Source: Minwuiaceae bacterium
GTDB lineage: Bacteria > Pseudomonadota > Alphaproteobacteria > Minwuiales > Minwuiaceae
DNA: 64,000 bases
Direction of reading: 5' to 3'
Assembly: GCA_028278525.1 (NCBI GenBank)
Contig: JANQEE010000066.1
Coordinates: 1 to 64,000 of the forward strand
This document shows, piece after piece, positions 1 to 64,000 of this stretch. A model generated the notes under the pieces. It had not been told where the DNA came from. It made no database searches and worked only from the letters and a program-made list of their open reading frames with translations. The position numbers and the translations under genes were made by a program. The first letter of the stretch is position 1. The number at the start of each line of letters is the position of its first letter.

Positions 1-94
1 TGTTGTCAACAAGCTAGCCCTCATGCTGAGGAGGCGCGAAGCGCCGTCTCGAAGCATCCAGGCCACAAAGCGACTTTTGCAGCAGCCTGCTAGG
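1..94 (+). repeat. MITE-like intergenic repeat, copy A (5' part outside window)
   Basis: Bases 4-66 are nearly identical to 56632-56692 and match the reverse complement of 14017-14071. The core is a stem-loop running from CCCTCATGCTGAGGAG to CGTCTCGAAGCATCCAGG. The right end (CTTTTGCAGCAGCCTGC) resembles the inverted end of copy B and is followed by TAGG, the position where copies B and C show an apparent TAGN target duplication. The left half lies outside the window. No gene is seen in 1-127. Confidence 0.75.
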
Positions 95-127
95 CGGCGG
101 CGCGGGATGAATTAGCCGCGCAGAAAG

Positions 128-520
128 TCATTCGCCGTCGCGGTCGGCGCGTTGCCGGAGCGACGCTCGCCGGTCAGTGAGCCGCTGCTTCTGCTCTTCG
201 GTCAGTAGGGGGGACAGGTCCCTTTCCAAGTCGTCGAAGATTCGCGTCAGGTCGCCGCGCAGGATGGCCACGGCGCTCTCCGTCCGCGCGCCCGCGGCCT
301 CCAGGATCGGGCGGATAGCCTCGGCCTGGGCTTCGGAGGTCGGTTCGAGAAAGGCTTCGACGCGGGCGACGAACCGGTCGCGGTCACGGAAGTCGGCAAT
401 CACCTGCAAACGCTCCCGCACCACGGCGCCGACGATCAGGCCGCCGAGGACGAGCCCGAGCGAGAAGGTCGCGCCGAGGATCAGCGCCGCCTTGAGCCGA
501 GGTCTGCCGGAAGCCGCCAT
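128..520 (-). CDS. Spy/CpxP-like periplasmic protein (heavy-metal-resistance type)
   Basis: This 130-residue protein has one N-terminal membrane segment (about residues 10-32) followed by a helical, charged periplasmic part. It carries an LTEEQKQRL sequence like the LTxxQ motif of Spy/CpxP/ZraP proteins. Such proteins act as periplasmic chaperones or metal sensors, and in CnrX-type systems they sense metal for an ECF sigma/anti-sigma pair. It is the last gene after the anti-sigma-like gene (9-base gap) and the ECF sigma gene, so a sensory or effector role in that circuit is likely. That role is inferred from position; the ligand is unknown. Confidence 0.75.
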   Translation of the reverse strand: MAASGRPRLKAALILGATFSLGLVLGGLIVGAVVRERLQVIADFRDRDRFVARVEAFLEPTSEAQAEAIRPILEAAGARTESAVAILRGDLTRIFDDLERDLSPLLTEEQKQRLTDRRASLRQRADRDGE

Positions 521-529
521 GCCCGCGCC

Positions 530-829
530 TTAGAGGTAGAGCGCCAAATCGCCGATGACCGGCGGCAACCCGAACATGGCTTCGACCACGGTGGTGCTTT
601 CCATGTCGGTCAGGACGACATTGCTGACGGCGAGCACGAGACACGCCGCGGCGGCGGGAACCGCAATCCAGCGGAAAGACCGGAACAGGCTCTCGGCGAA
701 CGGACCATCGCCGGCGAGGCGCCTCATAACGCGGTGTTCGAAGCCGGCATCGAAACGGCCGGCCGCCGCATCTCGCAGCAGGTCGGTTAGCCGCTTGTCC
801 CGTTCGTTATGACTATCGGTCATCGTCAT
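530..829 (-). CDS. Putative anti-sigma factor, short single-TM protein
   Basis: This 99-residue protein has a hydrophilic N-terminal half (about residues 1-48) and one membrane helix (about 50-70, rich in A, V and L), then a short outer tail. It overlaps the 3' end of the ECF sigma gene by 17 bases, the usual arrangement for a sigma/anti-sigma pair. I see no zinc-binding HxxxCxxC motif, so it is not a classic ZAS anti-sigma factor, and the call rests on topology and position. A second in-frame ATG lies two codons downstream (823). Confidence 0.65.
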   Translation of the reverse strand: MTMTDSHNERDKRLTDLLRDAAAGRFDAGFEHRVMRRLAGDGPFAESLFRSFRWIAVPAAAACLVLAVSNVVLTDMESTTVVEAMFGLPPVIGDLALYL

Positions 830-1361
830 CCACCATCAAGAGTGCAGCCAGGCGTTTTTTGGCTCGGTCCAGCCGCGACAAAACGGTTCCCACCGGCAGG
901 TTCAACAGCTCCGCCGTCTCCTGCGTCGAATAGCCGTGCATCAGGCGCAAGACGACGACGGCCCGGTGGTCCGGCGTCAGTTGCCGCAACGCGCCATGAA
1001 CCTCGCGGCGGCTTGAGATATCGACACCGTCTTGCGGTTCGGGTTGCGGCTCATCGTCTCCGGAACTCCAGAACCGCTGCAGAAATCGGCGGCGGCGGCG
1101 CAGGGCGTCGAGCGAGGCGTTGATCGCGATGCGGGTCAGGTAGGTCTTCAGGCTCGACCGGCCGGCAAACCGGTCGAGCGACCGATAGAACCGGATCATC
1201 GTCTCCTGACCGACATCGTCGGCATCCGCGCCTTGCCCGAGCATCCCGATCACCGTCGACGCCACCACCGGTTCGTACCGCCTTACCAGTTCCCGAAAGG
1301 CTTCGTGATCGCCGGCCCTCGAACGCTCGACGAGCCGGTCATCCGAGCAATCCGGCGTCAT
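813..1361 (-). CDS. RNA polymerase sigma factor, ECF subfamily
   Basis: At 182 residues it has the usual ECF length. The sigma-70 region 2 is seen at about residues 22-90 (FRELVRRYEPVV, then DADDVGQETMIRFYRSLDRF) and region 4 at about 120-175 (LTPDHRAVVVLRLMHGYSTQETAELL, broken here by an ordinary helix-turn-helix, then VGTVLSRLDRAKKRL). It should recruit RNA polymerase to envelope-stress promoters. It lies 21 bases after the amidohydrolase gene and is followed by an overlapping anti-sigma-like gene and a Spy-like gene, all on one strand, so the whole set is probably cotranscribed and autoregulated. Confidence 0.93.
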   Translation of the reverse strand: MTPDCSDDRLVERSRAGDHEAFRELVRRYEPVVASTVIGMLGQGADADDVGQETMIRFYRSLDRFAGRSSLKTYLTRIAINASLDALRRRRRFLQRFWSSGDDEPQPEPQDGVDISSRREVHGALRQLTPDHRAVVVLRLMHGYSTQETAELLNLPVGTVLSRLDRAKKRLAALLMVDDDDR

Positions 1362-1382
1362 TCCCAGCCGTTTCCCGCTCCC

Positions 1383-2852
1383 TTAGTCCGGGTAGCCGCC
1401 GCGCAACCGCTCCAAATCCAGGAACTCCCGCCGCGTCTTCGGTCCGTAGGTCGCAAAACTCGGCGCCGATTGCGGGCGATAGTTTTCCCGCGCCACCCGT
1501 ACTGCATCGGTCGCAGCCTTGCGTCTGAAGTCAGCCATGTCGAGACCGTATACCGAAATCCCGTTGAGGCCGAAGACTTTCGCCTTGATCGACGGCGTCA
1601 AGGCCGGATAGCCGTGACGGTCCTGAAGCGCCGCCGATATCTCGAAACTGCGAAACGCCAGGATCTGATCCTGCGGCGAGCCATACCAGATGGAATCCGT
1701 GCCCCAGAGCACGCGGTCTTCGCCGACATGTTTCAACAGCTTGCCGAGCGTGTGTGCCGCCGCGGTCGGGTCGCGCATGACCATGCGCCAGGTGCTGCCG
1801 AGTTCCGCGTAGACATTGCGGTTCGGCACGATGCCGTTGTCGGCCAGGCTTTTGACGAGGGCGTCGATACCGCGCGCGGCGTCGGCGGGATCGTAGGGAC
1901 CTTCCCGGCGGTCCGTTTCGAAGCCGGAGTGGTAGACGATGAAATTGACGTCCGGAAACAGCCTGGCCGCGCGCCCGACATCCGCGCAGTTGACGAAGTC
2001 CGGCGACATGCGGCGGAGCGGCAGACCTTTGTGAATGCAGATGTTCTTGACGCCGAGCGCCCTCGCCTGCTCGATGAAGGGGATGCCGATCTTGGGATCG
2101 TCCAGGGCCCAGCCCCGGCCGTTCGGACCCCATTGGGTGTAGACCTTCCAGGCGGCGATCGGCCAGGCCGCCGCCGCTTCAGCCATGGCGTCGAGCTGCC
2201 GGGACAGCGGCGGCAGGTTCGGCAGCACCATGCCGTGCAGCAACAGCCGATGGCCACCGTCCAGCGTATCGACCAGGCGGCGGACGTTGTCCGCTTCCTT
2301 CGCGCTGAGCGGATTGTAGGGCTCCGGCGCGGGCACAAAGCTCAAGACGGCGAGATCGGTCTCGCTATCCAGGAAAACCTCGCGAATGAAATGGTCCACG
2401 TCGTAGCAATCGGTCGGGTCGGGCGCGCCGCAGGAGCCCTGGGGCCACCAGGCCAGGATACGCTCGAACGCGCGGCCGGCATTGTTGCGCCACGTCCCTT
2501 CAGGATCGACCATGTGGGTCTGGACGTCGAAGATCAGCCCATCGCTCGCCAGGTCTTCGGCCGCGGCGGCCGGCTCGAAGGCCGCTTCCGGGCGAACGGC
2601 AAAACGGCCGCCGGCGTTGCCGCGGGCGGCATGGGCTTCGTTGAGCGCGACGAAGGTCGTCGCCGCGCCACAGAGACTGGCCATGAAGCGCCGCCGCGGC
2701 AAGCCGACCCGCCTGGCGTTGTCCGAGACCCGCTCCGCGGCACGGTCGCACGCAGCCTGGAGCCGGTCCGGTACGGCCACCGGCAGGAACTCGCCGTTCG
2801 AGGTGCTGTCGATCTTGACCGGCAGCGCCGGCCCGTCGGAATCCACGGTCAT
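1383..2852 (-). CDS. Tat-exported amidohydrolase (amidohydrolase 2 family)
   Basis: A 489-residue TIM-barrel metal-dependent hydrolase. The N-terminal 45 residues include DSTSNGEFLPV, then a twin-arginine signal (PRRRFMASLCGAATTF, about residues 48-63). The catalytic part has FDVQTHM near the barrel start, ICIHKGLP in the middle, FIVYHSGFE, and VLWGTDSIWYGSP near the C-terminus, which fit metal-ligand His and Asp residues of the family. The ATG overlaps the stop of the upstream desaturase gene as ATGA, so the two are translationally coupled. Substrate unknown; decarboxylase-type (ACMSD-like) chemistry is possible for this superfamily. Confidence 0.9.
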   Translation of the reverse strand: MTVDSDGPALPVKIDSTSNGEFLPVAVPDRLQAACDRAAERVSDNARRVGLPRRRFMASLCGAATTFVALNEAHAARGNAGGRFAVRPEAAFEPAAAAEDLASDGLIFDVQTHMVDPEGTWRNNAGRAFERILAWWPQGSCGAPDPTDCYDVDHFIREVFLDSETDLAVLSFVPAPEPYNPLSAKEADNVRRLVDTLDGGHRLLLHGMVLPNLPPLSRQLDAMAEAAAAWPIAAWKVYTQWGPNGRGWALDDPKIGIPFIEQARALGVKNICIHKGLPLRRMSPDFVNCADVGRAARLFPDVNFIVYHSGFETDRREGPYDPADAARGIDALVKSLADNGIVPNRNVYAELGSTWRMVMRDPTAAAHTLGKLLKHVGEDRVLWGTDSIWYGSPQDQILAFRSFEISAALQDRHGYPALTPSIKAKVFGLNGISVYGLDMADFRRKAATDAVRVARENYRPQSAPSFATYGPKTRREFLDLERLRGGYPD

Positions 2853-3736
2853 GCCGTCTCTCCGCTTCGCGCATAACTCAGCCTGATCTGCTTGGTGGTC
2901 TGCCGCGAGCCGTCGGGCGACCAGCCGGGCGGGCCGACGAGATAACCCGCGACCTCCCGAACAGACCGCGCGCGGGCGAGGTCGCGGCCGATATTCGCGA
3001 ACTCGCGCAGCGCGATGACGAACGGGTTGCGGCTCATTTCCGGGACGACAAGGCCGTAGCGGCATTTCTCGTCCGCCTTCTCCTCGGCGAAGGTACCGAA
3101 CAGCCGGTCGAAGACGATCAGCACGCCGCCATAGTTGGTGTCGAGATAACGCGGGTTGACCGCATGATGCACCCGGTGGTGCGACGGCGTGTTGAGCACC
3201 CATTCCAGCGGGCCGAGTTTGGGGATGGTCTCGGTATGCAGCCAGAACTGATAGGTGAGATTGACGGCCAGGAGAAAGAACACGGCGAGCGGATGCACGC
3301 CGAGCCAGACGACCGGCAGGAAGAACAGCCAACTGCCGCAGATCAGGCCGGTCCATGAGAGGCGGACGGCGGCCGGCAGGTTGATCTGGTTGGCCGAATG
3401 ATGGGTGCGGTGGCCGGCCCACATCCAGCGGACCTCGTGCGCCATGCGGTGTTCCCAGTAATAGAAGAACTCCAGCATCAGGAACGCAACCGCCCAGGGC
3501 AGCGGTCCGTCCAGCGGCATGTGCCACAGCCGGTGGTCCCAGACCCAGAAGAACACCGGCCCCAGCAGGCCGGCGGTGGCGAACTTGATCGCCCGCCGGC
3601 CAATATTCACGCCGATCGACGCCGCGACGTCGGCCCAGGGGTAGGACGCGTGGCGAACCAGTTTCAGCCAGGCGAGCTCCACCAGGGTCAACGAAACCAG
3701 AATGGTCAGGGAAAGAAGTGCGAGATTGCCGCCCAT
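2849..3736 (-). CDS. Sterol desaturase / fatty acid hydroxylase family protein
   Basis: A 295-residue integral membrane protein with several hydrophobic helices and the three histidine clusters of the di-iron membrane hydroxylases: HRMAHE, HRTHHS and HHRVHH, plus a later conserved NYGG. Members hydroxylate or desaturate lipid chains using O2. I chose the ATG at 3736 because GGAG lies 8 bases upstream and the frame then does not overlap the previous gene; an in-frame ATG at 3799 would overlap that gene by 34 bases. It is coupled (ATGA) to the amidohydrolase, suggesting both act on the same lipid-like substrate or membrane modification. Confidence 0.92.
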   Translation of the reverse strand: MGGNLALLSLTILVSLTLVELAWLKLVRHASYPWADVAASIGVNIGRRAIKFATAGLLGPVFFWVWDHRLWHMPLDGPLPWAVAFLMLEFFYYWEHRMAHEVRWMWAGHRTHHSANQINLPAAVRLSWTGLICGSWLFFLPVVWLGVHPLAVFFLLAVNLTYQFWLHTETIPKLGPLEWVLNTPSHHRVHHAVNPRYLDTNYGGVLIVFDRLFGTFAEEKADEKCRYGLVVPEMSRNPFVIALREFANIGRDLARARSVREVAGYLVGPPGWSPDGSRQTTKQIRLSYARSGETA

Positions 3737-3765
3737 TGGGTCACTCCGAAGAATCGTCGATTTAA

Positions 3766-4194
3766 TTACCAGTCGCGGTTCAGGAACCTGTCCCGCCATT
3801 CGTCCTGAATTTTCTCGAGTTCCGCCCGTTGCTCGGCGTTCAGATGCTGGCCGATTTCGGCGTCGGACGCCTTTCGCACGGCGCGGAGATCGCGCCCAAG
3901 CGATATTTTCTGCAACGTGCTGAGTTCCGGTCGGGTGTCGCGGCTGAACCCGTGTTTCGCCAGGATGTCGCGCCGCGCGGCCAGGCTTTTCAGAAAGATC
4001 GGCGTCAGACGCTCCGCTTGCTCGGGCGATAGCTTAAGTCGATCCTTGAATGCTTCGATCCGCTGTTGAAACTGCTCGGCATCCCACTGACGATCACTCG
4101 CCACGGCGGCGCTCACCAGTATCGCCGCCAACAACGCGGAAACAGCAAACCGGCTGAGACCGCTGACGGTTCGCCTTGAAAACCCTATATTCAT
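3766..4194 (-). CDS. Spy/CpxP-like periplasmic protein with signal peptide
   Basis: A 142-residue protein with a Sec signal (about residues 1-33, cleavage near AAVASD). The mature part is all-helical and charged, with LSPEQAERLTPIF and LNAEQRAEL, repeats that resemble the LTxxQ motif. It begins the minus-strand run that ends with the ECF sigma, anti-sigma and a second Spy-like gene, so the operon seems bracketed by two periplasmic stress or metal-binding proteins. No metal-binding His cluster is obvious. Confidence 0.75.
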   Translation of the reverse strand: MNIGFSRRTVSGLSRFAVSALLAAILVSAAVASDRQWDAEQFQQRIEAFKDRLKLSPEQAERLTPIFLKSLAARRDILAKHGFSRDTRPELSTLQKISLGRDLRAVRKASDAEIGQHLNAEQRAELEKIQDEWRDRFLNRDW

Positions 4195-4307
4195 GTCAAG
4201 CCTCGGAAATGAGCGGATATCTGGGCTGTGTCGTTCCCGATACCGCTTTAGACGACGGGAATCGGCTCCCTATTCCATCGGAAACGAAAAAAGTCCGGAG
4301 GTAGAGC

Positions 4308-5240
4308 ATGCGGCGAACCAGATCGGAATTGAGCCGTCGGACCGTTCTGGCGTCGGTGGCCTCGCTCGCCGGGATCGCCGGCCTGGGCTTCAGCCCGGCC
4401 AGGGCCGCCGGGCCTGTCCTGACCCGCCCGATCCCGACCAGCGGCGAGACGGTGCCGGCGGTCGGCATGGGCACCTGGATCACCTTCAATGTCGGCGAGA
4501 ACACGGCGCTGCGCGACGAGCGGGTCGAGGTGCTGAAGACCTTCTTCGACCTGGGCGGGACGATGGTGGATTCGTCGCCGATGTACGGGTCCGCCGAGGC
4601 GGTGATCGGCTATTGCCTGGAACGGGTGCCCGACCCGCAAAGGCTGTTTTCCGCGACCAAGGTCTGGAACTGGCGGCAGGGCGCGGGCCGCGCGCAGATG
4701 GCGGATTCCCGCCGGCTGTGGGGCGTGGAGCGGTTCGACCTGATGCAGATCCACAACCTGCTGGGTTGGGAAGGCCATATGGAGACGCTTAAGGCCGACA
4801 AGGCCGCGGGGCGCGTGCGCCATATCGGGATCACCACGTCGCACGGGCGGCGGCATGGCGACTTCGCGGCGATCATGGAAACCCAGCCGCTGGACTTCGT
4901 GCAGTTCACCTACAACATTTTGGACCGCGAGGCGGAACGGCGCCTGCTGCCGCTGGCGGCGGAGCGCGGCCTGGCGGTGATCATCAACCGGCCGTTCCGG
5001 CGCGGCGAGCTGTTCGACCGGTTCGAACGCCACCCCCTGCCCGCCTGGGCCGCCGAGTTCGACTGCGCCAACTGGGCGCAGTTCTTCCTCAAGTTCGTGA
5101 TCGCCCATCCGGCCGTGACCTGCGTCATCCCGGCGACATCGCGGGTGGATCACATGCGGGAGAATATGGGCGCGTTGCACGGTCGCCTGCCCGACCAGGC
5201 GATACGCCAACGGATGGTCGCCTACGTCGAAGGCCTTTGA
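4308..5240 (+). CDS. Aldo/keto reductase with Tat signal
   Basis: A 310-residue protein with a twin-arginine leader (SRRTVLASVASLAGIAGLGF, about residues 9-28) in front of an aldo/keto reductase barrel. The family tetrad can be followed as D in VDSSPMYGSAE, Y of the same stretch, K in FSATKVW and H in MQIHNLLG. The C-terminal NADP-binding end (VIPATSRVDHMREN) is present. A GGAGG ribosome site lies just upstream of the ATG. Export by Tat fits a cofactor-loaded periplasmic enzyme. Its stop overlaps the next start by one base (TGATG). Confidence 0.9.
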   Translation: MRRTRSELSRRTVLASVASLAGIAGLGFSPARAAGPVLTRPIPTSGETVPAVGMGTWITFNVGENTALRDERVEVLKTFFDLGGTMVDSSPMYGSAEAVIGYCLERVPDPQRLFSATKVWNWRQGAGRAQMADSRRLWGVERFDLMQIHNLLGWEGHMETLKADKAAGRVRHIGITTSHGRRHGDFAAIMETQPLDFVQFTYNILDREAERRLLPLAAERGLAVIINRPFRRGELFDRFERHPLPAWAAEFDCANWAQFFLKFVIAHPAVTCVIPATSRVDHMRENMGALHGRLPDQAIRQRMVAYVEGL

Positions 5241-5884
5241 TGCTGCCTTATACGGCGGAAGTACTGTCGGCCCTGTTCGAGCAGTATAACCGGGCGATCT
5301 GGCCGGCGCAGATTGTCGCGCTCGCGATCGGTATCGCGTTGATCGCCCTGGCGTTCAGACCGATCCGCGGCGGCGGCCGGGTGATCGGCCTCGGCCTCGC
5401 GGCCGCCTGGGCCTGGACCGGCTGGGTGTTCCACCTCGGCTATCTGGCGCCAATGGACTTTTCCGCGCCGGTTTACGGGGCGGCGTTCCTGTTGCAGGCC
5501 GCGCTGCTGGCCTGGACTCTCGGCATCCGTCGCGGCGTGACGTTCCGGTTTAATGCCGATGCGGCCGGCTTGGTGGGCGCCTGCTTCCTGGCTTACGGCA
5601 TGATCGCCTACCCGGCGATCGCCGGGTTCGCGGCAGACGGCTGGATAAGCGCGCGCCTGTTCGGCGTCGCGCCCGGCCCGACGGCGATTGTGACGCTTGG
5701 CCTGTTGTTGATGACAAAGGGACGAACGCCGCTGCACCTGACCATCGTTCCGCTGCTCTGGTGCCTGGCCGGCGGGGCGACTGCCTGGTTCCTCGGCGTG
5801 GCCGAGGATCTGCTGCTGCTGCCGGCCGCGATTGTCGCGCTTTACGTCGCCGTGCGCCGCAACCGGCACCACGCTATCGGGTGA
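5240..5884 (+). CDS. Multi-spanning membrane protein, DUF6064-like
   Basis: About 214 residues with six or more hydrophobic segments and no soluble domain. The N-terminal LFEQYNRAIWPAQ and the overall pattern resemble the DUF6064 family of unknown function. The ATG shares its A with the stop codon of the aldo/keto reductase gene, so they are one transcriptional and probably translational unit; it could anchor or supply electrons to that periplasmic reductase, which is inference. Confidence 0.75.
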   Translation: MLPYTAEVLSALFEQYNRAIWPAQIVALAIGIALIALAFRPIRGGGRVIGLGLAAAWAWTGWVFHLGYLAPMDFSAPVYGAAFLLQAALLAWTLGIRRGVTFRFNADAAGLVGACFLAYGMIAYPAIAGFAADGWISARLFGVAPGPTAIVTLGLLLMTKGRTPLHLTIVPLLWCLAGGATAWFLGVAEDLLLLPAAIVALYVAVRRNRHHAIG

Positions 5885-5954
5885 TGGAACCCATCCCGCA
5901 CGTCTTGTAGTCGACGCCCACGCCTACCGTAAGGGCGGCCGGCGCCGTATTGCT

Positions 5955-6332
5955 TCAGGCCCGGCAGGCCGAGCAGAACCCGTACAGGACGATGTCGTGA
6001 TCCGTCATGCGGAAGCCTTCGGGCAGCAGCCGCTCCAAACCTTCCACGCATCCCTCCAGATCGAACACGGAGTCGCAACGGTCGCAGCGGAAATGGTGAT
6101 GATGCCGATCGGCCGCGGCGCGCAGCTCGTAGCGCGGCGTTTCACCCGGCAACGTCACGGGCGCAATTTTCCGATCCGCAATCAAGCGCTTCAGTGTCCG
6201 ATATACCGTCGCGAGGTTGAGAGACGGAACCCGGCCCTGGGCACCGGCCAGGATCTCCCGCGGCGCCAGCGGCCGACCAGCCTCGGCGAACACGGTTTCG
6301 ATTGCCGTTCTTTGCAGCGTCTGGCGTTGCAC
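5955..6332 (-). CDS. Fur-family metal-responsive repressor
   Basis: About 125 residues when started at a GTG (6332) with AGAGGG seven bases upstream; the open frame runs further but into the operator region. Residues 1-75 form the winged helix (VPSLNLATVYRTLKRLI is the recognition part). The dimerisation half has DRHHHHFRCDRC, a later Cys and a C-terminal FCSACRA, so both CxxC-type structural zinc pairs and sensing histidines are present. It could be Fur, Zur or Mur; the nearby palindromes differ from the Zur-type boxes found at 27.5 and 30.3 kb, so I do not assign a metal. Confidence 0.9.
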   Translation of the reverse strand: MQRQTLQRTAIETVFAEAGRPLAPREILAGAQGRVPSLNLATVYRTLKRLIADRKIAPVTLPGETPRYELRAAADRHHHHFRCDRCDSVFDLEGCVEGLERLLPEGFRMTDHDIVLYGFCSACRA

Positions 6333-6400
6333 TGACAGTCCCTCTTCTGTTTCGGACGTGGCTTGCGACCTTCCGAGAGTCTGGCGGGTCGCGCGGCTTG

Positions 6401-6453
6401 TTGCAAACGCATCGGCGTTTGCATACTCTACTGCAAACGCATTTGCATTTGCA
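6401..6453. promoter_or_regulatory. Tandem palindromes between the Fur-family gene and the PEP-CTERM gene
   Basis: TGCAAACGC-ATCG-GCGTTTGCA (6402-6423) is a perfect 9-bp inverted repeat. Nine bases on, TGCAAA-CGCA-TTTGCA is followed by a further TTTGCA (6432-6452). Spacing between equivalent bases is about 30. TGCAAAT...ATTTGCA-like palindromes are known Fur/Mur operators in alphaproteobacteria. The sites lie upstream of both divergent genes and end just before the ribosome site of the plus-strand gene, so repression of that gene and autoregulation are likely. Confidence 0.75.
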
Positions 6454-6468
6454 ATCAGGAGAAGGTGT

Positions 6469-7446
6469 ATGCGCTCCCTTACAATCGGCACGCTTGCCGC
6501 CCTGCTGGTCGTCGGTTTCGCGTCGGCGGGCCAGGCGGGGGTGATCTATGCGTCGGGCCAATTGCTCGTCCCCGGCAACCCGCAGATTCCCCCCGGCAAT
6601 CCGGGGCACGACGACTCGCGCGAGAACTACCTCTATTCGATCGATACCGACACCGGTGTCGCGACGCCGGTCTCGCCGGTCACGACCGGCCTGCCCGCTG
6701 CGCTGGCCGGCACGCGCGACCAGCGCCTGCTTGGCTTCAAGAACGGCCAGTTGCAGGCGGTCGATCGGCCGAGCGCGACGCAAACGCCGATTGGCGCGGC
6801 GAACGGCCTGTCCTCGACGGGCTTCGAAGTCCTGCCGAACGGCCGCGGCCTGCTGACGCCGTTCAATGCCGGCTTCCAGACGCAGCAGCTCTACGAGATC
6901 GACATCGCGACCGGCGCCGCCAACCCGATAAGCACCAGCGCGACGGAAATCGGCGATGCAATCGATACAGCTGCCGGCAATCCGCTGGGCACGGCGTCGC
7001 CGTTCATCATCAGCCTCGGCGCCGTCGGCAACGTGGTGTACGGCATCGACCTCGACACCAACTCGCTCATCGCCCTCGACCCGGTCGCCGGCACCGCAGA
7101 GGTGGTCGGCGACGTCGGGGCGGTCGGCGAGGTGGGCGACGGCATCTACAGCGGCTTCGCGGCGCTTACCGGTGTGGACGAGGACGAGGATGGCGAATTC
7201 GACGCCCTGTTCGGCGCGGTGAACTTCCTGACAACCGACACCGAGACGCTGCGGCTGGGCGGGGTGGCCCGGTTCGATCTGGCCGACGGGAGTTGGTCGC
7301 TTGTCGGCGAGAACCCGGGCGTGATCTTTTTCGGTTTCGGATCGTCGCCGGCAGCCGTGCCCGAACCTTCCGGCCTCTTGCCCCTGGCGGGCGGGATGCT
7401 GACTGTCGCGCTATACCGCGTGTCGCGGACCCGACGAAAGCGGTAA
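6469..7446 (+). CDS. PEP-CTERM sorting-domain protein, probable beta-propeller
   Basis: A 325-residue secreted protein started at the ATG after AGGAGA (6457-6462). It has a Sec signal (about residues 1-23), then repeated DIDTDTG / DIATGA / DLDTN / DPVAGTAEV units typical of beta-propeller blades, an acidic Ca-binding-like DEDEDGEFD, and a C-terminal VPEPSGLLPLAGG, membrane segment and RRKR tail, the exosortase (PEP-CTERM) signal. It should be anchored or released at the cell surface. The upstream metal-regulator palindromes suggest metal-dependent expression, unusual for this class. Confidence 0.85.
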   Translation: MRSLTIGTLAALLVVGFASAGQAGVIYASGQLLVPGNPQIPPGNPGHDDSRENYLYSIDTDTGVATPVSPVTTGLPAALAGTRDQRLLGFKNGQLQAVDRPSATQTPIGAANGLSSTGFEVLPNGRGLLTPFNAGFQTQQLYEIDIATGAANPISTSATEIGDAIDTAAGNPLGTASPFIISLGAVGNVVYGIDLDTNSLIALDPVAGTAEVVGDVGAVGEVGDGIYSGFAALTGVDEDEDGEFDALFGAVNFLTTDTETLRLGGVARFDLADGSWSLVGENPGVIFFGFGSSPAAVPEPSGLLPLAGGMLTVALYRVSRTRRKR

Positions 7447-7567
7447 CCGGCCCCGCAGCGACAACGGCCCCGGTTTCTCGGTCTCGCCAAACCGCTTATG
7501 CTGCCGGCGGCCGGCGTCTGCTCGCTCGGCCGTAACAGGTGCAAGAAGCAACGGGGAGAGGCCGCCG

Positions 7568-8104
7568 GTGACCGGACCGACGCAGATCGACTATCCGCGA
7601 TTGATGACGGAGCGGCTCGTCCTCCGGGGCTGGCACGACGGCGACCTGGACGACTACGCCGCGATGGTCGGCGACGCCGAGGCGGCGCGCTGGACCAATC
7701 CGGGCGGCAAGCCGCTCAGCCGTGAGGAGGCCTGGCGGCACATGGCGATGGTCGCGGGCCACTGGGCCTTACGCGGCTATGGCCTGTTCGCGGTGGAGGA
7801 GAAGGCGTCCGGCCGCGTGGTCGGCCGGGTCGGCGCCTGGTATCCAGATAACTGGCCGGGCATCGAACTCGGCTGGGTGCTGGGGCCCGACGCGCGCGGC
7901 AAGGGCTACGCGACGGAGGCCGGCCAAGCCTGCCTTCAGTGGATGTTTGAGACACTGGGCCTGGAGCGTGTGATCAGCACCATACAGCCGGGCAACGAAG
8001 CGTCGATCGCCGTGGCCGAACGGCTTGGCCAGAGATTCCTGGAAAAAGGTCAGATCGTCGGCAAGCCGTGCCTGATTTACGGGATCGACCGGGAGAGCCG
8101 ATAG
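7568..8104 (+). CDS. GNAT family N-acetyltransferase (RimJ/RimL type)
   Basis: 178 residues with a GTG start after GGGGAGAGG. The N-terminal TERLVLRGW is typical of RimJ/RimL-like acetyltransferases, and the acetyl-CoA loop is seen as GPDARGKGYATEA (about residues 98-110) followed by the N-rich PGNEASIAVAERLG. It transfers an acetyl group to an amine, possibly a protein N-terminus or small molecule; substrate unknown. It stands alone, with about 190 bases of non-coding sequence before the BCCT leader. Confidence 0.9.
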   Translation: MTGPTQIDYPRLMTERLVLRGWHDGDLDDYAAMVGDAEAARWTNPGGKPLSREEAWRHMAMVAGHWALRGYGLFAVEEKASGRVVGRVGAWYPDNWPGIELGWVLGPDARGKGYATEAGQACLQWMFETLGLERVISTIQPGNEASIAVAERLGQRFLEKGQIVGKPCLIYGIDRESR

Positions 8105-8178
8105 AACGCCGGAACAGTTTGTCCGCACAGCGACGCAAGAGTGTCGCAAATAGACGAATCCAGTACCGTTACAAGAGA

Positions 8179-8192
8179 ATTACGGTCGTAAT
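8179..8192. promoter_or_regulatory. Short palindrome upstream of the BCCT leader
   Basis: ATTACGGTCGTAAT is a 6-2-6 inverted repeat about 105 bases upstream of the leader peptide start, in the otherwise featureless 8105-8295 stretch. It could bind a regulator of the compatible-solute locus; no known consensus was matched. Confidence 0.3.
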
Positions 8193-8295
8193 CGACCCTT
8201 AGAGTCGGTCGCACAAAGCGATCCATAAAGCCCGACGGGACAGCGCGAGAACTGTCGCGCGGCGATTCGCATATTGAAAATCTAGGGAGAGAAGT

Positions 8296-8355
8296 ATGAC
8301 GATTGTTTGGTTGTTACCGGGTTCTTCCATTGGCGTTTTGGAGAACCGGTCATGA
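8296..8355 (+). CDS. 19-residue leader peptide coupled to the first BCCT gene
   Basis: ATG at 8296 follows a near-perfect ribosome site (AGGGAGAGAAGT). The frame encodes MTIVWLLPGSSIGVLENRS and stops with TGA at 8353-8355, overlapping the ATG (8352) of the carrier gene as ATGA. Its ribosome site is stronger than the carrier's own GGAG (about 8 bases before 8352). This geometry predicts translational coupling. Alternatively, the carrier itself could start at a TTG near 8307 in another frame, in which case this would not be a separate gene. Confidence 0.5.
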   Translation: MTIVWLLPGSSIGVLENRS

Positions 8356-9905
8356 GCGAAGCGAAAGCGGTCGACTACGAGGTCGGCCAGGACAATATCG
8401 AGATCTTCGGTCTCGACATTCATAACCCGGTTTTTCTGATCTCCAGCGTGATCATCGTCGGCTTCGTCATCTTCGTGCTGATGTTCCAGGAAGGGGCCGC
8501 AGCATTCTTCGGCGAGCTCAGGCCCTGGCTTACCTCGACGTTCGACTGGGTGTTCATGCTGGCGGGCAATATCTTCGTGCTGTTCTGCCTGTTCCTCGTC
8601 GTCTCCCCGTTCGGCAAGATCCGGATCGGCGGCGCCGACGCCAAGCCCGACTATTCCTACGCCGGCTGGTTCGCGATGCTGTTCGCAGCCGGCATGGGCA
8701 TCGGCCTGATGTTCTTCGGCGTGCTGGAACCGGTCTTCCACTTCCAGAACCCGCCGCTCGGTATGACCGGCGCCGACCAGGAGGCCGCCCGGTCGCTCGG
8801 CATGGCGGCGACCATCTTCCACTGGGGCCTGCATCCCTGGGCGATCTACGCCGTAGTGGCGCTGGCGCTCGCCTTCTTCTGCTACAACCGCGGCCTGCCG
8901 CTGACCATCCGCTCGGCCTTCCATCCGATCTTCGGCGATGCCGTCTGGGGCTGGTTCGGCCATGTGATCGATACGCTGGCCGTGTTCGCAACGCTGTTCG
9001 GCCTGGCGACGTCGCTCGGCTTCGGCGCGGAGCAGGCCAGCGCGGGCCTGAACTACCTGTTCGACATTCCGGTCACGGACGTCACCAAGGTGGTGCTGAT
9101 CCTGGCGATTACGGCGGTCGCCTTGGTTTCGGTCATGGCCGGGCTGGACAAGGGCGTGAAGCGGTTGAGTGAGATCAACATGATCCTCGCCTTCCTGCTT
9201 TTGCTGTTCGTGATCGTGGTCGGCCCGACGCTGGACATCGTGAAAGGCTTCTTCCAGGGCGCCGTCGCCTACGCGGCGAACATCGTGCCGTTGAGCAACT
9301 GGGTGGGCCGCGAAGACACGGACTTCCTGCATGGCTGGACCACGTTCTACTGGGCCTGGTGGATCTCCTGGTCGCCGTTCGTCGGCATGTTCATCGCCCG
9401 CGTCTCGCGCGGCCGGACGGTGCGCGAGTTCATCGTCTGCGTGCTGATCATTCCGACCATCGTGTCGATCCTGTGGATGAACGCCTTCGGCGGCACCGCG
9501 ATCAGCCAATTCATCACCGACGGCTATACCGGTGTTACCGAGACGGTGACCAACTGGGCGCCGGAACTGTCGCTGTTCAAGATGCTGGAACCGTTGCCGA
9601 TGTCGGGCGTCTTGTCCTTTGTCGGCATCACCCTGGTAATCGTGTTCTTCGTCACCTCGTCCGACTCCGGTTCGCTGGTGATCGACACCATCACCGCCGG
9701 TGGCAAGGTCGACGCCCCGGTCGCGCAGCGGATTTTCTGGTGCACCTTCGAGGGCCTGGTCGCCATCGCGCTGTTGCTGGGCGGCGGATTGGGATCGCTG
9801 CAGGCGGCGGCAATCGCCACCGGCTTCCCGTTCGCCCTTGTGCTGGTGCTGATGTGTTTCAGTACGTTCAAAGGATTGCGCGAGGAAAAAGCCGCTAAAG
9901 CGTAA
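8352..9905 (+). CDS. BCCT family betaine/choline/carnitine transporter 1
   Basis: A 517-residue, 12-TM carrier. The family signatures are clear: the glycine-rich GMGIGLMFFGVLEP in the third helix region and WAWWISWSPFVGMFIARVSRGRT around the eighth, with the aromatic box tryptophans that bind trimethylammonium groups. The GMGIG form is that of sodium-coupled betaine carriers such as BetP. It is followed by a strong terminator, so some messages end before the second carrier. Role: uptake of a betaine-like solute for osmotic balance or catabolism. Confidence 0.95.
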   Translation: MSEAKAVDYEVGQDNIEIFGLDIHNPVFLISSVIIVGFVIFVLMFQEGAAAFFGELRPWLTSTFDWVFMLAGNIFVLFCLFLVVSPFGKIRIGGADAKPDYSYAGWFAMLFAAGMGIGLMFFGVLEPVFHFQNPPLGMTGADQEAARSLGMAATIFHWGLHPWAIYAVVALALAFFCYNRGLPLTIRSAFHPIFGDAVWGWFGHVIDTLAVFATLFGLATSLGFGAEQASAGLNYLFDIPVTDVTKVVLILAITAVALVSVMAGLDKGVKRLSEINMILAFLLLLFVIVVGPTLDIVKGFFQGAVAYAANIVPLSNWVGREDTDFLHGWTTFYWAWWISWSPFVGMFIARVSRGRTVREFIVCVLIIPTIVSILWMNAFGGTAISQFITDGYTGVTETVTNWAPELSLFKMLEPLPMSGVLSFVGITLVIVFFVTSSDSGSLVIDTITAGGKVDAPVAQRIFWCTFEGLVAIALLLGGGLGSLQAAAIATGFPFALVLVLMCFSTFKGLREEKAAKA

Positions 9906-9929
9906 CCGAAACTGACAATACCAATATTG

Positions 9930-9960
9930 AAGCCCCGCCAAGCGCGGGGCTTTTCTTTTT
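9930..9960 (+). terminator. Intrinsic terminator after BCCT 1
   Basis: GCCCCGC (9932-9938), loop CAAGC, GCGGGGC (9944-9950) followed by TTTTCTTTTT. The downstream gene must therefore have its own promoter within 9961-10108, an AT-richer 150-base stretch in which I could not fix a single -35/-10 pair. Confidence 0.9.
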
Positions 9961-10108
9961 GCGTCGGCAGGTAAGACGCGTCCAAAAAAACAGTCGTTTT
10001 GCGGCAATGTCCGGCGGTACGGAATCAACTCCGATTCTACTTACATTTGCATGCTTGCTCTAATTCGCCGTAGTGTTTTCGGAGAAACAAAAACACGGGG
10101 GAGGCAGG

Positions 10109-11656
10109 ATGCCAGCGAACGCCAAGACGCTGAGCGTCAACACCGTTTTTGTCGTTTCCATGATCTGCGTTGCCGGCATCGGTATCTGGGGGATGGTCGA
10201 TCCCGACTCGATGACCGGCACGATGCTCGGCTTCACCAATTACGCCTTGACCGGCGTAAGCTGGGCTTGGCTGTTCGTCTGTACCGGCTTCCTTGTGCTC
10301 AGCGGCTACATGGCGTTCGGGCCTTACGGTCATATCCGCCTGGGGAAGGACGACGAGGAGCCGGAATTCTCCACCGTGTCGTGGATCGCGATGCTGTTCG
10401 CCGGCGGCATGGGCTCCGGCCTGCTGCTGTGGGGACCGGCCGAGCCGATGTATCACTATGTCAGCCCGCCCGGCATGGAAGGAGAGACCGCGGCGGCGGC
10501 GCGCCAGGCCCTGGTGATCACCAACCTGCATTGGGGCCTGCATGCCTGGTCGATCTATGCGGTCTGCGCCCTGGTGATCGCTTACTTCACGTTTCGGCGC
10601 GGCCAGTCATCGATGATCTCCACGCCGATCAAGGCGCTGTTCTCCGGCGTGGCGGGTGAGCAGACCGGCAAGGTCGCCGACATCCTGGCGGTGCTGTCCG
10701 TTGTGTTCGGCCTGGCCGGCTCGCTGGCCATGGGAACCCTGGCGGTCCGGTCCGGCGCGTTCTTCGCCTGGGGCGTCGACGAGACGGTGACGACCTCGCT
10801 GATCATCCTGGCCTTGCTGTTCGTCTGCTACATGCTCTCCGCCACCACCGGCGTCGACAAGGGCATCAAGATCCTCTCCAACGTCAACATGGTGATCGCC
10901 ATCGCGATCATGCTGCTGGTGCTGTTCGCCGGCCCGACGCGTTTTCTGCTGGAGACATTCATCGATTCCATCGGCTCTTACTTCAGTTCGCTGATTACCG
11001 TCTCATTCCGGCTGTTCCCGTTCGAGGACCTGGGCGGCTGGAGCGCGGGCTGGACACTCACCTATCTGATCTGGTGGATCGCCTGGGGGCCGTTCATCGG
11101 CATTTTCGTGGCCCGAATTTCGCGCGGGCGCACCATCCGCGAGTTCTGCATGGGCGTGATCCTCGTGCCGACCCTGTTCTCCATGCTGTGGTTCGCGGTG
11201 TTCGGCGGCACCGGTTTCTATATCGAGATGTTCGGCGGCGGCGGCCTGAAAGAGCTGATCTTCGAGGACGCGACGAAAGCGCTGTTCGCGTTCCTCAATT
11301 ACTTCCCCGGCGGCGGTATTCTCAACATCCTGGCCGTCACCCTGATGTTCATCTTCCTGGTGACGTCGGCCGATTCCGGCACGTTCGTGCTGTCGATGAT
11401 GACCACCGACGGCAACCTCAATCCGCCGGTGATGCAGAAGATGGTCTGGGGCACGCTGATCGCCGCGCTGACCGTCGGCACGCTGTTTTCCGAATCCGTC
11501 GCGGTCGCCAAGGCCATGGCGATCACCGGCGCGATCCCCTTTACGGTGATCGTATTGCTGCAAATCGTCGGCTTCCTGAAGGAAATCCGTAAAGAACAGC
11601 CACCCCTGAAACCCATCGAAGCCCGCGGCGAAGCCGTCGGCCAACGCAACGTGTGA
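10109..11656 (+). CDS. BCCT family transporter 2
   Basis: A 515-residue, 12-TM carrier, started at the ATG after GGGGGAGG. It has GGMGSGLLLWGPAEP where carrier 1 has GMGIG, and IWWIAWGPFIGIFVARISRGRT in the eighth-helix region. The Ile-to-Ser change in the glycine stretch is of the kind seen in BCCT subgroups with different ion coupling or substrate, so the two carriers are probably not redundant. The hybrid binding-protein gene starts 17 bases downstream, and UspA after that, forming one operon. Confidence 0.95.
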   Translation: MPANAKTLSVNTVFVVSMICVAGIGIWGMVDPDSMTGTMLGFTNYALTGVSWAWLFVCTGFLVLSGYMAFGPYGHIRLGKDDEEPEFSTVSWIAMLFAGGMGSGLLLWGPAEPMYHYVSPPGMEGETAAAARQALVITNLHWGLHAWSIYAVCALVIAYFTFRRGQSSMISTPIKALFSGVAGEQTGKVADILAVLSVVFGLAGSLAMGTLAVRSGAFFAWGVDETVTTSLIILALLFVCYMLSATTGVDKGIKILSNVNMVIAIAIMLLVLFAGPTRFLLETFIDSIGSYFSSLITVSFRLFPFEDLGGWSAGWTLTYLIWWIAWGPFIGIFVARISRGRTIREFCMGVILVPTLFSMLWFAVFGGTGFYIEMFGGGGLKELIFEDATKALFAFLNYFPGGGILNILAVTLMFIFLVTSADSGTFVLSMMTTDGNLNPPVMQKMVWGTLIAALTVGTLFSESVAVAKAMAITGAIPFTVIVLLQIVGFLKEIRKEQPPLKPIEARGEAVGQRNV

Positions 11657-11673
11657 TGGTGGAGGGCGGGACC

Positions 11674-13521
11674 ATGACAGCGACCTTAAGAACCGTACTG
11701 ATCGCCCTTTGCGCCCTGGCCGTCGCGTCCTGCGGCGAGCAGGAAGGCAAGATCAAGATCGGCGCAAAGAACTTTGGCGAGAGCCGGATCCTGGCCGAGA
11801 TGATGGCGGCCCTGGCCGAAGAGCAGGGCCTGCCCGTCGAGGGCGTGATCGACTATCCGAACACGCAGGCGGTGCTGGAGGCGCTGAAGCGCGGCGACAT
11901 CGACGCCTATCCGGACTACAACGGCACCGGGCTGGTGATGCTCGGCCAAAATCCGATCGCCGACGGCGACGCCGCGACCGCACGGGTGAAGGAGATCTAC
12001 GAACCGCTCGGCCTTTCCTGGCGCGCGCGCTTCGGCTTCGCCAACAATTACGGCCTGGCGATGCGCCCGGAGCGGGCGGCCGAACTGGGCGTTTCGACCA
12101 TGTCCCAATTGGTCGCCAAGGCCGGCGGCCTGACCCTGGGTATCGAGGACGATTTCCAGGAGCGGCCGCTCGACGGCTTTCAGCCCATGGCGCGCCGCTA
12201 TGGACTCTCGTTTGGCAATGTCAGCGTGGTGCCGCTCGGCGACCGCGCCAACCTCTACGACGACCTGCTGGACGGCCGCGTCGACTTGATCGAGGTTTAC
12301 ACGACCGACGGACAGATCGCCGACTACGGTCTGGTCATACTGGACGACGACCTGCAGTTCTTCCCGGTCTATCAGGCGGCGCCGTTGGCCAACGCCGCAT
12401 CCCTTTCCGCCCATCAGGGCTTCGGCGCGGTGCTCGACGCCCTGGCCGGCAGGATCAATGCCGACGAGATGCGCGACCTGAACCGCAAGGTCGACAGCGA
12501 AGGGCGCTCGCCCCGCGCCGTCGCCCGCGATGCCCTGGCCCGCATGAACCTGATCGAGGCCGGCGCGGTGGCGACTGACGATCCTCTGCTGATCGCGGCC
12601 TCGCCGCAGGTGGCGGAGGGGGCTGCCGCCGCAGCGTCGCTCCGCGCCGCACGCAAGGCGTTTCAGGGGCGCGACGTCAAGATCGCGCCGAGCAACGCCG
12701 TCCTGGCCGACGTCGCCGCCGGCGACGCGCGCCTGGCGCTGGTCGGCGCGGATGCGTTCTTCGATTTCTCAGGGCCCGCCCCGGTCCGCTCCGAGGCTTT
12801 CGAGGCGGTCGCGCCGGTCGGTCAGAACCTGATCCACGTGATTGCCCGGCCCGACGGCCCGGCCCGCCTGACTGAGGCCAAGACGATCGCCAGCGGCCCC
12901 GTCGGTTCTTCGTCGGCGCGCATCGCGGCGCTGTTGAAGACGGGTCTGGAACTTTCGGCCAACCTGGTTACGGAAGCGGATGCCTCGGCCGCCGCATTGG
13001 CGGCCCAAGTCCGCGACGGTTCGGTCGACACGGCAATCGTATTCGCGCCGGAAGGCGATAACGCCCTGGTCGCGGCCTTCGCCGAGGGCGGCTTGCGACT
13101 GCTGCCGATCCTCGGCTGGAACGAAGGCGCCAACCTGGTGCGCTATCCGTTCCTGCGCGAGGCGCGGCTGACGGGCGGCGCATATAATGGCCAGTCCGGC
13201 GCGGTTGACACCCTGGGCGCGCAGCTGGTGCTGGCCGGCCCCGCGCCGGAGACGGGCGACGCGGTCGGCGATCAGGGGCCGAGCGCGGTCGCCGTCGGGC
13301 TGTCGCCGATCTCGGGTTCGGCGGTCGAAGCACTGAACGACGCCATCGCCGGCGCGCCGCTGATCGACCCGGCCCTGAAACAGGCCGCGGCCCTGGCGCC
13401 CGTGCTGCCGGAGCCGCCGGCGGCGATCAATCCCGACGCGGATGTGTCGATCTTCAACGTCTTCGTCGTCGTCCTGTTCATTTGGATTTTGTGGCTCTAC
13501 GCCAGGCCGGAATATCGGTGA
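11674..13521 (+). CDS. Hybrid substrate-binding lipoprotein: OpuAC/ProX-like plus TAXI-like plus C-terminal TM
   Basis: 615 residues with a lipobox ending at Cys20 (LAVASC). Residues about 25-290 resemble the ProX/OsmF/OpuAC glycine-betaine-binding fold (IKIGAKNFGESRILAEMMA, then DIDAYPDYNGTGL). A second module, about 300-570, resembles TAXI-type TRAP receptors (SGPVGSSSARIAALLKTGLE, VRDGSVDTAIVFAPEG, GLRLLPILGW). The last 25 residues form a membrane helix (FVVVLFIWILWLY) with a basic tail. No ABC permease, ATPase or TRAP genes are nearby. It may feed or gate the BCCT carriers, or act as a tethered osmolyte sensor; both ideas are inference. Confidence 0.8.
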   Translation: MTATLRTVLIALCALAVASCGEQEGKIKIGAKNFGESRILAEMMAALAEEQGLPVEGVIDYPNTQAVLEALKRGDIDAYPDYNGTGLVMLGQNPIADGDAATARVKEIYEPLGLSWRARFGFANNYGLAMRPERAAELGVSTMSQLVAKAGGLTLGIEDDFQERPLDGFQPMARRYGLSFGNVSVVPLGDRANLYDDLLDGRVDLIEVYTTDGQIADYGLVILDDDLQFFPVYQAAPLANAASLSAHQGFGAVLDALAGRINADEMRDLNRKVDSEGRSPRAVARDALARMNLIEAGAVATDDPLLIAASPQVAEGAAAAASLRAARKAFQGRDVKIAPSNAVLADVAAGDARLALVGADAFFDFSGPAPVRSEAFEAVAPVGQNLIHVIARPDGPARLTEAKTIASGPVGSSSARIAALLKTGLELSANLVTEADASAAALAAQVRDGSVDTAIVFAPEGDNALVAAFAEGGLRLLPILGWNEGANLVRYPFLREARLTGGAYNGQSGAVDTLGAQLVLAGPAPETGDAVGDQGPSAVAVGLSPISGSAVEALNDAIAGAPLIDPALKQAAALAPVLPEPPAAINPDADVSIFNVFVVVLFIWILWLYARPEYR

Positions 13522-13535
13522 AGGGAGATACGCTT

Positions 13536-13988
13536 ATGACCAAGAAGATACTCGTTCCCATCGATCTTTCGGACATGCCGACCATGACGCCGGTGCTGGA
13601 GGCCGCGATCGAACAGGCCAAGTCGAGCGGCGCCGCGCTGACGGTGATGACCGTCGTGCCCGACATCGTCGCCGGGCTGGACTGGCGCTATGCGATCCGC
13701 GGCGAGACCGGCGGCTCGCAGGAGTTCGACATGAAGCAGATCGTCGGCGAGGCGCTCGACCGGCTGAACCAGGTCGTCGCCGAGCACGTGCCGAAAGGCA
13801 CCAAGGTGGAGACCATCGCCCGGCACGGGTCGGTCTACGAACAGGTGCTGAAGGTGGCCGAGGAACTGACGGTCGACCAAATCGTGCTCGGCGCCCATCG
13901 CCCCGGCCTCGCGGATTACCTGCTGGGCCCCAATACGGCCCGCATCGTGCGCCACGCCACCTGCTCGGTGAACGTCGTCCGCAGATAG
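13536..13988 (+). CDS. Universal stress protein (UspA family)
   Basis: 150 residues, started at the ATG after GGGAG rather than at an upstream in-frame ATG that would lie inside the previous gene. The UspA fold is seen in the N-terminal KKILVPIDLSD, and the C-terminal VLGAHRPGLADYLLGPNTARIVRHATCSVNVV gives the ATP-binding G-2x-G-9x-G(S/T)-like loop, here with N at the S/T position. UspA proteins often accompany solute carriers (for example TRAP and CLC systems) and modulate them. Last gene of the solute locus; its TAG stop is the insertion point of a MITE-like repeat. Confidence 0.92.
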   Translation: MTKKILVPIDLSDMPTMTPVLEAAIEQAKSSGAALTVMTVVPDIVAGLDWRYAIRGETGGSQEFDMKQIVGEALDRLNQVVAEHVPKGTKVETIARHGSVYEQVLKVAEELTVDQIVLGAHRPGLADYLLGPNTARIVRHATCSVNVVRR

Positions 13989-14170
13989 CGGGCTGTTGAA
14001 AAAGTCACCGCACGGTGGCCTGGATGCTTCGAGACGCCTGCTCTGCAGGCTCCTCAGCATGAGGGCTAACTTACTGAAAACACGACGACCTCATCCTGAA
14101 GAGCGGCCCGAAGGGACGCGTCTCGAAGGATGGGCAAACGGACCGCAGTCTCTTTTAGCAGCCCGTTAGC
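13986..14170 (-). repeat. MITE-like intergenic repeat, copy B (full length)
   Basis: Bases 13990-14166 carry inverted ends (GGGCTGTTGAAAAAG on the left; the reverse complement of the right end reads GGGCTGCTAAAAGA) and two internal stem-loops. TAGC occurs on both sides (13986-13989 and 14167-14170), an apparent 4-base target duplication that includes the TAG stop of uspA. It is inverted relative to copies A and C. No coding capacity. Confidence 0.8.
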
Positions 14171-14636
14171 GGCCGGCTATCGGCGGCAGGCGGCGTTCGA
14201 CCGGCGAGGACTGGATGATCGAGGTGTTGGTCATCGCATGGGGGATGACCTTATCGATCAGGTCTTCCAGCGCCTGCACCGAGCGGACATGGGCGCGGGC
14301 GATGAAACAGTCTTCCCCGGTGACCCGGTCGCATTCCACAACCTCCGGCAGCCCCTTCAGGATCTCGGCGACCTTCTTGAGCTGGCCGGGGATCGGCCGG
14401 ATGCGAAGCCAGGCGGCGAGCGGCAGACCGAGCGCCGCAGGGTCCACCTTGACCGTGTAGCCCTGGATCACGCCCGCCTCCTCCAGCCGTTTGATCCGCT
14501 CCGAGACGCTGGGGGCCGACAGGCCGATGGAGCGGGCCAGTTCGGCGACGCTGATGCGGGCGTCGGCGATCAGGGCGGCGAGGATGCGTTCGTCGGTCTG
14601 ATCTAGGGTGCCGTTTCGATATCGAAGGCGATTCAT
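14166..14636 (-). CDS. Lrp/AsnC family transcriptional regulator
   Basis: 156 residues: N-terminal helix-turn-helix (LDQTDERILAALIADARISVAELARSIGLSAPSVSERIKRLEE in the family pattern, about residues 10-52) and a C-terminal amino-acid-binding RAM/ACT half. I chose the ATG at 14636; an upstream TTG adds four residues. It is divergent from an RhtA-like EamA exporter (about 80 bases between starts), so it probably controls amino-acid export in response to an amino acid, as is usual for such pairs. Confidence 0.92.
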   Translation of the reverse strand: MNRLRYRNGTLDQTDERILAALIADARISVAELARSIGLSAPSVSERIKRLEEAGVIQGYTVKVDPAALGLPLAAWLRIRPIPGQLKKVAEILKGLPEVVECDRVTGEDCFIARAHVRSVQALEDLIDKVIPHAMTNTSIIQSSPVERRLPPIAGR

Positions 14637-14715
14637 CCGTTCTTTCAAGTTTTCATAGGGCTTTTAATCAGTGTGCCTTTTATAGTCTATTTCAAAGGCA
14701 AGTTCGACTCTCATA

Positions 14716-15594
14716 ATGAGTCGCATGCCTGCTCGAAGCCTCACTTTCACAAAAATGGCCGAAACCGTTCCGCCCCATGCGTGGTTCGGCGTCAGCGCCG
14801 TATTCCACTATCTGGGCCCGTCGTTCGCCGTGCTGCTGTTTCCGGCGGTCGGCGTGCTGGGCGTCGCCTGGCTGCGGATCGCCTCGGCTGCGCTGATCTT
14901 CGCGCCGTGGACACGGCCGTGGAGGACGCTGCGCGAAGCCGACACGCGGACACGGCTGCTGTTGATCGGCCTCGGCGCCTGCCTCGCCGTAATGAACACC
15001 GCATTCTACCTGGCGCTGGACCGGCTGCCGATGAGCCTGGTCGCGGCGATGGAATTCGTCGGCACCATCGGGGTCGCGCTATACGGTTTAAGAACCGGGC
15101 GCAACCTGCTGGCTTTGGCGCTGGCGGTCGGCGGCGTGTTCATCCTGATCGACGTGAAATGGTCGACCGATCCGCTCGGTCTGTTCTGGGCGACTTTGAA
15201 CGGCGCGCTGTTCGTCGGCTATATCGTGCTGGGGCACAAGGCGGCGGAAGGCGGCGCGAGCGGCGGCGTCGAGCGGCTGGGCGCGGCGATGGCAATCGCC
15301 TTCGTCTTCCTGATGCCGATCGGTTTCGCCGAGGCCCTCGCCGCGTTCGGCTCGGCGACGCTGATCCTGGCCGGAATCGGCGTCGGCGTCTGTTCTTCCG
15401 TGATTCCCTATATCAGCGACCAGCTCGCCATGTCGCGGCTGCCGCGCGCCAGCTTCGCGTTGATGCTGGCGCTGCTGCCGGCAACCGCCACGGTGGTCGC
15501 GGCCATCGTGCTGGCGCAGATCCCGACGGCAAAGGACCTATTGGGCGTCTTCCTTGTCATGATCGGCGTCGCCGTGCACAAGCCGGCAGCCTAA
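14716..15594 (+). CDS. EamA/DMT family exporter, RhtA-like
   Basis: 292 residues with about ten hydrophobic helices in two EamA halves. The sequence near the middle (LIDVKWSTDPLGLFWATLNGALF) and the C-terminal SDQLAMSRLPRASFALMLALLPATA resemble the threonine/homoserine exporter RhtA group, where the second half keeps a conserved P-ATA stretch. There is no good ribosome site at the first ATG; a second in-frame ATG at 14755 (MAETVPP) is possible. Divergent from an Lrp-type regulator and convergent with a LysR gene (4-base 3' overlap). Confidence 0.9.
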   Translation: MSRMPARSLTFTKMAETVPPHAWFGVSAVFHYLGPSFAVLLFPAVGVLGVAWLRIASAALIFAPWTRPWRTLREADTRTRLLLIGLGACLAVMNTAFYLALDRLPMSLVAAMEFVGTIGVALYGLRTGRNLLALALAVGGVFILIDVKWSTDPLGLFWATLNGALFVGYIVLGHKAAEGGASGGVERLGAAMAIAFVFLMPIGFAEALAAFGSATLILAGIGVGVCSSVIPYISDQLAMSRLPRASFALMLALLPATATVVAAIVLAQIPTAKDLLGVFLVMIGVAVHKPAA

Positions 15595-16490
15595 CCGGAC
15601 TGACGAACCAGCCAATCGAACACAGCGCGGACCTTCGGTCTCGCATGGGCTTCTTCAGTACAGAAGGCGTAGTAGCAGTTCGAGGTTTCGTAGCGCCCGG
15701 CGAACACCTTCACCAAACGGCCGTCGCGCAGTTCGTTGGCCACCATCGTGTCCCAGGCCAGCGCCACACCCTGGCCGAGGACGGCAGCGCGGACCAGCAG
15801 GTCGCTGCGGGGAAACCGGGGGCCGCTTTCGACGTCCACTGCCCCTTCGGCGCCGAGCGCGGCAAGCCAGTTGCGCCAATCGCCGGCCGCGCCCCGTTCC
15901 CGTTCGGACGCTTCGTTGTGCAGCAACGGGAAGCCGGCGAGGTCGGACAGGTTCCTTGGCGGCTCAGCCCCTTCCAGCAGAGACGGGCTGCATACGGCGA
16001 ACACGCTTTCATCGCCGAGCGGCCTGGAAACGATGCCGCGCCCGCCGACTTGGCCGAAACGCACCGCGATATCGACGTCCGGTTCCGCCCGTAGATCGAT
16101 CAGCACGTCCGACGGCCTGACGCCGAGGTCGATGCCGGGGCACTCGGCGGCAAGATCGCCAAGCCTCGGAATCAGCCAATTGGCGGCGAACGACGACCCG
16201 ACGCTGACGGTCACGGCGCCGGTCATCGTTCCCTCCCGCAGTTCGTCGACTGTGCGGTCAATCTCCTGGAGAGACCGGCGCACGGTCTCGTAAAGGCGCA
16301 GGCCCGCGTCGTTCAGCTCCAGCCGGCGGGTGAGACGGGTGAACAGAGGAAAACCGAGCCGGTCTTCGAGCTGCTTTATCTGCTGGCTGACGGCGCTCTG
16401 CGACAAGTGCAGCTCTTCGGCGGCCAGCGTGAAGCTGAGCAGCCGGGCGGCGGCCTCGAAGGCCCGAAGATTGGCCAGCGGCGCTTTCAT
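15591..16490 (-). CDS. LysR family regulator, GcvA-like
   Basis: 299 residues: helix-turn-helix near the N-terminus (NLRAFEAAARLLSFTLAAEELHLSQSAVSQQIKQLE pattern, about residues 6-42) and a LysR substrate domain with the GcvA-type ending. Divergent from the DUF1127 gene, and an 8-3-8 palindrome sits directly upstream of its start, probably its own operator. The effector is unknown. Confidence 0.93.
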   Translation of the reverse strand: MKAPLANLRAFEAAARLLSFTLAAEELHLSQSAVSQQIKQLEDRLGFPLFTRLTRRLELNDAGLRLYETVRRSLQEIDRTVDELREGTMTGAVTVSVGSSFAANWLIPRLGDLAAECPGIDLGVRPSDVLIDLRAEPDVDIAVRFGQVGGRGIVSRPLGDESVFAVCSPSLLEGAEPPRNLSDLAGFPLLHNEASERERGAAGDWRNWLAALGAEGAVDVESGPRFPRSDLLVRAAVLGQGVALAWDTMVANELRDGRLVKVFAGRYETSNCYYAFCTEEAHARPKVRAVFDWLVRQSG

Positions 16491-16498
16491 AATGCTAC

Positions 16499-16517
16499 GA
16501 ATAAGAAACTCTTATTC
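16499..16517. promoter_or_regulatory. Palindromic operator between the LysR and DUF1127 genes
   Basis: GAATAAGA-AAC-TCTTATTC is a perfect 8-bp inverted repeat 9 bases upstream of the LysR start, within the divergent promoter region. Position and symmetry fit autoregulation and control of the neighbouring gene. Confidence 0.6.
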
Positions 16518-16594
16518 ATAGATAAGAACGTACCGTTTGTTGAAGTGTTTTGAAACTGCCAATTTTCCGCATCCTAAATCGTTGGGGCCAGATC

Positions 16595-16831
16595 ATGCAT
16601 AAGCAGTCTTTCAGCATTCAACCATTCAGCCCGGGCATTGCGGCGCTGTCGTCGCGAGCCCGCCGCCCTGACGGGCTTCGGCGCGACATCGTCGCGTTGC
16701 TGATGCGTTGGCAGCATCGGGCGGCCGACCGCGCCCATCTGGCGGCGCTTGAACCGCATCGCCTGGCCGATGTCGGCCTGACACAGACGCAACGCGACAG
16801 GGAGGCCCGGAAGCCGTTCTGGGTCGCGTGA
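16595..16831 (+). CDS. DUF1127 small protein
   Basis: 78 residues from the ATG at 16595; an upstream TTG at 16550 is less likely. The C-terminal part, about residues 45-75, shows the YjiS/DUF1127 pattern (HLAALEPHRLADVGLTQTQRDREARKPFW). Such small arginine-rich proteins are linked to phosphate and carbon metabolism and RNA binding in alphaproteobacteria. Its TGA is directly followed by the ATG of the EamA gene (TGAATG), so they are cotranscribed. Confidence 0.88.
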   Translation: MHKQSFSIQPFSPGIAALSSRARRPDGLRRDIVALLMRWQHRAADRAHLAALEPHRLADVGLTQTQRDREARKPFWVA

Positions 16832-17740
16832 ATGGCGGCGCCGATACCCCGCCGGCCGGACCGCACGGGCGCCGCCATCCTGTTCATGGTCGCGTCGACA
16901 TTCCTGATGGCGTTTCAGGACGCGGTCGTGAAGCTAGTCAGCATCGACCTACCGTTATGGCAACTGTTCGTCCTGCGGTCGGCCTTTGTTGTCCCGGCCC
17001 TGATTGCGGTCGGATGGGCGACCGGTTCGATAAAACCGAAAGCGCCTGGATGGTCGCTAGCGCGCGGGATGTTGCTGGTGGCGATGTACGTGGCGTTCTA
17101 CGCCGCCTTGCCGGTGCTGGACCTGTCGGTCGTTGCAGCCGCCTACTACACGGGCCCGCTGCTCATCACGCTGCTGTCGGCCCTGTTCGCCCGGGACGCC
17201 ATCGGCCTTGGCCGGTGGATAGCGGTCGGCATCGGGTTTGTCGGAGTCCTGGCAATCGTCAGGCCGGGGATGGCCGGCTTCTCGCCGCTTACGCTGATAC
17301 CGATCCTGGCCGCTCTGTTCTACGCGACGGCCGCCATCATCACCCGAACCAAATGCGCCGAGGAGAGCGTCATCTCGCTTTCCCTGGCCCTGAACGTCAG
17401 CTTCATCGGCGTCGGCGCCATCGCAACGGGCGGCCTGGCCACCATCGGCTCGAATGCCGGGACCGCCTACCCCTTTCTGTTGGGCGGGTGGGTCGCTGTG
17501 GACGGGGGCGTTTGGGGCGCGATCGGACTACTCGCCGCCGTCAATCTGGCGATCCATCTCGGCCTCGCCAAGGCCTACCAGAACGCACCGGCGCCGACCG
17601 TCGCTACCTTCGATTATTCCTATCTGGTGTTCGCCGCGTTCTGGGGGTTCGCGCTGTTCCGCGAGGTGCCCGAACCGGCCACCGTGGCCGGCATGATCCT
17701 GATCGCCGGCGCCGGACTGCTGAGCCTGCGCATGCGCTAG
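16832..17740 (+). CDS. EamA/DMT family transporter
   Basis: 302 residues with ten predicted helices in two EamA repeats; family landmarks include DAVVKLVSIDLPLWQLFVLRS in the first helix pair and FWGFALFREVPEP near the end. It starts directly after the DUF1127 stop. Substrate unknown (drug/metabolite superfamily). The LysR gene 0.35 kb upstream, divergent, is a likely regulator. Confidence 0.92.
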   Translation: MAAPIPRRPDRTGAAILFMVASTFLMAFQDAVVKLVSIDLPLWQLFVLRSAFVVPALIAVGWATGSIKPKAPGWSLARGMLLVAMYVAFYAALPVLDLSVVAAAYYTGPLLITLLSALFARDAIGLGRWIAVGIGFVGVLAIVRPGMAGFSPLTLIPILAALFYATAAIITRTKCAEESVISLSLALNVSFIGVGAIATGGLATIGSNAGTAYPFLLGGWVAVDGGVWGAIGLLAAVNLAIHLGLAKAYQNAPAPTVATFDYSYLVFAAFWGFALFREVPEPATVAGMILIAGAGLLSLRMR

Positions 17741-17869
17741 CGCGGAAGGCCGTGCCCCAAAACGGTCACAGCAGCCGTCATAGTGAAATACCGCAGCTTC
17801 ACTATGCTAGGCCGCTGATCGGGGGACGCGCATTTCAGGGGGCTCTATGAAGACCGAGGCGTTGGCGGC

Positions 17870-18853
17870 ATGACGGTACTGCATATTCGGTGCGGCAGCG
17901 ACATTCGGGAGACGCTGCGCGAGGCCGGTATCGAGGGCGACTTTCTGGAATTCTCCGACCCGGTCTGCCAGGGCCCGGTGCCGGCGGAAACAGACGAGCA
18001 AGGCTTTCGCGAAGTCCGCACACGCTTTGTCGCCAACGCCTATGACCGCGACGAAGATGAGATCCGGACCCGAGTGAAGGAAGCAGCTGGTGCACTTGAG
18101 CACTGGTCCCGCTACGACCGGATCGTTTTGTGGTTCGAGCACGACGCCTACGACCAGACCATTTTAATCCGCCTGCTGGACTGGTTCGCCGACCGGCCGG
18201 GTTGGGAAGGCAAGCTGCATCTGATCAACATCGACAGGTTTCCGGGTGTCGAGCGGTTCATCGGGCTTGGGCAATTGTCGCCCGAGCAGTTACGCACCCT
18301 GCACGGCACGGAGCGGGCGGTGACACCGGAGCAGGTCGCGGACGCGACGGCGGCCTGGCGGGCCTATCGGGCAACCGACCCGACGGCGACCGCGAAGTTT
18401 GTTGCCGAAGGCCGCAGGGCCCTGCCCTATCTGAATGCCGCGCTCTGCCGGCAGTTGCAGGAGTTGCCGTGGACAAGCGACGGCCTCAGCCTGACGGAGC
18501 GGCTGTCGCTGCAGGCGGTGGCGTCCGGCGCCGACACGCCGGGCAAGGTGTTCCACCGGATCATGACGGAAACCGAGCCGCTGCCGTATCTCGGCGACAT
18601 CATGTTCCTGTGGATCTTCCGGGGCCTCGCCGCCGGCATGAACCCGGCGATCTTCCTGGACGCGGGCGGCGACCCGGAAAACCCGTTCCGCCGTCCGGTG
18701 CGAATGACGAAGATCGGCGAAAGGCTGCTGGCCGGACAAGCGGACTGGGTCTCCGCCCACGGCGTCGACCGCTGGATCGGCGGCACCCATGTGACGGGCA
18801 ACGGCCAGGTCTGGCGCTGGGACGCGGCTGAAGGTCAGCCCGTCTTCAAATAG
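17870..18853 (+). CDS. DUF1835 domain-containing protein
   Basis: 327 residues. The N-terminal MTVLHIRCGSDIRETL and DPVCQGPVP, followed by VLWFEHDAYDQTILIRLL (about residues 85-105), are the recognisable DUF1835 pattern; the C-terminal half contains a winged-helix-like region with LPYLGDIMFLWIFRGL. Function is unknown. No signal peptide or membrane segments. A short GC-rich stem (about 18857-18888) follows the stop without a T-run. Confidence 0.8.
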   Translation: MTVLHIRCGSDIRETLREAGIEGDFLEFSDPVCQGPVPAETDEQGFREVRTRFVANAYDRDEDEIRTRVKEAAGALEHWSRYDRIVLWFEHDAYDQTILIRLLDWFADRPGWEGKLHLINIDRFPGVERFIGLGQLSPEQLRTLHGTERAVTPEQVADATAAWRAYRATDPTATAKFVAEGRRALPYLNAALCRQLQELPWTSDGLSLTERLSLQAVASGADTPGKVFHRIMTETEPLPYLGDIMFLWIFRGLAAGMNPAIFLDAGGDPENPFRRPVRMTKIGERLLAGQADWVSAHGVDRWIGGTHVTGNGQVWRWDAAEGQPVFK

Positions 18854-18905
18854 AGTGCGGCGCCGGCCCCCAGGGGACCGACGCCGCAGGGGGGACCCAC
18901 AGCGA

Positions 18906-19742
18906 TCAGCCTAGGGTCGGGAATGCCTTACGGGTCCTGAGCAAGGCAAGACCGGCCAGCCCGAACGCCAGCAGCGCCAAGGCCCGCGGTTCCGGCACGT
19001 CGGCCGCGGCCGGCTCGCCGTATAGCAGGTCGTCGACGACAACCACGTCCGTGCCGCCGCCGTCGGCGGCGCCGAGCAACGCGTTGCCGAGCGTGATGCG
19101 GGCGCTGCCGACCCGCTCCGACGAGAACACGGCGCCCAGGAAGGAGAGGCCCTGCGGATCGGGGTCCACGAATTCCGTGAGCAAGAGGTCGCCGAACGGA
19201 TCGAACCATTCGATCTTGGTGGTATCCTCCAGGTCCACGTCGGTGAAGATGGCGGCGAACCCGTTGACCGTGCCGGGCGTGTCGGTGGCCGGCACGAAAA
19301 AATCGACCTCGAACACGTTGCTGCCGAGCGGCGAAAACAGGCGCGGCGCGCTAAAGGTGTCAAACTGGTTCGGGTTGTCCGGGTTAAAGGTATCGAACTC
19401 GTTGTCGATGCCATCGTTGCTGGCCCGGAACTCATCGCTTGGTGTGCTGAACACCGCGCCGCGGGTCGGCGGGAAGGCCGGGTTGTTGAAGAAGTCCGGC
19501 GGCATGTCGAACGGCACGATGCCGGCGTCCCAGTTGATCTGGCGGCGGCCGCCGTCGATCGGGCCCGGCGCGTTGCCGTTGTTCGGCTCCCCCAACAAGG
19601 CCTGAAAATCCGCGACGGCGGTTCCGACATCGCCGCCCACGGCGCGTACGACCGTCGGTGCGGCGCCGGCCACCGCCGCGCCCATCGTCAGGACCGCCGC
19701 GCCCGCGAAAAGGCCCAGAAAGGTATTTCGTGCGACTCTCAT
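18906..19742 (-). CDS. PEP-CTERM sorting-domain protein
   Basis: 278 residues: Sec signal (about residues 1-28), a secreted beta-rich domain with VADFQALLG near its start and a VFEVDFFVPATDTPGTVNGFAA stretch, and a C-terminal VPEPRALALLAFGLAGLALLRTRK, the exosortase signal. The ribosome site GGGGAG precedes TTTGAT and the ATG. Leader and promoter, including a 27-base palindromic element, are duplicated in front of the frameshifted relative upstream. Confidence 0.85.
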   Translation of the reverse strand: MRVARNTFLGLFAGAAVLTMGAAVAGAAPTVVRAVGGDVGTAVADFQALLGEPNNGNAPGPIDGGRRQINWDAGIVPFDMPPDFFNNPAFPPTRGAVFSTPSDEFRASNDGIDNEFDTFNPDNPNQFDTFSAPRLFSPLGSNVFEVDFFVPATDTPGTVNGFAAIFTDVDLEDTTKIEWFDPFGDLLLTEFVDPDPQGLSFLGAVFSSERVGSARITLGNALLGAADGGGTDVVVVDDLLYGEPAAADVPEPRALALLAFGLAGLALLRTRKAFPTLG

Positions 19743-19829
19743 ATCAAACTCCCCAACCAGGTTTGAAGATGCGTCTGCTGACTGGTGAAGCCTAGGGAGC
19801 GTCGATCAAGCGGAATAGGCGCTTTAAAA

Positions 19830-19856
19830 TGCGCAACCATAAACATCGGTTGCGCA
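19830..19856. promoter_or_regulatory. Palindromic promoter element upstream of the PEP-CTERM gene
   Basis: TGCGCAACC-N9-GGTTGCGCA is a perfect 9-bp inverted repeat, about 90 bases upstream of the start. The same 27 bases, with the preceding GGCGCTTTAAAA, recur at 20711-20737 at the equivalent distance from the broken relative. This suggests an operator shared by both genes. Confidence 0.65.
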
Positions 19857-19949
19857 ACGATGCTCTCGCTCGTCGTCGAAACATTGCCCTGCGGCGGGCA
19901 AACCCTTCGACAGGCATCCGTAAACGGGTGCACGTTTAGAATCGATCAT

Positions 19950-20622
19950 TTGGGGCTCTTCGCTTCTGTCCGCGGTCGGCGCTTGGGCCGGCCCGACGGC
20001 GCACATCAGCGCGAAGCCGAACAGCGCCAGCGTGCCGGTTCCAGCACATCCGTGGCGGCCGGCGCGGCGGCGAAGGTCAGGTTGTCGATCGAGAAGTTAT
20101 CCACAAGGATGCTATCGAGAACGCTGAATTGTATCTGGGTGAACGGGCTGGCGGTGTCGACGAGGCCGAAGACGCCGCGTTCTTCCCCGATCCCGGTGTT
20201 GATGTCGAAGAACTGACGGGAACCCGGGATGCTGACGTCCAAACGAACGAATTCGTTGAGTACGAATTCCGCAACGAAGCCGATCACCGGCATGGGGAAG
20301 GTCCAGGTCAAGGTCAGGGCGCCGCCGATGCCGTTGCCGTCCATCCCGCCGGCAAAGCGCCCGCCCGACACCGCGTTGTCTTCGTTCGCAAATCCCTGCT
20401 CCCCGCCGGCGAGGGTCGAGACCACGCCCGAATCGAAGGTGATTTCGACCGCGCCCGGAATGTCGTTGGAGAAGGTTTCGGTGGTGGTCTTCGCCGTTCC
20501 GATAGCGGCTTGGAAGTCCGCGACGGAATTGACTGCGACTAGCACTCCCGGGGCGCGGGCGCCGACCACGGTCATGGCCGCAGCCTCGAGCAGGCCCGGG
20601 AAAACATTCGTACGGCTCGCAT
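19950..20622 (-). pseudogene. Frameshifted PEP-CTERM protein gene
   Basis: An ATG at 20622 with the leader GGGGAATTTGAT starts MRAVR, then the signal-peptide coding shifts frame by one base; the main body (20006-20575) includes VNSVADFQAAIG, like VADFQALLG of the intact neighbour, and a secreted beta-rich domain. At the C-terminus VLEP is followed by a stop in frame, whereas one extra base would give EPGTLALFGFALMC, a typical PEP-CTERM helix. Two independent frameshifts indicate a decaying gene, unless sequencing errors are responsible. Confidence 0.75.
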
Positions 20623-20710
20623 ATCAAATTCCCCCTACCAAGTTTGAACATGCATCCGCTGGTGCAGGCAACCTAGGGAGAGCCGGTTAAGCGGGCTAGG
20701 CGCTTTAAAA

Positions 20711-20737
20711 TGCGCAACCATAAACATCGGTTGCGCA
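20711..20737. promoter_or_regulatory. Second copy of the PEP-CTERM promoter palindrome
   Basis: Identical to 19830-19856 over 27 bases. It is directly adjacent to a further inverted repeat (ATCTGCGG-N8-CCGCAGAT, 20737-20760) that lies just after the stop codon of the HTH gene and may end that transcript, although no T-run follows. Confidence 0.6.
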
Positions 20738-20759
20738 TCTGCGGTTGCGTAGCCGCAGA

Positions 20760-21689
20760 TTACGGTTCGTCGCGGCCCTTCGACAGCGAGCGGTCGAGGG
20801 GTACGCGCAGCAGGTGCTCGTCGCCGTGGCTCTCGCCCGGCCAGGCGACCCGGCTGCGCAGCTTGTCGGCGATCGTGCCGGCCTCCTGCAGGATGGGATC
20901 GTCGTCATACAGATAGCGCGCGTCACTAGACAGCGACTGCCACAGCCGCTCGTTCTCGTCCGCGTCGGCCTCGCCGTCCCGGACGAACTCGAGCACGACC
21001 CGCATGGCGCCGGGCGTACGTCCGCTGTCGCCGGCGATGCCGCAGATCACGCCGTCGAGCCGGCCGGCGCGCGGCCAGTTGACCGAATTGAGGATCATCA
21101 TCACCAGTTCGTCCTGGCGGTCCTGCTCGGCGCCCAGGCAGAATAGCTTGCCGCCGAGGCAGAACACCTCGCCGCCGTAGCGGAAATAGCCGTCGGCGCA
21201 ACGGAACGCGAGCGCCCCATTGCGGACGGCGATTTCGAATGCCGCCGTGACCAGGCTGCCGTCGTTGGCGAAGGCCGAGCGGAACATGCGCCAATGCCCA
21301 CGGTAGGCGGCGGCGGCGCGCAAAGCGGCTTCCCGCCCGACCACCAGGGCGCCGAAGTGCGCACCGTGCAGGACCGGTCCCGGATCGGCGCTGCTGGCCA
21401 CCCGGGCGAGGCCGTTGGCGACGGCGTCGCGCATGCCCAGCCTGGCGGCGAACTGTTCCATCCGCGCATCCCAGTCGACGCGCGAGAAGTCCGGCACCTC
21501 GGATGCGATCAGTTGCGTGAGGGCGCGCAGCCGATCTTCGGTCGGCAGAGCCCGACCGGCGATCCAGCGCGACACGGCGGATTTGTCGGTTTGCAGGAGT
21601 TGCGCCAGGCGGCTCCTGCTGAGATTGAGACGTAACAGAACGAGTTTGAGCTTTTCAGGATAGCGGCACACGTCGACGCCACGTGGCAT
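20760..21689 (-). CDS. Helix-turn-helix protein with unknown C-terminal domain
   Basis: 309 residues, started at the ATG preceded by GGGAGGA. Residues about 10-55 form a Cro/C1-type helix-turn-helix (LNLSRSRLAQLLQTDKSAVSRWI). The remaining 250 residues are a globular domain I do not recognise, with GALVVGREAALRAAAAYRGHW, an FCLGGKLFCLGAEQD repeat-like turn and DDDPILQEAGTIADKL. It could sense a ligand. It lies immediately upstream of the duplicated PEP-CTERM promoters on the same strand and may bind their shared palindrome; that is inference. Confidence 0.7.
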   Translation of the reverse strand: MPRGVDVCRYPEKLKLVLLRLNLSRSRLAQLLQTDKSAVSRWIAGRALPTEDRLRALTQLIASEVPDFSRVDWDARMEQFAARLGMRDAVANGLARVASSADPGPVLHGAHFGALVVGREAALRAAAAYRGHWRMFRSAFANDGSLVTAAFEIAVRNGALAFRCADGYFRYGGEVFCLGGKLFCLGAEQDRQDELVMMILNSVNWPRAGRLDGVICGIAGDSGRTPGAMRVVLEFVRDGEADADENERLWQSLSSDARYLYDDDPILQEAGTIADKLRSRVAWPGESHGDEHLLRVPLDRSLSKGRDEP

Positions 21690-21819
21690 GCGTTGTCCTC
21701 CCAGTTCACGCCGTTCCCTGGCAAACACGTGGCGGCCGATCTGTGGGAATTCTAACAAGACGGGAAATATTGGTGACCCGTGTCACGCCCGCCCGCGCGG
21801 TTCCGTGACAGCCGTCAAC

Positions 21820-22302
21820 CTATTCTCCGATTTCAGCCGCCAGCCGGTCGATCTGACGTTCGGAAAAAACGCGAATACCGTTTTGGCGAAGCAATGCGGT
21901 GGTAACGCCGACCCCCGTCCGGGTCGCTCCGGCGAACGCGCCGTCATAGATCAAGGCGCTACCACAGGAGGGGCTGCGATCGGTCAGAAGGGCAAGGCGG
22001 ATTTCATGACGGCGGGCCAGATCGAGCGCGGCTTCGGCACCGGCGAGGTAAAAACCGGTGACGTCGGCGCCGGTCCGTTCATAGACCCGGGCTGCCCCGG
22101 CGAGCACGGCTTCGCCGCCGTCGACCGCAATCTCAGCCGGCGGCCGGGGCGTCGGAAAACCGGCCGCCACTTCCGGGCAGATCGGCACCAAACGCCCCTC
22201 TTCCGCCCAGGCGGCAAGAAGCGGATGGGAAACCGCCTTGTCGCCGCCGTCGTAGCGGACCTTCTGTCCAAGCAGACAGGCGGAGACGAGGATCTTTTTC
22301 AT
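21820..22302 (-). CDS. DUF523 family protein
   Basis: About 160 residues. The N-terminal KILVSACLLGQKVRYDGG, central PICPEVAAGFPTPRPPAEI, and LLTDRSPSCGSALIYDG are the hallmark cysteine-containing motifs of DUF523. Function unknown; the conserved cysteines suggest metal or redox chemistry. An ATG nine bases upstream (22311) is equally possible. It follows an EamA gene by about 30 bases on the same strand. Confidence 0.88.
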   Translation of the reverse strand: MKKILVSACLLGQKVRYDGGDKAVSHPLLAAWAEEGRLVPICPEVAAGFPTPRPPAEIAVDGGEAVLAGAARVYERTGADVTGFYLAGAEAALDLARRHEIRLALLTDRSPSCGSALIYDGAFAGATRTGVGVTTALLRQNGIRVFSERQIDRLAAEIGE

Positions 22303-22333
22303 AGTCGTCATATTGGCCGGAATCGGCCGGTGA

Positions 22334-23173
22334 CTAAAGCCGAAGCAGCACGACGCCGGCGGCAACCAGACCGGCCGCCGCGATGCGGCGGGGACCGAAA
22401 CCTTCCTTCAGCAAAACGGAGCCGAGCAGAGCCGCGAACAGGACGCTGGTCTCGCGCAGAGCCGCGACCGGCCCCATGGGACCGAGGGTCAGCGCCCAGA
22501 TCACCAACCAGTAGGCGGCGACCGACATCAGGCAGCCGGCGACGCCCGGCCGCCAACTGGCCTGCAGCGCAGTCACGAAAGCGGCACCACGGCTGACCAG
22601 CGCGATGGCGGTAAACGGCAGGGCATCGAAGACAAACAGCCAGAGGACGTAACCGTGCGGCGTGCCGGCGAGGCGCGCGCCGACCCCGTCGACGACGGTG
22701 TAGGCCGCAATGAACAAAGCGGTGCCCAAGGCGAACAGAATTGCATGACGGTCGGCGCCGAGGGACCGGCCGGGAACGAAGGCGAGGCTGAGAATGCCGG
22801 CCGCGACGGCCAGCACGGCAGCCATGCCGAACAGCCCGAGCCGTTCACCGAGCAGCAGGTAGGCCACGGCAACCACGATCAGCGGCGCGGTGCCCCGCGC
22901 GATGGGATAGACCTGCCCCAGATCGCCGTGCCGGTAGGCGCGGACCAGAAACAGCTTGTAGCCGGTGTGCAGCGCAACCGAGGCAGCGATATACGGCCAG
23001 GACGCCGGGTGCGGCGCCGGCACGAACGGCACAAGGAACGCCGCGATCACGCCGGAGCCCAGCGCGATCATGGCCATCACCGCGAGCCGGTCGCCGTTCA
23101 GCTTCAGCATCGCGTTCCAGCCGGCATGCAGCAGAGCGGCCAGCAGAACCAGCGCGGCGACGGTCAGGTCCAT
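22334..23173 (-). CDS. EamA/DMT family transporter
   Basis: About 279 residues with ten helices (MDLTVAALVLLAALLHAGWN at the start, then two EamA halves, ending GFGPRRIAAAGLVAAGVVLLRL). I used the ATG at 23173; an upstream in-frame ATG at 23200 lacks a ribosome site. It is divergent from a GcvA-like LysR gene across a 120-base region holding two perfect palindromes, so it is probably that regulator's target. Confidence 0.9.
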   Translation of the reverse strand: MDLTVAALVLLAALLHAGWNAMLKLNGDRLAVMAMIALGSGVIAAFLVPFVPAPHPASWPYIAASVALHTGYKLFLVRAYRHGDLGQVYPIARGTAPLIVVAVAYLLLGERLGLFGMAAVLAVAAGILSLAFVPGRSLGADRHAILFALGTALFIAAYTVVDGVGARLAGTPHGYVLWLFVFDALPFTAIALVSRGAAFVTALQASWRPGVAGCLMSVAAYWLVIWALTLGPMGPVAALRETSVLFAALLGSVLLKEGFGPRRIAAAGLVAAGVVLLRL

Positions 23174-23219
23174 ATTTCGACATCCATGACTTTGATTCAC
23201 TTGATGATCCAGGCATCAA

Positions 23220-23280
23220 GAAATAAGGTCAGGAAATGCCTTATTTCAAAGGACGTTTTCTCACGTTATATGTGAGAAAA
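23220..23280. promoter_or_regulatory. Two perfect palindromes in the EamA / LysR divergent promoter
   Basis: GAAATAAGG-N10-CCTTATTTC (23220-23247) and TTTTCTCAC-N7-GTGAGAAAA (23256-23280), both with 9-bp arms, fill the space between the divergent starts. They fit regulator-binding sites for the LysR protein; the second lies directly before the LysR start and would serve autoregulation. Confidence 0.65.
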
Positions 23281-23294
23281 ATGCACGTATTTAT

Positions 23295-24194
23295 ATGACA
23301 CGCAAACTGCCGCCGTTGAACGCGTTACGGGCCTTCGAAGCCGCGGCCCGGCACGCGAGCATCACCAGGGCCGCCGACGAGCTGTTCGTCACCCACGGCG
23401 CCGTCAGCCGGCAGATCAAGGGACTGGAAGAGGCGCTGGGCGTCGCTTTGTTCAGACGCGCCAACCGCCAGATCAGCCTGACCCCGGCGGGCGAGCGGCT
23501 GCTGCCGACGGCGACCGCGGCGTTCGACTTGCTGGCGGCCGGCGTCGCGCAGGTAGCGGGCCGGGACCAGCGCGGGCCGCTGCAGCTCTCCTGCATGGCG
23601 ACCTTTACGATGCGCTGGCTGATCCCGCGGCTGCACCGATTGTCGGCGCAGCATCCGGAGGTCGAGGTGCGGCTCTCGACCTCGGACATGCCGGTGGATT
23701 TCAATCTGGAGGGCTTCGACCTGGCGATCCGGATCGGCGCGCCGCCCTGGCCGGACGACATGAATGTGACGCCGTTCCTGTCCGAGCGGATCGGCCCGGT
23801 GCTGAGCCCAAAACTGCTGGCCGAGTCGGGCCTGGAACGGCCGGAACACTTGGCCGACCTGCCGCTGCTGCATACCAACACGCGGCCCACCGCCTGGCCG
23901 GATTGGCTGGGCGCAAACGGCATCGGATGCGTCGACGCCGAGGCCGGCCAGCGGCTGGAGCATTTCTTTTTCATGCTGCAGGCGGCGGCGTCGGGGCTCG
24001 GTGTCGCCATCGGGCCGGAGCCGCTGGCGGCGGACGATATCGAGGCCGGCCGGCTGGTCGCGCCGTTCGGTTTTATCGATACCGGCCGCAGCTACACCCT
24101 GCTGTCGACCAAGGCGATGGCGAACCGCGCCGACATCGCCGCGTTCCGCGATTGGCTTCTGGCGGAGGCCGGCGCTAACGCCGACCAATCCTAG
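23295..24194 (+). CDS. LysR family regulator, GcvA-like
   Basis: 299 residues: helix-turn-helix (LNALRAFEAAARHASITRAADELFVTHGAVSRQIK pattern, residues 6-40) and a LysR substrate domain with GPLQLSCMATFTMRWLIPRL at its start, typical of the GcvA subgroup. It is 3'-convergent with the metal ABC permease gene (stop codons overlap by four bases). Confidence 0.93.
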   Translation: MTRKLPPLNALRAFEAAARHASITRAADELFVTHGAVSRQIKGLEEALGVALFRRANRQISLTPAGERLLPTATAAFDLLAAGVAQVAGRDQRGPLQLSCMATFTMRWLIPRLHRLSAQHPEVEVRLSTSDMPVDFNLEGFDLAIRIGAPPWPDDMNVTPFLSERIGPVLSPKLLAESGLERPEHLADLPLLHTNTRPTAWPDWLGANGIGCVDAEAGQRLEHFFFMLQAAASGLGVAIGPEPLAADDIEAGRLVAPFGFIDTGRSYTLLSTKAMANRADIAAFRDWLLAEAGANADQS

Positions 24195-25006
24195 CCGTTG
24201 GAGCCGGTAAGCCCGAGCCGCAACCAGGCGAGGACCGGCAGGATGCCCAGGGCGCAGACCACGGTCGGGCCGACCGGCAGGTCCCATAGATAGGCGGCGG
24301 CCAGGCCGCCGGCGCTGCCGATTACGCCAAGCAGCCAGCCGAGCGGCAGACGACGGTCCCAGCCGACAGCGAGCAGCGATGCGGAGAACGCCGGAATTAT
24401 CAGAAAGGCGAAGACGATCAGTACCCCGGCGATCTGCACTGCGAGCGTGATCACCACGGCGAAAGAGGCGAAGAACAGATACTCCCACAGGAATGAACCC
24501 TTCCCGCCGGCGGCGGCTTCACCGAACGACAGCGCGTCGAACCGTCGTCTCCCGGCCGCATGCAGCAGCGCCAGCGCGCCATAGACGCCCGCGATGACCG
24601 CCACCTGATCCCAGCCGACCCAGAGGATGCTGCCGTTGAGCAGGCGCTTGAGTTCCTCCATGCCGGAGACCGAACGGCTGAGTATCACGATCGCCAGCGC
24701 CGTGGCGACGACATAGACGCAGCCGATGATGACTTCCCGGGTCGTCTTGTCGGCAACCGCGCGAAGCCGCGCGAAGCCGAACGCCGCGAGCAGCGTGGCG
24801 GCGAAAGCGTAGGCCTGGGCCGAGGCGCCGTGCACGTCCTGGCCGAACAGGAATGCCACGCTGGCGCCGAGCGCCGCCACCTGCGCCAGCGACAGATCGA
24901 CAAAGATAATGCCGCGGGCAAGAACATGCAGGCCGAGGTAGGTGTGGCTCACGACCAGCAGAACGCAAAGCACGAACGGCGCCGCCAGGATTTCGACGGC
25001 GCTCAC
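24191..25006 (-). CDS. Metal ABC transporter permease (ZnuB family)
   Basis: 271 residues from a GTG that overlaps the stop of the binding-protein gene as GTGA; about eight membrane helices. Family features include HTYLGLHVLARGIIFVDLSLAQVAALG near the N-terminus and IAGVLIVFAFLIIPAFSA near the C-terminus. It should form the zinc or manganese channel with the upstream binding protein. No ATPase gene follows; the next gene is a convergent LysR, so the ATPase must be supplied from elsewhere. Confidence 0.9.
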   Translation of the reverse strand: MSAVEILAAPFVLCVLLVVSHTYLGLHVLARGIIFVDLSLAQVAALGASVAFLFGQDVHGASAQAYAFAATLLAAFGFARLRAVADKTTREVIIGCVYVVATALAIVILSRSVSGMEELKRLLNGSILWVGWDQVAVIAGVYGALALLHAAGRRRFDALSFGEAAAGGKGSFLWEYLFFASFAVVITLAVQIAGVLIVFAFLIIPAFSASLLAVGWDRRLPLGWLLGVIGSAGGLAAAYLWDLPVGPTVVCALGILPVLAWLRLGLTGSNG

Positions 25007-25917
25007 CTCAGATTGCCTGCCTCGGCGAACGCGGCGACGATGGCGTCGAACAAGCCGGGATAAGTCTTCACGTCCGGCAGCGCGCCGACCGACTGCGGGA
25101 TGATCACCGGGCGAACGCCCGTCTTGTCTTCCAGAAAGGCCGCCGAACGCCGTTCGTAGTACGGCTCCATGATCAGCAACCTGACGCCACGGTCCCGGAT
25201 CGTGGCGACCAGCCCGCTTAAGTGCGCGGCGGTCGGTGCGACGCCCGGCAGCGGCTCGACTTCGTCGACGATCTCGAAGCCGAACGCCGACGCCAGATAA
25301 ACCAGCGACTCGTGATAGGCGATGACCGGCCGCCCCGCGAGCGGCGCGAGCTTGTCTCTCCACACGGGAATGCGCTGGTCCAGGTCAGCGGTGAAGGCCG
25401 CGAGACGGCTGCGATAGCCGGCGGCGTTGTTCGGATCCAGCCGCTCCAGCCGCGCGGCGATTGCCGCGGCGATCAGCCGGCCGTTGCGCGGATCGAGCCA
25501 ATAGTGCGGATTGCCGGCCGCGTGCACGTGACCCATGGCCCGCGACACCGGCCCCGTCCGGGCGTCCCGAAGGACGACCGCCGTTGAGAGATCAAGGTGA
25601 CCCGACCTGCCCGGCAGGACGCGCGGGTTGCGCGCGGCCTGGAGAACGGCTGGCAACCAGCCGACCTCGAGCTCGGCGCCGACGCTGAGCAGCAGGTCGG
25701 CGTCGAAAACACGCCGGATCATGCTCGGCTTGGCCGCGGCGAAGTGCGGATCGGCGGCGCCGGAGGTCAGGCTGACGGCGACGACGTCGCCGCCGCCGAC
25801 GGCCCGGGCGATGGCCGCGAGGTCGGTCGTCGTCGCGACGATGTCGACCCGGGCGGCGGCGATGCCCGGCCATCCGCCGAGGACGGCCAGGCAGAGAGCG
25901 AGGAGAAATCGCCGCAT
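25003..25917 (-). CDS. Metal ABC transporter substrate-binding protein (ZnuA/MntC-like)
   Basis: 304 residues with a Sec signal (about residues 1-22) and the cluster 9 fold: DIVATTTDLAAIARAVGG at the start, DPHFAAAKPSM, then HVHAAGNPHYWLDPRN and YHESLVYLASAFGFEIV, which supply the metal-binding His/Glu. Unlike the ZnuA at 29.3-30.3 kb it lacks a His-rich loop, so affinity or metal may differ. It sits 10 bases after the outer-membrane gene and is coupled to the permease. Confidence 0.9.
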   Translation of the reverse strand: MRRFLLALCLAVLGGWPGIAAARVDIVATTTDLAAIARAVGGGDVVAVSLTSGAADPHFAAAKPSMIRRVFDADLLLSVGAELEVGWLPAVLQAARNPRVLPGRSGHLDLSTAVVLRDARTGPVSRAMGHVHAAGNPHYWLDPRNGRLIAAAIAARLERLDPNNAAGYRSRLAAFTADLDQRIPVWRDKLAPLAGRPVIAYHESLVYLASAFGFEIVDEVEPLPGVAPTAAHLSGLVATIRDRGVRLLIMEPYYERRSAAFLEDKTGVRPVIIPQSVGALPDVKTYPGLFDAIVAAFAEAGNLR

Positions 25918-25927
25918 ATGCGGCGCC

Positions 25928-27355
25928 TCAGAAGCCGTGCGCCGCGTGCGCGCCGAGCGACCAGACGAACTGTACCCAGATCGTGTCGGCCGTGTCCTCG
26001 TCGCCCCCGGCGTCCTCGTCGAAGTCGAACCAGTCGCGATTGTACTGAAGCCGTATCAGACTGTTCTCGCTGGGATACCAGGTGATGTTCGGCGAGAGCC
26101 GCATGCGCTCGTCCCGGAACGGTCCGTTGAACAGATCCTGATCGTTGGCGTCGGCATAGCCGAAGCGTAGGCCTGCGACCCAACCGGGCTTGAAGCCCCA
26201 GAGCGCCTGTGTATAGAAGCCGTAGTCCTCGAGGTCCTCGTCGCCGTCCTCGCCGCGGAACTCGAACTCGCGCAGAATGCCCTCTGCCTGCAGCGAGACG
26301 AACGGGAAGCCGCGTTCGTTGGAGACGGGCTGCCACTTGATGTAGATGTCGCTGCCGAGCAGGAACGTATCGGCATTGGCGTCGGTGTCGTTCGGCCCGA
26401 TCGCGCCGGAAACGCCAATGTTCATGCTGACCGTGTCGGACAGATCGAAGCCGTTGAGCCAGCGCGCGGAATAGAGCAGGTCGCCGAGGTTGCGGATCTG
26501 CCGCTTGTCGCCGCCCTCTTCTTCCTCTTCCTCCTCGCCGCCGCCGGCGGGGATGAGCAGTTCCTCGTTTTCCTCGCTTAAGAAACCGAACACCGTCTCG
26601 CCGTCCGAATTCTGGACGCCGACCGTGATCTCGGAGAAAAAGGGCAGTGGCGTGAGCCAGGACAGCCGCGCGCCCGGGCTGCGCAGGCCGTCGGGGCCGA
26701 GCAGCCGCGTCGCGACGAAGGACTGGTCGACGAACGCCCATTCGTGGGAGTGCTGCGTGTTGGCGCGGCCGAATTCGGTGAAGTACATGCCGGCCTTGGC
26801 CTGCAGGCCATAGGGCAGGCCGCGCGTGGTCGCGAACGCTTCTTCAAGCTCCAGCTTGGTCTCGCCTTCAGCGTCGATCTGCAGCGCCAGCGTTGCCTGC
26901 GCGTCGAAATAGGGATCGACCGTGCCCGAGGCGATCCATTCCAGCGACTTGAGCCGGAATCCGTTCTTGTTGGGATCGTGGTCGGCGGCCTGCAACTGGC
27001 TGAGAATGCTGTTTGGCACGCTGGAGCCGCCGGCGGCGAGATCGGCGGTGACGCCGAGATCAAGGTCCAAGCCACCGATGCTGTAGCTGCCGTGCTGGTC
27101 CTTCGAGGCCTGGGCCGGCGGCTGGGTGGTCGCGGCGTTTGCGGCTGCATTGCTCCGCCGCTCTACCGCGCGCACGCGGCCCTCCAGCGCCTCGATCTGC
27201 CGGCGATGCACCGCCTCCATTTCTTTCATCTGCTGTTTCGCCGTCTCGAGCGCCTGTTTCAGATCGCCCAATTCGTCGGCGCCGGCGCTTGCCGGCAACA
27301 ATACGCTTGCCACGACGGCGCCAAGCGCCGCGCGACGGAACGGTCCCGCGACCAT
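25928..27355 (-). CDS. Outer-membrane beta-barrel protein, probably zinc-regulated
   Basis: About 475 residues. I prefer the ATG at 27355 because AGGAGG lies just upstream; an in-frame ATG at 27370 is the alternative. A Sec signal (ASVLLPASAGA) is followed by a coiled coil (about residues 25-70, KQALETAKQQMKEMEAVHRR), then a barrel with alternating strands ending in VWSLGAHAAHGF. An acidic loop (GGGEEEEEEEGG) may bind metal. It is the first gene after a Zur-type palindrome and precedes the ABC binding protein and permease, so it is likely the outer-membrane entry route for the metal. Confidence 0.75.
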   Translation of the reverse strand: MVAGPFRRAALGAVVASVLLPASAGADELGDLKQALETAKQQMKEMEAVHRRQIEALEGRVRAVERRSNAAANAATTQPPAQASKDQHGSYSIGGLDLDLGVTADLAAGGSSVPNSILSQLQAADHDPNKNGFRLKSLEWIASGTVDPYFDAQATLALQIDAEGETKLELEEAFATTRGLPYGLQAKAGMYFTEFGRANTQHSHEWAFVDQSFVATRLLGPDGLRSPGARLSWLTPLPFFSEITVGVQNSDGETVFGFLSEENEELLIPAGGGEEEEEEEGGDKRQIRNLGDLLYSARWLNGFDLSDTVSMNIGVSGAIGPNDTDANADTFLLGSDIYIKWQPVSNERGFPFVSLQAEGILREFEFRGEDGDEDLEDYGFYTQALWGFKPGWVAGLRFGYADANDQDLFNGPFRDERMRLSPNITWYPSENSLIRLQYNRDWFDFDEDAGGDEDTADTIWVQFVWSLGAHAAHGF

Positions 27356-27501
27356 CCGATCCCTCCTCATTTACACTGATCGATTGGCGGCTTCATCGGG
27401 ACAGCGGCAAACATGCCGCACAGGCAGCGCCCAAGCCCGACAACGCGTCCATCGAAGACTTCCCCTCCACACGCCATATACTGGCATCGGATGAAGTATA
27501 A

Positions 27502-27519
27502 GTTATGTTATAACATTAC
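27502..27519. promoter_or_regulatory. Zur-type operator
   Basis: GTTATGTTATAACATTAC contains the perfect 12-bp palindrome ATGTTATAACAT (27505-27516), matching the Zur boxes known from alphaproteobacteria. It lies about 150 bases before the outer-membrane gene. The same 12 bases occur at 30307-30318 before znuA. The rest of 27371-27560 holds no gene. Confidence 0.85.
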
Positions 27520-27560
27520 ATCAAGGATATTGATTCTGGGAACGGCCCGCCATCCGGAGC

Positions 27561-28844
27561 CTAAGGGGAGCCGGTGCGCAGAACGGCCGCCAGCGCGCCG
27601 CGGGCCGCCTCGGTGACCGGGTGGTCGGGGCCGAAAGCCTTTTCGTTGATTGCCAGGGCGCGGCGGTAGAGCGGCTCGGCCGCGGCGGGGCGGCCCTCAT
27701 CGCGGTAGAACGCGGCCATGTTCGACAGGGTGACGGCGAGCGCCGGATGGTCGGCGCCAAGAGCCGCCTCTTCGATTTCGGCCGCCCGGCGATACAGCAG
27801 CTCGGCCCGGGCGCCGCGATCCAGCTTGCGGTAGACCAGAGCCAGGTTCGACATCGGCGTCGCGACCGGGCGGCCGCCGATGCCGTGAACGTTTTGCGCG
27901 ATCGCCAGCGCCCTCTTCAGCAACGGCTCCGCCTCCTCGAAGCGCCCCTGGTCGAGATATGTCATGGCCATATTGTTGAGCAGGCGGACGATAGACGGAT
28001 GATCGCGGCCGAGGCTTGCTTCCCGGACGGTCAGGGCGCGGCGATAGAACGACTGCGCCATGCCGGCATCGCCGGTGTCGGCTGCCAAAGCGGCGAGGTT
28101 GCCGAGCGTAACGGCGAGCACGGGATGATCCGGCCCGACCGTTGCGGTCTGGATCGACAGCGCCTGACGATAGAACCGCTCCGCCTCCTCGTTGTCGCCG
28201 CGGTCGCGGTGCAGCATGCCGAGATTGTTCAGAACGGTCGCGGCCAGGCGATGCTGCTGCCCGTGCGCCTTCTCGATCACCGCCAGGGCCTGCCGGTACA
28301 GCGGCTCGGCAGCGTCCGGCTTGCCCGCCGCGCGATGCAGTTCGGCGAGATTATTCAAGGTGACGGCAACCGCCGGATGCTCATGGCCGAGCTCCTCTCT
28401 GTCGATGGCGAGCGCGCGCCTAAACAGGGGCAGCGCCTCGGCGCGACGGCCCTGTGTCTTGTAGAGGACGGCGAGGTTGCCGAGCACGGGCGCCACCGAC
28501 GGATGGCCGGCGCCACGCGCCCGTACCAGGATGGCGATGGCGCGCCGGTAGAGCGGTTCCGCCGCTTCGGCATTGCCCTGCTTGCGGTGCAGCTCGGCAA
28601 GGCCGTTCAACAGCGTGGCAAGCGTCGGATGATCCGATCCGTATTCCCGCTCGCCCAATGCTAGGGCCCGGACGGCATGGTCTGTGGCCTCGTTGAACCG
28701 CCCCTTCTCGGCCAGGGAGCGATACTGCCCATAGGCGGCCAGCAATGCATCGGATTCGGCCAGCGCCGGCCGAAGCGGCGACAACGCGACCAGCAGGCAA
28801 ATGGCCAGCCGTGGTGCCTTTTTTGGTGCAATGCGTCCAGCCAC
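27561..28844 (-). CDS. Secreted tetratricopeptide-repeat protein (kinesin-light-chain type)
   Basis: 427 residues from a GTG with GGAGG upstream. A Sec signal (about residues 12-30) is followed by nine to ten 42-residue TPR units with the pattern EPLYRRALAI...HPxVAxxLNNLAxLYRxxGR. The DNA shows the matching 126-base periodicity. A protein-protein scaffold in the periplasm or outside the cell; partner unknown. It lies between the two Zur boxes, but neither box is clearly in its promoter. Confidence 0.85.
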   Translation of the reverse strand: MAGRIAPKKAPRLAICLLVALSPLRPALAESDALLAAYGQYRSLAEKGRFNEATDHAVRALALGEREYGSDHPTLATLLNGLAELHRKQGNAEAAEPLYRRAIAILVRARGAGHPSVAPVLGNLAVLYKTQGRRAEALPLFRRALAIDREELGHEHPAVAVTLNNLAELHRAAGKPDAAEPLYRQALAVIEKAHGQQHRLAATVLNNLGMLHRDRGDNEEAERFYRQALSIQTATVGPDHPVLAVTLGNLAALAADTGDAGMAQSFYRRALTVREASLGRDHPSIVRLLNNMAMTYLDQGRFEEAEPLLKRALAIAQNVHGIGGRPVATPMSNLALVYRKLDRGARAELLYRRAAEIEEAALGADHPALAVTLSNMAAFYRDEGRPAAAEPLYRRALAINEKAFGPDHPVTEAARGALAAVLRTGSP

Positions 28845-28931
28845 GGATCGATCCTCCGCGCCTTATAGGCGTGGATCCAGGCTACGAATTCGCTCTTAAA
28901 TTTCCGCTACCGCCCGGCCGGGCAGGCGCGG

Positions 28932-29195
28932 TCAGGGACGGCCGATGCGGGGCCCGCCCTTGCCGCTCTGGCCGAAGCTCTTGTTCAGGATCGCGCTGCT
29001 GCTCTCGGCGAGTTGGATCGATTCCGTCAGCAGATTCAGGATCTTAATGTTGTTATCGAGGACCTGGCGCGCTTCCGGCCGTTTGTCGTCGGTGATCTTG
29101 TTCGCCCGCTTTATGATATCGGCGCGAATAATCGACAGGATGTCTTCAAGCCGGTGGCCATCCGGATTTTCGTCGGTCGAAAGAAAGTGTGTCAT
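28932..29195 (-). CDS. Small hypothetical protein
   Basis: 87 residues, soluble and helical (HRLEDILSIIRADIIKRANKI), with a flexible Gly-rich C-terminus (GQSGKGGPRIGRP). A plausible ribosome site (AGG) precedes the ATG. No family recognised. It lies between znuA and the TPR gene; a CGCC-TTATA-GGCG hairpin follows it (about 28859-28871). Confidence 0.55.
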   Translation of the reverse strand: MTHFLSTDENPDGHRLEDILSIIRADIIKRANKITDDKRPEARQVLDNNIKILNLLTESIQLAESSSAILNKSFGQSGKGGPRIGRP

Positions 29196-29281
29196 CGCTG
29201 ACCTGCCCTAAGCGGAACCAGACGGGCGGCAGTATTCTGCGAAACTGGTTAATTTCGTCTGAATGCCGCCGAGGCGATCCG

Positions 29282-30253
29282 TCAGGAAGCCGGCGCGAGG
29301 CAGGTGCGAAGCGAGTCCGCCAGCCGCCGCATGAGGGCGAAATAGGCGTCCGGGCCGGCCGTCAGGTCGTGGCCGAGCGGGTCGAGCACGCCGGTCCTGA
29401 CGTCTGTCCCCTCGATCAGGGTGTCGACGATGGCGGGGCGGAACTGCGGTTCGGAAAATACGCAGGCGGCGTCCAGCCGGGTCAGTTTGCCGCGAATCTG
29501 GGCGAGCCGGCGCGCGCCGGGCGTCCGATCCGGACTGGCGGTCACCGATCCGACGGCGTTGAGACGATAGTGCCGCTCGAAATACTGGTAGGCGTCGTGG
29601 AACACCACGTAGGGCCGGTCGCGAATTGGCGCCAGCGCCTGCTCCAGTTCGGCATCCAGGCCGTCGAGGCGGGCCGCCGTGCGGGCCCCGTTCTCCGCAT
29701 AGCGAGTGGCGTTTTCGGGATCGACTTCGCTTAAGACCTTGACCGCATGTGCGACGATCTTCCGGGCATTGCCCGGATCCAGCCAGACATGCAGGTCGCC
29801 GGCTTCGTGGCCATGGCCGTGGTCGTCGTGGCCATGATCGTCGTGGCCGTGGTCGTGGTCGTCGACCTCCCAATCCCCACCTTCGCGCACGGGCAGCAAT
29901 TTGAGCCCTGCATCATGGCCGAGTTCCAGCACCCGCTTGCCGGCGCCGAGGCTCTCAACGGTTTTCTCGAAGAAGCTCTCCAGGCCCGGCCCGACCCAGA
30001 CGATCAGGTCCGCCGCGGCCACCATCCGCGCATCCGAGGGACGGAGCGCATAGGCGTGGGGCGAGGCGGCGCCCTTAACCAGCAGCCCCGGCTCCGCCAC
30101 GCCCTGCATGACGGAGGCGACCAGGGAGTGGATGGGCAAAAGCGTGACCACCACTTTCGGCGCCGCCACGGCTCCGGCCGGCACCATAAACGCGGCTGCG
30201 ATGGCCACAACGCAGAAGGCATTCCGCGCGCGGCGGACAAACTGATCGATCAC
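29282..30253 (-). CDS. znuA: Zinc ABC transporter substrate-binding protein ZnuA
   Basis: About 323 residues from a GTG at 30253 with AAGGAA upstream; an ATG further up (30337) would read through the operator. A Sec signal is followed by PKVVVTLLPIHSLVASVM, ASPHAYALRPSDARM, a histidine-rich loop (HDHGHDDHGHDDHGHGHE, about residues 135-152) and VVFHDAYQYFERHY, the metal ligands and His-loop characteristic of ZnuA. It captures zinc in the periplasm. No permease or ATPase is adjacent. Confidence 0.93.
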   Translation of the reverse strand: MIDQFVRRARNAFCVVAIAAAFMVPAGAVAAPKVVVTLLPIHSLVASVMQGVAEPGLLVKGAASPHAYALRPSDARMVAAADLIVWVGPGLESFFEKTVESLGAGKRVLELGHDAGLKLLPVREGGDWEVDDHDHGHDDHGHDDHGHGHEAGDLHVWLDPGNARKIVAHAVKVLSEVDPENATRYAENGARTAARLDGLDAELEQALAPIRDRPYVVFHDAYQYFERHYRLNAVGSVTASPDRTPGARRLAQIRGKLTRLDAACVFSEPQFRPAIVDTLIEGTDVRTGVLDPLGHDLTAGPDAYFALMRRLADSLRTCLAPAS

Positions 30254-30306
30254 GTAGCATTTCCTTGAATACCGGCCGCCCGAGCAGCCGGATTGAACCC
30301 AGGAAA

Positions 30307-30318
30307 ATGTTATAACAT
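30307..30318. promoter_or_regulatory. Zur-type operator upstream of znuA
   Basis: ATGTTATAACAT within AATGTTATAACATTAC, identical in its core to the box at 27505-27516, 54 bases upstream of the znuA start. It predicts repression in zinc-replete cells. Confidence 0.9.
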
Positions 30319-30344
30319 TACAAAATATGGCGATCAAGACGCCG

Positions 30345-30767
30345 TCAGTTGTTGGCGGGGCGCCGGCGGAAGCCGTCGAGCGCCATCTCGTCTAGCGCGA
30401 TCTGGTCGCGCCGGTCGGCCTCTGCCTGGGCCCGGCGCTGATGCGCTTCCAGCGACAATTCGAGCTTCTTAACCTCCCGGAACGCGCCGCGCAGCGCCTC
30501 ATGCGCCTCTTCCAGGCGGCCGTCGACGTCCGAGACCGACTCCTCCAGCGCCGCGACCTTCGCGACCTGGGCAGCGCGGTAGGCGGGAAAGACGAAAAGC
30601 ACGTCGCCAGCGGCCGCGGCGACCCTGCTCTCCTCGTCGCTCTCGGCTTCGAGCTGGCCGATCTGGTCGAGGAGTTGCCGGCGCAGACCTTCCAGGTCGG
30701 CAACCGCCTGCCGCCGCTCGTCAAGCCGCCATTTGGCGAGCCGGATCAGGTTGTGGAGAAACTTCAC
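30345..30767 (-). CDS. fliJ: Flagellar export protein FliJ
   Basis: 140 residues, almost wholly coiled coil (LARWK-like start [16 protein letters not shown]), as expected for the FliJ stalk of the flagellar type III export gate. Its ATG overlaps the fliI stop as ATGA. Sequence identity in this family is low, so the call rests on size, helical content and position. Confidence 0.85.
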
Positions 30768-32125
30768 GCCGCCTCGCCCGACGGATCGCCAGCCGCCGGC
30801 GCGGCGTCCGCCCCGCCGGCACCAAGCAATTCGGCGAGTTGCCGGTAGCCGTCGTCGAGGCTTGACCGCTCCCGCATATCCTGGGACAGGAAGGCTTCAA
30901 GCGCGGCATTGTAGTGGATCGCCTCGTCGACCCGGGGGTCGGCCCCGGCCCGGTAGGCGCCGATGCGAATCATTTCCGCCATGTCCTCATAGACCGCCAG
31001 CAACTGGCGAGCGCGATTGACCACGGCGTTCTGGTCGTCGGTGTTGCAGCCCGGCATGGTCCGGGAGATCGACCGCAATATGTTGATCGCCGGGAACCGG
31101 CCGCGCTCGGCGATCGAGCGTTCCAGGACGATATGGCCGTCGAGAATGCCGCGCACCGCATCGGCGATCGGCTCGTTGTGGTCGTCGCCTTCGACCAGGA
31201 CCGTAAAGAGACCGGTGATCGAGCCCTGGCCGGCCCCGGGGCCGGCACGCTCCAGCAGCTTCGGCAGCTCGGCGAACACGGTCGGCGTGTAGCCCTTGCT
31301 GGCCGGCGGCTCGCCGCCCGACAGGCCGATTTCCCGCTGCGCCATGGCGAAGCGGGTCACCGAATCCATCAGGCAGAGCACCTCCGACCCACGGTCCCGG
31401 AAAAACTCGGCCAGGGTCAGCGTTAGATAGGCGGCCTGCCGGCGGACCAAGGCTGGTTCGTCCGACGTCGCCACGACGATGACGCTGCGGGCGAGGCCCT
31501 CGGGACCGAGATAGTCCTCGACGAATTCCTGCACTTCGCGGCCCCGTTCGCCGATCAGCCCGATCACATTGACGTCCGACGTCGTGAACCGGGCCAGCAT
31601 GGACAGCATGACGGACTTGCCGACGCCGGAGCCGGAGAAGATCCCCATCCGCTGGCCCTGGCAACAGCTTAAGAAAGTGTTCATCGCCCGGACGCCGAGG
31701 TCGATCTTGGGGCCCACGCGCTGACGCTCGTGCGCCGCCGGCGGCCGTGCGCGGAACGGATAGGCCAGGTTGCCGGACCGGAGCGGCCCGGCGCCGTCGA
31801 CCGGCTGACCCATGCCGTCGACCACGCGGCCAAGCCAGCTCTCGTCCGGATAGATCACCGCTTCCGGCTGGCCGATTACGGCCTTGCAGCCGATGCCGAT
31901 GCCGTCCAGCGAGCCGAACGGCATCGCCAGAGCCCGGCCGCCCCGGAAGCCGACGACCTCGCATTCGGTGACCCCGTCGCCCCGGGTTTCAACCGACAGG
32001 CGACTGCCGATACTAAGACGCCGCTCTATGCCACCGACCTCGACCAGAAGGCCCTGGATGGCGACCACCCGGCCGTACAGACGATAGGTCGGCAAACGGC
32101 CAAGCTCGGACAGCAGGTTCTGCAA
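30764..32125 (-). CDS. fliI: Flagellar export ATPase FliI
   Basis: Walker A is [13 protein letters not shown] and Walker B lies in [15 protein letters not shown]; the C-terminal part continues the FliI/SctN fold. I favour the TTG at 32125 (453 residues, the usual length) because upstream residues look non-conserved and a GCGAGG stretch precedes it; an in-frame ATG at 32281 would add 52 residues. It powers export of flagellar components and is cotranscribed with fliJ. Confidence 0.93.
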
Positions 32126-32297
32126 TACAGCCTCGCGAAAACCCCGGTAAGACCGGCTTCGGTACAAGTTTATTAAAGTGTCTGGCGCAAGATTTAAGTT
32201 TAGGTAAAATCCGGCCGCTTCGGTAACTCGCTTGATTCGTAGACCAGCCTTGTCGACGTCAAAAAATTTGGCGGTTGCCAAAAGGAATCACCGCCTG

Positions 32298-32312
32298 TTA
32301 ATCCTTGTTTAA
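32298..32312. promoter_or_regulatory. CtrA-binding box between fliI and ctrA
   Basis: TTAA-TCCTTGT-TTAA (32298-32312) is an exact match to the TTAA-N7-TTAA CtrA consensus. It lies 63 bases before the ctrA ATG, fitting autoregulation, and 170 bases before the fliI start, fitting CtrA control of flagellar genes. A TTAA-AAG-TTAA cluster follows. Confidence 0.85.
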
Positions 32313-32374
32313 CCTTAAAAGTTAATAGTGGGGTCACGTGGCAGCGGCGTGGACCGCCCCCGGAGGTTTAGAAA

Positions 32375-33088
32375 ATGCGTGTTTTGCTGATCGAAGACGA
32401 CTCGGCGATGGCCCAGAGCATCGAGATGATGCTCACGAACGAGGGACTGAACGTCTATGTGACGGACCTCGGGGAAGAGGGCCTGGATCTCGGAAAACTG
32501 TACGACTACGACATCATCATCCTGGACCTGAATCTGCCGGATATGCACGGCTATGAAGTCCTGAAAAAGCTGCGCCTGTCCAAGGTGGATACGCCGATCC
32601 TGATCCTGTCGGGGATGGCCGAGCCGGACAGCAAGGTCAAGGGCCTCGGCTTCGGCGCCGACGACTACCTGACCAAGCCGTTCAACAAGGACGAGCTGGT
32701 CGCGCGCATCCACGCGATCGTGCGGCGGTCCAAGGGGCACTCCCAGTCGGTGATCAACACCGGCGCGCTGACCGTCAACCTCGACACCAAGTCGGTCGAG
32801 GTGAACGGCCAGCGGCTGCACCTGACCGGCAAGGAATACGCCATGCTGGAACTGCTGTCGCTGCGCAAGGGCACGACGCTGACCAAGGAGATGTTCCTGA
32901 ACCATCTCTACGGCGGCATGGACGAGCCGGAACTGAAAATCATCGACGTCTTCATCTGCAAACTGCGCAAGAAGCTGGCGACCGCTACCGGCGGCGACCA
33001 CTACATCGAGACGGTTTGGGGACGCGGCTATGTGCTGCGCGATCCGCCGGCGCAGGAAGGGTCCGAGCCGCGGCGCGCCGCCGGCTGA
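32375..33088 (+). CDS. ctrA: Cell-cycle/motility response regulator CtrA
   Basis: 237 residues with CGGAGG upstream. Receiver domain (residues 1-120) with acidic pocket ED, the phospho-Asp in [17 protein letters not shown], and Lys in [10 protein letters not shown]; OmpR-type winged helix (130-231) with [16 protein letters not shown] and [11 protein letters not shown]. This is the CtrA pattern. It receives phosphate through CckA-ChpT; chpT lies at 41.7-42.3 kb. In non-Caulobacter alphaproteobacteria CtrA often governs motility rather than the cell cycle. Confidence 0.95.
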
Positions 33089-33111
33089 CCGGAGATCCCC
33101 ACCCAACGATC

Positions 33112-33138
33112 AAGGGCCGCCCATTGGGCGGCCCTTTT
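33112..33138 (+). terminator. Intrinsic terminator after ctrA
   Basis: AAGGGCCGCCC-ATT-GGGCGGCCC followed by TTTT. Confidence 0.92.
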
Positions 33139-33190
33139 GATTCTGAGGTGGGGTGATTCCTGTGTCGGAGGTTTCCACTGACGTGGAAAC

Positions 33191-33274
33191 GGCTTTACCG
33201 TCCCACTCCCCCACCCGGCCACCCACGGGAGTATCCTTGCATGGGTGGCCGGTGGGGAGCGGGACGGTAAAGCC
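33191..33274. repeat. Long intergenic hairpin, family copy 1
   Basis: Arms of about 33 bases (GGCTTTACCGTCCC... and ...GGGACGGTAAAGCC) pair almost perfectly around the loop. The inner part, CCACCCA-N16-TGGGTGG, and the CTCCCC/GGGGAG segment recur in the hairpin at 63523-63609, so this is a dispersed element rather than a simple terminator. Confidence 0.75.
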
Positions 33275-33276
33275 TC

Positions 33277-33306
33277 TTGACATATATTTGCATTGACAAA
33301 TATTGT
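33277..33306 (+). promoter_or_regulatory. Promoter with MarR-type operator
   Basis: TTGACA (33277-33282) and TATTGT (33301-33306), 18 bases apart, flank the palindrome ATATTTG-N6-CAAATAT (33284-33303). Size and position fit a site for the MarR regulator encoded downstream in the same operon. Confidence 0.65.
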
Positions 33307-33356
33307 ATTTGCAATTAACATCCTGCCCAATCGGCATCAAGGACAGGAACGCGATC

Positions 33357-34436
33357 ATGGATTTCGGCTACTTCACGCTCAGCGACAACCGCTATCCGGG
33401 CAATACGCGGACGCCGGAGGCGTTCATCCGCGAGATCTACGAGCAGGGGCTGTGGGCCGAGGAAGTGGGCCTGAATTCGGCCTGGATCGGCGAGCACCAT
33501 TTCAACCTGCTGGGCGTGAACGCCTGCCCCAACATGCTGCTGGCGCAACTGGCGGGCGCCACCAGCCGCATCCGGCTGGCCCCGGCGGTCGTGCTGCTGC
33601 CGGTGCATCATCCGCTGCACGTGGCCGAGGAATGGGCGACGCTGGACCTGTTGTCCGGCGGGCGGGTCGACTTCGCCGCCGGGCGCGGCTACGACAAGCT
33701 GGAATACGGGCCGTTCCAGGCGTCGTTCGAGGACTCGGCTGAGATCTTCGCCGAGGGGCTGGAGATCCTGTGGCGGGCCTGGACGGAGACCGGCAAGTTC
33801 TCCCACTACGGCAAGTTCTATCAGTTCGACGATATCGACGTCCGGCCGAAGCCGGTGCAGAACCCGCTGCGCCCCTACGTGGCCTGCTTCTCGCGGCCGA
33901 GCATGGAGCTGGCCGCGAAGAACGACTGGAACATCATCTACGCGCCATTCGCCGCCGCCATGGTCTACGGCTCGCTGGCGGACGCGGTCAGGGTCTATCG
34001 CGAACAGTGCGACCAGCAGCACCAGCGCGAAGCGCAGCGGGCCATGTGCTCCTACTTTATCCATATCGCGGATACGCCGGAGGAAGAGGCGTATGGGCGC
34101 GAGGCGCTGATCCGCTATTTCCACGACGCGCTGATCGCCGCCTTCCCGTCGAACCCGGACAAGATGCCGCCGACCTACAAGTACTTCATCGAGATCGTCG
34201 ACATCCTGAAGAACATGAAGCCGGAGAACCTGACGTCCAAGTCGGTGCTGGTCGGATCCACCGACAAGATCATCGAGGACCTGAAGCAGGTGGAGGCTGC
34301 CGGCATCTCCGAAGTCATCCTTTATTTCAACTACGGCCTGAAGCCGCATGCCATGGTCAAGGAGCAGATGCAGCGCTTCATGACCGATATCGCGCCGGCC
34401 TTCAACGGCGCCCACACCAAGCTGAGCGCGGCCTGA
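33357..34436 (+). CDS. Luciferase-like (LLM class) flavin-dependent oxidoreductase
   Basis: About 359 residues, started at the ATG after AGGAACGC. The bacterial luciferase fold is shown by the N-terminal FGYFTLSDNRYPG, GLNSAWIGEHHF, RIRLAPAVVLLPVHHPLHVAEEWATLD in the family pattern, and GRVDFAAGRGYDKLEY. It should use FMNH2 and O2; the substrate is unknown. Its stop overlaps the MarR start by one base, and a MarR-type operator sits in its promoter. Confidence 0.92.
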   Translation: MDFGYFTLSDNRYPGNTRTPEAFIREIYEQGLWAEEVGLNSAWIGEHHFNLLGVNACPNMLLAQLAGATSRIRLAPAVVLLPVHHPLHVAEEWATLDLLSGGRVDFAAGRGYDKLEYGPFQASFEDSAEIFAEGLEILWRAWTETGKFSHYGKFYQFDDIDVRPKPVQNPLRPYVACFSRPSMELAAKNDWNIIYAPFAAAMVYGSLADAVRVYREQCDQQHQREAQRAMCSYFIHIADTPEEEAYGREALIRYFHDALIAAFPSNPDKMPPTYKYFIEIVDILKNMKPENLTSKSVLVGSTDKIIEDLKQVEAAGISEVILYFNYGLKPHAMVKEQMQRFMTDIAPAFNGAHTKLSAA

Positions 34437-34900
34437 TGCGGCTCGACCTCGGCGATTACCTGCCCTACCTGCTGAACCGGGCCGGCACCAAGATCGCCGT
34501 CAGCTTCACCGCCGCGGTGCGGCAGTACGGGATCACGCTGCCGATGTGGCGGGTGCTGGTCGCACTGCATTACGACGAGGGCCAGCGTATGGGGCAATTG
34601 GGGCGGCTCACCTCGATCGACGTATCGACGCTCACGCGGATCGTCGACGGGCTGGAAAATCGCGAACTGATCGAGCGCCGGCGGGGCGACGGCGACGCCC
34701 GGTCGGTGCGGGTGCATCTCACAGCGTCGGGCCGCTCGCTGACTGAACGGATCATTCCGTTGGCCGAGCACTACGAGACGGTGGCGCTATCCGGGTTCAG
34801 CGCCGACGAAGCGGCGCTGCTGAAAGACATGCTGCGCCGCCTGCACGACAACATGGACGAGTTGGACGAAACCGAGTTGCCTTTGGCGAATACCGGCTAA
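34436..34900 (+). CDS. MarR family transcriptional regulator
   Basis: 154 residues: dimerisation helices flanking a winged helix (IDVSTLTRIVDGLENRELIERRRGDGDARSVRVHLT pattern, about residues 62-98, with the conserved D-x-R wing). ATG overlaps the TGA of the monooxygenase gene. Probably represses its own operon and is released by a phenolic or oxidised ligand. Confidence 0.93.
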   Translation: MRLDLGDYLPYLLNRAGTKIAVSFTAAVRQYGITLPMWRVLVALHYDEGQRMGQLGRLTSIDVSTLTRIVDGLENRELIERRRGDGDARSVRVHLTASGRSLTERIIPLAEHYETVALSGFSADEAALLKDMLRRLHDNMDELDETELPLANTG

Positions 34901-34981
34901 CGCTCCGTTGATTGGATCGGACGCCGCGCGTCCGGTAAGGTCCGCCGATCGGACAATAACGAACCAATCGGCGGGGATGCG

Positions 34982-35599
34982 ATGATCGACCTGTACACCT
35001 GGAAAACGTCGAACGGCCGCAAGGCCACCATCATGCTGGAGGAATGCGGCCTGGAGTACCGGCTGCATCCCATCGACATCGGCAAGGGCGACCAGTTCAC
35101 GCCCGAATTCGTCGCCATCAATCCGAACAGCAAGATCCCGGCGATCGTCGACCAGGACGGACCGGGCGGGAAGCCCTATACGGTGATCGAGTCCGGCGCG
35201 ATCCTGATGTACCTGGCGGAGAAGACCGGCAGGTTCATGCCGCAGGAGATGGCCGCGCGCTACGAGGTCATCCAGTGGCTGATGTTCCAGATGGGCGGCA
35301 TCGGGCCGATCTTCGGGCAGGTGCACCACTTCCTGCGCGCCGCGAAAGAGAAGGTGCCCTACGGCATCGAGCGCTACGGCACCGAATGCCGGCGCCTCTA
35401 CGGCGTGCTGAACGGCCGCCTGGACGGCCGCGATTATCTGGCGGGCGACCTGTCGATCGCCGACTTCGCGACCCTGCCGTGGGTGTTCCGGCACGATTGG
35501 CAGGAAGTCGACCTGGCCGAGTATCCGAACGTGAAGGACTGGTATGACAGACTGATGGCGCGGCCGGCGCTGGCGCGCGGCATGGACCTGCCGGCCTGA
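34982..35599 (+). CDS. Glutathione S-transferase family protein
   Basis: 205 residues: N-terminal thioredoxin-like domain (YTWKTSNGRKATIMLEE, then PNSKIPAIVD and the ES of VIESGAILMYLAE that binds the glutathione gamma-glutamyl part) and a helical C-terminal domain (LSIADFATLPWV). The pattern fits the YghU/YfcG-like nu-class group, which often has disulfide-bond reductase activity. Stands alone. Confidence 0.92.
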   Translation: MIDLYTWKTSNGRKATIMLEECGLEYRLHPIDIGKGDQFTPEFVAINPNSKIPAIVDQDGPGGKPYTVIESGAILMYLAEKTGRFMPQEMAARYEVIQWLMFQMGGIGPIFGQVHHFLRAAKEKVPYGIERYGTECRRLYGVLNGRLDGRDYLAGDLSIADFATLPWVFRHDWQEVDLAEYPNVKDWYDRLMARPALARGMDLPA

Positions 35600-35617
35600 A
35601 AAACCCGCCCGGCTTAC

Positions 35618-36430
35618 CTAGGCGGCGAGTCCGTAGACGCCGCGCTTGCCGGTCACCGGCGCGAACTTGTCGGTCACGCCGATCACGGTTTCGGCGCCGC
35701 CGAGGAACAGGCTGCCGTCCGGCGCGACGAGCTTGCTCATCCGCTCCAGGATGTCCGTCTTGGTTTCCTGATCGAAGTAGATCAGCACGTTGCGGCAGAA
35801 GATCACGTCGAACTTGCCGAGCGAGGTAAAGCTGTCGAGCAGGTTGAACGGCTTGTACTGGACCATGCCGCGGATCGCCGCATTGATCTGCCACATCTCG
35901 TTCTGCTGCTCGAAGTACTTCATCAGCAGTTGGATGGGCAGGCCGCGCTGCACCTCGAACTGGGAGTAGAGGCCGACCTTCGCCTTCTCCAGGACTTCCG
36001 AGGAGAGGTCGGTGCCCAGGATCTCGATCCGCCAACCCGCCAGTTGCGCTTCCATGTCCTTGATGATCATGGCCAGCGAATAGGGTTCCTGGCCGGTGGA
36101 CGCGGCCGCGCACCAGATCCGCAGCTTTTTCGTGTCGCTACGGGACGCGATCAACCCGGGCAGGGTGTCCTCGCGGAAAATCGTGAACGGCCGATCGTCC
36201 CGAAAGAAGAACGACTCGTTGGTGGTCATCGCCTCGGTCACCGCCGAGAGCAACTTTTCGTCGTTCTTCGACCGCATCTTGGCGACCAGGTCCTCGAGAC
36301 TTTCGAGACCTTCGTCGCGCGCGATGGGGAGAAGGCGGCTTTCCAACAGGTAGCCCTTCTCCGTCGACAAGACCAAGCCGGAACGTTGCCTCAATACGGT
36401 ACTGAGATACTCGAAATCCGCCGCGTTCAT
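35618..36430 (-). CDS. cheR: Chemotaxis protein methyltransferase CheR
   Basis: 270 residues; AMTTNESFFFRDDRPF at about 66-81, the SAM site CAAASTGQEPYSLAM, GTDLSSEVLEKAK and DVIFCRNVLIYFD are all present. Methylates receptor glutamates. Overlaps cheB by four bases (ATGA), at the end of the cheA-W-Y-B-R operon. Confidence 0.96.
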   Translation of the reverse strand: MNAADFEYLSTVLRQRSGLVLSTEKGYLLESRLLPIARDEGLESLEDLVAKMRSKNDEKLLSAVTEAMTTNESFFFRDDRPFTIFREDTLPGLIASRSDTKKLRIWCAAASTGQEPYSLAMIIKDMEAQLAGWRIEILGTDLSSEVLEKAKVGLYSQFEVQRGLPIQLLMKYFEQQNEMWQINAAIRGMVQYKPFNLLDSFTSLGKFDVIFCRNVLIYFDQETKTDILERMSKLVAPDGSLFLGGAETVIGVTDKFAPVTGKRGVYGLAA

Positions 36431-37575
36431 TGGGTGCTCCCAGCGACCATACGCTCGATTGTCGGCCCGACCTCCGTAAGAGGCACGACCGCACTACAAA
36501 GTCCTCCGGTGGCAACGGCGCCCGGCATTCCCCAGACGACGCTGGACGCCTCGTCCTGGGCAATGAGCGAACCGCCCGCCTCCACCAACACACCGCCGCC
36601 TTCCAGGCCGTCGTGGCCCATGCCGGTCAGAATGACCGCCAGCGTGTTCTTGCCGTAGACCTTGGCAATGCTGCGGAACATCGGATCGACGGCCGGCCGG
36701 CAGAAGTTTTCGGGCGGGGCCTGGTTCAGCCTGATCACCACATCGGCGCCCTGCTGCTCCACAATCATGTGCCAATCGCCCGGCGCTATGTAGACGCAGC
36801 CGGCGACGACCTTCTCACCGTCGACCGCTTCGTGGCATTCGCCGCCGGTGATCCGCGTAATATGTTCCGCCAGGATCTTGGTGAAGGTCGGCGGCATATG
36901 CTGCGTGATTAAAATCGGCAGTTTGAAATTACCCTTGAGGTATCCCAACACTTCGAACAGGGCCTGAGGGCCGCCGGTCGAACTGCCCACGGCCAGAACC
37001 TTCGGCGAATAGGGCGATGCGCGCCGCAGGGTGATCTTGGATTCCCCGTAGGTACCCTTGCCCGCCGGCGCCGCCGCTGCCGGTTTGTCCGCAACAATGC
37101 GCCCGCGGCCCGGCTTCAAGCGCCGCGCCGCGCCGAGCGCCTTGATCTTCTCGACCAGCAGGCGTTGGAAATCGTCGGACTGCTGGGCGTCGCGGCTGGT
37201 TCCGGGTTTCGGAATATAGTCCGCCGCGCCGTTGGCCAATGCCTGCAGACTGATCTCGGCATTACGGGTCGTCAGCGTCGACGCCATAATAATCTTCATG
37301 TCCGGATCGATCTTGAGCAGCTCGGGCAACGCGGTCATGCCGTCCATTTCCGGCATCTCGATATCGAGGACCACGACGTCCGGCTTGTGCTTCTCGGCAT
37401 CCTTCAGCGCCACCAGGCCATTGCTGGCGGTGCCGACCACGGAAATCGCCGGATCTTCCTTGAGCCAACGGCTGACCATCCCGCGAATGACCGCGGAATC
37501 GTCCACGACCATCACCCGGAAAGGGTCGGAAGCTGGTGCTGCCGCAACAGGTTTACGCAACTCTACACTTGACAC
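36427..37575 (-). CDS. cheB: Chemotaxis response regulator protein-glutamate methylesterase CheB
   Basis: About 382 residues. Receiver (VMVVDDSAVIR, phospho-Asp in VVVLDIEMPEMDGM) joined by a linker to the methylesterase domain with AVGSSTGGPQAL (Ser), LITQHMPPTF (His) and GMGHDGLEGG (Asp), the catalytic triad. I chose the GTG at 37575, two bases after the cheY stop; a TTG at 37590 would overlap cheY. Removes methyl groups from receptors for adaptation. Confidence 0.94.
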   Translation of the reverse strand: MSSVELRKPVAAAPASDPFRVMVVDDSAVIRGMVSRWLKEDPAISVVGTASNGLVALKDAEKHKPDVVVLDIEMPEMDGMTALPELLKIDPDMKIIMASTLTTRNAEISLQALANGAADYIPKPGTSRDAQQSDDFQRLLVEKIKALGAARRLKPGRGRIVADKPAAAAPAGKGTYGESKITLRRASPYSPKVLAVGSSTGGPQALFEVLGYLKGNFKLPILITQHMPPTFTKILAEHITRITGGECHEAVDGEKVVAGCVYIAPGDWHMIVEQQGADVVIRLNQAPPENFCRPAVDPMFRSIAKVYGKNTLAVILTGMGHDGLEGGGVLVEAGGSLIAQDEASSVVWGMPGAVATGGLCSAVVPLTEVGPTIERMVAGSTQ

Positions 37576-37576
37576 T

Positions 37577-37942
37577 TTACAGCAACCCAACTTGAGAGAA
37601 CTTGGCCTCTATGATCTCTTTGTCGAACGGCTTCATGATGTATTCGTTCGCGCCGGCTTCCATCGCCTCGCGAATGTGAGGCATGTCGTTCTCCGTGGTG
37701 CAGAACACGACGATCACGCCTTCGCCACCCTCGCTCTGGCGTAGCTGGCGCAGGAAGTCGATACCGTTCATGACGGGCATGTTCCAGTCCAGCAACACGA
37801 CGTCGGGCATGGATCTGAGACAGGAGTCCAACGCTTCCTGGCCGTCCACCGCTTCTTCGGCCTGAAAGTCGAGTTCTTCGAGAATCCGTCGGGCCACCAT
37901 TCGAATGACTTTAGAGTCATCAACAATGAGACAGGACTTCAT
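37577..37942 (-). CDS. cheY: Chemotaxis response regulator CheY
   Basis: 121-residue single receiver: acidic pair in CLIVDDSKVIR, phospho-Asp in DVVLLDWNMPVMNGI, the Thr of FCTTEND and Lys of IMKPFDKE. It carries the CheA signal to the flagellar motor. Within the operon, 61 bases after cheW. Confidence 0.95.
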   Translation of the reverse strand: MKSCLIVDDSKVIRMVARRILEELDFQAEEAVDGQEALDSCLRSMPDVVLLDWNMPVMNGIDFLRQLRQSEGGEGVIVVFCTTENDMPHIREAMEAGANEYIMKPFDKEIIEAKFSQVGLL

Positions 37943-38003
37943 TTAGAAACTCCAGATCGTATCCTGTTACGTATCATCTAATCGGCATACAACCGGCGTC
38001 AGG

Positions 38004-38471
38004 CTAAGCAGCTTTCGCGGCACCGAAGTCGAGCAACCGCTCAACGTCCAGCACGACAAGCAATTCGCCATCAAGCCGATAAATGCCGGCGGAAACCTCA
38101 CGCCACCGGGGATTCAGCGTCGCCGGATTGCGCTCGTACCGGTCGCCCGGCACGCTGAGCACCTCGCCTACGCTGTCGATCAGCAGGCTGTAGTGCTCGC
38201 CGTGATGTTCGACGACGACACTCATCTGCTGGCCTTCGTTATTCTCGCGCGGCGGCAGACGCAACCGCTGGCGAACGTCGATCGCCGTGACGATGCGGCC
38301 ACGCAGGTTCAGCGCGCCGGCAACCTCCGCCGGCGCCAGCGGGATCCGCGTTATCTGCTGGGTACCGAGGACATCCTCGACCGCGAGAACGGGAATGCCG
38401 AAGAGCTGGTCGGCGATGGTGACCGTGACATATTCATGGCTGCCGTCAGGGCTGGCGCTATTGTCGCTCAT
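38004..38471 (-). CDS. cheW: Chemotaxis coupling protein CheW
   Basis: 155 residues with the SH3-like CheW fold (VTVTIADQLFGIPVLAVEDVLG; LRGRIVTAIDVRQRL; LLVVLDVERLLDF at the end). Links receptors to CheA. Starts inside the cheA stop (ATGA). Confidence 0.95.
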   Translation of the reverse strand: MSDNSASPDGSHEYVTVTIADQLFGIPVLAVEDVLGTQQITRIPLAPAEVAGALNLRGRIVTAIDVRQRLRLPPRENNEGQQMSVVVEHHGEHYSLLIDSVGEVLSVPGDRYERNPATLNPRWREVSAGIYRLDGELLVVLDVERLLDFGAAKAA

Positions 38472-41398
38472 GCTGCATCTCCAACGAAACCGATTGTCTG
38501 GGACAGGGTGTTGAGCAGGCCGTCACGGTCCGACTTGGCGATGTAGTCGGTGAAACCGACGGCCCTTCCCTTTTCCAGGTCCTGCGGCGCAGTATGCGAA
38601 GAAAGCGCCACGATCGGAATGTCCTGCCAACGCCCGTCCTTCTTGCATTCCTGGGCGAATTCGAAGCCGTTCATACCGGGCATTTCGATGTCGCTGACAA
38701 TCACATCGAAAGCGTTGCCCGAGTCCCTGAGCTTCAGCGCATGCACCGGATCGTCGGCCGTTGTCACTTCGTAGCCGGCGACCTGCAACATCGGCACAAG
38801 CATGTTGCGGAAGAACGGGCTGTCGTCGACGAGCAGCACCTTGGCCCGACGCTTGGTCCCGCCGGTGCCGACGCCTTCGTTCTTGCTGAACCAGTCGGAG
38901 AAGGCGTTGTGCAGGAAGTGCGCAACATCGATAACTTCCGTCGCCTGACCCGCAACGACGGCGGTTCCGAGCAACCCGTCCCGGCCGGCCTGAAGCTCGA
39001 CCTGCAAGCTTTCGTCGACGATATCCAGGATTTCGTCGACAACCAGGCCCATGCTGCGGTCGTCGTCGGCGAAGACCAGAACCGGCTGCCGCCCGGCATC
39101 GCGCATCTTGCATTCCGCGGACATCTTGACCAGCGGCATCAGCTTGCCGCGGTACTGGGCGACATACTGACCGTTCGCATGCTCGATGCTGTCGACGTCG
39201 ATTTCTTCCAACCGCGCAACCAACGACAGAGGCACCGCTTTGGGCTCGTCGTTGCCGGCCCGGAACATCAGCAGCGATGTCCGGTCGTCGCTTGCGACCA
39301 TGGACTGAGCCAGCTGCTCCGCCTCGGTGTCACTGACGGATACCTCGCCCGTCGTTGCCGCAACGCCGTTCGGATCCAGGATCATAATGACGCTGCCATC
39401 GCCCAGGATCGTATTGCCGGAGTAGATCGACAGGTCGCGCAGGATCGGCGCGATCGGCTTGACCACGATTTCTTCCGTGTCGAAGACCCGGTCGACGACA
39501 ATGCCGAACTGATAGTTGCCGACCTGGGTGACGATGATGAAGGCCTCGGCCTTGATGACGTCCGGCTTCGCGTCCTCCGCCGCGGCTTCGGCGTCCACGC
39601 CATCCGCAACGGACTCGGTCTCCGCCTCCGCCGCTTCGCCGATCTTGGCCGGCAAATCGTCCAGAGACGAAACGCCGCCCAGCCCGATCACCCGATCGAG
39701 GTGCACCAGCGGCAACAGACGGTCGCGCAATCGCAGCACCGGCGTGTCGTTGATGGTTTCGATCTTGTGGTCGGAGTCCTTGGTGGACGCACGGACCAGC
39801 TCGACCACGCTCAGCTGCGGCACGGCGAAGCGCTCACGGGCGCATTCGACGATCAGCGCCGAAACAATTGCCAGGGTGAGCGGGATCTTGATCGTGAAGC
39901 ACGAGCCCTTGCCCTCTTCGGAGCGCAGGTCGATGGTGCCGCCGATCTTCTCGATATTGGTCCGGACGACGTCCATGCCCACACCGCGGCCCGACACGTT
40001 GGTGACCTTCTCGGCGGTCGAGAAACCGGCCCGGAAGATGTACTGCTGGATCTGCTGATCCGACATGCCTTCCAGTTCGGCTTCGGACGCCAAGCCGTTG
40101 TCGATCACCTTCTGCTTGACCTTGGCCACGTTGATCCCGTGGCCGTCGTCGGAGATCTCGATGATGATGTGGCCGCCTTCATGGAACGCGTTCAGGGTAA
40201 TGCGGCCGGTTTCCTGTTTGCCGGCGGCGGTCCGTTCGGCGGGCTGCTCCATGCCGTGGTCCGCCGAGTTGCGAACCATATGGGTCAGCGGGTCCTTGAT
40301 CAGCTCCAGCACCTGGCGGTCAAGCTCGGTGTCCTGACCGTACATCTGCAGGTCGATCTTCTTGTCCAGTTCCAGCGCCAGATCGCGGACGATGCGGGGC
40401 AGCTTGGCCCAGGCATTGCCGATCGGCTGCATCCGCGTCTTCATGACGCCTTCCTGCAGCTCGGTCGTGATGCTGGACAGCCGCTGCAGCGGGACAGTGA
40501 ATTCACTGTCCTCCATGCCGCGCACCATCTGCAGCAACTGGTTGCGGGTCAGCACCAGCTCGCTGATCATGGTCATCAGGTTCTCGAGCAGGTCGACATT
40601 GACCCGGATGCTCTGGTTGGCAACCGACGTCTCCGCTGCTTTCGGCTCGGCGGCCTTGGCGGCCGGCTTAGCTGGCTCGGGCGCGGCGGCCTTCGCTTCG
40701 GCAACCGGCTCGGCGGGCGCCGCGGCCTCGGGGGCGGCTGCCGGGGCGGCATCGGCTTCAAGCGCCGCGGTTTCCTGGAAAATTCTTTCGAGTTCGGAAA
40801 GCGCGACTTCGCCTTCCTTGAGTTCCCTGCCGAGCTCGGGATCGTAATTCCCGTCATCGGCCGCAGCGGCGGGCGCGGCTTCGGCCACGGGCTCCGGCGC
40901 CGCTTCCGCCGCCGGCGCTTCGGCAGCGGGTGGCTCCGCGGCCTCCACGGCCGGTGCTGCGGCCGCAGGCGCCTCGGCTGCCGGCGCGTCCGCGGCGGGT
41001 ACGCCGGCCGCGGTCGTCGACTTGCCGGAAGCGAAGGCATCCAGGCGGGCGATCAACTCGGAATCTTCGCCCTCCGGCTCGGTTTCGGTCTGTTCCAGCT
41101 CGCCCAGCAGGTCCTTGATCCGGTCCATCGCCTCAAGGATCAGGGTCACCGCCTCGGGCGTGACGGTCAGCTCGCCGTCGCGGAACTTGCCCAGAATGTT
41201 CTCGCCGGAATGCGCCACCGACTCGAGCCGCGGCAGTCCGAGAAAGCCGCAGGTGCCCTTGATCGTGTGGACCAGGCGAAAAATGTTATCGATGAGCTCG
41301 GGATTGTCGGGGTTTTGCTCGAGGTTTACGAGCTCGACGTCCAGAGTCGAAATACTTTCGTTTGTTTCTGTCAGGAATTCCTGAAGCAGGTCGTCCAT
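38468..41398 (-). CDS. cheA: Hybrid chemotaxis kinase CheA with C-terminal receiver
   Basis: 976 residues from the ATG at 41398. Order: HPt domain with HTIKGTCGFLGL (about residue 46), a long Ala/Pro/Glu-rich linker (about 135-270) with no recognisable P2, dimerisation, ATPase with MVRNSADHGMEQP and GRGVGMDVVRTN, one clear and one more divergent CheW-like domain, and a receiver (about 855-976; KVLLVDDSPFF, VSDIEMPGMNGFEF). The in-cis receiver may act as a phosphate sink. Leads the che operon; 259 bases separate it from chpT. Confidence 0.95.
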   Translation of the reverse strand: MDDLLQEFLTETNESISTLDVELVNLEQNPDNPELIDNIFRLVHTIKGTCGFLGLPRLESVAHSGENILGKFRDGELTVTPEAVTLILEAMDRIKDLLGELEQTETEPEGEDSELIARLDAFASGKSTTAAGVPAADAPAAEAPAAAAPAVEAAEPPAAEAPAAEAAPEPVAEAAPAAAADDGNYDPELGRELKEGEVALSELERIFQETAALEADAAPAAAPEAAAPAEPVAEAKAAAPEPAKPAAKAAEPKAAETSVANQSIRVNVDLLENLMTMISELVLTRNQLLQMVRGMEDSEFTVPLQRLSSITTELQEGVMKTRMQPIGNAWAKLPRIVRDLALELDKKIDLQMYGQDTELDRQVLELIKDPLTHMVRNSADHGMEQPAERTAAGKQETGRITLNAFHEGGHIIIEISDDGHGINVAKVKQKVIDNGLASEAELEGMSDQQIQQYIFRAGFSTAEKVTNVSGRGVGMDVVRTNIEKIGGTIDLRSEEGKGSCFTIKIPLTLAIVSALIVECARERFAVPQLSVVELVRASTKDSDHKIETINDTPVLRLRDRLLPLVHLDRVIGLGGVSSLDDLPAKIGEAAEAETESVADGVDAEAAAEDAKPDVIKAEAFIIVTQVGNYQFGIVVDRVFDTEEIVVKPIAPILRDLSIYSGNTILGDGSVIMILDPNGVAATTGEVSVSDTEAEQLAQSMVASDDRTSLLMFRAGNDEPKAVPLSLVARLEEIDVDSIEHANGQYVAQYRGKLMPLVKMSAECKMRDAGRQPVLVFADDDRSMGLVVDEILDIVDESLQVELQAGRDGLLGTAVVAGQATEVIDVAHFLHNAFSDWFSKNEGVGTGGTKRRAKVLLVDDSPFFRNMLVPMLQVAGYEVTTADDPVHALKLRDSGNAFDVIVSDIEMPGMNGFEFAQECKKDGRWQDIPIVALSSHTAPQDLEKGRAVGFTDYIAKSDRDGLLNTLSQTIGFVGDAA

Positions 41399-41657
41399 TA
41401 CGGCCACCCTTCGCGTCAATGGCGGCGCACAGGCGGGCGAATAGGTCCCGGGCGCCAAGGTCCCCTCTAGCGCCGAGACAGTGGCGTAAACAGGTTAATA
41501 AGCAGTGAATAGTTGCAAGGTGGAGGCTGGCATTTTTGCCCAAACTATATCGAACAGCCTAGGCATTGTGTCTGGAAATCGCGTGGACTTCCAAACTTAG
41601 CATCTAGTAACTGTCAGATAACTCGTTCACGCCTTACAGTCTGCCGAAGGGCGGCGT

Positions 41658-42296
41658 TCACGTCAGCGCGGCGCCCAGGGTCAGGCGGCTTTCGTCCGCC
41701 AGGCCGATATCGATATGGCTGCCCAGCGCCTTCGCCAGCAAGCTGGTGTACAATGGCTGTACTAACCTGGTTTCGATATCCTCCACGGTGCCCTCGCCCC
41801 GCAGGATGGACACGACCTGCTCGTCGATTTTCACCGTCGGGCCGCTGGCCGTTAAGTCGACCCGCCAGCCCGCGCCGGACGGCACCATGCGAACGGCAAG
41901 CTCGCCGCCGCGGATCAGCGACGCGCCGCCGATGATTATCAGATTGAGAACCAGCCGCATCGCGGTCTTCTCGAGGCTCGGGTCGCCGCCGTCGGCCTCG
42001 GCCCAATTCAGATCGGCCTTCTCGTCCTCGAACAACCCGACCGCCGCCTGGCGCGCTTCGGCCAGGCTGACGGGCATCTCCTCACCGCCGGCGGCGCCGA
42101 ATGCCAGCCGATAAAAGCGTAACCGGCCCGTCGCCTGCTTGGCGCTGCGGGCCAACAGACCGATCGCCTGCTCGCGCATATCCGGGTCGGTCTCGTCCTC
42201 CAGGATCTCGATACCGTTGCTGATGGCGCCGATCGGACCGACCAGATCGTGGCACAGCCGCGAGCACAGCATGGCGGTAAGTTTGAGATCGGTCAT
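41658..42296 (-). CDS. chpT: Histidine phosphotransferase ChpT
   Basis: 212 residues from the ATG preceded by AGGGGG. The phospho-His lies in CSRLCHDLVGPIGAIS (about residue 16), followed by a degenerate ATPase-like half (LILNLIIIGG-type) that no longer binds ATP; this is the DUF2328/ChpT pattern. It passes phosphate from CckA to CtrA. Minus strand, upstream of cheA, so CtrA signalling and chemotaxis are co-located. Confidence 0.93.
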   Translation of the reverse strand: MTDLKLTAMLCSRLCHDLVGPIGAISNGIEILEDETDPDMREQAIGLLARSAKQATGRLRFYRLAFGAAGGEEMPVSLAEARQAAVGLFEDEKADLNWAEADGGDPSLEKTAMRLVLNLIIIGGASLIRGGELAVRMVPSGAGWRVDLTASGPTVKIDEQVVSILRGEGTVEDIETRLVQPLYTSLLAKALGSHIDIGLADESRLTLGAALT

Positions 42297-42476
42297 GAAA
42301 TCCCCCTGGAAGTAATGACGAGAAGGCATCCCTGGCGATAAAGTGAGTCGCTCACGATGGCGCAGTATCGGTAGTCTGCGCGAAACCTGAAGACCCGAGT
42401 GGGCTGCGCGGCGAATAAGCGATCTGGCGGCGCGGGTCAAGGGGCAGGTCTGTGGCAAGATCGGTTGTATGACACG

Positions 42477-42668
42477 ATGATGACTATCCTGACACCCGGA
42501 AAACTGGTTCGGCACCCCGGCCAGCCGGATTGGGGAACCGGACAGGTGCAGTCGGCCATCGGCAACCGGATCACCGTCAATTTCCCCCATGCCGGCAAGA
42601 AATTGATCAACGCCGACGTTGTTAAGCTGATTCCCGTCGACGATGGGCCAGAAAGCGGCCAGCGATGA
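42477..42668 (+). CDS. DUF3553 family small protein
   Basis: 63 residues (start at the first of two ATGs at 42477 and 42480). LTPGKLVRHPGQPDWGTGQV and ITVNFPHAGKKLIN match the DUF3553 pattern, also found in helicase-like proteins. Function unknown. Divergent from chpT; 42297-42476 holds their promoters but no clear motif. Confidence 0.8.
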   Translation: MMTILTPGKLVRHPGQPDWGTGQVQSAIGNRITVNFPHAGKKLINADVVKLIPVDDGPESGQR

Positions 42669-42713
42669 CGTATTCAGGAGCACCAAACGGCCGATCGGGA
42701 AGGTCACAGAGCA

Positions 42714-44432
42714 ATGTCGACGGCGCCTGAGCAAACCAGCGTACCGAAGCCTCCGGGCAAGCACCGGCGCAAGGGCCGCAGCCATCGGCGCGGCCGGCAG
42801 GTCGACCCCGCCGCCTTGGCCGAGGTCCGCGCCCTGCTGGGCGACCGCCCGCGCCGGGCCGACCTGCTGGTCGAGCACCTGCATCTATTGCAGGACGCCT
42901 ATGGCCATCTCCCCGCCGCCCATCTGGCGGCGCTGGCGGCCGAGATGCGCCTTGCCATGGCCGAGGTCTACGAAGTCGCGACCTTCTATCACAACTTCGA
43001 TGTGGTGAAGGAAGACGCGCCGAAGCCGCGGGAAGTGACCGTTCGGGTGTGCGACAGCCTGACCTGCGCGATGTTCGGCGCCGAGGCCCTGAAAGACGCG
43101 CTGGCGAAGAGCATCGGCGGCACCGTGCGGGTAAAGTATGCGGCCTGCATGGGGCGCTGCGACAAGGCGCCCGTCGCCAGGATCGGCAATCGCTATGTAA
43201 ACGATGCGACGCCGGAGGCGGTAAAGGCGGCGGTCGATGCCGGGAACAAGCCCGACCCGCTGCCGGACTATGTCGATTTCGACGGCTATCGCGGCGACGG
43301 CGGTTATCGCCTGTTGGATGCCTGCCTGAACGGCGAGAAGACGCCGGACGCCATTATCGAAGCGTTGGACGAGAGCGGACTGCGCGGCCTGGGCGGCGCG
43401 GGTTTCCCAACCGGGCGGAAATGGCGGTTCGTCCGCCAGGAACCGGGCCCGCGGCTGATGGCGGTCAATGCCGACGAGAGCGAGCCGGGCACCTTCAAGG
43501 ACCGCCACTACCTGTTACGGGATCCGCACAGATTCCTCGAGGGCATGCTGATCGGCGCCTGGGCGGTCGAGGCGGATAGTGTCTACGTCTACCTGCGCGA
43601 CGAGTATCCCGAATGCCGGGCGATCCTGGAAGCGGAGATCGAAAAGGCGAAGGCGGCCGGCCTTGTTCGGCCGGAAGTCCACCTAAGGCGCGGCGCCGGC
43701 GCCTATATCTGCGGCGAAGAATCGGCGATGCTGGAAAGCCTGGAAGGCAAGCGCGGCCTGCCCCGGCACAAACCGCCCTTCCCGTCGCAGGTCGGCCTGT
43801 TCGGACGGCCGACGCTGATCAACAACGTCGAGACCCTGTTCTGGGTGCGCGACCTGATCGAACGCGGCCACGACTGGTTCGCGTCCGAGGGCCGGCGCGG
43901 CCGGATCGGGCTGCGCTCGTTCTCGGTCTCCGGCCGGGTCAAGCAGCCGGGCGTCTATTTCGCGCCCGCCGGCATTTCGGTTCGCGAACTGATCGACGAA
44001 TATTGCGGCGGCATGGCCGATGGCCACGCGTTCAAGGGCTACCTGCCCGGCGGCGCGTCTGGCGGCATCCTGCCGGCCAGCCTGGGCGACCTGCCGCTCG
44101 ACTTCGGCACCCTGGAGGAATATGGCTGCCTGATCGGGTCGGCCGCGATCATCGTGCTGTCGGATACCGACAGCGCGGCCGCCGCGGCGCTGAACCTGAT
44201 GCGGTTTTTCGAAAGCGAGTCCTGCGGCCAGTGCACGCCCTGCCGGGCCGGCACGGAGAAAGCCGTGAAGCTGATGGAGGGTTCGGGCCCGTGGGACACG
44301 GCGCTGCTGTCCGAACTGAGCAGCTGCATGATGGACGCGTCGATCTGCGGCCTGGGTCAGGCGGCGCCGAACGGGCTGTTGTCCGTCTTTAAGTACTTTC
44401 CGTCCGATCTTGCCGATCCGGAGGCCAAATGA
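42714..44432 (+). CDS. NAD-dependent formate dehydrogenase, fused gamma-beta diaphorase subunit (FdsG-FdsB)
   Basis: 572 residues. Residues 1-190 are NuoE/FdsG-like with a thioredoxin-fold 2Fe-2S site (VCDSLTC and CMGRC). Residues 190-572 are NuoF/FdsB-like: GLGGAGFPTGRKW and ICGEESAMLESLEG for FMN/NAD, and ESCGQCTPCRAG for 4Fe-4S. Electrons from formate pass through it to NAD+. The stop overlaps the fdsA start (ATGA). Fusion of the two subunits differs from the separate genes of Cupriavidus or Rhodobacter. Confidence 0.93.
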   Translation: MSTAPEQTSVPKPPGKHRRKGRSHRRGRQVDPAALAEVRALLGDRPRRADLLVEHLHLLQDAYGHLPAAHLAALAAEMRLAMAEVYEVATFYHNFDVVKEDAPKPREVTVRVCDSLTCAMFGAEALKDALAKSIGGTVRVKYAACMGRCDKAPVARIGNRYVNDATPEAVKAAVDAGNKPDPLPDYVDFDGYRGDGGYRLLDACLNGEKTPDAIIEALDESGLRGLGGAGFPTGRKWRFVRQEPGPRLMAVNADESEPGTFKDRHYLLRDPHRFLEGMLIGAWAVEADSVYVYLRDEYPECRAILEAEIEKAKAAGLVRPEVHLRRGAGAYICGEESAMLESLEGKRGLPRHKPPFPSQVGLFGRPTLINNVETLFWVRDLIERGHDWFASEGRRGRIGLRSFSVSGRVKQPGVYFAPAGISVRELIDEYCGGMADGHAFKGYLPGGASGGILPASLGDLPLDFGTLEEYGCLIGSAAIIVLSDTDSAAAAALNLMRFFESESCGQCTPCRAGTEKAVKLMEGSGPWDTALLSELSSCMMDASICGLGQAAPNGLLSVFKYFPSDLADPEAK

Positions 44433-47182
44433 GCGACAAAGTCGAATTCCAGCTCAACGGCTTCAAACTGGAGGCCGACGCGGGCGAGACCATCTGGCAG
44501 GTGGCGCAGCGGAACGGCATCCAGATTCCCCACCTCTGCTATTCGGATGCGCCGACCTACCGGGCCGACGGCAATTGCCGCGCCTGCATGGTGGAGATCG
44601 AGGGCGAGCGCGTGCTGGCCGCGTCGTGCATCCGCAAGCCGACGCCCGGCATGGTGGTCAACAGCGACACGGGCCGCGCCGAGCAGGCGCGGCGCATGGT
44701 CTTCGAACTGTTGATGGCCGACCAGCCGCCGCGCGAGGTGGCGCACGATCCCGACGCGACGATCTGGCGCTGGGCCGACGCCGTCGGCCAGACGGAGAGT
44801 CGCTTCCCGGCGCGCCTGACGCCGGAACCGGACGTCAGCCACCCCGCCATGGCGGTTAATCTGGACGCCTGCATCCACTGCAACCTCTGCGTCCGCGCCT
44901 GCCGGGAAGTCCAGGTCAACGACGTGATCGGCATGGCCGGCCACGGCGCGGAAGCCAAGATCGTGTTCGATTTCGACGACCCGATGGGTGGGTCGACCTG
45001 CGTCGCCTGCGGCGAGTGCGTCCAGGCCTGCCCGACCGGCGCGCTGATGCCGGCCAAGGAGGCCGGCAAACAGGCGCCGGACCGGCAGGTGGACTCGGTC
45101 TGTCCCTACTGCGGCGTCGGCTGCCAGCTGACCTTCAACATCAAGGACGACAAGATCCAGTATGTCGAAGGCCGCGACGGGCCGGCCAATCTCGGCCGAC
45201 TTTGCGTCAAGGGCCGATTCGGCTTTGACTATGTGCATAGCCCGGAACGCCTCACACGGCCGCTGATCCGGAAAGAAGGCATCCCGCGCGGCGCGGTGGA
45301 CGACCTGGACCCGGCCAACCCGCTGACCCATTTCCGCGAAGCGACCTGGGAAGAGGCGCTGGAGCGGGCCGCCGCCGGGCTGGCGGAAATCCGCGACCGG
45401 CATGGCGGCCGGGCGCTGGCCGGCTTCGGCTCCGCCAAGGGATCGAACGAGGAAGCCTACCTGTTCCAGAAGCTGGTGCGGACCGGATTCGGCAGCAACA
45501 ACGTCGACCATTGCACGCGGCTCTGCCACGCCTCCTCGGTCGCCGCCCTGATGGAGACCATCGGGTCGGGCGCGGTGACGGCGCCGTTCGCGGAGGCGAA
45601 GAACGCGGACGTGGTGATGGTGATCGGCGCCAACCCGACCGTGAACCACCCGGTCGCCGCGACCTTCTTCAAGAACGCGGTCAAGCGGGGCACCAAGCTG
45701 ATCGTCGTCGACCCGCGCGGTCAGGCCCTGTCCCGGCACGCGACGCACATGCTGCAGCAGAAGGCCGGGTCCGACGTCGCCCTGCTGAATGCGATGATGC
45801 ATGTGATCGTCAAGGAGGACTTGGTCGACCGGCAGTATATCGAAGGCTATACGGAAGACTACGCGGCGCTGAAGCAGCACCTGGACGCCTACAGTCCGGA
45901 GGAAATGGCCGAGGTCTGCGGTATCGAGCCGAACGTGCTCCGCGAGGTCGCCCGCCTGTTCGCGACCGCCAACGCGGCCATGATTTTCTGGGGCATGGGC
46001 GTGTCGCAACATATCCACGGCACCGACAACGCCCGCTGCCTGATCTCGCTTGCGCTGATGACCGGACAGGTCGGCCGGCCCGGCACCGGTCTGCATCCGC
46101 TGCGCGGCCAGAACAACGTGCAGGGGGCGTCCGACTCCGGCCTGATCCCGATGGTCTACCCGGATTACCAGCCGGTCGGCGATCCGGCCGTGCGGAAGCG
46201 GTTCGAGGACTTCTGGCAGACGGAGCTGGACCCGGACCCGGGCCTGACCGTGGTCGAGATCACCGATGCGATCCATAACGACCGGATCCACGGCCTGTAC
46301 ATCATGGGCGAAAACCCGGCGATGTCGGATCCCGATGTCTCCCATGCCCGGGCAGCGCTGGCCAAGCTGAAGCACCTGGTGGTGCAGGACATCTTCCTGA
46401 CGGAGACGGCGGCCTATGCGGACGTGGTGCTGCCGGCGTCGGCTTGGCCGGAGAAGGCCGGCACCGTCACCAACACCAACCGCCAGGTGCAAATGGGCCG
46501 TACGGCGCTGCCGCTGCCGGGCGATGCGCGCCAGGACCTTTGGATCATCCAGGAGATCGCCAGGCGCCTGGGACTGGACTGGACTTACGCCCATCCGCGC
46601 GACGTGTTCGCGGAGATGCGCCAGGTGATGGCTTCGATCGCCGGCATTTCCTGGGAGCGGCTGGACCGCGAGCATGCGGTGACCTACCCCTGCGCGAAGG
46701 AAGACGAGCCCGGCCAGGAAGTCCTGTTCGGCGACGGCTTTCCGACGCCGAGCGGGCGCGGCAAGTTCGTGCCGGCCGCGATCATCCCGCCGGACGAGAC
46801 GCCGGACGAAGACTTCCCGCTGATCCTCACGACCGGCCGGCTGCTGGAGCACTGGCATACCGGATCAATCACCCGCCGGGCCGGAATGTTGGACGACCTG
46901 GAGCCGGAAGCGGTTGCCCACCTGGCGCCGGCCGACCTCTACCGGCTGGGTATAGAGCCCGGCGGCAAGGTCCGGGTCAGCAGCCGACGGGGAACGATCG
47001 AGATCGCCGCGCGCGCCGACGGCGACGTGCCGGCGGGCATGATCTTCATTCCGTTCTGTTTCAACGAGGCGGCCGCCAATCTGTTGACCAACGCGGCCTT
47101 GGACCCGTTCGGCAAGATCGCCGAAGTGAAGTACTGCGCCTGCAAAGTGGAGCCCGCCGAAGAATACGCCGCCGCGGAATAG
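44429..47182 (+). CDS. fdsA: NAD-dependent formate dehydrogenase catalytic subunit FdsA
   Basis: 917 residues. N-terminal 2Fe-2S domain (CYSDAPTYRADGNCRACM), two 4Fe-4S motifs (CIHCNLCVRACREVQ, CVACGECVQACPTGA), the Fdh 4Fe-4S (CPYCGVGCQLTF), then the molybdenum bis-MGD region with the Mo-ligand Cys in NNVDHCTRLCHASS and a C-terminal molydopterin-dinucleotide domain. Oxidises formate to CO2. Downstream come fhs, fdhD and mobA; no fdsD is visible. Confidence 0.94.
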   Translation: MSDKVEFQLNGFKLEADAGETIWQVAQRNGIQIPHLCYSDAPTYRADGNCRACMVEIEGERVLAASCIRKPTPGMVVNSDTGRAEQARRMVFELLMADQPPREVAHDPDATIWRWADAVGQTESRFPARLTPEPDVSHPAMAVNLDACIHCNLCVRACREVQVNDVIGMAGHGAEAKIVFDFDDPMGGSTCVACGECVQACPTGALMPAKEAGKQAPDRQVDSVCPYCGVGCQLTFNIKDDKIQYVEGRDGPANLGRLCVKGRFGFDYVHSPERLTRPLIRKEGIPRGAVDDLDPANPLTHFREATWEEALERAAAGLAEIRDRHGGRALAGFGSAKGSNEEAYLFQKLVRTGFGSNNVDHCTRLCHASSVAALMETIGSGAVTAPFAEAKNADVVMVIGANPTVNHPVAATFFKNAVKRGTKLIVVDPRGQALSRHATHMLQQKAGSDVALLNAMMHVIVKEDLVDRQYIEGYTEDYAALKQHLDAYSPEEMAEVCGIEPNVLREVARLFATANAAMIFWGMGVSQHIHGTDNARCLISLALMTGQVGRPGTGLHPLRGQNNVQGASDSGLIPMVYPDYQPVGDPAVRKRFEDFWQTELDPDPGLTVVEITDAIHNDRIHGLYIMGENPAMSDPDVSHARAALAKLKHLVVQDIFLTETAAYADVVLPASAWPEKAGTVTNTNRQVQMGRTALPLPGDARQDLWIIQEIARRLGLDWTYAHPRDVFAEMRQVMASIAGISWERLDREHAVTYPCAKEDEPGQEVLFGDGFPTPSGRGKFVPAAIIPPDETPDEDFPLILTTGRLLEHWHTGSITRRAGMLDDLEPEAVAHLAPADLYRLGIEPGGKVRVSSRRGTIEIAARADGDVPAGMIFIPFCFNEAAANLLTNAALDPFGKIAEVKYCACKVEPAEEYAAAE

Positions 47183-47292
47183 ACGGGCGCAGGCAAGCCA
47201 CAACCTGTCGCTTGTCCGTTATCGCCCATATCGACGGCGCGGGATAACCACCTGACCCTGGGGACGGAAACGACAAAGGCCGGAGAGAAGCC

Positions 47293-48972
47293 ATGGCGGA
47301 CGTAAAGAGCGACATCGACATCGCCCAAGCGGCGGACATGATGCGGATCGGCGACATCGCCGCGAAGCTGGATATCGGCGCGGACGACATCGTGCCGTTC
47401 GGCCACCACAAGGCGAAACTGCCGCTGGACTATATCGCCCGCCTGCCGGACCGGCCCGACGGCAAGCTGATCCTGGTCACCGCGATCACGCCGACGCCGG
47501 CCGGTGAAGGCAAGACGACCACGACGGTCGGCCTGGGCGACGGCCTGAACCGGATCGGCAAGCGCACGGCGATCTGCCTACGCGAGCCGAGCCTGGGCCC
47601 GAGCTTCGGCATGAAGGGCGGCGCCGCCGGCGGCGGCTACGCCCAGGTCGTGCCGATGGAAGACATCAACCTGCACTTCACCGGCGACTTCCACGCGATC
47701 GGCGCCGCCAATAACCTGCTGGCGGCGATGATCGACAACCACGTCTACTGGTCCAACCAGCTTGGCCTGGACGTTCGCCGTATCAACTGGAAACGCGTGG
47801 TCGATATGAACGACCGGGCGCTGCGCAAGATTACCGCGTCGCTCGGCGGGGTCGCCAACGGCTTTCCGCGCGAGGATGGGTTCGACATCACCGTCGCCTC
47901 CGAGGTGATGGCTATTTTCTGCCTAGCCGAGGACCTGGACGACCTGCAACGCCGACTGGGCAATATCATCGTCGGTTACACCCGCGACCGTCGCCCGGTC
48001 CGTGCCAGCGAGTTGGAGGCGCACGGGGCTATGACCGCGCTGCTGAAGGACGCGCTGTCGCCGAACCTGGTGCAGACCTTGGAAAACAACCCTGCCTTCG
48101 TGCATGGCGGGCCGTTCGCCAACATCGCGCATGGCTGCAATTCGGTGATTGCGACCAAAACGGCGTTGAAGCTGGCCGACTATGTGGTGACCGAGGCCGG
48201 TTTCGGCGCGGACCTCGGCGCCGAAAAATTCTTCGACATCAAGTGCCGTAAAGCCGGCCTGAAACCGGATGCCGCCGTGATCGTCGCGACCATTCGGGCA
48301 TTGAAGATGCACGGCGGCGTCGCCCGCGACGAGCTTGGCCAGGAGAACGTGCAGGCCGTGCGGGACGGCCTGGAAAACCTCGGCCGCCATATACGCAATA
48401 TCGGCCAGTTCGGCGTGCCCGCCGTTGTCGGGATCAACCGCTTTATCGCCGACACCGATGCGGAAATGGCGGCGGTGACGGACTATTGCGCCGAATTCGG
48501 CGTCGAGGCCTTCGTCAACACCCACTGGGCCGACGGCGGCGCCGGGATCGAGGCGATGGCGCACAAGGTCGTTGATATGGTGGAGAATGGCGGCGCCCAG
48601 TTCCGCACCCTCTACGAAGACGATCTCGGCCTGTGGGAAAAAGCGCGGACCATCGCCCGCAACCTGTACGGCGCCGACGACATCATCGCCGACAAGAAGG
48701 TGCGCGACCAGTTCGCCCAGTTCGAGAAGGACGGCTTCGGCCACTTCCCGATCTGCATGGCCAAGACCCAATACAGCTTCTCCACCGACCCGAACCTGAA
48801 AGGCGCGCCGTCCAACCATGTGGTGCCGATCCGCGAGATCCGGCTTTCCGCCGGCGCGGAGTTCGTGGTCGCCGTCTGCGGCGACATCATGACGATGCCG
48901 GGCCTGCCCCGGCAGCCGGCGGCGGCGCAGATCGGCGTCGACTGCGACGGCCGAATTACCGGGCTTTTCTAG
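47293..48972 (+). CDS. fhs: Formate-tetrahydrofolate ligase
   Basis: 559 residues, the usual length. The P-loop is [17 protein letters not shown], and [18 protein letters not shown] and the C-terminal [15 protein letters not shown] are family signatures. It loads formate onto THF with ATP, so it competes with or complements the formate dehydrogenase encoded just upstream for the fate of formate. Preceded by GGAGAG. Confidence 0.97.
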
Positions 48973-49074
48973 CGGATCGCTCAACCGGCACGCGCGGACA
49001 ATTCCGCTACCGCGCAACCCTGCAGGAAGTGCTAATCTGCCGCCGAGCGCAGAGCGGATAAGCAGGCACGACCT

Positions 49075-51402
49075 ATGGACAAGGCAATGTCGCGGGACGA
49101 GGGAAATCAAGCAACCTCTCCCACCCAAGCAAAACCGCCCACACGGTTCAACCTCCCTATCAAGCTGATCCTGATCGCCGGCGTGATCGGGCTGCAGGTG
49201 GTGACCGTCTCGGCCATCCTGTTCTCGTCGTTCTTCACCACCCAGGACGTCCTGCTGGGCCATGCTCGCGAGATCATGGCCAACGTCGCGGGCGAGACGA
49301 TCGAGCATACCGAACGCTTCCTGGCGCCGGCACAAACAGCGGCGGACCTGACCCAACGGCTGGCCCAGGACAAGGTGGTCAACAGCACCAATGCGATTGA
49401 AATAGAGAGCTATTTCCTGGCACAACTGGGCCTCTACGACCAATTCGCCGGCATCTTCTTCGGCACCACCGACGGGCGCTTCTTTTACGTCAAACGCGAC
49501 GACGAATTGACCGAGCAAGGCTTCAAGACCAAGAACATCACCCTGAAGGACGGGGTCCGGCACATCGAGCTGTTGTGGCGCGACAACGACTACATGCTGG
49601 TATCGCGTAAAGAAGACCCCAACGATCTGTTCGACCCCAGGCTCCGCCCGTGGTTCCAGAAGGCGGTGGAGGCCGGCGATCAGATCTGGACCGATCCCTA
49701 CATCTTCTTCACGTCGCGCCAGCCGGGCATCACGGCGGCCACGCCCGTATTCAACGAGAACGGCCAGATCACCGGCGTGGTCGGCGTCGATATCGAAATC
49801 TCCGACCTGTCGTCGTTCCTGGCCCAGTTGAAGATCGGCAAGAACGGCTCGGCCTTCGTGCTGGCCCGCGACGGCAACGTGATCGCCCACCCCAACCCTG
49901 ACCGGGTCAAGCAGGTCACCGAGGACGGCAATTCCCTACGCTTCACCCGGGTGGACGAACTGGACGACCCCGGCGGGCTTGGCGCCTTGACCTATCTGGA
50001 ACAATCCCTGACCGGCTTCGATCTGGGCAAGCAGGCCTTCGTTTCGTACAAATGGCAGGGCGCGACCTATCACGCGGCGTTCGCGCCCTTCCCGAGCCAG
50101 CGCTGGCCCTGGGTCATCGGCGTCTATGTGCCGGAAGACGACTTCCTGGGCACGATCAAGGACAACCAGCTCTTCAACATCTACCTCGCCGTGATCATCG
50201 GCGTCATCGCCTGCGGCATCGGCATCCTGCTGGCCCGAAGCATTTCCCGGCCGATGGCGGTATTGCGGAGCGGCGCCCTGTCGGTCGAGAAAGGTGACCT
50301 GGATTTCGACATGGACCTGCGCAGCGCCTGCGTCGAAATCCAGGCGACCGCGGACGCGTTCGGCCAGATGCTGGAGGGCCTGCGCGAGCGCGATGCCGAA
50401 AACCTGAAGCTGACCGGCGGCCTGCGCCAGGCCCAGGCCGAACTGGAGCAGCGCGTCGAGGAACGGACCCGGGAACTGCAAAAGGAAATCAAGGAACGCG
50501 AACAGGCGGAGATGGCGCTGAAGGAAAGCCACGACCTGCTGGAGCAGCGCGTGAACGAGCGGACGGCGGAACTGGCGTCGCGCAACACGCAGCTTTACGA
50601 GGAGGTCAACGAACGGATCCTGGCGCAGGAAGCCTTGCAGGAGCGCGAGGCCCGGCTGCGGCTGTTACAAGCGGAGTTGCAGCACGTCTCCCGCCTCAGC
50701 GCCATGGGGCAACTATCGTCGGCCCTGGCGCACGAATTGAACCAGCCGTTGGCGGCGCTGATGAACTATACGCAGGCGTCGCGCCGGACGCTGGACGCAA
50801 ACGGCGGCGCCAATATCCCGAAAGCCATCGAAATGATGGACAAGGCGATCGGACAGGCGGAGCGGGCCGGCTCGGTCATTCGGCATCTGAGAAACTTCAT
50901 CGAGAAGGGCGAGTCCGAACAGTTCGACGAGGACATCAACGCGGTCATCGAAGAGGCCGGCGCGCTTGGCCTGATCGGGGCGGCCGAACAGGGCGTCGAG
51001 GTCGTGCACAACCTGAACACGGACCTGCCCACGGTCTCCATCAACAAGGTCCAGATCCAGCAGGTCATCCTGAACCTGGTGCGCAACAGCCTGGAGGCGA
51101 TGGAAAGCACGGAACGCCGGGAACTGACGGTCACCACGGAGCGGGATCTCGGCGGCAACGTGGTGGTCTCTATCGCCGATACGGGCACCGGCATTTCCGA
51201 AGAAATCCGGAAAGTCCTGTTCCAGCCGTTTGTCACCACCAAAGCCTCGGGCATGGGTCTTGGCCTGTCGATCAGCCGCTCCATCGTCGAGGCGCATGGC
51301 GGCCGCCTGTGGGTGGAGCCGGCCGCCGGAGGCGGAACGGTGTTTCATTTCAGCCTGCCGGTGAGCGCTTCGCGGTCCCGACAGGCGCAGGCGACGGGTT
51401 GA
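49075..51402 (+). CDS. Membrane sensor histidine kinase with Cache domain
   Basis: 775 residues: TM1 (about 25-50), periplasmic dCache-type sensor (about 55-360, with DPRLRPWFQKAVEAG and VGVDIEISDLSSFL), TM2 (about 365-385), HAMP, a long coiled coil (435-530) with repeated E/Q/R heptads, HisKA with ALAHELNQPLAALMNY, and an ATPase domain with NGLGL-type GMGLGLSISRSIVEAHGG. DctB/FixL-like. Cache sensors bind small carboxylates or amines, so a link to formate metabolism is possible. No response regulator gene is adjacent. Confidence 0.93.
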   Translation: MDKAMSRDEGNQATSPTQAKPPTRFNLPIKLILIAGVIGLQVVTVSAILFSSFFTTQDVLLGHAREIMANVAGETIEHTERFLAPAQTAADLTQRLAQDKVVNSTNAIEIESYFLAQLGLYDQFAGIFFGTTDGRFFYVKRDDELTEQGFKTKNITLKDGVRHIELLWRDNDYMLVSRKEDPNDLFDPRLRPWFQKAVEAGDQIWTDPYIFFTSRQPGITAATPVFNENGQITGVVGVDIEISDLSSFLAQLKIGKNGSAFVLARDGNVIAHPNPDRVKQVTEDGNSLRFTRVDELDDPGGLGALTYLEQSLTGFDLGKQAFVSYKWQGATYHAAFAPFPSQRWPWVIGVYVPEDDFLGTIKDNQLFNIYLAVIIGVIACGIGILLARSISRPMAVLRSGALSVEKGDLDFDMDLRSACVEIQATADAFGQMLEGLRERDAENLKLTGGLRQAQAELEQRVEERTRELQKEIKEREQAEMALKESHDLLEQRVNERTAELASRNTQLYEEVNERILAQEALQEREARLRLLQAELQHVSRLSAMGQLSSALAHELNQPLAALMNYTQASRRTLDANGGANIPKAIEMMDKAIGQAERAGSVIRHLRNFIEKGESEQFDEDINAVIEEAGALGLIGAAEQGVEVVHNLNTDLPTVSINKVQIQQVILNLVRNSLEAMESTERRELTVTTERDLGGNVVVSIADTGTGISEEIRKVLFQPFVTTKASGMGLGLSISRSIVEAHGGRLWVEPAAGGGTVFHFSLPVSASRSRQAQATG

Positions 51403-51499
51403 ATCGGTTGCCTAAAATTTTCCGCAAATTTTCTTCTAAGTATTTGTTATGTATGGATTTTTCTTGAAATAACCCGAATGACGTAGTAGTATTCGGGGC

Positions 51500-51892
51500 A
51501 TGAATGTCACTCGGAACATCGCGCTCAGCGGGTTGCAGGCAGCCGCCACGCGGCTTCAGGTATCCGCCGCCAACGTCGCCAATCTGACGGCGCGCGGCGA
51601 AGCGCCGGCGGACGGCGGCGAAGCCGAAGGCCTGTTCAAACCGGGCCATGTGGTGCAGACCGCGACGGCCAACGGCGGCACCGCCGCCAAGGTTCGGCCG
51701 GTGGAACCGGCGCACGTCCTGATCCCTGATCCCAACCGGGAAAGCGGCGTCGCGGCGGTGCCGAACGTCAACCTGGCCAACGAGCTGGTTCAGCAGACGA
51801 TTGCCGAAACCTCGTTCAAGGCCAACGCGGCCGTGCTGCGCACCGTCGACGAGATCGAAGAGACCCTGCTGAACATCAAGCGCCAGCCGTAA
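51500..51892 (+). CDS. Flagellar basal-body rod protein, FlgC-like
   Basis: 130 residues. The N-terminal rod motif ([20 protein letters not shown]) and C-terminal helix ([21 protein letters not shown]) are those of flagellar rod/hook proteins. It is alone, away from fliI-J, in a position also seen in other alphaproteobacteria. Its 3' end overlaps the mobA 3' end by 17 bases (convergent). The AT-rich 51403-51499 stretch holds its promoter. Confidence 0.82.
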
Positions 51893-52505
51893 GCAAGCGC
51901 TCCGCCTCGGCCAGATCCTCCGGCCGGTTGGCGTTGAAGAACGGATCCATCGGAACCGCCTGCCAGTCGACGACGGCCAGACGATAGCGCGCCGTCCAGC
52001 GATCTATCTTGCGCATCTCCTCCTCGACCAGCGCCTGACGCAGAGCATCGGCCAGACCGACCGGCCAGAGGCCGACCACCGGGTGGGTACGGCCGTCGGA
52101 GGCGGCGCAGGCGAGGTCGGCCGCATCGCCCGCTACCGCCGCCAGCATGCGCGATACCAGATCCGGAGGGAGGAATGGCGCATCGGTCGGGAAGGTCGCG
52201 ATCCAACCGCAGCCGGGCGCGTTGGCGCGGGCCCATTCCATCCCGGTCAGCACACCGGCGAGCGGCCCGGCGAATCCCTCGACCACATCGGCGACCACGG
52301 GCAGGCCGTAATCGGCGAAGCGCGCCGGATCGCCGTTGGCGTTGAGCGCCAGAGCGTCGACCTGGGGCGTCACGCACTCGACGATCCGCGCCAATAAAGG
52401 TTTGCCGCCGAGCGTCCGCAGGCACTTGTCGCCGCCGCCCATACGGCGCGCCTGACCGCCCGCCAGCAGGATGCCGGCGACGCCCGACGCCGGGTCAGAC
52501 GGCAT
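51876..52505 (-). CDS. mobA: Molybdenum cofactor guanylyltransferase MobA
   Basis: About 209 residues with [19 protein letters not shown] (GTP-binding), [15 protein letters not shown] and [12 protein letters not shown]. It converts Mo-molybdopterin to the guanine dinucleotide form needed by the formate dehydrogenase encoded upstream. The start overlaps the fdhD stop by 11 bases. Confidence 0.94.
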
Positions 52506-53376
52506 CGTCGGCAAGACTGGCTTTGCGCTGGCTCTTGCGCCCCTCTTCCGGTACCCGGTCCGGATCGGCGTCGTAGTCCAGGCGGTGGTCCCCAGACAGG
52601 CAGACGAACCGCTTGCCCTTGGCCCGGCCAATCAATGTCAGGCCCGCCTGCCGCGCCAGTTCGACGCCCCAGGCGGTGAAGCCGGAGCGCGAGATCAGGA
52701 TCGGAATGCGCATCTGCACGCACTTGATCACCATCTCCGAGGTCAGCCGGCCCGTGGTGTAGAAGATCTTGTGTTCCGGGCCGATGCCATTGAGGAACAT
52801 GTAGCCGGCAATCTTGTCGATGGCGTTGTGGCGGCCGACGTCCTCCAGATAGATCAGCGGTCGGTCCGCCTCGCACAGCACGCAGCCGTGGATCGCCCCG
52901 GCCTCCAGATAAAGCGACGGCTGGGTGTTGATCTTGCGCGACAGCGTGTAGAGCCAGGACGTCCGGAGCACCGCGTCCGCCGGCAGGTCGACGGTTGCGA
53001 AGCTTTCCATCACGTCGCCGAACACGGTGCCCTGGGCGCAGCCGGACGTCAGGGTGCGTTTCTTGAGTTTCCACTCGAAATCGGTCGGACGGGCGGTGTG
53101 CACGGTGACCCGCTCGCCGTCCTCGCTCACTTCGATCTCCTCGACCGCATCGTCGGCCGCCAGCATGTTCTGGTTAAGCAGGTAGCCGACCGCCAGATAG
53201 TCGGGATGGTCGCCGATCGTCATCATGGTGACGATCTCCTGACCGTTCAGGAACAGGGTGAGCGGCCGTTCCACCACCACGGCGGTCTCAATCGGCTTGC
53301 CGGTCTGGTCCGTGCCGGCGACCCGGTTGGTCAGGCGCGGATCCGCCGGGTTCGGCGTGACATCGAATTCATCCAT
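52495..53376 (-). CDS. fdhD: Formate dehydrogenase accessory sulfurtransferase FdhD
   Basis: 293 residues. [28 protein letters not shown] in the family pattern, the catalytic Cys region SGCAQGT (family CxxC reduced to a single Cys here) and [18 protein letters not shown] are typical. It inserts sulfur at the Mo site of formate dehydrogenase. Equivalent to FdsC, but encoded on the opposite strand 5 kb from fdsA, with mobA. Ribosome site is weak at the chosen ATG. Confidence 0.93.
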
Positions 53377-53437
53377 GGAACGGATATTACGCCCCTCGGC
53401 CTCAAGGCCAAGGGGCGATTTCACCGCCGGCGTGGGG

Positions 53438-54475
53438 TCAGGCCGCCAGATAGGTCTGAAACGCCAAGCCGCAGAGCATCGCGCCGGTGAGCGCAAAGCC
53501 GATATAGGCGACGAACACCGGCCGCTTGACCAGGGCGAAGACAGCGATCGCGGCCGGCAGGCTGGTGACGCCGCCGGCAACCAGAAACGCCATGGCGGCG
53601 CCCGGGGTCAGGCCGAAATCCATCAGACCGGCGACCAGTGGCAACGCCGCGTAGCCATTCAGATAGGCCGGCACGCCGATCACGGCCGCCGTAGGAATGG
53701 CCCAGAAACCGCCCTGGCCGAGGACCCCGGAAATCGTCTCCGCCGGCAGGTAGGCCAGCATCAGGCTTTCCAGCAGGAAGGCGAGCGTCAGCCACTTGGT
53801 CAGGAACAGGGTGGACCGCATGGCTTCGGCCGCGAAGTCGCGCCGTCGTGCCGGGTCCTGCCAGAACCGCCAGCGCCTCTCGGCGGGCCGCGTCACGGCG
53901 TTGCCGCCGCACCCGCCGCCGACACCCTCGCGCAACGGATCGGCGAACGCGCCGAGGCGCTGCAGGCCGACGGTCGCGAAGCCGCCGAACAGGCCGATGG
54001 CGACCGCCGCCAATGTCTTGGCCACGGCGAAATCCGTTCCCAAAGCGCCGGTGGTGATGATGAACATGGAAGGATCCATGATCGGCGAGGCAAGCCAGAA
54101 CGCCATGACGGCCGGCAGCGGCACGCCCATCGCCAGAAGCGCCGCAATCAGCGGAATGACGCCGCAGGAGCAGAACGGAGACAGGCCGCCGAACACGGCC
54201 GCCAGGACAATCATCGGCACCAGCCGGCCGCGAAACACCTCTGCGATCAGGCCATCGGCGCCGCTGGCCTTGGCGTAGGCCGCCACCGCGATCGCGAATA
54301 GCAGAAACGGCGCGATGCCGAGCAGATTGCCTGCGACGAAGCCGACACTGTCGACGGCTTGTCCAGGCGCGATCAGCGCCAACGCGGCGACCATAAGTGC
54401 GGTGGCCAGCCAGACCCTGTCGGTCTGTCTGGCTCTTCCGGCGAGGCCGGTCATCGCTGCTGTCAGATCGGTCAT
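53438..54475 (-). CDS. ArsP-type permease (UPF0718 family)
   Basis: 345 residues with eight or more helices in two halves. The SPFCSCGVIPLIAALLAMGV segment and ASPIMDPSMF match the ArsP_1/UPF0718 permease pattern; ArsP proteins export trivalent organoarsenicals. It follows an ArsR gene on the same strand, with a candidate ArsR site in the 72-base gap, which supports a metalloid-efflux role, though other members have other or unknown substrates. Confidence 0.85.
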   Translation of the reverse strand: MTDLTAAMTGLAGRARQTDRVWLATALMVAALALIAPGQAVDSVGFVAGNLLGIAPFLLFAIAVAAYAKASGADGLIAEVFRGRLVPMIVLAAVFGGLSPFCSCGVIPLIAALLAMGVPLPAVMAFWLASPIMDPSMFIITTGALGTDFAVAKTLAAVAIGLFGGFATVGLQRLGAFADPLREGVGGGCGGNAVTRPAERRWRFWQDPARRRDFAAEAMRSTLFLTKWLTLAFLLESLMLAYLPAETISGVLGQGGFWAIPTAAVIGVPAYLNGYAALPLVAGLMDFGLTPGAAMAFLVAGGVTSLPAAIAVFALVKRPVFVAYIGFALTGAMLCGLAFQTYLAA

Positions 54476-54490
54476 TTTCCTACTCTTCCG

Positions 54491-54507
54491 AAATTATCGA
54501 AATAATT
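54491..54507. promoter_or_regulatory. Candidate ArsR operator before the permease
   Basis: AATTATCGAAATAATT lies between arsR and the permease and shares ATTATCGAAATA with 54924-54935. Confidence 0.6.
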
Positions 54508-54547
54508 GACGAGAATCACGTGGCTATCAACTGTCCTCATCGCTCGA

Positions 54548-54874
54548 TCAGTTGGCCAGCGCCAAGTCGGCGGATTCGGTTTCCAGACTGACGCCCGTGC
54601 AGCATTCGTCGGTCAGGAAGCCGAGCACGTCGCGCATGGTGTCGTAGCGGGCGCGGCAATGCAGCTCCCGGCTGCGGCGTTCCTGGGACACCAGGCCGCA
54701 GCGCACCAGACGGGCGACATGATGCGACAGCGTCGACGCCGGGATGCCAAGGGCGCGTTGAACCTGACCCACGATCAAGCCTTCGTCGCCGGCCTTGACC
54801 AGCAGGCGGAAGATCGAGAGGCGCGTCTCATTGCCCAGCGCCTCCATGCATTGGGCGGCTTGTACCGTATCCAT
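54548..54874 (-). CDS. ArsR family metalloregulator
   Basis: 108 residues: winged helix (ALGNETRLSIFRLL, IPASTLSHHVARLVRCGLV) and a C-terminal Cys pair (DECCTGVS) that could bind As(III). Upstream on the same strand of an ArsP-type permease; candidate binding sites lie before both genes, so metalloid-inducible control is likely. Confidence 0.9.
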   Translation of the reverse strand: MDTVQAAQCMEALGNETRLSIFRLLVKAGDEGLIVGQVQRALGIPASTLSHHVARLVRCGLVSQERRSRELHCRARYDTMRDVLGFLTDECCTGVSLETESADLALAN

Positions 54875-54911
54875 GATGCAAGTATGACGTCGGCAGATCC
54901 GACTGTCAACG

Positions 54912-54935
54912 ATATTTCTAATATTATCGAAATAT
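54912..54935. promoter_or_regulatory. Candidate ArsR operator before arsR
   Basis: ATATTTC-N10-GAAATAT inverted repeat, 38 bases upstream of the arsR start, containing the same ATTATCGAAATA as the site at 54491-54507. Confidence 0.6.
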
Positions 54936-55010
54936 AGTCGATGACGGGAAACTTGACCTTCGCGGTCGCGAATGGTCTTCTCCCGCGCCATCGCTTGAGG
55001 GGCAGTAAGC

Positions 55011-55763
55011 ATGACCGGTGTCATGGTGGTCACCGGCGGCAGCCGCGGGATCGGCGCCGCCATCGCACGCCTTGCCGGGCGGCAGGGTTACGCCGTCTGC
55101 GTCAACTACCGGCGCCATCAGGACGCCGCCGCGGAAGTGGTGCAATCCATAGAGGATTCCGGCGGCAAGGCGCTCGCCGTCGGCGCCGACATGGCGGAGG
55201 AAGCCGACGTCAAGCGGCTGTTCCGCATCGTCGATCAGGACCTGGGGCCGCTGACGGCCCTGGTCAATAATGCCGGCATCGTCTCCGCTAAAGGTCGGGT
55301 CGACGAGATGACGGCGGAGCGGATCAATGCGATCTTCGCGCTTAACGTCACCGGCTATTTCCTCTGCGCGCGGGAAGCGGTCTTACGCATGTCGACCAAG
55401 CACGGCGGCAGCGGCGGCGGCATCGTCAACATCTCCTCCGCCGCGGCCAGGCTCGGCGGCGCCGGCGACTATGTCGACTACGCCGCGACCAAGGGCGCGA
55501 TCGATACCCTGACCGTCGGCCTGTCGCGCGAAGTGGCCGAGGAAGGCATTCGCGTCAACGGCGTCCGCCCGGGCGTCATCGAAACCGACATCCACGCCGA
55601 TACCGGCCAGGACCTGGACGAGCGCCTGGAGGCGTTCCGCACGGTCATCCCGATGCGCCGCATCGGCCAACCCGAGGAGGTCGCGGAAGCCGTGTTGTGG
55701 CTACTGTCCGACTCGGCATCGTATGTAACCGGCACCACGCTGGACGTAACCGGAGGAAGGTAA
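55011..55763 (+). CDS. Short-chain dehydrogenase/reductase
   Basis: 250 residues: TGGSRGIGAAIA cofactor loop (about residues 8-19), LVNNAG, catalytic Ser in VNISSAAARL and YAATK (Y-x3-K). The usual C-terminal TGTTLDVTGGR is present. Substrate unknown. GAGGGG upstream of the ATG; 3 bases before the cysQ-type gene. Confidence 0.94.
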   Translation: MTGVMVVTGGSRGIGAAIARLAGRQGYAVCVNYRRHQDAAAEVVQSIEDSGGKALAVGADMAEEADVKRLFRIVDQDLGPLTALVNNAGIVSAKGRVDEMTAERINAIFALNVTGYFLCAREAVLRMSTKHGGSGGGIVNISSAAARLGGAGDYVDYAATKGAIDTLTVGLSREVAEEGIRVNGVRPGVIETDIHADTGQDLDERLEAFRTVIPMRRIGQPEEVAEAVLWLLSDSASYVTGTTLDVTGGR

Positions 55764-55766
55764 GGC

Positions 55767-56543
55767 ATGGCCGACATCGACAGGAAAAAGCTGGCGGCGG
55801 ACTTATGCGGCATCGCGGAACGCGCCGGCGCGGAGATCCTGGAGATCTACAACAGCGATTTCGAGGTGCGCGGCAAGACCGACTCCTCGCCCGTCACCGA
55901 TGCGGACGAGCGCGGCGAACGCCTGATCCTGGCCGAACTGGCGAAGGTCGCGCCGGACATTCCGATCGTCGCCGAAGAGGCCGCCGCGGCCGGCACCGTG
56001 CCGGATATCGAGGGCAAGTCCTTCTTCCTGGTCGACCCGCTGGACGGGACCAAGGAATTCATCAGCCGCAACGGCGAGTTCACCGTCAACATCGCGCTGG
56101 TGGAAAACCGGGTGCCGACCGTCGGCGTCGTCTACCTGCCGGCGCTAAACGAAATGTTCTGGAGCGACGGCGAAAGCGGCGCCTGGCGGAAGCGCGGCGA
56201 CGGCGCGCCGGAACAGATTGCCTGCCGCAAGCCCAACGCCGACGGCCTGGTGGTCGTCGCCAGCCGGTCGCACCGGGATTCGAAAACCGACGACTACCTG
56301 GCTCAGTTCAAGGTGAAGGACCTGGTCTCCGCCGGATCGTCATTGAAACTCTGCCGGGTCGCGGAAGGCGCCGCGGACATGTATCCGCGCCTCGGCCGCA
56401 CCATGGAATGGGACATCGCCGCCGGACACGCCGTGCTGGCCGGCGCGGGCGGCAGCGTCAGCACCATCGAAGGCGCACCGCTGACCTACGGCAAGGACGG
56501 GTTGGACAATCCGTTCTTCGTCGCGCGCGGCTTGTCGGAGTAG
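55767..56543 (+). CDS. cysQ: 3'(2'),5'-bisphosphate nucleotidase CysQ
   Basis: 258 residues with the inositol-monophosphatase-family metal site DPLDGTKEFI (about residues 92-101) and WDIAAGHAVL near the end, plus IVAEEA. Removes phosphate from PAP/PAPS, by-products of sulfate assimilation. Starts three bases after the SDR stop with CGGAGGAAGG upstream. Its TAG stop is the insertion point of a repeat element. Confidence 0.95.
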   Translation: MADIDRKKLAADLCGIAERAGAEILEIYNSDFEVRGKTDSSPVTDADERGERLILAELAKVAPDIPIVAEEAAAAGTVPDIEGKSFFLVDPLDGTKEFISRNGEFTVNIALVENRVPTVGVVYLPALNEMFWSDGESGAWRKRGDGAPEQIACRKPNADGLVVVASRSHRDSKTDDYLAQFKVKDLVSAGSSLKLCRVAEGAADMYPRLGRTMEWDIAAGHAVLAGAGGSVSTIEGAPLTYGKDGLDNPFFVARGLSE

Positions 56544-56725
56544 AGCGGGCCGCTAAAAAACAGTTTGGAGCGTCTGCCCACCCTTCGAGACGCGACCCTT
56601 CGGGTCGCTCCTCAGGGTGAGGTCGTCGTGTTTTCAACAAGCTAGCCCTCATGCTGAGGAGGCGCGAAGCGCCGTCTCGAAGCATCCAGGCCACCAGACG
56701 ACGCCACGACCAGCGATCTGCTAGA
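56541..56725 (+). repeat. MITE-like intergenic repeat, copy C (full length)
   Basis: Bases 56545-56721 hold two stem-loops and match copies A and B. TAGA flanks both ends (56541-56544 and 56722-56725), an apparent target duplication that includes the cysQ stop codon. The left end (GCGGGCCGCTAAAAAAC) matches the inverted right end of copy B; the right end has diverged. Confidence 0.78.
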
Positions 56726-57347
56726 CGCCGCCGTCGGCCACGGTGCGCTCGTACGCGGCGTCGACACCTGCATCGATCTGTCCGCCGAGCTTATCGTCGT
56801 CGCTTACGCGTGGCGCGATGATTTTGCCGAACGAGATTTTCTGCGGCGCGGGCCAGCTCTCGCTGTCCCATAGCTTCGCCCGCAGGATCGACCGCGCGCA
56901 ATGGAAGTAGCTGTGCTCGATCCGCACGCGGATCGCGACGACCGGCGGTTTCCCGCGGATCGCGAAGCGCTCCAGCAACGCCGGATCGGTGGTGATTTCG
57001 GCCTGGCCGCTGAGCCGCAACGTCTCCCCCGTGCCCGGTGTCATAAACAGCACGCCCACCGACGGGTTGGCGATAATATTCTGGAGGCCGAACACGAGGT
57101 TGTTGCCGCTTCGGTCGGGAATGACGATCGTCTTTTCATCCTCGACAAGAACGAAGCCGGTTTCGTCGCCCTTCGGCGACACTTCCAACCGGCCATCGGC
57201 GCCGACCGTGCCGAGCAACAGGAAAGGGGATCGGGCGACGAATTCCAGCGCCTGCTCGTCCAGGTGTGGCAGAATCTTCGCCTTGGTGGTCGGCTTCGCC
57301 TCCGGCAGAAGCGCCCGCAGTTCCTCGACCGTCGTTATCGTCGTCAT
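56721..57347 (-). CDS. Pyridoxamine 5'-phosphate oxidase family, FMN-binding split-barrel protein
   Basis: 208 residues. The split barrel is seen in FLLLGTVGADGRLEVSPKG, IVIPDRSGNNLVFGLQNI and GVLFMTPGTGETLRLSGQAEI, typical of the MSMEG_1061-like FMN group. Possibly an FMN-dependent reductase. Next to a MITE-like repeat and 17 bases downstream of the AcuI-like gene on the same strand. Confidence 0.88.
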   Translation of the reverse strand: MTTITTVEELRALLPEAKPTTKAKILPHLDEQALEFVARSPFLLLGTVGADGRLEVSPKGDETGFVLVEDEKTIVIPDRSGNNLVFGLQNIIANPSVGVLFMTPGTGETLRLSGQAEITTDPALLERFAIRGKPPVVAIRVRIEHSYFHCARSILRAKLWDSESWPAPQKISFGKIIAPRVSDDDKLGGQIDAGVDAAYERTVADGGV

Positions 57348-57364
57348 GTGTCCCGATCTCCGTC

Positions 57365-58357
57365 TTACGCGTTGACGTCGATGACCACCCGGCCGCGGGT
57401 CTGACCCTTCAGGATGGCGGCGGCAAGCTCCGGCACCTTGCTCATCGGCTCCACCGTGGTCATGGCGTTGAGCTTGCCTTTCGGCAGATCGGTCGCCAAG
57501 CGTTCCCAGGCTTCGATGCGGAGATCCATCGGCGCCATCACGGAATCGATGCCCGCCAGGGTCACGCCGCGCAGGATGAACGGGAACACCGACGCCGGCA
57601 GGTCCATGCCGCCGGCCAGCCCGCAGGCCGCGACACAGCCGCCGTAGGCCATCTGCGACAGCACGTTGGCGAGCGTCTTGGAGCCGACGGAATCGACGGC
57701 ACCGACCCAGCGCTCCCGCGCGATCGGCTTCGGCTCGTCGGCCAGTTCCGCCCGGTCGATGAAGCCACCGGCGCCGAGATCGCTCAAATAGTCGTGCGTC
57801 TCCGGACGCCCGGTCGAGGCAACGACCGTGTGGCCGAGCTTGGCCAGCAGGGCGACCGCGACCGAGCCGACGCCGCCGGCAGCGCCGGTGACCAGCACCT
57901 CGCCGCTGCCCGGCGCCACATGGTTATGCTCCAGCGCGAGGACGCAGAGCATCGCGGTGTAGCCGGCGGTGCCGATGGCCATCGCCTCCTGCGTCGTGAA
58001 GGCGCTGGGAAGCTTGACCAGCCAGTCCGATTTGACCCGGGCTTTCTGGCTGTACCCGCCCCAATGGGCTTCGCTCATGCCGTAGCCGTTGACGACCACC
58101 TTGTCCCCCGGCTTGAACGCGGCCGCGCCGGATTCCGCGACCGTACCGGCCAGATCGATGCCGCAGACCATGGGGAAGGACCGACAGATCCGCCCGGCCC
58201 CGGTCACCGCCAGGCCGTCCTTGTAGTTCAGGGTCGAGTATTCGACGTCGACCAGAACGTCGTTGTCGGGCAGATCGCCGACGGAAATTGGTTTCAGGCT
58301 GGCCTTGCTTTTACCGTCCGCCTCCTCGGCGACGATGGCGTTGAACGTCTCGCTCAT
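57365..58357 (-). CDS. MDR family oxidoreductase, AcuI/YhdH-like (acrylyl-CoA reductase type)
   Basis: 330 residues: STLNYKDGLAVTGAGRICRSFPMVCGIDLAGTV in the family pattern, the NADPH-binding VTGAAGGVGSVAVALL, and a quinone-reductase-like fold lacking the zinc site. AcuI reduces acryloyl-CoA in propionate/DMSP metabolism; YhdH is a close relative, so the substrate is not certain. Confidence 0.9.
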   Translation of the reverse strand: MSETFNAIVAEEADGKSKASLKPISVGDLPDNDVLVDVEYSTLNYKDGLAVTGAGRICRSFPMVCGIDLAGTVAESGAAAFKPGDKVVVNGYGMSEAHWGGYSQKARVKSDWLVKLPSAFTTQEAMAIGTAGYTAMLCVLALEHNHVAPGSGEVLVTGAAGGVGSVAVALLAKLGHTVVASTGRPETHDYLSDLGAGGFIDRAELADEPKPIARERWVGAVDSVGSKTLANVLSQMAYGGCVAACGLAGGMDLPASVFPFILRGVTLAGIDSVMAPMDLRIEAWERLATDLPKGKLNAMTTVEPMSKVPELAAAILKGQTRGRVVIDVNA

Positions 58358-58493
58358 GATCCGGGCTCTTTGGTTGATTGACTGGCTGTTTCTCGACTTG
58401 GCGCCAAGCTTAGCAAAGCGGCCGCGTCGGCGTAAGCGGAGTACGAGGTAAAACCAAGCCCTTGCGGTAAACTGATCTAGGATTGGGTAGAAA

Positions 58494-58964
58494 ATGATCC
58501 GATTTGTGTCAGGCGACCTGTTGGCGGCGACAGAGGACTACATCGCCCAAGGCGTAGCCGAGGGCAATCAGGAGGGCCTGGGTACGGGCCTTGCTTACAA
58601 GATCTCGAGGAAATGGCCGGACGTTCAGGCAGCGTTCAAACGGCACGCGAGACGCGGCAGATTTCGCGGCGGCGAGATCTGGGTGTGTCCCCCAGAAACG
58701 GAGCGCCCGGGTTTCGTGTACCTCGCCACCCAACCGGACATGTATCACGCGACGCTTCCATATTTACGGAAGTCAGTTCGCCGGCTTGCGCGCTGGGCGG
58801 ACAGGAACAGCATAGACAGCGTGGCATTGCCGAAAATTGGCGGCGGTTTGGGAAAACTGTCTTGGCAAGACGACGTCAAACCGTTGTTTATCGAGCATCT
58901 AGAGCCCGGCAATTGTCGTTTCGTCGTCTACGAGGATTTTCGAAACGACATGGAACAGCTTTAG
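58494..58964 (+). CDS. Macrodomain protein, TARG1/DarG-like
   Basis: 156 residues. FVSGDLLA, EGNQEGLGTGLAYKI and PKIGGGLGKLSW follow the ADP-ribose-binding loops of TARG1/DarG-type macrodomains, which remove ADP-ribose from glutamate or DNA bases. The Lys in GTGLAYKI is at the position of the catalytic Lys of TARG1 (inferred). No DarT-like ADP-ribosyltransferase is adjacent, so if an antitoxin it is orphaned. It may be a housekeeping ADP-ribose hydrolase. Confidence 0.82.
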   Translation: MIRFVSGDLLAATEDYIAQGVAEGNQEGLGTGLAYKISRKWPDVQAAFKRHARRGRFRGGEIWVCPPETERPGFVYLATQPDMYHATLPYLRKSVRRLARWADRNSIDSVALPKIGGGLGKLSWQDDVKPLFIEHLEPGNCRFVVYEDFRNDMEQL

Positions 58965-59064
58965 ACGATCTTCCCGACGACCGCACCGCCGGCGCGCGGT
59001 CTCAGCCGATACATGCTTAACAACCCGTTTACACTCGTTAGGAGTTCAGCAACCGGTCACCTCT

Positions 59065-59088
59065 AACCTATTAAGCGAATCATAGGTT
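59065..59088. promoter_or_regulatory. Inverted repeat upstream of usg
   Basis: AACCTAT-N10-ATAGGTT, 96 bases before the usg start in a 219-base gap that otherwise shows no gene. Candidate operator. Confidence 0.35.
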
Positions 59089-59183
59089 TGAGAAGGTGCG
59101 CGACGCGTCGCACGCGAACTGCCTGTCCATTGGCCCCGTCAGCCGGAGCCGCCGACGCGTCCGCCGCCCAATGTGAGGTGGTC

Positions 59184-59447
59184 ATGAGAGACTTCGCGCG
59201 GATGCTGCAAGGCTACAGCCTGACGACGGCGGAAATCCTGTATCACATGCCGGACCATCCGGACCTGCTGCAGACCTTCGTCTGGCAGGAATACGACATG
59301 GCGCCCCGCTTCCCCGTTCTGCACAAGTTCCTCGACTTCTGGCAGCAGAGCATCGACGGCCGCCTGCACTCGGTCAAAGTCTGCTCCGACCGCCTGATCC
59401 GGCCCGCCGAAATCGCCTATGCGGAGGCGCAGTTCGCCTTACATTGA
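59184..59447 (+). CDS. usg: Usg family protein
   Basis: 87 residues from the ATG after TGAGGTGG. LTTAEILYHMPDHPDLLQTFVWQ, DMAPRFPVL and LDFWQQSIDGRLHSV match the short Usg proteins of alphaproteobacteria, whose role is unknown. Followed by a strong terminator. Confidence 0.9.
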   Translation: MRDFARMLQGYSLTTAEILYHMPDHPDLLQTFVWQEYDMAPRFPVLHKFLDFWQQSIDGRLHSVKVCSDRLIRPAEIAYAEAQFALH

Positions 59448-59477
59448 CGCGTGGACCGAAATCGCTAAAACCTGTCG

Positions 59478-59504
59478 GAAGGGGGCCATCGGCCCCCTTC
59501 TTTT
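59478..59504 (+). terminator. Intrinsic terminator after usg
   Basis: GAAGGGGGCC-ATC-GGCCCCCTTC followed by TTTT. Confidence 0.93.
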
Positions 59505-59618
59505 ATGTCTTGAATATTTGGCAATCATCGGTGGCGGGCATACGATACCCGCCATAAGAGCCATTCGAGGCGATCGATAAACCGGCGCTTCAAGCAGCCG
59601 GCAACGGGAGGCGATATC

Positions 59619-61298
59619 ATGAGCGAAAACCGCGTACATCCTGGAATTCCAAAGCTGAAGCAGCAATTCGCCGACGGCAAGATCGAACGGCGCGAGTTCC
59701 TGCGCTACGCGACCCTGCTGGGCCTGTCCGCCAGCGCGGCCTATGCCTTTGTCGGCAAGATCACCGGCGAGGACTTCGTCGCGCCGGCCCAGGCCGCCCT
59801 GCCCCAGGGCGGCACCATCCGGATCGGCATGCGGGTTCAAGAAATTACCGAACCGCACGCCATCGAATGGATCCCGCCGTCCGTGATCACCACGCAGGTG
59901 GTGCAGCAACTGGCGATAACCGGCCAGGACAACATCACCCGGCCGCTGCTGCTGGAGCGCTGGGAGGCCAGCGACGACCTGAAGACCTGGACCCTGCATT
60001 TGCGCAAGGACGTGAAATGGCATAGCGGCCGGCCACTCGACGCCGACGACGTGATCTGGACGCTGAACCGGGTGCTGGACCCGGCGACCGGCTCGTCGTC
60101 GCTCGGCCTGTTCAAATCCTACATGCTGGAAGAGATCGACACCGGCAAGAAGGACGACGACGGCAACCCGGTCATGACCACCAAGCACTGGTCGCCCAAC
60201 CTGCTGGAACGGATCGACGACCACACGATCCGCCTCAACCTGAAGGTACCGCAGGTCGCCGTGCCGGAGCATCTGGACCACTACACGAACGCCATTATGG
60301 ACCCGGCGGAGGGCGGCCAAATGAAGCCCGGGTCGAACGGCACCGGACCGTTCGAACTGGTCGAGATCAAGGTCGGCGAACGGGCCGTGCTGAAGGCGCG
60401 CAAGGACCACTGGGGGACCCCGGCCAACGTCGACACGATCGAGTTCATCGACCTCGGCGACGACCCCAGCGCCGTGGTCGGCGCGCTGGCCTCGAAGCAG
60501 GTGCACGGCATTCAGCTTGCCGACGCCAGCCAATTGGCGGTGATGCAGAAACTGCCGCACCTGGAGGTGCACACGGCGCCGACGGCCAACACCGCGGTTT
60601 TGCAGATGAAGGTCAAGCGCAAGCCGTTCGACAACCCGCTGGTGCGCAAGGCCATCCGTTACGCCACCGATTGCCAGAACGTGGTCGACTTGGCGGTGCA
60701 GGGGCTCGGCCTCCCCGCCGAACACCACTTCGTCTGCCCGATCCACCCGGACTACGCCGAACTGCCGGAGATGACGCGCGATCCCGAACGGGCCAAGAAA
60801 CTGCTGGCGGAAGCCGGCTATCCCGACGGTATCGACATCGAAGTCAACACCAAGCGCGACCCAAACTGGGAACTACAAGCCGTGCAGGTGATGGCGGATC
60901 AGTGGAAGGAAGCCGGCATCCGAGCCAAGATCAACGTGATGCCGTCGGCCCAGTTCTGGGACGTGTGGGACAAGTTCGACTTCGGCCTGGTCGCCTGGGC
61001 GCACCGGCCGCTCGGATTCATGGTGCTGTCGCTGGGCTTCCGCACCGGCGTGCCGTGGAACGCGCCGGAGTACGCCAACTCCGAACTGGACCGGCTGTTG
61101 GACGAGGCCGAGGCGACCCTGGACGTGCAGGAACGTAAGAAGATCATGAAGAAGATCGAGCTTGTCATGCAGGAAGACGGCCCGATCGCCCAGCCGGTCT
61201 GGATCTCCCTGATCACCGCCTACGACAAGCGGGTCAAGGGCTTCAAGATGCATCCGAAAGCGTCGATCTTCTGCCACGAACTGGCAATCGAGGCCTGA
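59619..61298 (+). CDS. ABC transporter substrate-binding protein, family 5 (peptide/nickel type)
   Basis: 559 residues with a Tat-type leader (RREFLRYATLLGL, about residues 24-36) and an SBP family 5 body (DLKTWTLHLRKDVKWHSGRPL, DADDVIWTLNRV, NGTGPFELVEIKVGE). It binds peptides or other bulky solutes in the periplasm. GGGAGG precedes the ATG. The usual permease and ATPase genes do not follow; a dihydroorotase remnant on the other strand does. Confidence 0.92.
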   Translation: MSENRVHPGIPKLKQQFADGKIERREFLRYATLLGLSASAAYAFVGKITGEDFVAPAQAALPQGGTIRIGMRVQEITEPHAIEWIPPSVITTQVVQQLAITGQDNITRPLLLERWEASDDLKTWTLHLRKDVKWHSGRPLDADDVIWTLNRVLDPATGSSSLGLFKSYMLEEIDTGKKDDDGNPVMTTKHWSPNLLERIDDHTIRLNLKVPQVAVPEHLDHYTNAIMDPAEGGQMKPGSNGTGPFELVEIKVGERAVLKARKDHWGTPANVDTIEFIDLGDDPSAVVGALASKQVHGIQLADASQLAVMQKLPHLEVHTAPTANTAVLQMKVKRKPFDNPLVRKAIRYATDCQNVVDLAVQGLGLPAEHHFVCPIHPDYAELPEMTRDPERAKKLLAEAGYPDGIDIEVNTKRDPNWELQAVQVMADQWKEAGIRAKINVMPSAQFWDVWDKFDFGLVAWAHRPLGFMVLSLGFRTGVPWNAPEYANSELDRLLDEAEATLDVQERKKIMKKIELVMQEDGPIAQPVWISLITAYDKRVKGFKMHPKASIFCHELAIEA

Positions 61299-61322
61299 TC
61301 GGCCGTGCCCGGACGCTGAACT

Positions 61323-61607
61323 TTAGGGGTTCAGCGTCTCCTGGAAACGGATCGGCTGACCGAGGGGGGCGCCGAGCAGTTCGCCGTCGCGCATAATCGC
61401 ACGGCCGCGGATAATGGTGCCAACCGGCCAGCCGGTCACTTCCTGGCCCTCGAACGGCGACCAGCCGCACTTGCTGGCCAGCCAGTCGGCAGAAATTGTT
61501 TCCCGGCGCTTCAGGTCGACCAAGGTGAGATCGCCGTCGTAGCCGACCGCGAGCCGCCCCTTGCCGGCCAGGGCGCAAAAAACCGCCGATTGGAAGGAAT
61601 TCGGGGT
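61323..61607 (-). pseudogene. Dihydroorotase C-terminal remnant
   Basis: 94 codons without a start: NSFQSAVF, GKGRLAVGYDGDLTLVDL, then SKCGWSPFEGQEVTGWPV, the C-terminal end of a PyrC/allantoinase-type amidohydrolase. An in-frame TGA (61608-61610) closes it upstream and the catalytic His/Lys part is absent, so it cannot be functional. Confidence 0.82.
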
Positions 61608-61635
61608 TCAATCAACCATTAAGGTAACGCCTCTA

Positions 61636-61651
61636 TTAGCCAAGTTTTAAC
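61636..61651. promoter_or_regulatory. Candidate CtrA half-matching site
   Basis: TTAG-CCAAGTT-TTAAC, one mismatch from TTAA-N7-TTAAC, 60 bases before the degenerate receiver gene. Confidence 0.4.
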
Positions 61652-61710
61652 CGGAATCGGCCATGCTCCCGATGCGCGTGGGGCGCCAGGAATCCGCGAG
61701 GTAGCTTGCC

Positions 61711-62481
61711 ATGGAAGTTCTGTCCGAAGAAGCCGTCGACCAACTGGCGGAAAGCGAGGCCATTGAAGAGGCCCGCGACGTCGTCGACAGTTTCGAGGTG
61801 CGCCTTCAGCAATTGCGTTCCGGTAGCCTGAATGCCGAGGAAGGCCTTAAGCTGCTGTCCCGCGAGGCCTCCAACCTCAGGCTCAAGATGCAAACGGTGG
61901 CGATCACCGGCCTGGCGCCGACGACCCACCGGCTGGACGACTACCTGGCGGGCCTGAAGACGATCGAGGAACAGAATATCGTCGACATCCAGGCGTTCGT
62001 CGACCGCATCTCCTCCCTTCTGGACGGCGAGAAGGTCGCCGTCGAGGAAGTCGCAGACGTGGTGCGCAGGCTGCCGCGTAAAACCACTTTCGACATCAAG
62101 GACGTGACGGTCACCGATACCGAGGTGACGCTGGTCATCCCGCAACGGGCCGCCGCGCGGATCGTCGAGCGGGAGCTGGCCGAATGCGGCTATCACGTGT
62201 CGACCGTGCTGAACCCGATCGAGGCGCTGAGCCTGATCGTCGAAACCCGTCCCGACATGGTAATCACCGCCCAGGTGATGCCGCGGGTTACCGGCGTCGA
62301 CCTGGCCTGCGCGCTGGCCGCCATGCCGACCACCAAGGACATCCCGGTCGCGTTGCTGACCAGCCTGGAGTCGAACCATCCGGACCTGGCGGCTCTGCCG
62401 GTCAATGTCGGCCTGATCCGCCGCGGCGTCAGCTTCGGCGACGATCTGGCCCACGTGCTGGAACGCTTCAAGATCACCTGA
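61711..62481 (+). CDS. Degenerate CheY-like receiver protein with helical N-terminal domain
   Basis: 256 residues. The N-terminal 120 residues are helical (RDVVDSFEVRLQQLRSG; ASNLRLKMQTVAITGL), resembling an HPt-like bundle. The C-terminal part has a receiver layout (VIPQRAAARIVERELAECGY, then MVITAQVMPRVTGVDL, LLTSLESN), but the phospho-Asp position is replaced (TAQVMP where DVxMP is usual), so it probably does not accept phosphate. A likely signalling scaffold. GAGGTAG lies upstream of the ATG. It lies far from the che operon. Confidence 0.7.
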   Translation: MEVLSEEAVDQLAESEAIEEARDVVDSFEVRLQQLRSGSLNAEEGLKLLSREASNLRLKMQTVAITGLAPTTHRLDDYLAGLKTIEEQNIVDIQAFVDRISSLLDGEKVAVEEVADVVRRLPRKTTFDIKDVTVTDTEVTLVIPQRAAARIVERELAECGYHVSTVLNPIEALSLIVETRPDMVITAQVMPRVTGVDLACALAAMPTTKDIPVALLTSLESNHPDLAALPVNVGLIRRGVSFGDDLAHVLERFKIT

Positions 62482-62583
62482 TCCGGTTCCACCGGCCGCG
62501 AGCTTTCGGGGCCGGACCGGACACCGCGCTTGCCAAACGCCCGGCATTTGCCTACCTGATACGTCACGTCGGGAGGCGAGCGA

Positions 62584-63483
62584 ATGTCGACGAACACTTA
62601 TGTGGAACTGAGCGATCGCGGTCTGATCCGTGCGGAAGGCGAGGAAGCGCGATCGTTCCTGCAGGGCATCATCTCCAACGATGCGGAGAAAGCGGGGCCG
62701 GAGGCGGCGATCTACGCGACCCTGCTGACGCCGCAGGGTAAATTCCTGTTCGATTTCATCATCGCCGAACTGGACGGTGCGCTGCTGATCGATTGCGAGC
62801 GCGCGCGGCTGCCGGAGCTTCTGAAACGGCTGGTGTTCTATCGCCTGCGCGCCAAGGCGGACCTGACCGATGTCAGCGGCGACTACAAACTGTTCGCCCT
62901 GTTCGGCGGATCGGAGACGGACCTGCTGGCGCTGCCGGCGGAACCGGGCAAGGCGGCGCCGCTGGCCGGCGGCGTCGCCTTCGTCGACCCGCGCCTGGCC
63001 GCATTGGGCGCCCGCGCGATCCTGCCGGCGGCGGGCGCGGAAGCGGCCCTGCAAGCGGCAGGCTTCACGGCCGGCGACGATGCCGACTACGACGCGCACC
63101 GACTGTCGCTCGGCGTGCCCGACGGCAGCCGCGATATGGAGGTCGAGAAATCCTTCCTGTTGGAAAGCAATATCGATGAGCTGAACGGCATCGATTTCCA
63201 TAAAGGCTGTTATGTCGGGCAGGAGCTGACGGCGCGGACCAAGTACCGCGGCAATATCCGCAAGCGGCTGTTCCGGGTCGATATCGACGGCCCCCTGCCC
63301 GAGCCGGGCACGCCGATTACGCTCGGCGACGTCAATGCCGGGGAGATGCGCTCCGGCCGGTCGGGTACGGGCATCGCCTTGCTGCGCCTGGAACAGGTCG
63401 AAAAAGCGGCCGGCAGCGGTCAGCCCTTGACCGCCGGCGCCACGACCCTGACCCCGGTGAAACCGGACTGGGTGAACTTCTAG
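62584..63483 (+). CDS. ygfZ: Folate-binding protein YgfZ/CAF17 family
   Basis: 299 residues with the GcvT-like fold and the diagnostic KGCYVGQEL near residue 200. YgfZ uses tetrahydrofolate to help assemble or repair Fe-S clusters. GGGAGG before the ATG. Fits the formate dehydrogenase's many clusters, though it is a common housekeeping gene. Confidence 0.94.
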   Translation: MSTNTYVELSDRGLIRAEGEEARSFLQGIISNDAEKAGPEAAIYATLLTPQGKFLFDFIIAELDGALLIDCERARLPELLKRLVFYRLRAKADLTDVSGDYKLFALFGGSETDLLALPAEPGKAAPLAGGVAFVDPRLAALGARAILPAAGAEAALQAAGFTAGDDADYDAHRLSLGVPDGSRDMEVEKSFLLESNIDELNGIDFHKGCYVGQELTARTKYRGNIRKRLFRVDIDGPLPEPGTPITLGDVNAGEMRSGRSGTGIALLRLEQVEKAAGSGQPLTAGATTLTPVKPDWVNF

Positions 63484-63494
63484 CTGTCTGCCCC

Positions 63495-63522
63495 AAAATG
63501 CGTCTGACGACGCATTTTCGCG
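63495..63522. terminator. Intrinsic terminator after ygfZ
   Basis: AAAATGCGTC-TGAC-GACGCATTTT is a perfect hairpin with flanking A and T runs, able to act in both directions. Confidence 0.8.
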
Positions 63523-63609
63523 TGCCCTGCCGGCCCCCTCCCCCGTCCCAACCACCCATAGGGTACCCTGGTGTGGGTGGTTGGGACGGGGGAGCGGGCC
63601 GGCAGGGCA
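63523..63609. repeat. Long intergenic hairpin, family copy 2
   Basis: TGCCCTGCCGGCC... pairs with ...GGCCGGCAGGGCA over about 35 bases, loop near TAGGGTACCCTGGTG. Shares the CCACCCA/TGGGTGG inner stem and the CTCCCC/GGGGAG segment with 33191-33274. Confidence 0.75.
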
Positions 63610-63623
63610 TTCTTGAACAGACT

Positions 63624-64000
63624 CTAAGCGGCCAAGGCCGGCCAGCGATCCCGCCAGGGTCGCGCCGCCTCCAACTGTGCCGCGAGGCGGAACAAGGTCG
63701 CTTCGTCACCGAAACGCGCGGTGAACAGGCTGCCGAGCGGCAGGCCGTCCGCCGTCCAGTAGAGCGGCACCGACATCGACGGCTGCCCGGTGGCGTTGGC
63801 GAGCGGCGTAAAGGGCGCGAAGGTGAAGGCCCGGCGCATGCCGGCGAGCGGCGCGTCGTCCGGCGCATCGAAGCTGCCGAGCGGCACCGGCGGTTCGCCG
63901 GTGGTGGGCGTCAGCAGCAGGTCGTAGTTCTGCTGGAACCGGGCGACATCGCGCGCCATGCTTTGCAGATCCTGCATCGACAGCAGGAATTCGGCGGCGC
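63624..64000 (-). CDS. Amidase, C-terminal part (continues past the window)
   Basis: The visible C-terminal 125 residues or so include [15 protein letters not shown] and [31 protein letters not shown], characteristic of the amidase signature family's C-terminal end. The catalytic Ser-Ser-Lys region lies outside the window. Confidence 0.9.

Follow-up and report, generated by a model that had tools for sequence, protein, structure and literature searches.

A two-domain ProX–TAXI binding protein encoded beside a BCCT carrier: a candidate two-component transporter

Gene order and layout of the binding protein

The window analysed here, a stretch of 64,000 nucleotides from a Minwuiaceae bacterium, contains a forward-strand operon in which the gene of a BCCT carrier is followed by those of a binding protein and a universal stress protein. 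The features of this region, with the evidence for each, are as follows:

9929-9953, forward strand: terminator-like hairpin between the operon and the upstream BCCT gene (10-pair stem, then a T-rich tail)
10073-11656, forward strand: the partner, BCCT transporter BCCT_B, with ATG 10109 as its probable true start (Pfam BCCT E 4.2e-160, linkage, reciprocal occurrence)
11674-13521, forward strand: binding protein gene, 615 aa (Pfam/NCBIfam matches, predicted models, structure comparison, homologues)
11674-11733, forward strand: lipoprotein signal peptide, lipobox VASC, lipidated cysteine C20 (lipobox in 24/24 loci)
11743-12564, forward strand: ProX/OpuBC-type domain, residues 24-297 (Pfam OpuAC, 1sw2 alignment, Z-scores, conservation)
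12574-13401, forward strand: domain of TAXI fold, residues 301-576, lacking the glutamate contacts of VcGluP (1us4 profile match, Z-scores, contact mapping)
13438-13503, forward strand: C-terminal membrane helix, residues 589-610, motif W604..W607 L608..R611 (predicted helix, hydrophobicity, conservation)
13536-13988, forward strand: gene of a universal stress protein that closes the operon, separated by 14 bases from that of the binding protein (Pfam Usp E 2.8e-24)

The frame at 11674-13521 is a genuine open reading frame, and its start codon is backed by homologues. A preliminary description had attributed an unusual layout to its product; both modules, the lipobox and the helix found support, but the protein does not stand alone, as it sits in a conserved operon with a BCCT carrier. 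AlphaFold2 models built from homologues reached a mean pLDDT of 83 over the full length and of 80 over the second half, and in the full-length model a ProX-type domain (residues 24-297, Z up to 35.7) and a TAXI domain (residues 301-576, Z 22.0) are carried on a single chain. The cysteine of the proposed lipobox, C20, was invariant in 22 of the 22 full-length members. At the opposite end, the predicted helix of residues 589-610 has a mean Kyte-Doolittle hydrophobicity of 2.47 over 19 residues with basic residues at its end, which is consistent with the membrane helix put forward earlier, and it carries a conserved W-x-x-W-L-x-x-R motif. Both ends of the binding protein, the lipidated N-terminus and the C-terminal helix, are predicted to be anchored in the inner membrane.

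Another BCCT gene of the window lies upstream of the operon (8307-9905), and the closest solved structure to its product is the trimethylamine transporter 8zw8 (E 1.5e-146). This gene was considered as the partner of the binding protein and ruled out, since it stands beside the fusion in no other locus and a terminator-like hairpin separates the two. The region holds seven terminator-like sites against a shuffle mean of 5.1, which is not above expectation, and the hairpin at 9929-9953 is to be read as a consensus match only. Elsewhere in the window, the translation of a reverse-strand frame at 5955-6491 starts with a repetitive stretch rich in A, N and F (ANANAFAVEYANADAFA, at about 6370-6480), which resembles a set of short repeats close to the beginning of a Fur-like gene, and a predicted secreted protein at 18906-19742 carries a weak PEP-CTERM tail (20.6 bits against a cut-off of 20.7).

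Ligand contacts in the two halves

The assignment of the N-terminal half to the ProX type was confirmed by profile and structure comparisons alike. Residues 26-289 matched Pfam OpuAC with an E-value of 4.4e-47 (161 bits against a cut-off of 21), the best solved relative by family profile was A. fulgidus ProX (1sw2, E 5.5e-58), and the predicted structure of this half displayed the two-lobed ProX fold, with Z-scores of up to 35.7 to solved members. The residues that we take to be the betaine contacts of AfProX (K13, Y63, T66, Y111, R149, Y190 and Y214) correspond in the 1sw2 profile alignment to K32, Y82, T85, Y126, R164, Y209 and Y233 of the window protein, where all seven, comprising the aromatic cage and the carboxylate contacts, are kept. 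Across 22 members, K32, T85, R164 and Y233 were invariant, Y82 and Y126 differed once or twice, and the position of Y209 was occupied by Y or F in 19. Judged from these residues, the ProX half probably binds betaine, and the retained lysine and arginine point to a carboxylated solute, for example glycine betaine, rather than to choline.

As the Foldseek lists for the full model were dominated by matches to the ProX half, the TAXI half was also folded and searched separately. Its AlphaFold2 model superimposed on six TAXI structures with Z-scores of 18.7-22.1, while the next chain from another family reached 13.9, and the TAXI-like character suggested for this half by the preliminary description was thereby upheld. 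The possibility of an OpuAC repeat was ruled out, both the structure and the profile matches being to TAXI proteins, and so was a LysR-type effector domain, such chains scoring at most 13.5 and well below the TAXI structures. Sequence profiles gave a weaker but consistent picture: the match of residues 333-521 to TRAP_TAXI (TIGR02122; E 6.6e-6, 25-26.6 bits) falls under the curated cut-off of 84.35, and a Pfam NMT1_3 match in the C-terminal half (E 5.6e-4) is likewise sub-cut-off. The TRAP_TAXI model was, however, matched by 14 of 15 homologues, with a best E-value of 2.2e-17, and a profile of the C-terminal half made from 15 homologues recovered the TAXI structure 1us4 with an E-value of 2.2e-10 and VcGluP (8s4j) with 0.043.

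The ligand site of this domain is another matter. Six VcGluP residues have been tested by mutation for their part in glutamate binding (PMC11574862), and none of the six is retained: Y45 and S75 fall in deletions, Q93 is replaced by G358 (G, A, P or S across the family), and E125, Y200 and M201 correspond to N385, V456 and F457, although positions other than that of Q93 are less sure because the identity to VcGluP is just 16-20%. The fold and the G411-S412 loop are retained, and R327, E377, W482 and Q517 are invariant. Overall, the TAXI half is less conserved than the ProX half, with a mean pairwise identity of 0.41 against 0.54 and with 13 invariant positions out of 222 against 36 out of 269. 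The earlier picture of two working binding modules is not supported, given the loss of the six residues. With the betaine contacts kept and the glutamate contacts absent, the ProX half is the likely binding module, whereas the TAXI half may be structural and would either dock or bind something else. Our guess is that it serves for docking or as a spacer or, alternatively, that it has a different ligand; in either case, a TAXI domain has apparently been turned to another use in this protein.

Linkage to one branch of BCCT carriers

A single-protein query against genome contigs found no relatives, and a search of plasmid records returned three full-length ones, from Paracoccus aminovorans (48% identity) and two Martelella strains (37%). 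Scanning about 85,000 species genomes with an alignment of three relatives yielded sixteen further fusion loci (a contig end truncates one, and another is frameshifted) in Kiloniellaceae, Pelagibius, Denitrobaculum, Roseovarius, Defluviimonas, Martelella and others; whole-genome searches added five more, and no relatives of the binding protein were found in viral contigs. With the two Martelella plasmid strains taken as one and a genome listed twice counted once, this amounts to 24 distinct loci including the window, mostly alphaproteobacterial and two of them incomplete in the record. The lipobox was present in all 24 and the C-terminal helix in every complete locus, and a layout kept across so many distinct loci is not a product of chance. 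The fusion is nevertheless rare, occurring in 2 of 385 genomes of the class and 7 of 296 genomes of one family, and it is well separated in the genome searches, in which fusions scored 237-488 bits and ordinary TAXI proteins 42-45.

Several of the records deserve comment in their own right. The deposited binding protein gene of Marinicella sp. W31 (L028:8007-9835) is frameshifted between its two domains. A frameshift near 8560 interrupts the linked BCCT gene in the deposited sequence of the Paracoccus aminovorans plasmid (L011:7398-8974), whereas both other genes, for the binding protein and for the stress protein, are intact; this reflects either a sequencing error or a decaying gene. The name of the record 'Oceanobacillus sp. 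HTM 045' (L019) is probably wrong, since the genome search places it with Roseovarius in one family, and the label Halioglobus japonicus (L027) may be doubtful, its gene resembling the Martelella ones. A Thermoleophilia metagenome-assembled genome (L082:8001-9944) carries two ProX-type stretches in direct tandem, which makes it a further candidate for a double binding protein.

All 24 distinct loci have a BCCT gene immediately upstream of the fusion and on its strand. This BCCT is always the orthologue of BCCT_B, the second of the two in the window (57-91% identity), and never of the first. The gap between the genes is at most 44 bases and in several loci they overlap by 4 bases, which suggests translational coupling. 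No BCCT was present in any of 64 loci holding an OpuAC protein only, and an ABC ATPase-like frame was found in 62 of those 64 compared with 3 of 23 fusion loci, in none of which it adjoined the fusion gene. The association also holds in reverse: the genomes with BCCT_B are exactly those with the fusion, both in the class (2 of 385) and in one family (7 of 296; Fisher 2.7e-14, kinship ignored), and the pairwise distances of the fusion and the linked BCCT correlate with r 0.95, shared descent likewise being ignored. A TRAP membrane protein was linked to the fusion in none of the 24 loci, the BCCT taking its place. TRAP_fused proteins are encoded in most fusion genomes, among them that of the window, but three (G400, G401 and G708) contain none above the curated cut-off, so that a TAXI-type TRAP membrane partner is not required. 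Downstream, an orthologue of the stress protein occupies the same place in most Kiloniellaceae and Rhodobacter-type loci and is absent in the Martelella group; it may regulate uptake.

BCCT_B is homologous to BetP and CaiT. In a maximum-likelihood tree of the linked BCCTs, the other BCCTs of the same genomes and BetP, the linked proteins formed one clade with 100/100 support and a long stem, and nearest to the BCCT_B side were BetP and one Paracoccus BCCT. An alignment of 25 linked rows (23 distinct genomes) with 21 other BCCTs was inspected at the Na2, Na1' and betaine contacts of BetP as listed in PMC6400524. The aromatic box (W189, W194, Y197, W373, W374 and W377), the GMGxG stretch and the Na2 residues M150, T467 and S468 (BetP numbering) were kept in 25 of 25 linked rows. 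The Na1' threonines are absent in all of them, T246 being replaced by V and T250 by L, although the T250 position is variable in other BCCTs as well. The clearest differences lie at two positions that are presumably located near the outer gate: F369 is T in all 25 linked BCCTs and W371 is L in 24 and M in one, whereas all 21 others have F and W. No open-access paper on BetP F369 or W371 was found. An entrance altered in every lineage with the binding protein is what a hand-over of solute would predict, though it is not proof of one.

A candidate binding-protein-dependent BCCT

BCCT carriers, to which BetP and CaiT belong, have the LeuT fold and are known to work alone; they are the textbook single-component osmolyte pumps, and BetP is among the best-studied secondary transporters. 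Constant adjacency to one branch of this family suggests that a single-component pump has here gained a binding-protein helper. The explanation that we prefer, with a probability of roughly 0.6, is that the binding protein and BCCT_B form a two-component ion-driven transporter, the former being its extracytoplasmic binding subunit and the latter its membrane part. The domain layout, the contacts, the strict linkage, the co-divergence and the single BCCT clade with changed positions are computed observations, and from them we infer the ligand, the physical contact, the hand-over, the docking role of the TAXI domain and the sodium coupling. In such a system, the N-terminal lipid and the C-terminal helix would hold the binding protein at the outer face of the inner membrane, where the aromatic cage of the ProX-type domain would trap glycine betaine, proline betaine or a similar carboxylated quaternary ammonium compound. 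The TAXI domain and the membrane helix would dock the protein onto the BCCT, the solute would enter the aromatic box of the carrier, and the sodium gradient would drive import via the retained Na2 site. The full version of this scheme, in which a LeuT-fold BCCT depends on a tethered binding protein, with betaine delivered by the ProX domain and docking performed by a ligand-free TAXI domain, is put forward more tentatively, at slightly worse than even odds. Against the preferred explanation stands the point that BCCT_B might work alone, since known BCCTs do so and its aromatic box is intact.

The main rival is an accessory role as sensor or regulator, in which periplasmic betaine would be sensed and the activity, assembly or stability of BCCT_B altered through the membrane helix, with no hand-over taking place. 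Such a role would suit the conserved helix motif, which exceeds the need of a plain anchor, as well as the stress protein gene in many of the operons and the complete binding site that BCCT_B retains for itself. We nevertheless regard a regulatory role as unlikely, as the binding protein has the build of a delivery protein and no signalling domain, and as the changed positions near the outer entrance of the carrier are not predicted by regulation alone. Less probable again is a two-ligand receptor in which the TAXI domain binds a second solute. The retained fold and G411-S412 loop would allow for this, and the four invariant residues R327, E377, W482 and Q517 could form a new site, but the missing or changed VcGluP residues and the lower conservation relative to the ProX domain speak against it.

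It is very improbable that the binding protein works with an ABC importer or a TAXI-type TRAP transporter whose genes lie elsewhere, the BCCT being a mere neighbour. Public records do name the protein a glycine betaine ABC transporter substrate-binding protein, and the TRAP_fused proteins of most fusion genomes could be taken to favour a TRAP partner. The public annotation is, however, unlikely to be correct because the ABC genes are missing from its vicinity, the three fusion genomes without TRAP_fused above the cut-off argue against a TRAP partner, and across distant lineages the fusion and one BCCT clade are linked without exception, whichever of the two is taken as the starting point.

Accepting the two-component transporter with BCCT_B as the best explanation, binding-protein dependence would extend beyond elevator-type secondary transporters. 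To our knowledge, TRAP and TTT were until 2025 the only secondary transporters known with binding proteins, and we know of no LeuT-fold case before the one proposed here. A helper gained along with changed positions in the carrier would also offer a direct way of asking what a binding protein adds. A literature search covering BCCTs with binding proteins, TAXI, LeuT and the universal stress protein found no description of the two-domain binding protein and its BCCT; being confined to open-access work, this is weak evidence of novelty.

Comparison with known systems shows that each part of the arrangement has its counterpart elsewhere. The ProX, OpuBC and OpuCC proteins of ABC importers share the fold, the lipobox and the seven AfProX betaine contacts, but the window protein differs from them in its TAXI domain, its membrane helix, its linkage to a BCCT and the lack of nearby ABC genes. 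With the TAXI binding proteins of TRAP transporters (VcGluP and TtGluBP, 1us4) it has in common the fold (Z about 22) and a weak, consistent sequence match, while the six tested VcGluP ligand residues and an adjoining TRAP membrane protein are both wanting. A membrane-anchored TAXI transporter has reportedly been described by Roden et al. in 2023 (cited in PMC12344293); the likeness lies in the membrane anchor, and neither a ProX-type domain nor a BCCT partner is known to us from that system. BetP and other BCCTs share with BCCT_B the aromatic box and the Na2 site; BetP, in contrast, needs no binding protein, and in BCCT_B the Na1' threonines are missing and F369 and W371 are replaced by T and L. 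Some TRAP operons, for example that of VcGluP, carry a UspA gene (PMC11574862), which recalls the downstream stress protein found here.

Among known systems, TAXI-GltS of Bordetella pertussis (BP0403/BP0402; PMC12344293) comes closest; in it, a multi-domain TAXI lipoprotein is likewise encoded directly behind a normally stand-alone secondary transporter, translationally coupled to it and with no TRAP membrane gene (PMC12344293). That system combines a glutamate-binding TAXI domain and a PilO-like N-terminal domain with a GltS carrier modelled as an elevator (PMC12344293), whereas the window protein has a ProX-type N-terminal domain, no glutamate contacts and a C-terminal helix, and is paired with a BCCT. 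Jaques et al. proposed that binding-protein dependence may need an elevator mechanism and that further classes would allow a test (PMC12344293). Differing in fold and mechanism, a BCCT tied to a binding protein would provide one. In 24 of 24 loci, and reciprocally in the 385 and 296 genomes, the gene of a binding protein is coupled to that of a secondary transporter. The membrane component is not of the elevator type, a feature that has been proposed for such systems and does not belong to their definition. As BCCTs have the LeuT fold, a binding-protein-dependent BCCT would be a counter-example to the elevator proposal.
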